A DNA stretch of 16,351 bases from Anaerolineae bacterium (lineage in GTDB: Bacteria; Chloroflexota; Anaerolineae; JAFGEY01): NCBI GenBank assembly GCA_016931365.1, contig JAFGEY010000508.1, forward strand, positions 1 through 16,351. Reading direction: 5' to 3'. Shown here in pieces: positions 1-16,351 of this stretch. The notes beneath the pieces were generated by a model. That model worked only from the letters and a program-made list of their open reading frames with translations. It did not search any database and had not been told where the DNA came from. The position numbers were made by a program, and so were the translations under genes. Position 1 is the first letter of the stretch. Every line of letters begins with the position of its first letter.

Positions 1-707
1 GCACGCTCAAGGATGCGATCAACGAGGCGATCCGCGACTGGGTGACGCATGTGCAGGACACACACTACCTTCTTGGTTCGGCGCTGGGGCCGCATCCTTA
101 CCCGCGCATCGTGCGCGATTTCCAACGCGTGATCGGCGACGAAGCCAGAGCGCAGATTTGGGCCGCCGCAGGCCGCCTGCCCGACGCGCTGATCGCTTGC
201 GTGGGCGGCGGATCGAATGCCATCGGCCTGTTTTACCCCTTTGTGCAGGACGAGGCGGTCGCCTTGATCGGCGTAGAGGCGGGGGGCGAAGGAATTTCCG
301 GCGGCAGGCATGCCGCGCGCTTTGCCGACCCGGCGCTGGGTCGCCTGGGTGTGCTGCATGGCACGCAGACCTATGTGCTGCAAAATCCCGACGGGCAGAT
401 TGCGCTGACGCACAGCATCTCCGCCGGGCTGGACTATGCTGCCGTCGGCCCTGAGCATGCCTGGCTGCGCGAGATCGGCCGCGCCGAGTACACTTGTGCC
501 ACCGACGACGCCGCGCTTGACGCGCTGCAAACCCTGAGTCGCTGCGAAGGGATCATCCCTGCACTTGAAAGTGCCCATGCCGTCGCCGAGGCGATTCGCC
601 GCGCGCCGATCATGTCGCCGGAGCAAATCATTATCGTCAACGTTAGCGGGCGCGGCGACAAGGATATGCACACCGTCGCCGGAGCATTGGGCGTTTATGT
701 TGCGTGA
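1..707 (+). CDS. trpB: Tryptophan synthase beta chain, C-terminal part (5' truncated by window edge)
   Basis: This is the C-terminal part of the PLP-dependent subunit that joins indole to serine in the last step of tryptophan synthesis. The open frame runs from the window edge (first full codon at base 3) and begins [13 protein letters not shown], typical of TrpB. The phosphate-binding loop GGGSNAIG, the LESAHA segment and the C-terminal [10 protein letters not shown] signature are all present. About 235 residues are visible; the N-terminal part with the catalytic lysine lies outside the window. The stop is TGA at 705-707. trpA follows after 44 nt on the same strand, so they are probably co-transcribed and form the usual alpha-beta complex. 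No broken or missing motif was seen. Confidence 0.97.
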
Positions 708-751
708 TGCTTCAGCCGTGGAATACGCAATACGGAACAATGGAGAAATCA

Positions 752-1546
752 ATGAGTAAAATTGCGACAACTTTTGAAATTCTAAAGAAATCCGGCAAAA
801 AAGCATTGATGCCTTATTTGACGATGGGTTTTCCCAGGCTCGGCAGTGCGTTTGAGTTGGTCCCGGCGTTGGTCGAAGGTGGCGCGGATCTGATCGAGTT
901 GGGCGTGCCATTCAGCGATCCTCTCGCTGATGGGGCGACGATCCAGGCTTCGGGGCAAAAGGCGCTGGACAACGGGATGACGCTGGCATTGTGCCTGGAG
1001 CAGGCCGGGGCGCTGCGCGCGCGGGGAATAAAAGTACCTTTTGTGCTGATGGGCTATTACAACCCGATCCTGCAAATGGGGATCGATGCGTTTGCGCAAC
1101 GCGCTGCTAGGGCCGGCGTCGACGGCGCGATTGTGCCCGACCTGCCGCCGGAAGAATCGGATGCGCTGCGCGAGGCGCTGCATGCGCTTGGGATTGACCT
1201 GATCTTTTTGCTTTCGCCCGCGTCCAGCGAGGGGCGCATCAAATGGGTGACGCAGCGCACATCAGGCTTTCAATACCTGGTTTCGCTGCTCGGTGTGACC
1301 GGTGTGCGCGACCGGCTTTCTGCCGACCTGGGCGCGTTTGTCGCCCGCGTGCGTGGGCAAACCGACTTGCCACTGGCAGTGGGTTTTGGCATTGGCACGC
1401 CGGCGCAGGCAGCCCTGGTCGCCCAAATCGCCGACGGGGTGATCGTCGGTAGTGCGCTGATCAAAACGATCGGTACCGCGGCCAGTCCGGCGCCGGCGGC
1501 GCGCAATTTTATCGCCCGGTTGAGGGCGGGTATGGATGCCGCATAA
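752..1546 (+). CDS. trpA: Tryptophan synthase alpha chain
   Basis: TrpA is a TIM-barrel enzyme that cleaves indole-3-glycerol phosphate and passes indole to TrpB. The protein has 264 residues, normal for the family. The segment LIELGVPFSDPLADG carries the catalytic Glu and Asp, and YYNPIL, IVPDLPPEE, LLSPAS, GVTGVR and the phosphate-binding GFGIGTPAQ all follow in family order. The frame stays open upstream to about 704, but the ATG at 752 is chosen because GGAGA (742-746) precedes it at good spacing and MSKIATTFEIL is the expected N-terminus. It follows trpB closely, so a trpBA transcript is likely. A bidirectional-type hairpin terminator lies about 110 nt past the stop. Confidence 0.97.
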   Translation: MSKIATTFEILKKSGKKALMPYLTMGFPRLGSAFELVPALVEGGADLIELGVPFSDPLADGATIQASGQKALDNGMTLALCLEQAGALRARGIKVPFVLMGYYNPILQMGIDAFAQRAARAGVDGAIVPDLPPEESDALREALHALGIDLIFLLSPASSEGRIKWVTQRTSGFQYLVSLLGVTGVRDRLSADLGAFVARVRGQTDLPLAVGFGIGTPAQAALVAQIADGVIVGSALIKTIGTAASPAPAARNFIARLRAGMDAA

Positions 1547-1654
1547 CGTCAACAGGATAATGTCGTAGGAAAAACGTTGAAAAAGCGTCCAGTCCGATGC
1601 ACAGATTTATGTTATGATAGGTGCAGACTCATTTTTCCTCCTCTTGATATAAAT

Positions 1655-1695
1655 AAACAAAGCGCCGGGGCTTGGGCAACCCCGGTGTTTTGTTT
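1655..1695 (+). terminator. Intrinsic terminator after trpBA
   Basis: The left arm caaagcgccgggg (1658-1670) pairs with ccccggtgttttg (1680-1692). Two G-U pairs make all 13 positions paired, and three more A-T pairs extend the stem outward to 1655-1695. The T-rich right side fits a rho-independent terminator on the plus strand, and the A-rich left side could serve the other strand. It ends the trp transcript and insulates the next gene. Confidence 0.75.
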
Positions 1696-1761
1696 GCCTC
1701 GTTTCAAATGCCATTCTGGGCAAAATGAATGGGCCAACTCGCAAAAAAGGTAGATTGCGGG

Positions 1762-1767
1762 TATAAT
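1762..1767 (+). promoter_or_regulatory. Possible -10 element for the ketopantoate-reductase-family gene
   Basis: A perfect TATAAT lies 41 nt before the ATG at 1808, just after a terminator, where a promoter is needed. No convincing -35 hexamer is found 16-18 nt upstream, so the call rests on the -10 hexamer and position alone. Confidence 0.4.
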
Positions 1768-1807
1768 CCAGCCTTGTGCGTCAAGGCAAACTGGTGCAGG
1801 GGGGGAT

Positions 1808-2899
1808 ATGGATGTTTTGATCCTCGGTGCAGGTGCGGTAGGCACTCTATTGGCATTTCGCCTGGCCCTGGCTGGGCACAAAGTGACGGCAGTGGGGCGG
1901 GCGGCGTTCGTGCGGGCGGTGGAGAGCCACGGCCTGATGTTCGAGTGCGACGGGCGCGCGGGCTGTGTGGATCGTTTGATGGCCGTTCAGGACACCCGAT
2001 CGCTGGGCGAGTCTCAATTTGATCTGGTGTTGATCACGACCCGGACCTTTGATACCGCCGTCGCCGCCGTACAGGCGCTGCCTTTTGTCCAACGCGGAGC
2101 GCGGGCAGTGGTGATGCAAGACGGCGTCGGCGGGTTAGAGGTTGCTCAGGGCATTTTGGGCGAGCCGAATCTTTTTGTTGGGGTAATGACTATTTCGGTG
2201 GATATGCTCAAGCCGGGAGTTGTCCGCCAGGGGCATCATCGAGGCGGCATCGCTGTGGCGGCGGCCAACGGACATGCCCCTGCTTTTCTGGTCGATCTCT
2301 TGGTGCAGGCTGGATTTGAGACGCGTCAGGTTCAGGACGTGCGCGCACTGCAATGGTCGCGGCTGTTGACCGGCATGCTGGCCAACGCCATTCCGGCCAT
2401 TCTCGATTGGCCGCCCGACCAGGTTTATAAAAATCGGCGTCTGTACGAACTCGAGTTGGATGCGTTGCGCGAGGCATTGCTCGTTGTACAGCGGATGGGC
2501 ATCGAGTTAGTGTCTTTGCCGGGATGTCCGGTGCCGACGCTGGTCTGGAGCCTGACCCATATGCCGTCGAGCATAACCCGGATGACCTTTATCCGCGCCG
2601 TCGTCAATGGACGTGCCGGGCGGCGACCCTCTTTGCACACCGAGCTTGCGCGTGGTCGCAAATCTGAAGTCGAGTTTTTGAACGGCGCGGTGACGCGCGA
2701 GGGGAAAAAGGTTGGCGCGCCCACGCCGGTCAACCTTGCTCTGTGCGAAACACTGCTGGGTATAGCCCAGGGCAAGGTTTCGTGGAATGAGTATCGAGGT
2801 CAGACTGACCGCCTGATTAGCCGCATTCGGGCGGGAGACAGTTCGATGGCTCGAAAAGGTTCAGCAAAGCGATTCGATCTTGGGAGGAGAGATGCTTAA
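1808..2899 (+). CDS. Ketopantoate reductase (ApbA/PanE) family protein with altered active-site residues
   Basis: It belongs to the NADPH-dependent 2-dehydropantoate 2-reductase family: residues 1-14 carry the Rossmann motif GAGAVG, and the C-terminal domain has GRKSEVEFLNGAV, the usual family block with its conserved Glu. The start has a strong G-rich SD (caggggggat) just before ATG 1808. At 363 residues it is longer than the usual roughly 300, with a basic C-terminal tail. By eye against E. coli PanE, the Lys72 position reads TTRTF, the Asn98 position reads MQDGVG, and the catalytic Lys176 position reads WSRLL. The classical pantothenate-pathway activity is therefore doubtful and the substrate may differ. 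It overlaps proC by 8 nt, so the two are translationally coupled. Confidence 0.85.
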   Translation: MDVLILGAGAVGTLLAFRLALAGHKVTAVGRAAFVRAVESHGLMFECDGRAGCVDRLMAVQDTRSLGESQFDLVLITTRTFDTAVAAVQALPFVQRGARAVVMQDGVGGLEVAQGILGEPNLFVGVMTISVDMLKPGVVRQGHHRGGIAVAAANGHAPAFLVDLLVQAGFETRQVQDVRALQWSRLLTGMLANAIPAILDWPPDQVYKNRRLYELELDALREALLVVQRMGIELVSLPGCPVPTLVWSLTHMPSSITRMTFIRAVVNGRAGRRPSLHTELARGRKSEVEFLNGAVTREGKKVGAPTPVNLALCETLLGIAQGKVSWNEYRGQTDRLISRIRAGDSSMARKGSAKRFDLGRRDA

Positions 2900-3749
2900 A
2901 AGTCTAAATATTGCCTTTATCGGCGCAGGGACGATGGCTGAAGCCATCATCAAAGTATTGTTGGACAGAAAACTGGTCACAACTGAAAACGTGATCGCCA
3001 GCGAGCCAAGGCCGGATCGCGCGGACGATCTGTCCAGGCGATACGGGATCAGAGTGCTTGCAAGTAACAGTGAGACCATCCGTGACTGTGACGTGGTTGT
3101 GCTTTCGGTCAAACCGCAGGTGATGCCCATGGTGCTGCCCGAATTGCGCGGCCGGATTCCGCCCCAAGCATTGGTTTTTTCTATCGTCGCCGGAGTGCCG
3201 GTGGGGACGTTGATCAACGGACTGCATCACGAGGCTGTGGTGCGGGTGATGCCCAATACACCCGCACAGATTGGCGAAGCGATGTCAGTGTGGATCGCCT
3301 CGCACGACGTGACCGAAGCGCAACAGGCGCAGGCGCGGGCCATTTTGCAGGCGATGGGGCAGGAACTTCAGGTGCATGCCGAAGAATACCTGGATATGGC
3401 TACCGCCGTTAGCGGTACCGGGCCGGCCTATGTTTTTTTGATGATGGAAGCGATGGTCGATGCAGCGGTACATCTGGGGTTTTCGCGGGGCGATGCGCAC
3501 AAGTTGGTCATCCAGACGGTGCGCGGTTCGGTGCTCTTTGCCGCCCAATCCGACAAGCATCTGGCTGAATTGCGCAACATGGTTACCTCACCGGGGGGCA
3601 CCAGCGCCGACGCGATCTATCAGCTTGAAAAGGGATCGATGCGCACGGTGCTGTCCAAGGCGATCTGGGCGGCCTATCAAAAGAGCCGTCTCCTGGCACA
3701 GATGGTGCTCGCTGCCAACGGCCCGGAGCGCAAACCACTGGAAGACTAG
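2892..3749 (+). CDS. proC: Pyrroline-5-carboxylate reductase
   Basis: ProC reduces pyrroline-5-carboxylate to proline with NAD(P)H in the cytoplasm. The protein has 285 residues. The Rossmann motif GAGTMAE is at 11-17, VLSVKPQ follows, MPNTPA starts at 120, SGTGPAY at 174 and TSPGGTSADAI at 232; these are the family's cofactor and substrate-binding blocks in order. The ATG at 2892 is chosen over the upstream in-frame TTG (2880) because GGGAGGAG sits immediately before it. It overlaps the 3' end of the preceding reductase gene. The stop is 13 nt from the end of the convergent membrane-sensor gene. Confidence 0.96.
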   Translation: MLKSLNIAFIGAGTMAEAIIKVLLDRKLVTTENVIASEPRPDRADDLSRRYGIRVLASNSETIRDCDVVVLSVKPQVMPMVLPELRGRIPPQALVFSIVAGVPVGTLINGLHHEAVVRVMPNTPAQIGEAMSVWIASHDVTEAQQAQARAILQAMGQELQVHAEEYLDMATAVSGTGPAYVFLMMEAMVDAAVHLGFSRGDAHKLVIQTVRGSVLFAAQSDKHLAELRNMVTSPGGTSADAIYQLEKGSMRTVLSKAIWAAYQKSRLLAQMVLAANGPERKPLED

Positions 3750-3766
3750 ACCACACTGTGGCTTAG
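3746..3766. terminator. Small hairpin between two convergent genes
   Basis: CTAGACCAC (3746-3754) and GTGGCTTAG (3758-3766) form a 9-position stem with one mismatch and one G-U pair around a 3-nt loop. It covers both stop codons of the convergent genes. There is no T-tract, so a terminator role is only suggested by position. Confidence 0.3.
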
Positions 3767-5601
3767 ACCATCGTCGACTGGCGTTCTGTTTGTTCCAGCA
3801 CCCGCGAGACCTCGGCGATGGCGGTTTTCTGCTTGCGATATAGATCCGACTCGCTGATGGCCAGCCGGTTGGCGATATCAACCATCCGATATCCCTGGCG
3901 AAATTTAAGGTCGAGGATGTTGTATAACGTCCACTCGGTGGCGGTCATCTTGCGTTCGCCGGGCGGACGCAGTGCTTCAATGGCCTGTTCAAGCACTTGG
4001 CGCAGAGCTTGTACGTCGTCGCCGTTGGACAGTTCGTGGGCCGCATCGACCACGTTCAGTTTGAGCAGCGGGCTGCTGGTCAGCTTGGGGCCGCCCCAAA
4101 AGTGAGTCAGTGCGTCTTTGACCCAACGCGTGAATGAGGGGTTGTTAATCGGGTTATCCTCGACCGGGCGCGGCAGCGAGGTGACATAGCGCATCAATCG
4201 CTGCCGTTTTTGGATGCGTTCGATGTCGGGCATAATCTGCTGCAAGGCGACAAAAATTCCCTGCTGCACTTGTCGATCCTCCAGCGCCACCTCAGCCTGT
4301 TCGATCAGGTCGACGATTTCATCGTTTTTCAGGACGTCGTTGACGGAAACGCCGACCGGACGTTCGACAATCAGCACGCCGAGCACGGCATCGTGGGTGT
4401 GCGTGCACAGCGGGCGCAGCACATAACCATCGACCTCGATCAATGCAGGGCAGTTTTCCTCGTTTTCCGGCAAAACCTGTAGAATCGGCTGTAGATCGTG
4501 CTGCTGCAGCAGGTGAATGGCTTGTTGTTCGCTGCCGCATGCGGCTTCGATCTCGAACTGATCGCCAGCAACGGTGATCACGTAAGCGTGGTGCACGCGC
4601 AGCAGTTCGGCCAGGGCCGAAAGCACGTTTTCGAGAAACTGCTCCAGATCGCTGGGCGTCAGCAGGCGCGTGTCGAGTTCTTGCAGCCAGGCGATTTCTT
4701 CCAGGTCCTGGCGGTAGACGATGCGGTTGAGAAAGGGGCGGGCCAGGTTGATCATCTTTTGCGCCAGGATGATGATCAGCACAGTAGCAAACAGTGTAAT
4801 CAGGTCGCCGGGCAAGCCGAGGATCGTCTCAATCTTGGGTACGGTCAAAAAAATGACCACGACGATCGAGGCCAGCAGCGGTCCGCGCAGCAGGTATTCG
4901 ATCAGGTCGTACTTGATCACCCGGTCGGGAGTGAAAGCGCCAAAGTAAGCCACTGTGTAAGCCATAATCACGATCATGATCGCCACCGCGATGTTGCCGG
5001 CGAGCAAAATGGTCATCAAAAGCAAGTCGGGCAGGCGCGAAGGCAGTGTGGTCAACAGCATATAAGGGAATACGCCCAGCGCCGGCGCGACAAAGGCGAC
5101 GGTCAGGTAGCCCATACGTCGCCTCGATGTGGCGGTGAGGCAACGTCGCCGTGCATAGTTGATGTTGGCTGCGCCGCTGACTACGGCAGCGAAAAAATAG
5201 ACCGCAAAGGCCCAGAACAGCGGGCCAGCTTGTAAGCGTGGCTTGAGCGCCGTGTAGACGCCGTTGCGCACAATCCATGGGCTGAGGATGACCAACAACA
5301 GGGTGGCGCCGCCGACGAGGTAACTCAACCTGACGCCCCAATGCCGCCATTCCGACCGGCTGCTGGTGGTGTTGAGCAAAGCGTCAGAAAAGTGCAGGTA
5401 AGAAGCGGGCACAAACGCGATACCCAACCACTGAAATTTCAGCCAGGTGGCCGCCGAGTCGTGCGACATCACTTCCAGGACTGCCATATCGCCCAGGTAA
5501 ACGATCATGACAAAAGTTAGCATAATGCAGAACGCACGTCCCACAGCACTGCGCCAGTTGTGCCGGAAAATATAGATCGCTAACGAGAACGCAGTCAGCA
5601 A
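3763..5601 (-). CDS. 7TM membrane sensor with a GAF-like middle and a C-terminal helix-turn-helix
   Basis: About 612 residues. The first 280 are a series of hydrophobic segments resembling the 7TM input region of histidine kinases (YIFRHNW..VGRAF, then FQWLGIAFVPASYLHF). Residues roughly 310-440 look like a GAF domain. There is no kinase or HAMP motif. The C-terminus (about 550-605) carries TATEWTLYNILDLKFRQGY then IANRLAISESDLYRKQK, a sigma-region-4 or LuxR-like helix-turn-helix. It is probably a membrane-bound one-component transcription regulator. The signal is unknown. The first standard start is TTG 5601, but it has no SD and cuts the first membrane helix. The open frame continues to 5670, with GGGAGG followed by an ATT codon at 5652-5650, so the true N-terminus probably lies upstream. 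Confidence 0.75.
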   Translation of the reverse strand: MLTAFSLAIYIFRHNWRSAVGRAFCIMLTFVMIVYLGDMAVLEVMSHDSAATWLKFQWLGIAFVPASYLHFSDALLNTTSSRSEWRHWGVRLSYLVGGATLLLVILSPWIVRNGVYTALKPRLQAGPLFWAFAVYFFAAVVSGAANINYARRRCLTATSRRRMGYLTVAFVAPALGVFPYMLLTTLPSRLPDLLLMTILLAGNIAVAIMIVIMAYTVAYFGAFTPDRVIKYDLIEYLLRGPLLASIVVVIFLTVPKIETILGLPGDLITLFATVLIIILAQKMINLARPFLNRIVYRQDLEEIAWLQELDTRLLTPSDLEQFLENVLSALAELLRVHHAYVITVAGDQFEIEAACGSEQQAIHLLQQHDLQPILQVLPENEENCPALIEVDGYVLRPLCTHTHDAVLGVLIVERPVGVSVNDVLKNDEIVDLIEQAEVALEDRQVQQGIFVALQQIMPDIERIQKRQRLMRYVTSLPRPVEDNPINNPSFTRWVKDALTHFWGGPKLTSSPLLKLNVVDAAHELSNGDDVQALRQVLEQAIEALRPPGERKMTATEWTLYNILDLKFRQGYRMVDIANRLAISESDLYRKQKTAIAEVSRVLEQTERQSTMV

Positions 5602-5670
5602 AATGGCCGACGATAAAATCCTATTGGACAGGGTCAGGATGGAGAGTAGAATAAATGCCTCCCGAAATAG

Positions 5671-6318
5671 CTATTCGTTTTGGGCTTGTGTCCCGTTGAT
5701 TCGCAGCGTAAAAAAGAGAGCAATGTCACGATTCACGTAATAGTGATCGTTGAATCCGCAAAAGAGCAGGTTGTGTTTTTCGCAGAACGAGATCGCCGGA
5801 TAGTTCTTGGTCTGCACGGCGATCATCAACCGTTCCAGTTTCTTGCTTTTTCCCCAGGCCACACTTGCCTTGAGCAACGCCGTCCCGATTCCGCGCTTGC
5901 GATAGGGGCGGTCGACAATCAGGTGGGTGATCCAGCCCGTTTTGTGCCACGGTTCCGCATCGAGCTGGCAGTAGGCAAAGACCGGCGCAGCGACGCCGTC
6001 TGTGATCATATCTTCGTCGGTCAATTCGACGCTCGAATCGACCGATTCGGGTCTTACGCCGACCAAAGTGGGCGTCGATTTGGGCTTGTTGGTCACCACC
6101 AGCACCGTCGATCCCTGTTCCCAGCAAGCGGCCAGATTGTCGCGTTGCCGGGGATAGCGTATGTACATCACCCGGGGCAGCCGTACCGTCTGGAAGCGGA
6201 TTGAGGTGGCGTGGTTTTCCTGGCGGTGTTCCATCTGCCAGACATAGTCGGTCTGCGAATCGGCGCTGAGTTCGAGACAGGCATTCAAATCGGCGAGCGT
6301 CGCGGAATGGATCAGCAT
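5671..6318 (-). CDS. GNAT-family N-acetyltransferase
   Basis: A 215-residue protein whose C-terminal half has the acetyl-CoA binding block ITHLIVDRPYRKRGIGTALL, with the R-x-x-G-x-G/A loop, followed by AISFCEKHNLLFCGFNDHYY, the usual second half of a GNAT fold. The N-terminal 100 residues are less typical (LNACLELSADSQTDYVWQM). The acceptor is unknown. The ATG at 6318 is chosen because AAGGAAG precedes it and a very good promoter lies 55 nt upstream; longer in-frame versions would start at or upstream of that promoter. Its TAG stop is in the same frame as the downstream membrane sensor, with no standard start codon for 23 codons, so the two are co-transcribed and possibly linked. Confidence 0.85.
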   Translation of the reverse strand: MLIHSATLADLNACLELSADSQTDYVWQMEHRQENHATSIRFQTVRLPRVMYIRYPRQRDNLAACWEQGSTVLVVTNKPKSTPTLVGVRPESVDSSVELTDEDMITDGVAAPVFAYCQLDAEPWHKTGWITHLIVDRPYRKRGIGTALLKASVAWGKSKKLERLMIAVQTKNYPAISFCEKHNLLFCGFNDHYYVNRDIALFFTLRINGTQAQNE

Positions 6319-6372
6319 GGGACTTCCTTTGACATATAACAACAGCAGTGAAAAAGTATACGGTTGGCAGAA

Positions 6373-6402
6373 ATTATAACACACTTTGGCGCGCGGGTAC
6401 AA
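6373..6402 (-). promoter_or_regulatory. Sigma-70-type promoter for the GNAT / membrane-sensor pair
   Basis: On the minus strand TTGTAC (6402-6397), an 18-nt spacer and a perfect TATAAT (6378-6373). The sequence before the -10 is TGTGT, giving a partly extended -10. It places the transcript start about 45-50 nt upstream of the ATG at 6318. Confidence 0.75.
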
Positions 6403-6405
6403 CTT

Positions 6406-6436
6406 TTGTCGCACCTCCTGTCTGAATTTTTATAAA
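6406..6436 (+). promoter_or_regulatory. Weak candidate promoter for the YbaK / threonine dehydratase pair
   Basis: TTGTCG (6406-6411) and TATAAA (6431-6436) are 19 nt apart, back to back with the minus-strand promoter. The spacing is long and the -35 is weak, but the position 20-50 nt before the ATG at 6458 is suitable. Confidence 0.35.
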
Positions 6437-6457
6437 AATTAGGGATGTTTTAAAGAG

Positions 6458-6958
6458 ATGATAGTGATAAATTCTGTGTCGCGCGTGCAGGTCGCGCTGG
6501 ATGCACTGCACCTGGGCAGCGAGATCCGAACCTTTGCTGTGCCCACTGGCACGGCTCAAGAGGCGGCCGACGCGATTGGCTGTGCGCTGGGGGCGATTGT
6601 GAAATCGCTCTGTTTTATCGTCAACGGAGAGCCGGTTTTGGTCTTGGCGGCGGGCGACAAACAGGTCGACAGCAAAGCGCTGCGCCGGATTTTCGGCGTT
6701 TCCAAGCGTCAGGTCAAGATCGCCGACGTAGAGACGGTCAGGCGAGTGACCGGCTTTGAGGTTGGCGGCGTGGCCCCATTCGGCCATCTCCAGCCGATGA
6801 CTATTCTGATCGACCGCAGCCTGTCGCGCTTTGAGACCGTCTATGCGGCAGCGGGCAGCTCGAACACAATTTTTCCCATCGCCTATGCCGATCTCGTCGC
6901 GTCGACGGGCGGGCAGGGATGCGATCTGGTCAAAGAAAAGGAAGAAATCGATGGTTAA
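6458..6958 (+). CDS. YbaK/EbsC-family aminoacyl-tRNA deacylase
   Basis: A 166-residue single-domain protein of the YbaK/ProX editing family, which hydrolyses mischarged tRNAs in the cytoplasm. The segment around VKSLCFIVNGEPVLVLAAGD (the conserved Lys is residue 49) and the later GGVAPFGH, followed by ILIDRSL and AAGSSNTIF, match the family layout. The substrate (Cys-tRNA-Pro, Ala-tRNA-Pro or other) cannot be told from sequence. The ATG at 6458 has only a weak SD (AGGGATG about 10 nt upstream). The stop overlaps the ATG of the threonine dehydratase by 8 nt, so the two are translationally coupled. Confidence 0.9.
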   Translation: MIVINSVSRVQVALDALHLGSEIRTFAVPTGTAQEAADAIGCALGAIVKSLCFIVNGEPVLVLAAGDKQVDSKALRRIFGVSKRQVKIADVETVRRVTGFEVGGVAPFGHLQPMTILIDRSLSRFETVYAAAGSSNTIFPIAYADLVASTGGQGCDLVKEKEEIDG

Positions 6959-7925
6959 TGTGCGATCCATCCTTGACGCGCACAAGCGCATCCATCCGTT
7001 CATCCGTCATACGCCGCTGGTGCGCAGCCCTTATCTCAGCCGGACCTCTGGCGCTGAAGTGTGGCTTAAACTGGAAAACTGGCAGCCGACCGGCTCGTTC
7101 AAGGTGCGCGGCGCGCTCAACAAAATCGCGCTGCTGACCGAAGAAGAAAAAGCGCGGGGCATCGTCACCGGGTCGGCGGGCAACCACGGCCTCGGTGTGG
7201 CCTACGCCGCGCAGTCGATGGGCGTGGCACAGGCGACGATCTTTGTGCCGGGCGGCGCGCCGCGCGCCAAGACGGACAAGATGGCCCAGTTTGGCGTGGC
7301 CGTGCATCGCGTTGGCGCGACCTATGAAGAAGCGCACCAGATGGCCGAACAGTATGCGCGCGGCACTGGGGCGACCTATATCTCTGCCTACGACGATCCC
7401 GACGTCGTCGCCGGGCAGGGAACGATGGCGCTGGAGATTTTGGCCGATCTGCCCCAGGTAGACGCCCTGCTTGTCCCCATCGGCGGCGGGGGGATGATCG
7501 CCGGGGTCTCGGTCGCGGCAAAAACGATGCTGCCCACCTGCCGGGTGATCGGCGTGCAGCCGGAAGCCAGCCCAGCCGCGCTGCTCAGTCTGCGCGATGG
7601 GTTGGCCTATGATCCCTATGATCACGCGCCGACCATCGCTGATGGACTGGCCGGGGGCTTTGGCCGGGTGCCTTTCGAGATCGCGCACGAGCTGATCGAC
7701 CAGATCGTGCTGGCCAGTGAGACAGCCCTGCGCCGATCCATTTTCACTTTGCTCGATCGTCACCAACTGGTCGTTGAAGCCTCCGGCGCGATCGCTGTTG
7801 CGCCGCTGCTAACCGACAGCATCGATCTCAAAGGCAAGACAGTAATCTGCGTGCTTTCCGGCGGCAACCTGGACACGTCGCTGCTCCGCGAGATCGTGAA
7901 CGAGTTTACAGTTGCCGCAGATTAA
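6951..7925 (+). CDS. Threonine (serine) dehydratase, PLP fold-type II, without an ACT domain
   Basis: This 324-residue enzyme deaminates threonine to 2-oxobutyrate (or serine to pyruvate). The PLP lysine is Lys51 in TGSFKVRGALNK, the cofactor loop SAGNHG is at 75-80, the phosphate-binding GGGGM loop is near 177-181, and the C-terminal CVLSGGNLD is present. The length matches the catabolic or short form; the regulatory ACT-like domain of biosynthetic IlvA is absent. The ATG at 6951 is preceded by AAGGAAG and overlaps the YbaK gene. Catabolic TdcB, a serine/threonine dehydratase or a serine racemase-like enzyme are all possible within this family. Confidence 0.9.
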   Translation: MVNVRSILDAHKRIHPFIRHTPLVRSPYLSRTSGAEVWLKLENWQPTGSFKVRGALNKIALLTEEEKARGIVTGSAGNHGLGVAYAAQSMGVAQATIFVPGGAPRAKTDKMAQFGVAVHRVGATYEEAHQMAEQYARGTGATYISAYDDPDVVAGQGTMALEILADLPQVDALLVPIGGGGMIAGVSVAAKTMLPTCRVIGVQPEASPAALLSLRDGLAYDPYDHAPTIADGLAGGFGRVPFEIAHELIDQIVLASETALRRSIFTLLDRHQLVVEASGAIAVAPLLTDSIDLKGKTVICVLSGGNLDTSLLREIVNEFTVAAD

Positions 7926-7950
7926 ATCGGTCATATGGTCTGACCGGAAA

Positions 7951-7979
7951 TTGACAGTCGTGTGTATTTGTGATATAAT
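7951..7979 (+). promoter_or_regulatory. Consensus sigma-70-type promoter upstream of the riboswitch
   Basis: TTGACA (7951-7956), a 17-nt spacer and TATAAT (7974-7979): both hexamers are perfect. The predicted transcript start near 7986 falls just before the first riboswitch nucleotides. Confidence 0.9.
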
Positions 7980-7997
7980 GTTTCGTAACCGAAATAG

Positions 7998-8170
7998 TTT
8001 TCGCCGAATACCGCGTTTTGAGGCCTTTGCGTCAAGACAGGTAGCGGGGGAACCAATCAATTGTCCCGCAAGATGGGCGATTGAAGGGGCGAATCCGGGT
8101 TTGAGCAATCCGATAGGGCCAAGTTTTCCGGCCCGATCCCGTCAGCTAACCTCGCAGGCGTTGGAAAAGG
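7998..8170 (+). ncRNA. Cyclic di-AMP riboswitch (ydaO/yuaA class)
   Basis: The conserved blocks of this class appear in order: CGCCGAATA (8002-8010), GGGGGAACCA (8046-8055), GGGGCGAATC (8086-8095), TAGGGCC (8114-8120), CCCGAT, then GTCAGCTAACCTCGCAGGCG (8141-8160). The closing helix can form between TTTTCGCC (7998-8005) and GGCG..GAAAA (8157-8168). The element begins about 12 nt after the predicted transcript start and is followed by an intrinsic terminator. The class senses c-di-AMP and usually turns expression off when bound. Here it controls an ABC exporter gene. Confidence 0.92.
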
Positions 8171-8207
8171 CGGCCGTACAAGGCGTATGGCGAGCCTTTT
8201 CTTTTTT
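8164..8207 (+). terminator. Riboswitch expression platform: intrinsic terminator
   Basis: GAAAAGGC (8164-8171) pairs perfectly with GCCTTTTC (8194-8201). An inner stem GCCGTAC (8173-8179) with GTATGGC (8185-8191) extends it, and T6 (8202-8207) follows. The GAAAA of the left arm is also the 3' strand of the riboswitch closing helix, so aptamer closure and termination compete for the same bases. Confidence 0.9.
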
Positions 8208-8321
8208 GTGAAACAGGGCCTGTCCCCCAAGATCCTTGCTCAAGAATCTTTCCGAGCGGCCAGGTCGGCGGATGGATTACATCCGCATTCAGTTCCAATT
8301 TATTTTGGATAGGAGGGTGTA

Positions 8322-10121
8322 GTGAAAGTATTTGGCTTTTTGTTCAAGTACGCCAGACATTATATCGGCGCGCTGACGTTGACCGTGTTTGGTATGCTGG
8401 CGCTGGTCGGTGTGCAGTTGTTTGCGCCGTGGATCATCAAAACAATGGTGGCGACGATCAATGACTCGACACTGACGCCCGAATCGGCGACGATCATCAC
8501 CCGGCTGGCTTTGCTGGCGCTGTTGGTTTATCTGGCGCGCGGCGGGCTGCAATTTGTGCGCAGCTATGCCGCACACGTGGCCGGTTGGGGTGTGGTGGCC
8601 GACGCGCGCAAGCACATCTATCGGCATTTGCAGTGGCTTTCGCTGCGCTTTTACGAGGACAAGCAGACTGGGCAACTGATGTCGCGCATGGTCAACGACT
8701 CGGACATGTTTGAGCGGCTGATCGCGCATGCCATCCCTGATGTGACGGTCAATGTTCTGTCGTTTGTCGCAGTGAGTATTGTGCTGGCTTTGTTGAACTG
8801 GCAGTTGCTCCTGCTCAGCATCGTGCCCATCCCATTGATCATCCTGGCGATGCGCGGTTTTGCCAAATATGTGCGCCCGGCCTTTCGCCAACGGCAGCAA
8901 GAGCTGGGCGAGTTGAACGCCACGCTCAATGAAAATCTGTCCGGCATCCGCGAGATCAAGGCCTTTACTCGCGAAGAGACTGAGGCACAGCGCGTTGGCG
9001 AGCGGATCAACAACTACCGTGACTCGATGTTGAACGCGCTGCGGTTAATGGCGACGTTCCAGCCTTTTGTCGAGTTTAGTTCATCGCTGGGCACCATCGT
9101 GTTGATCTATTTTGGCAGCCGCATGGTGCTGGGGCAGACAATGCCGCTGGAAGACCTGGTAGCCTTTTTCCTCTACCTGGATATGTTCTACCAGCCGGTG
9201 CGCGCGCTGAGCGGCGCATGGGAGAGCGTGCAGGAAGCACTGGCCGGAGCCGAGCGGGTGGCCGAGTTGTTGAACGAACAGCCGGACGTGGCCGAAAAGC
9301 CCGGAGCCATCGAATTGAGCGGGCGGGCCAAAGGGGCAATCCGGTTCGAGAACGTCAGTTTCCATTATGTCCAAGAAACCAATGTGCTCGATGGCATCAA
9401 CCTGGACATCAAGTCCGGTTCTGTGGTTGCCCTGGTCGGCCCGACAGGAGTGGGCAAGACCACGCTGGCCAGCCTGATCCCCCGCTTTTATGATGTGACC
9501 GATGGCGCGATCCGACTTGATGACTATGATATCCGTGATCTCAAATTGAAAAGCCTGCGCGAACAGATCAGCATCGTGCTGCAAGACGTGTTTCTGTTTC
9601 ACGGCACGGCGCGCGACAATATCCTTTTTGGTCGCCCCGATGCGACTGAGGCCGAGATGATCGAAGCGGCGCAGATCGCTAACGCCCACGAGTTTATCGT
9701 CAAACTGCCGCAGGGCTATGACACGATCATTGGCGAGCGCGGAGTCAAGCTCTCCGGCGGGCAAAAGCAGCGATTGGCGATTGCCCGCGCCATTCTCAAG
9801 GATGCGCCGGTGCTGATCCTCGACGAGGCAACCTCGTCGGTGGACACGGAAACCGAGCTACTGATCCAGCAGGCACTGGAACGGCTGATGGTTGGGCGGA
9901 CGACGATTATCATCGCTCATCGCCTGTCAACGGTGCGTAGTGCCGACACGATCGTGGTGCTGGAGGGTAGCCGCATCGCCGAGATGGGTACACACGAGCA
10001 GTTAATGGTCCGCGATGGCCTGTACCGCCACCTCAATGAGGTGCAGTTGACAATGGAGCCGCAGTGGGAGATGGTGCGCGAGCGCCGCCAGCGCCTCGTG
10101 GAGGCGGTGGGGCAGAACTGA
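8322..10121 (+). CDS. ABC exporter, fused membrane and ATPase domains (MsbA/LmrA-like)
   Basis: A 599-residue half-transporter. The N-terminal 300 residues hold about six membrane helices of the ABC exporter type. The ATPase domain has Walker A GPTGVGKT at 373, the signature LSGGQKQR at 477, Walker B LILDEATSSVD at 498 and the H-loop His at 533. All catalytic residues are present, so it should act as a homodimer exporting a lipid, peptide or drug across the inner membrane; the substrate cannot be told. GTG 8322 is the start, with AGGAGGG at 8311-8317. It is the only gene between the riboswitch and the downstream terminator, so c-di-AMP level is its likely control. Confidence 0.93.
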   Translation: MKVFGFLFKYARHYIGALTLTVFGMLALVGVQLFAPWIIKTMVATINDSTLTPESATIITRLALLALLVYLARGGLQFVRSYAAHVAGWGVVADARKHIYRHLQWLSLRFYEDKQTGQLMSRMVNDSDMFERLIAHAIPDVTVNVLSFVAVSIVLALLNWQLLLLSIVPIPLIILAMRGFAKYVRPAFRQRQQELGELNATLNENLSGIREIKAFTREETEAQRVGERINNYRDSMLNALRLMATFQPFVEFSSSLGTIVLIYFGSRMVLGQTMPLEDLVAFFLYLDMFYQPVRALSGAWESVQEALAGAERVAELLNEQPDVAEKPGAIELSGRAKGAIRFENVSFHYVQETNVLDGINLDIKSGSVVALVGPTGVGKTTLASLIPRFYDVTDGAIRLDDYDIRDLKLKSLREQISIVLQDVFLFHGTARDNILFGRPDATEAEMIEAAQIANAHEFIVKLPQGYDTIIGERGVKLSGGQKQRLAIARAILKDAPVLILDEATSSVDTETELLIQQALERLMVGRTTIIIAHRLSTVRSADTIVVLEGSRIAEMGTHEQLMVRDGLYRHLNEVQLTMEPQWEMVRERRQRLVEAVGQN

Positions 10122-10145
10122 ACCCGCGCGGTATGGATAAGAAGG

Positions 10146-10183
10146 AAAAGCGCCTTGGCCTGAGGGTCAAGGCGCTTTTGTTT
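10146..10183 (+). terminator. Intrinsic terminator after the ABC exporter
   Basis: AAAAGCGCCTTG (10146-10157) and CAAGGCGCTTTT (10168-10179) form a perfect 12-bp stem with a 10-nt loop, ending in TTTTGTTT. The A-rich left arm would let it work from the other side too. Confidence 0.9.
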
Positions 10184-10288
10184 GGGTTGGTCGCGCCTTC
10201 GCCTTTCCCAAGATAGTGAATCGAACCCATCTATCGTGTTGATCGTCTCGTGCACCGGGCAGTGTTCGGCGACCAGACAACACGCTGC

Positions 10289-10317
10289 TTGACAGTGCCG
10301 CCAGGTTGTAATATAAT
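10289..10317 (+). promoter_or_regulatory. Consensus promoter of the arsR-type regulator gene
   Basis: TTGACA (10289-10294), a 17-nt spacer and TATAAT (10312-10317), both perfect. The transcript would start near 10324, inside the inverted repeat that follows. Confidence 0.9.
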
Positions 10318-10337
10318 ATATGCATTGTAACATATAT
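10316..10337 (+). promoter_or_regulatory. Candidate ArsR-family operator 1 (autoregulation)
   Basis: ATATATG (10316-10322) and CATATAT (10331-10337) form an inverted repeat with an 8-nt spacer over the transcript start, 16 nt before the regulator's ATG. ArsR/SmtB proteins typically bind AT-rich dyads of this kind. Confidence 0.65.
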
Positions 10338-10352
10338 ATTTTGAGGAATGTC

Positions 10353-10694
10353 ATGCCTGACTATGTTGAATGCACCAAGCTGTTTCATCTGCTTTCCCTG
10401 GAAACCCGCCTGCGCATCCTGGATGAACTGCGCTACGGCGATGCATGTGTCTGTCACTTGCAGCACAGGCTCCGAAAATCACAGGCATACGTGTCACAAC
10501 AACTGCGCGTGCTCAAAGATGCCGGGATCGTCGACACAGACCGCGATGGGGTGAATATTTTCTACCGGCTGGTCAATCCCCTAGCTCGGCAGTTGCTCGA
10601 CATTGTCCTGGGGCCGGTAGATGAAGCCCGCCCAACCGACGGCAGTTGTCCCTGCCCGCGCTGCGCCGGCTGCGGGTGCACGCCATCTATGTAA
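10353..10694 (+). CDS. ArsR/SmtB-family metal(loid)-responsive repressor
   Basis: A 113-residue winged-helix repressor. Residues 8-25 (KLFHLLSLETRLRILDEL) and the recognition helix SQAYVSQQLRVLKDAGIV are typical ArsR. Cys32 and Cys34 in DACVCHL fall where the alpha-3 CxC arsenite site of ArsR lies. The C-terminus adds a cluster at Cys99, 101, 104, 107 and 109 (CPCPRCAGCGC), an unusual second thiol site. ATG 10353 is chosen for its SD GAGGAA at 10343-10348. It has its own consensus promoter with an overlapping operator and its own terminator, and it precedes the permease operon, which has a similar operator. Arsenite or another soft metal(loid) is the likely inducer; this is inferred from the CxC site. 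Confidence 0.93.
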   Translation: MPDYVECTKLFHLLSLETRLRILDELRYGDACVCHLQHRLRKSQAYVSQQLRVLKDAGIVDTDRDGVNIFYRLVNPLARQLLDIVLGPVDEARPTDGSCPCPRCAGCGCTPSM

Positions 10695-10708
10695 TCCACT
10701 TTTGAATG

Positions 10709-10736
10709 AGGCCTTGCGCATGCAAGGCTTTCTTTT
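10709..10736 (+). terminator. Intrinsic terminator after the arsR-type gene
   Basis: GCCTTGC (10711-10717) and GCAAGGC (10722-10728) form a perfect stem with a 4-nt loop, extended by one G-U and one A-T pair, followed by TTTCTTTT. It lies 15 nt after the regulator's stop and separates it from the permease operon. Confidence 0.85.
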
Positions 10737-10764
10737 GGATGGTATATATTCATATCAATATATA
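10735..10764 (+). promoter_or_regulatory. Permease-operon promoter with ArsR-type operator 2
   Basis: TATATATT (10743-10750) and AATATATA (10757-10764) are a perfect inverted repeat with a 6-nt spacer. It overlaps a possible promoter, TTGGAT (10735-10740), 18 nt, TATATA (10759-10764). The AT-rich dyad resembles the one at the regulator's own promoter, so the same repressor probably controls both. Confidence 0.6.
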
Positions 10765-10794
10765 TATGCTGAGTCGCATTCGTAGGAGGTTACT

Positions 10795-12294
10795 TTGAAC
10801 GTCTTGTTGTACGTCGTCAATCTGTTACAAACCGGCCTGGGCAGTCTGGCCGCATATCTGGCTGCGCACGTCTTGCTCTGTTTGCTGCCGGCATTTTTCA
10901 TCGCCGGGGCGCTGGCCGCGCTGATCCCCAAGGAAGCGATCACCAGGTACCTGGGCCGCGATGCGCCCAAGTGGATCTCGTACCCGGCATCGGCGCTGGG
11001 CGGCTTTGTGCTGGCAGTCTGCTCGTGTACGATCATGCCGCTCTTTGCCAGCATCCACAAAAAGGGTGCAGGTCTCGGCCCTGCCATCACCTTTTTGTTC
11101 GTCGGGCCGGCGATCAACATCCTGGCCATCTCGTTCACCGGCGTGCAAATCGGCATGGACATTGCCCTGGCGCGGATCATCCTCTCGATTGTCTTTGGCG
11201 TCGGCATCGGCCTGCTGATGGCGCTCATCTTTCGCCGGGACGATGAGGCGCACAACAACGCCGCCAATGGGGCGCGGGCTTTTGCGCAAGGGGCCGTGAA
11301 TGCAGCGCATTCGACAGTTCCAACAACGACCTGGGTCTTTTTCGTGCTGCTGCTCGGCGTGCTGATCGCCGGGACGCTGCAAGTGGGCCTGCTTACGGAC
11401 AGCTATGCCACTTTGAACCTGCACGGCGCGTGGGCCAGTTCTTTCCAGAGCTGGCTGGACAGCGTGGTGCCGCCGAATGCCGCGCTGGGCATCGAGGGGG
11501 TGAGCGTCCACGGCGTGCTGCTGATCGCTTTGCTGGTTGCCATCGGTGTGGCGGCCTGGTTCGGGCTGAACAAGGTGGACGAGGGGTTCAACACCTGGAC
11601 CTGGGCGGCGCTGGGGCTGATCACGCTGACCCTGCTGGTGGCTTCATTCAAAGTGGCGGTCACAGGTATGGGGTTAAGTGTGGGCGTCACCGGCAAGCTG
11701 ATCGCCGAGATCGTCCTGATCGGCGTGGTGTGGTGGATGGCTTTCCGCTTCTTTGAGGCGCACGCAATGCAGGAATGGCTGTGGGAGATGTGGCGTTTCG
11801 TCAAGCAGATCATCCCGCTGCTGCTGGTGGGCGTCTTTGTGGCCGGCATGGCGCGGGCGATCATCCCGGCGACCTGGATTCAGGCCATCGCCGGGCGCAA
11901 CACTTGGTGGGCTAATCTGGTCGGCGTGCTCTTTGGCGTGTTTATGTACTTTCCGACGCTGGTCGAGGTGCCGATCGCCCAGACCTTTCTCTCGCTGGGG
12001 ATGCACCGCGGGCCGCTGCTGGCCTACCTGCTCGCCGATCCGGAGCTGAGCCTGCAATCGATCCTGATCACCAGTTCGGTGATCGGCAAGAGCAAGACGG
12101 CGGTGTACGTGATTTTGGTCACCATTTTCAGCACCCTGTCGGGCCTGCTCTTTGGCGCGTGGGTGAACGGCGCCAACGCCTGGCTGATCGTTGGCGGCAC
12201 GGCGGCGGGCATCGCAGCGATTGCCGCAGCGAGTATGCTCTTGAGCGGCTTGAACAAGCCGCGTAAAATATCAACAGAGGAGAAAATAATATGA
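10795..12294 (+). CDS. ArsP/YraQ-type (DUF318) membrane permease
   Basis: A 499-residue inner-membrane protein with about ten to twelve hydrophobic segments in two related halves. The first half has the family block LAVCSCTIMPLFASIHKKG (Cys76 and Cys78) followed by FLFVGPAINILAI; the second half has YFPTLVEVPIAQTFLSLGM and ITSSVIGKSKTAVYV. This matches the permease family that includes ArsP, an exporter of trivalent organoarsenicals, but members of unknown substrate are common. TTG 10795 is the start because AGGAGG (10784-10789) precedes it by 5 nt. It overlaps the next gene by 4 nt (ATGA). Its neighbours, an ArsR regulator and small thioredoxins, support a metal(loid) efflux role. Confidence 0.88.
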   Translation: MNVLLYVVNLLQTGLGSLAAYLAAHVLLCLLPAFFIAGALAALIPKEAITRYLGRDAPKWISYPASALGGFVLAVCSCTIMPLFASIHKKGAGLGPAITFLFVGPAINILAISFTGVQIGMDIALARIILSIVFGVGIGLLMALIFRRDDEAHNNAANGARAFAQGAVNAAHSTVPTTTWVFFVLLLGVLIAGTLQVGLLTDSYATLNLHGAWASSFQSWLDSVVPPNAALGIEGVSVHGVLLIALLVAIGVAAWFGLNKVDEGFNTWTWAALGLITLTLLVASFKVAVTGMGLSVGVTGKLIAEIVLIGVVWWMAFRFFEAHAMQEWLWEMWRFVKQIIPLLLVGVFVAGMARAIIPATWIQAIAGRNTWWANLVGVLFGVFMYFPTLVEVPIAQTFLSLGMHRGPLLAYLLADPELSLQSILITSSVIGKSKTAVYVILVTIFSTLSGLLFGAWVNGANAWLIVGGTAAGIAAIAAASMLLSGLNKPRKISTEEKII

Positions 12295-12527
12295 TCGTCA
12301 AGGTTCTGGGCATGGGCTGCCCCAAGTGCAAACGGCTGGAGCAGTTAGCCAAAGAAGCAGCGCAAGAATTGGGCATCGAAGCGACCTTTGCCAAGGTAGA
12401 CACGCTGGATGGGATCATGGCCTACGGCGTAGCTTCAACCCCGGCACTGGTCATCGACGAAGCGGTCAAGGTGTCGGGACGGCTGCCATCCAAAGACGAG
12501 ATCAAGGGTTGGATGCAGACGGCATAA
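12291..12527 (+). CDS. Small thioredoxin-like protein 1 (redox-active disulfide protein 2 type)
   Basis: A 78-residue glutaredoxin/thioredoxin-fold protein of the small redox-active disulfide protein type, often encoded beside DUF318 permeases. MIVKVLGMGCPKCKRLEQLA carries the active-site CPKC (Cys10, Cys13), and the STPALVI segment supplies the cis-proline. No signal peptide, so it is cytoplasmic. It has a GAGGAG SD and overlaps the permease stop by 4 nt (ATGA), showing translational coupling. Likely role: thiol transfer to the permease or to a metal(loid) substrate (inference). Confidence 0.88.
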   Translation: MIVKVLGMGCPKCKRLEQLAKEAAQELGIEATFAKVDTLDGIMAYGVASTPALVIDEAVKVSGRLPSKDEIKGWMQTA

Positions 12528-12539
12528 TTCAAGGAGGCG

Positions 12540-12800
12540 ATGATGATTCAGATCAAGGTTTTTGGCACCACGCCGCCCTGCGCCAACTGCAAGCGCGCCG
12601 AAGATCAGGCGCACAAGGCGGCGGCGCAGTTTCCGGGCCAGGTCGAGGTGCTCAAGCTCGATGCGCTGGGGCCGGAGGCGGAAGCGTATGGAATTATGTC
12701 AACGCCGCTGGTGGTGGTAAACGACGAGGTGGTGGGAAGAGGCAAGGTCGTTCCGGCCCATCGACTGGCCGAGGTCATTAAACAAAAATTAGGAGGGTAA
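12540..12800 (+). CDS. Small thioredoxin-like protein 2
   Basis: An 86-residue thioredoxin-fold protein with a PPCANCKRAED active site (CxxC), a MSTPLVVVNDEVV strand with the cis-proline, and a C-terminal helix. AGGAGG (12532-12537) sits only 2 nt before ATG 12540 and 5 nt before the next ATG at 12543, so translation may begin at 12543. It is 12 nt after protein 1 and 4 nt before protein 3. Similar in size and layout to both but clearly diverged. Cytoplasmic; partner unknown. Confidence 0.85.
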   Translation: MMIQIKVFGTTPPCANCKRAEDQAHKAAAQFPGQVEVLKLDALGPEAEAYGIMSTPLVVVNDEVVGRGKVVPAHRLAEVIKQKLGG

Positions 12801-12804
12801 CAGA

Positions 12805-13074
12805 ATGGTCAAACTGGAAGTGTTCAGCGGCGATCCGCCGTGCCCCGGCTGTGTGGCGCTGGTCGAACTGGCGCAAAAGGTCGCGGCGAAATACGAGGGC
12901 GAACTAGAGCTGACCGTGCTCAAAGGCGCCGAAGCGATGGAGAAATTTGAACAGTACAAACTTTTTTGCGTGCCGGCGGCGGTGGTGAATGGCTCAATCC
13001 GCATCGAAGGGATGTGCCCCAGCGAGGCAACGCTCAACAATGCGTTCAGGGAGGGCGGGCTGTGTCTAAAATAA
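12805..13074 (+). CDS. Small thioredoxin-like protein 3
   Basis: An 89-residue thioredoxin-fold protein with a CPGC active site (Cys13, Cys16) after VFSGDPP. Two extra cysteines lie in LFCVPAAVV, just before the cis-proline, and in GMCPSE, and a last one is in the C-terminal GGLCLK, so it has more thiols than a normal small thioredoxin. The SD is AGGAGG about 9 nt before ATG 12805. Its end overlaps the GTG start of protein 4 by 13 nt. Function is inferred from the fold and operon only. Confidence 0.82.
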   Translation: MVKLEVFSGDPPCPGCVALVELAQKVAAKYEGELELTVLKGAEAMEKFEQYKLFCVPAAVVNGSIRIEGMCPSEATLNNAFREGGLCLK

Positions 13075-13328
13075 AGATCGAAGCGTTTGTGTCGGTGCCA
13101 CCCTGCTCCGGCGGGGTGGCGGTCAAGCGGCTGCTCAAGCAGATCGAGGCCGAGTATGGTGACCAGATCGAGATCACCTTTCACACCGGGCCGGGCGATC
13201 CGGCCTGGGCCGAGTATGCCATCACCAACGCCCCCGCACTGGTGGTGGGTGACCTGGTCAAGTTTGTGGGACTTGCGCCGAGCAAAGAGAGCCTGGTCGG
13301 CGCGCTGCGTGAAGCGGGGCTGGAATAG
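13062..13328 (+). CDS. Small thioredoxin-like protein 4, with CSGG in place of CxxC
   Basis: An 88-residue protein starting at GTG 13062, chosen because GGGAGGG lies just upstream and VSKIKIEAFVSVPPC aligns with the starts of the three preceding proteins. The active-site position reads CSGG (Cys15, second Cys replaced by Gly18); the codons are tgc tcc ggc ggg, so no UGA is hidden there. The cis-proline region (TNAPALVVGDLV) is kept. A single-Cys site could still form mixed disulfides or bind a metal but cannot form the normal intramolecular disulfide. Its TAG stop is directly followed by the ATG of the selenoprotein gene with no gap. Confidence 0.8.
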   Translation: MSKIKIEAFVSVPPCSGGVAVKRLLKQIEAEYGDQIEITFHTGPGDPAWAEYAITNAPALVVGDLVKFVGLAPSKESLVGALREAGLE

Positions 13329-13631
13329 ATGCGCGCTCGCATCGAGACAGACTGGCTGCGTCGGAACATTCAGCGCTGGAATGGGACGATTACGATCCAG
13401 AACCAGATGGTGTTCGAGACTTGATGAGGCGTCCAATATCAAGGCCCGGCGGGCCTGTCAGGAAAACCGGAATACACCGAAGCGTTCATCCCATTTCAAG
13501 CCGACGGTGCGGACATTTACCTGGCGCGCGATCTCTTGGCGGGCCTGGAGCCGGGCACGGGGCGCCTGCGCGTGCGTTTTCCCGGCTATGGCGATGCCTG
13601 GCTGTGCTTTGAAGGCGCATCCATTTTGTGA
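13329..13631 (+). CDS. Predicted CC/Se-motif (HesB-like) selenoprotein with adjacent UGA-UGA codons
   Basis: Read with UGA as stop this is a 31-codon fragment, but the same frame continues past TGA TGA (13422-13427) to the TGA at 13629, giving 100 residues. The two halves form one plausible protein: IETDWLRRNIQRWNGTITI, then ET-U-U-G (positions 32-33), then GKPEYTEAFIPFQADGADIY and a C-terminal LRVRFPG..WLCFEG. This matches my memory of the small CC/Se-motif family, in which a CC pair is sometimes CU, UC or UU. A self-complementary hairpin begins 14-17 nt after the UGAs. ATG 13329 directly abuts the preceding stop. The biochemical role is unknown; redox or metal(loid) binding is inferred from the motif and neighbours. 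The alternative is a plain pseudogene. Confidence 0.8.
13442..13456 (+). promoter_or_regulatory. Predicted bacterial SECIS hairpin 1
   Basis: AGGCCC (13442-13447) and GGGCCT (13451-13456) are fully complementary around GGC (or AGGCC/GGCCT around a 5-nt CGGCG loop). The loop begins 23 nt after the first UGA and 20 nt after the second, with G among its first two bases, as recalled for the bacterial SECIS model. The core GGCCCGGCGGGCC is repeated exactly after the UGA at 14511. Confidence 0.7.
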
Positions 13632-13648
13632 CTCAAGGAGTTCATTTT

Positions 13649-13723
13649 ATGCGACCGGTGCTTGATATGCGCAAATGTCCGGCGCAAAAAGAAATCTGCC
13701 AGCCTCTGTGGCACTGGGCGTGA
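13649..13723 (+). pseudogene. N-terminal remnant of a 4Fe-4S ferredoxin-like protein
   Basis: A 24-codon frame, MRPVLDMRKCPAQKEICQPL, then a few unrelated residues and a stop. The start has a good SD, AAGGAG (13635-13640), 8 nt before the ATG. The sequence resembles the N-terminus of small 4Fe-4S proteins (PVLD..KCPAQ..C), where a second Cys group and a ferredoxin domain would normally follow; they are missing. From about 13700 the sequence, in another frame, becomes the inside of a CcdA-like protein. A deletion that joined two genes explains both halves best. A genuine short peptide is less likely. Confidence 0.5.
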
Positions 13724-14178
13724 TCGCCTCGCTGGTCGGCGGGCTGGTCGGCGGCGCGTCGCGGGTGTGGTATTACTTGGTGGCAGCGGTCTGCCTGGTC
13801 ATCGGCCTGCACATCCTGGGCGCGATCCGCCTGCCGGAGATCGGTTGGCTGGCTCGCCTGCGCGAGCGGGTGCGGCTGCGCGGCGTGCCCGGCGCGCTGG
13901 CCCTGGGTCTGGTCTCGGGGCTGGTGGCCTCGCAGTACGCCACGCCGGTGCTGGCGGCTATCCTGACCTACGTGATGGCCCAGCAGGGCGGGTTGGTCTA
14001 CGGCGCCGCCCTGTTGTTTGTGTATGCGCTGGGGCGCGGCGTGCCCATCGTGCTGGCCGGCACGTTTGCCGGCGTGGTCAAGCAGTTGCAGGCGTTGGGC
14101 CGCTGGATGCCCCTGATCGAAAAGGCCAGCGGCGTGGTTGTTTTGTGTGTCGGATTTTACCTGATATGGATCGCCTGA
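13675..14178 (+). pseudogene. CcdA/DsbD-like transmembrane protein, N-terminally truncated and lacking its cysteines
   Basis: The 167-residue frame contains about five hydrophobic segments matching the C-terminal two-thirds of CcdA, which moves electrons across the membrane: WYYLVAAVCLVIGLHILGAI, then LASQYATPVLAAILTYVM, VYALGRGVPIVLAG and a last helix. The first helix with its SPC motif is absent. In the second motif, where CcdA has SPCATP, the codons give S-Q-Y (Gln87, Tyr88), so neither redox Cys is present. ATG 13675 has no SD and lies inside the ferredoxin-like remnant. It is probably a dead gene or, less likely, a repurposed membrane protein. Confidence 0.65.
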
Positions 14179-14243
14179 AGCCGGACGTGAGAACAGGTCG
14201 GGCCGGCGATTGCAAACACGGACGCAAAGAAAGGGACATCATC

Positions 14244-15299
14244 ATGACAAATCGAGTGATCGGACGAGCCTTATCGTGGCTATGGCTCGTGTTTCTGGTA
14301 GTGGCCTGTCAGAGCAGCAGTCCGGCGGCGCTGCCCGATCCAACCGCGCGCGTATCTCCGACCATCCGGCCGACGAACTTGCCGGTAGAGCAGCCCGGCC
14401 CAACATCCGCCGTAGAAAGCACGCCGACCGCGCCTGTCGAGTCGGCGGCAGTCTTGACGTTGACCATCCTGCATACCGGGCAGGTGTATGGCGAGGTCCT
14501 GCCCTGCGGTTGAGGGGTGCCCAAGGGAGGGTTGGCCCGGCGGGCCACCGCAATTGTGCAGTTGCGCCAGGAGCATGCGAACGTGCTGCTGCTGGACAGT
14601 GGGGATAGTTTGTTCCGGGGCGGGGTCTCGACCGAACTAGAAGACCCCGGCCAGGGTGCGTGGGTGATTGAGGCGATGAACTTGATGGGCTACGATGCCA
14701 TAGCGATGGGAGACAGAGAGTTGCAGGCTCTACTTCCCGTGGTGCAGTCCCGTTTTGAGGAGGCGCAGTTTCCGATCCTCTCGGCCAACGTGAAGGTAGG
14801 TAGTGAGCTGCCCAATGTGCAACCGTACTTTTTGCACCAGACAAGCGGCGGGCATACGGTCGCCATCGTTGGCGTCACATCCGAGCAAGCTGGGCAGCGG
14901 TTGGCGGCCCTCGGCCTGGATCTGGTCGTGCAGGATCCGGTTGCGGGGGTTCGTCAGGCTGTAGGCGAGGCCGCGAAAAGCGCCGACATTGTCATTCTGC
15001 TGTCCAATCTGAAGCGATCGGAGACGGAAGCGCTGGCTCAGGCTGTCCCCGGCATAGATGTGATCATTGGCATCTACGAAGGTGGGCAGCGCGACCCGGT
15101 TGCAATTCCAGGTGCGGAAGGCCAGGTGGTGCTTCAGGCTTCGGGCATATTGGGCGAATACCTGGGCCTGTTGACCCTGCATTTCGATGAGCACGGAGAG
15201 GTGAAAAGCTTTGAAGGGCGCTCGTTGGCGCTCACCGATCGCTATGAGGACGATCCGCAGATAGTCGAACTCTTTCGCCGCTATGCGTCCAAGCCATAG
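14244..15299 (+). CDS. Predicted selenolipoprotein of the 5'-nucleotidase/metallophosphatase-like family (UGA at 14511)
   Basis: A 351-residue exported lipoprotein if the in-frame UGA at 14511-14513 is read through. The signal peptide ends LVVAC (lipid-modified Cys22), then a Ser/Thr/Pro-rich linker (about 24-75). The domain begins LTILHTGQVYGEVLPCG-U (Sec90), then VPKGGLARRATAI, NVLLLDSGDSL, MNLMGYDAIAMGDREL and a beta-rich remainder, as in UshA-like N-terminal domains. Relatives recalled have a Cys pair such as PCGC here, so Sec replaces Cys. The usual metal ligands (HTND-x-H, GNHE) are mostly altered, so phosphatase activity is doubtful. The 13-nt hairpin found after the other UGA pair follows 25 nt downstream. 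The SD before ATG 14244 is weak (AAAGGGA). Without readthrough it splits into two fragments. Confidence 0.8.
14530..14549 (+). promoter_or_regulatory. Predicted bacterial SECIS hairpin 2
   Basis: GG-T-TGGCCC (14530-14538, one T bulged) pairs with GGGCCACC (14542-14549) around a GGC loop at 14539-14541. The loop begins 25 nt after the UGA. The core GGCCCGGCGGGCC (14534-14546) is identical to that after the UGA-UGA site but starts at codon position 3 instead of 1, so protein coding does not explain the match. Confidence 0.7.
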
Positions 15300-15385
15300 A
15301 CGATGCATACTGGTGCGAGATCGCTGTTTTGCTGGGAGAGAAAGGAGCGTTTCACATCGGCCGCCTGAGTCGCCTACCATAGAAC

Positions 15386-15616
15386 ATGGCTGCGCTGCGC
15401 AAGCGGCTGTCCACATCGGCCGTGCAGTTGTGGCTGGCCCTGCTCGCCTTTCTGAGCATCGGCATGCTGCCCTGCCCGGAGTGCGGCACGCCGATGATTT
15501 TGCACATCTGGCCGCTGGCCGGCATTGTGGCGATGGTGCAGGCGCTGCGGCGCCACTATCAGCGGCGGCAGACGGCGCAGCGCCAAGACGGTCAGGCCGA
15601 CCAGGTCGATTCGTAG
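15386..15616 (+). CDS. Small membrane protein with a CPEC motif
   Basis: A 76-residue frame with a hydrophobic helix (VQLWLALLAFLSIGML) running into PCPECGTPM, then a second hydrophobic stretch (HIWPLAGIVAMVQAL) and a basic Gln/Arg-rich tail. It looks like a two-helix membrane protein with a CxxC at the loop. I do not recognise a named family. ATG 15386 has no clear SD; an in-frame stop at 15380 rules out a longer start. It lies 86 nt after the selenolipoprotein and just before the rhodanese gene. The CxxC fits the thiol theme of the operon. Confidence 0.55.
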   Translation: MAALRKRLSTSAVQLWLALLAFLSIGMLPCPECGTPMILHIWPLAGIVAMVQALRRHYQRRQTAQRQDGQADQVDS

Positions 15617-15625
15617 CGATTCGAT

Positions 15626-16166
15626 ATGTATCGATACGTCTTTCTTGGTTCGTTTTGTCTTTTGATCGCACTTGGGCTGCGTGGACCAACCACAAGCGAG
15701 GCCGACCGATCAGGTCATCCCAGACACTGCCACGCCGGCGCCAATACCGGCTGCTACGGCGACTGCGCCAACCGTCGTCGTGATTGTGCCGACGCCTGCT
15801 GTTTCTGTGCCAACGCCGACGGCGACCGCCAATCCGTATATGGGCCGCGACGGTTACGCGCACCTGAGGCCAGCGCAGTTGGCCGAAATGCTGCAAGATA
15901 AGGATTTTTTGCTGATCAACACACACGTGCCATACGGCGTGGAAATCGCCCAGACCGACGCGCACATTCCCCTCGACGACGAGGGGCTGTGGTTGAGCCA
16001 CTATCCGGCCGACAAGGCGGCCAAGATCGTACTTTACTGCCGCAGCGGGCGCTGGTCAACGGTGGCGGCCAAGTCGCTGGTCGAGGCGGGCTATACCGGC
16101 ATCTGGCATCTGGATGGCGGCATGGTCGCCTGGCAGGCCGCCAGGCTGCCATGCCAAAAACAATAA
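15626..16166 (+). CDS. Rhodanese-domain lipoprotein with an apparent frame break near 15671
   Basis: The rhodanese domain is intact from about 15840: LINTHVPYGVEI, then YCRSGRWS with the active-site Cys and HLDGGMVAWQ, preceded by a Pro/Thr-rich linker. It should accept or transfer sulfur or selenium via a persulfide at that Cys. In the domain's frame the upstream sequence hits a stop at 15663. A different frame, starting at ATG 15626, encodes a good signal peptide (MYRYVFLGSFCLLIALG). Joining them by a one-base shift at 15671-15673 gives ..LLIALGC.., a plausible lipobox. So the gene is a lipoprotein with a frameshift, a sequencing error or a programmed shift. The unbroken frame runs 15672-16166. 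No SD is seen. Confidence 0.7.
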
Positions 16167-16200
16167 CGAGAGTAATTGCTCAGCTTGTGCTGGTCGAGTA

Positions 16201-16223
16201 GGCCTCACCGCATTTGTGAGGCC
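16201..16223 (+). terminator. Hairpin after the rhodanese gene
   Basis: GGCCTCAC (16201-16208) and GTGAGGCC (16216-16223) form a perfect 8-bp stem with a 7-nt loop. There is no T-tract, so it may be a weak terminator, an RNA processing or stability hairpin, or a protein site. The 114 nt between 16167 and 16280 hold nothing else I can name. Confidence 0.4.
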
Positions 16224-16280
16224 ATATCGAGACCAACGCCGCTCCTGTTGAGCAGATACGAACGAGGTTGAGAGTCATCA

Positions 16281-16351
16281 ATGACCCACCATGCCTTGAT
16301 CACTTCCAACTGGCTGCGCCAGTACATCCTGGAGCGCGGCGGCGCGCTGAA
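16281..16351 (+). CDS. Start of a second CC/Se-like protein (3' truncated by window edge)
   Basis: ATG 16281 follows a GAGGTTGAG SD-like stretch and opens a frame MTHHALITSNWLRQYILERG.. that runs off the window. Its IxxxWLRxxI segment aligns with the N-terminus of the UGA-UGA selenoprotein at 13329 (ALITSNWLRQYI against ARIETDWLRRNI), so it may be a paralogue. Only about 23 residues are visible, so the family call is tentative. If right, a CC, CU, UC or UU pair should occur soon after the window ends. Confidence 0.5.
   Translation, partial: MTHHALITSNWLRQYILERGGAL

Follow-up and report, generated by a model that had tools for sequence, protein, structure and literature searches.

The closest described relative of the protein discussed here is the CC/Se-motif family NF041239, the sole NCBIfam family that it matched, which resembles it in size and in the succession of a GG, a strand and the CC/U site. 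In the accessible part of a 2026 inventory (PMC13188914), NF041239 is entered with one selenocysteine (Sec) in a CxxU motif, whereas the genes described below would encode two adjacent Sec; a UU motif is absent from that part of the inventory, which covers 119 families, some of them without a motif given. Consecutive Sec are shared with the algal PDI_e (motif GUGUU), which its authors, in the portion of PMC7539508 available, present as the first case of two consecutive Sec, yet that protein is algal, is a PDI with a thioredoxin-like domain and is unrelated to ours. It is also the one earlier report of tandem Sec that we found; for bacteria the literature searched, outside of which lie Haft and Tolstoy 2025 and Haft and Gwadz 2023, held no report. 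Three further systems bear on the locus. The model of the protein weakly matches the IscA/SufA/HesB fold (1s98, 1r94, 2d2a). A neighbouring gene matches the UshA-like family NF041198, characterized by a PCGU site and listed with CxU in the part of PMC13188914 at hand, though its score stays below the family cut-off. Finally, the arsenic metallochaperone ArsD, in which an As(III) site is made up of Cys12, Cys13 and Cys18 according to the accessible text of PMC4562236, may be similar, going by its description, in manner of working only.

The gene lies in a window of 16,351 nucleotides, the whole stretch of DNA that was analysed (Table 1), and its start codon directly adjoins the TAG (13326-13328) that ends the last of four thioredoxin-type genes. 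As had been predicted, its frame is broken only by TGA TGA, at residues 32-33 of a 100-residue protein, and otherwise runs to its terminal stop. We consider it very probable that the double TGA is read as two adjacent Sec; judged by sequence, these UU genes would be a new variant in a known selenoprotein family, with tandem Sec invariant in the clade.

Table 1. Positions of the genes and predicted signals in the window.
Feature	Position	Strand	Basis or remark
ArsR/SmtB-type metalloregulator	10320..10694	+	NF033788, 80.6 bits (cut-off 55)
ArsP_1-type permease	10795..12294	+	PF03773, 2.2e-66
Small thioredoxin-type gene 1, CPKC	12291..12527	+	From the ORF list
Small thioredoxin 2, CANC	12540..12800	+	PF13192, 1e-13
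Small thioredoxin 3, CPGC	12805..13074	+	PF13192, 4.1e-11
Small thioredoxin 4, PPCSGG, second active-site Cys absent	13062..13328	+	PF13192, 24.2 bits, just below cut-off 24.8
UU gene	13329..13631	+	100-codon frame with two in-frame UGA; own terminal TGA 13629-13631
TGA TGA, predicted Sec32-Sec33	13422..13427	+	TGATGA in 29/29 homologous places covering the site
Predicted SECIS hairpin AGGCCC-GGC-GGGCCU, 6 bp	13442..13456	+	In minimum-free-energy fold of 13422-13480
DsbD_TM fragment, N-terminal part missing	13675..14178	+	PF02683, 7.9e-15, profile 61-215 of 219
UshA-like gene with PCG-UGA	14244..15299	+	NF041198 UshA_like_PCGU, 2.4e-42, 145.2 bits, below cut-off 275
In-frame TGA of UshA-like gene, predicted Sec	14511..14513	+	PCGU kept
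Second copy of 13-nt hairpin GGCCCGGCGGGCC, predicted SECIS of UshA-like gene	14534..14546	+	Identity to UU-gene core
Rhodanese-type protein	15672..16166	+	PF00581, 1.3e-10

By itself the frame proves little, since the hexamer TGATGA is not rare in the window (12 observed, 8.9 expected) and a neighbouring frame (13087-13665) is likewise open across this stretch. Single-sequence searches with the UU protein gave no relatives, the protein search ending with two candidates and no match and the genome scan with 369 pattern matches and no relative, and the family was therefore first seen through the window's permease. A genome scan with the latter gave 80 loci, mostly from Chloroflexota metagenome-assembled genomes, four of which encode a UU homologue, all with TGATGA. 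Profile A1, built from these four proteins and that of the window, matched in 8 of the 41 genomes of the loci and in 25 of the 396 genomes of the class of G001 (Anaerolineae), altogether 30 places in 28 genomes, one place (L090) being a C-terminal piece short of the site. TGATGA stands at each of the 29 homologous places that cover the site, a conservation that is beyond chance. A chance open frame was set aside on this conservation together with the dN/dS values given below. The neighbouring open frame, known from the ORF list, was set aside too. Searched against plasmids, the protein of L081 had no useful match.

According to the original prediction, gene callers would report two fragments or nothing. 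Profile A1 matched 127 proteins, and all of the 120 listed re-match a larger profile; among these 120, 118 align only beyond the UU site, and in 90 of these the protein begins with one and the same internal Met, as expected if gene calling breaks off at the paired UGAs. The remaining two, both Logan records, cross the site reading WW, which is expected if UGA is called as Trp. Ordinary annotation thus hides the family, and with nearly all database entries cut at the double UGA the clade may have been overlooked. Pfam returned nothing relevant for the window protein and its relatives; PF28096, precomputed in the protein database for several relatives (P0002, P0004, P0014 and others), was unmatched in our own Pfam scan.

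The affiliation with NF041239 is weak in score. The window protein reaches 28.8 bits (9.6e-07) and the four relatives scanned with it 33.7-39.6 bits, all five below the cut-off of 40. The HesB-like selenoprotein TIGR01911 and MbdU NF045648 were not among the NCBIfam matches of the window protein at E <= 0.1, and these two identities were set aside. In the phylum of G001, three of the 251 genomes searched matched NF041239, none over the cut-off; the matches are to the UU gene in G001 itself and to CC genes in the other two (L131, L132). In the phylum of G040 (a Desulfobacterales locus), a search of 345 genomes gave 14 places in 12 genomes, eight of these genomes over the cut-off. At the site, U is followed by C in two of the 14 places (L133, L137) and by another residue in nine (L134, L135, L136, L138, L139, L140, L141, L145, L146); L142 has CC, L143 neither and L144 UU. 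The pair comes after the first long strand, where UU aligns with the CC, UC and Ux members, so that UGA faces Cys in CC (L131, L132, L142) and UC (L133, L137) homologues. Hence, the assignment to the CC/Se-motif type, with the UGAs at the CC position, stands as regards the alignment but not as regards the family score, and homologues with CC or UC are present in the wider NF041239 family, whereas none of the 120 database relatives listed shows Cys at the site. Twelve of the 26 aligned relatives read CxxUU, with a Cys at the third residue ahead of the first U, which fits the CxxU motif given for NF041239. Near the C terminus, a Cys stands in 10 of the 11 single-U members (L133-L141, L145, L146), L137 being the exception, and just 3 of 27 UU proteins have one in their last 20 residues; the second Sec may stand in for this C-terminal Cys.

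In a FastTree phylogeny of 46 sequences, a 30-member clade comprising the UU genes together with both WW records has a support of 0.83, whereas L144 groups with the UC gene L137 (support 0.93). L144 was found only with NF041239 and missed by the UU profile, whose one match in the 345 genomes is a UC gene. Going by sequence, this Desulfobacterota-type UU gene might represent an independent second origin of tandem Sec, which we put forward tentatively because the sequences are short.

In the usual description of bacterial Sec insertion, each UGA has a hairpin of its own. Here, a single hairpin within the coding region would have to serve two. The DNA alignment comprises 27 relatives; L089 (a deletion after UU, with loss of the hairpin, and a fused frame) and L110 (cut at the contig end) were left out of it and of the tree. 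Counted from the first UGA, a stretch of 57 bases aligns gap-free in these 27, the six inner pairs of the hairpin are intact throughout, and GGUC forms the loop in 25, with GGUU in the other two (L106, L107); of the two outermost pairs, one is broken in 12 copies and the other in 4. The closing pair, A-U in 10 and C-G in 17, is broken in none, and the exchange is compensatory, by way of a synonymous Ser codon change: Ser TCA goes with Leu CTG or TTG, and Ser TCC with Arg CGG. L088 has an extra double change from A-U to G-C. Covariation amounts to 0.244, against a shuffled mean of 0.148 and slid controls of at most 0.048, and 92.6% of the hairpin cells are paired, against 86.4% in shuffles; neither value was reached in 500 shuffles, a control that is inflated by the relatedness of the sequences. 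Double-change pairs (three) and further pair types were not above the shuffles, of which 46 and 300 out of 500, respectively, reached the observed counts.

The loop starts 21 nt after the second and 24 nt after the first UGA in the relatives, and 20 and 23 nt after them in the window, all within the 16-37 nt given for bacterial SECIS elements in the accessible part of PMC10778597, and one hairpin can thus plausibly serve both. We infer that it acts as the SECIS of both UGAs. The sequence of loop and closing pair, AGGUCU, found in eight UU copies (the A-U copies other than L106 and L107), also occurs in E. coli fdhF, with a loop distance of 18 nt; the 51-nt query matched 5368 of 5426 genomes, and both matches listed are annotated fdhF. 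In Sec-type selD genes of the same genomes, GGU lies 32 nt after the UGA in 19 of 22 copies. An invariant UGA UGA over one hairpin would offer natural material on how SelB reloads Sec-tRNA for the next codon and on how strict the spacing is.

As to what the protein does, its fold is likely IscA/HesB-like, to judge from the model. The read-through protein was modelled with a pLDDT of 90.8 and a pTM of 0.82; residues 2-92 align to residues 2-92 of 1s98 in a weak IscA-type match. Among the ten structure matches listed, six bear titles that name IscA, SufA or an Fe-S biosynthesis protein, and the remainder, AQ_1857, HI1723, DsrR and YneR, we take to be of the same type. UU would presumably sit near Cys35, which we take to be the first Cys ligand of IscA. 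IscA, an A-type carrier, has in addition a C-terminal CxC ligand pair, and no CxC occurs in the window protein or in the 26 relatives of protein alignment A2 (made without L089, L110 and L097, whose protein is identical to that of L098). A sequence search of the PDB gave no useful match.

Gene context was counted in the loci of 22 relatives, within 6 kb and on the same strand, as raw counts, leaving out the short contigs of G050, G065, G082, G134, G240 and G394 and the second place of G002. ArsR (11 loci), ArsP (8) or Acr3 (4) is near 15 of the 22 UU genes by this raw count, and near 9 of the 14 that came from the class search, independent of the permease or its genomes; UshA-like genes are near three. 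With these metalloid-type neighbours and frequent thioredoxin-type genes, we tentatively suggest that the protein handles metalloids and is recycled by thioredoxin. Chemically, a Sec-Sec pair would be extreme as a ligand for soft metals, or else very reducing as a diselenide. In the mechanism that we envisage, SelB would load Sec twice from one hairpin, so that both UGAs are decoded in succession; the paired seleniums of the small, likely IscA/HesB-like protein would act on a soft metal or metalloid by binding or reduction; as a cytoplasmic vicinal diselenol, they might hold or reduce As(III)-like metalloids for efflux; and the co-encoded thioredoxins would recycle the diselenol. That the clade as a whole combines obligatory adjacent Sec, one coding-region SECIS with two insertions and an IscA-like metalloid trap or carrier, with L144 as a second origin, has in our estimate almost an even chance of being right.

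Two other functions appear less likely. The protein could be a redox carrier, its diselenide being reduced by the neighbouring thioredoxins and passing on electrons with no metal bound. Small thioredoxin-type genes occur in 9 of the 22 loci and Trx-DsbD fusions in eight, four thioredoxin-type genes precede the UU gene of the window, and the accessible part of PMC13188914 expects most uncharacterised selenoproteins to be redox proteins; yet the model matches the IscA type and not the thioredoxin type. With the same low probability, it could serve in cofactor or Fe-S/tungsten assembly, the Sec pair on its IscA-like scaffold carrying iron, sulfur or tungsten cofactor for the adjacent maturase and oxidoreductase. 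This would agree with the IscA-type match of the model and with the genes for the Fe-S protein PF04060 (13 of 22 loci), a dicluster ferredoxin (10) and a tungsten-cofactor radical SAM maturase (nine, four scanned by HMM, three of these over the cut-off, and the others by BLAST), but the operon of the window is without such a maturase gene and the CxC ligands of IscA are absent. Several loci have both metalloid-type and tungsten-type neighbours. In L120, L122, L123 and L128, a gene for a tungsten cofactor oxidoreductase radical SAM maturase directly follows the UU gene. In L089 (1033-2415), the UU frame runs without a stop into that of an Acr3-type arsenite transporter, 55% identical to the Acr3 of L130.

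The window copy is a divergent member of the family. The hairpin motif of its relatives is absent and GGCCC-GGC-GGGCC stands in its place, in a 59-nt stretch (13422-13480) whose fold is no more stable than those of shuffles (z -0.13). This 13-mer occurs exactly twice in the window, after the UU at 13443 and after the UGA of the UshA-like gene at 14534, and in none of 200 shuffles of the window (0 expected). It begins 15 bases after the UGA at codon position 1 in one gene and 20 bases after it at codon position 3 in the other, and with differing codon phases the protein sequence cannot explain the identity. We propose that it, too, would drive both Sec insertions.

The UshA-like gene, present only in pieces among the stop-free ORFs, is predicted to be a second selenoprotein gene of the same operon. 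PCGU is kept in five distinct UshA-like genes, namely those of the window, L025, L116 (the same gene as that of L088), L124 and L125; PCG pattern matches in L029, L059 and L085/L113 were not counted, as their frames do not look UshA-like. From the UGA onwards, L025 equals the window over 30 of 30 bases, against 7-26 of 30 in the other thirteen blocks of this ungapped comparison. The corresponding hairpin is UAGCCC-GGC-GGGCUA in L124 and L125 and UGGCUC-GUC-GAGCCA in L116, and its pairing is kept in these three partly via synonymous changes; in RNAfold predictions over 48 nt, another structure wins for the window gene and for L125.

The DsbD_TM gene of the window is possibly a broken gene or an assembly fault. 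Its missing N-terminal part carries MGPCN in L112, and it reads SQYATP where L112 and L115 read SQCATP. Thioredoxins 3 and 4 (12805-13328) share 78-83% identity with the thioredoxins that precede the L112 UU gene, while the UU proteins of the two loci are only 32-35% identical. The window copy might be regarded as a decaying member of a real family that has lost read-through, given its divergence far above that of its neighbours, its changed hairpin and the broken DsbD next to it. We consider this improbable: despite an identity of only 17-48% to the 26 aligned relatives, the 100-codon frame is open save for UU, the residues invariant in 27 sequences (UU, G42, P47 and G88) are kept, and the hairpin is identical to the one after the UshA-like UGA.

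For the family at large, selection argues for read-through across both UGAs. The 12 pairs of relatives compared were picked by eye, and some sequences recur among them. Downstream of the hairpin, 11 pairs have a dN/dS of 0.04-0.44 and the twelfth is saturated; upstream, the values are 0.09-0.34; one base off frame, synonymous exceed nonsynonymous changes in none of the 12. Purifying selection acts on both sides of the UGAs in the relatives, the window copy itself being too distant for pairing, and the coding constraint past the UGAs on which the original prediction depended is present there. Insertion of a single Sec only, or a regulated stop that yields mostly a 31-residue peptide, is in consequence very improbable. 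Bacterial Sec insertion is often inefficient, and the first position alone is UGA in 11 of the 14 NF041239 matches in the phylum of G040, but in the clade the two UGAs are equally invariant and the sequence beyond is selected as protein. Altogether, the invariant TGATGA, the hairpin with its compensatory change, the selection and the CC and UC homologues support tandem Sec. A reassignment of UGA to Trp or Gly in these organisms, to which the WW of the two Logan records might point, has a negligible chance, since 20 of the 28 complete UU genes, that of the window included, terminate with UGA, which is thus not simply reassigned; the third TGA in L092 and L093 and the TAA in L106 are likewise terminal stops of those genes.

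Most genomes of the relatives have the means for Sec insertion, as the original prediction implied, SelB or SelD being over the cut-off in 25 of the 28 UU genomes. SelB exceeds it in 23 of these 28, in 23 of 32 others and in 2 of 14 controls, and SelD in 21 of the 28; SelB is below it in G036, G050, G086, G159 and G389, with a strong partial match in G050. With 78 candidates scored per genome, tRNA-Sec is over the Rfam cut-off in 30 of 41 genomes but also in 5 of 14 controls; above 60 bits, a threshold set in this analysis, it is found in 26 of the 41 and in four of the eight UU genomes among them (G003, G006, G015, G037). The Sec trait being common in the class, the machinery permits the UU gene without singling it out. 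In 39 genomes searched with the ABC transporter of the window, the nearest match was 77% identical (G011, no SelB over the cut-off) and the next 76% (G005, SelB over the cut-off). A c-di-AMP riboswitch (RF00379, 78.2 bits) occupies 7992-8175, a short way ahead of the ABC transporter gene at 8322.
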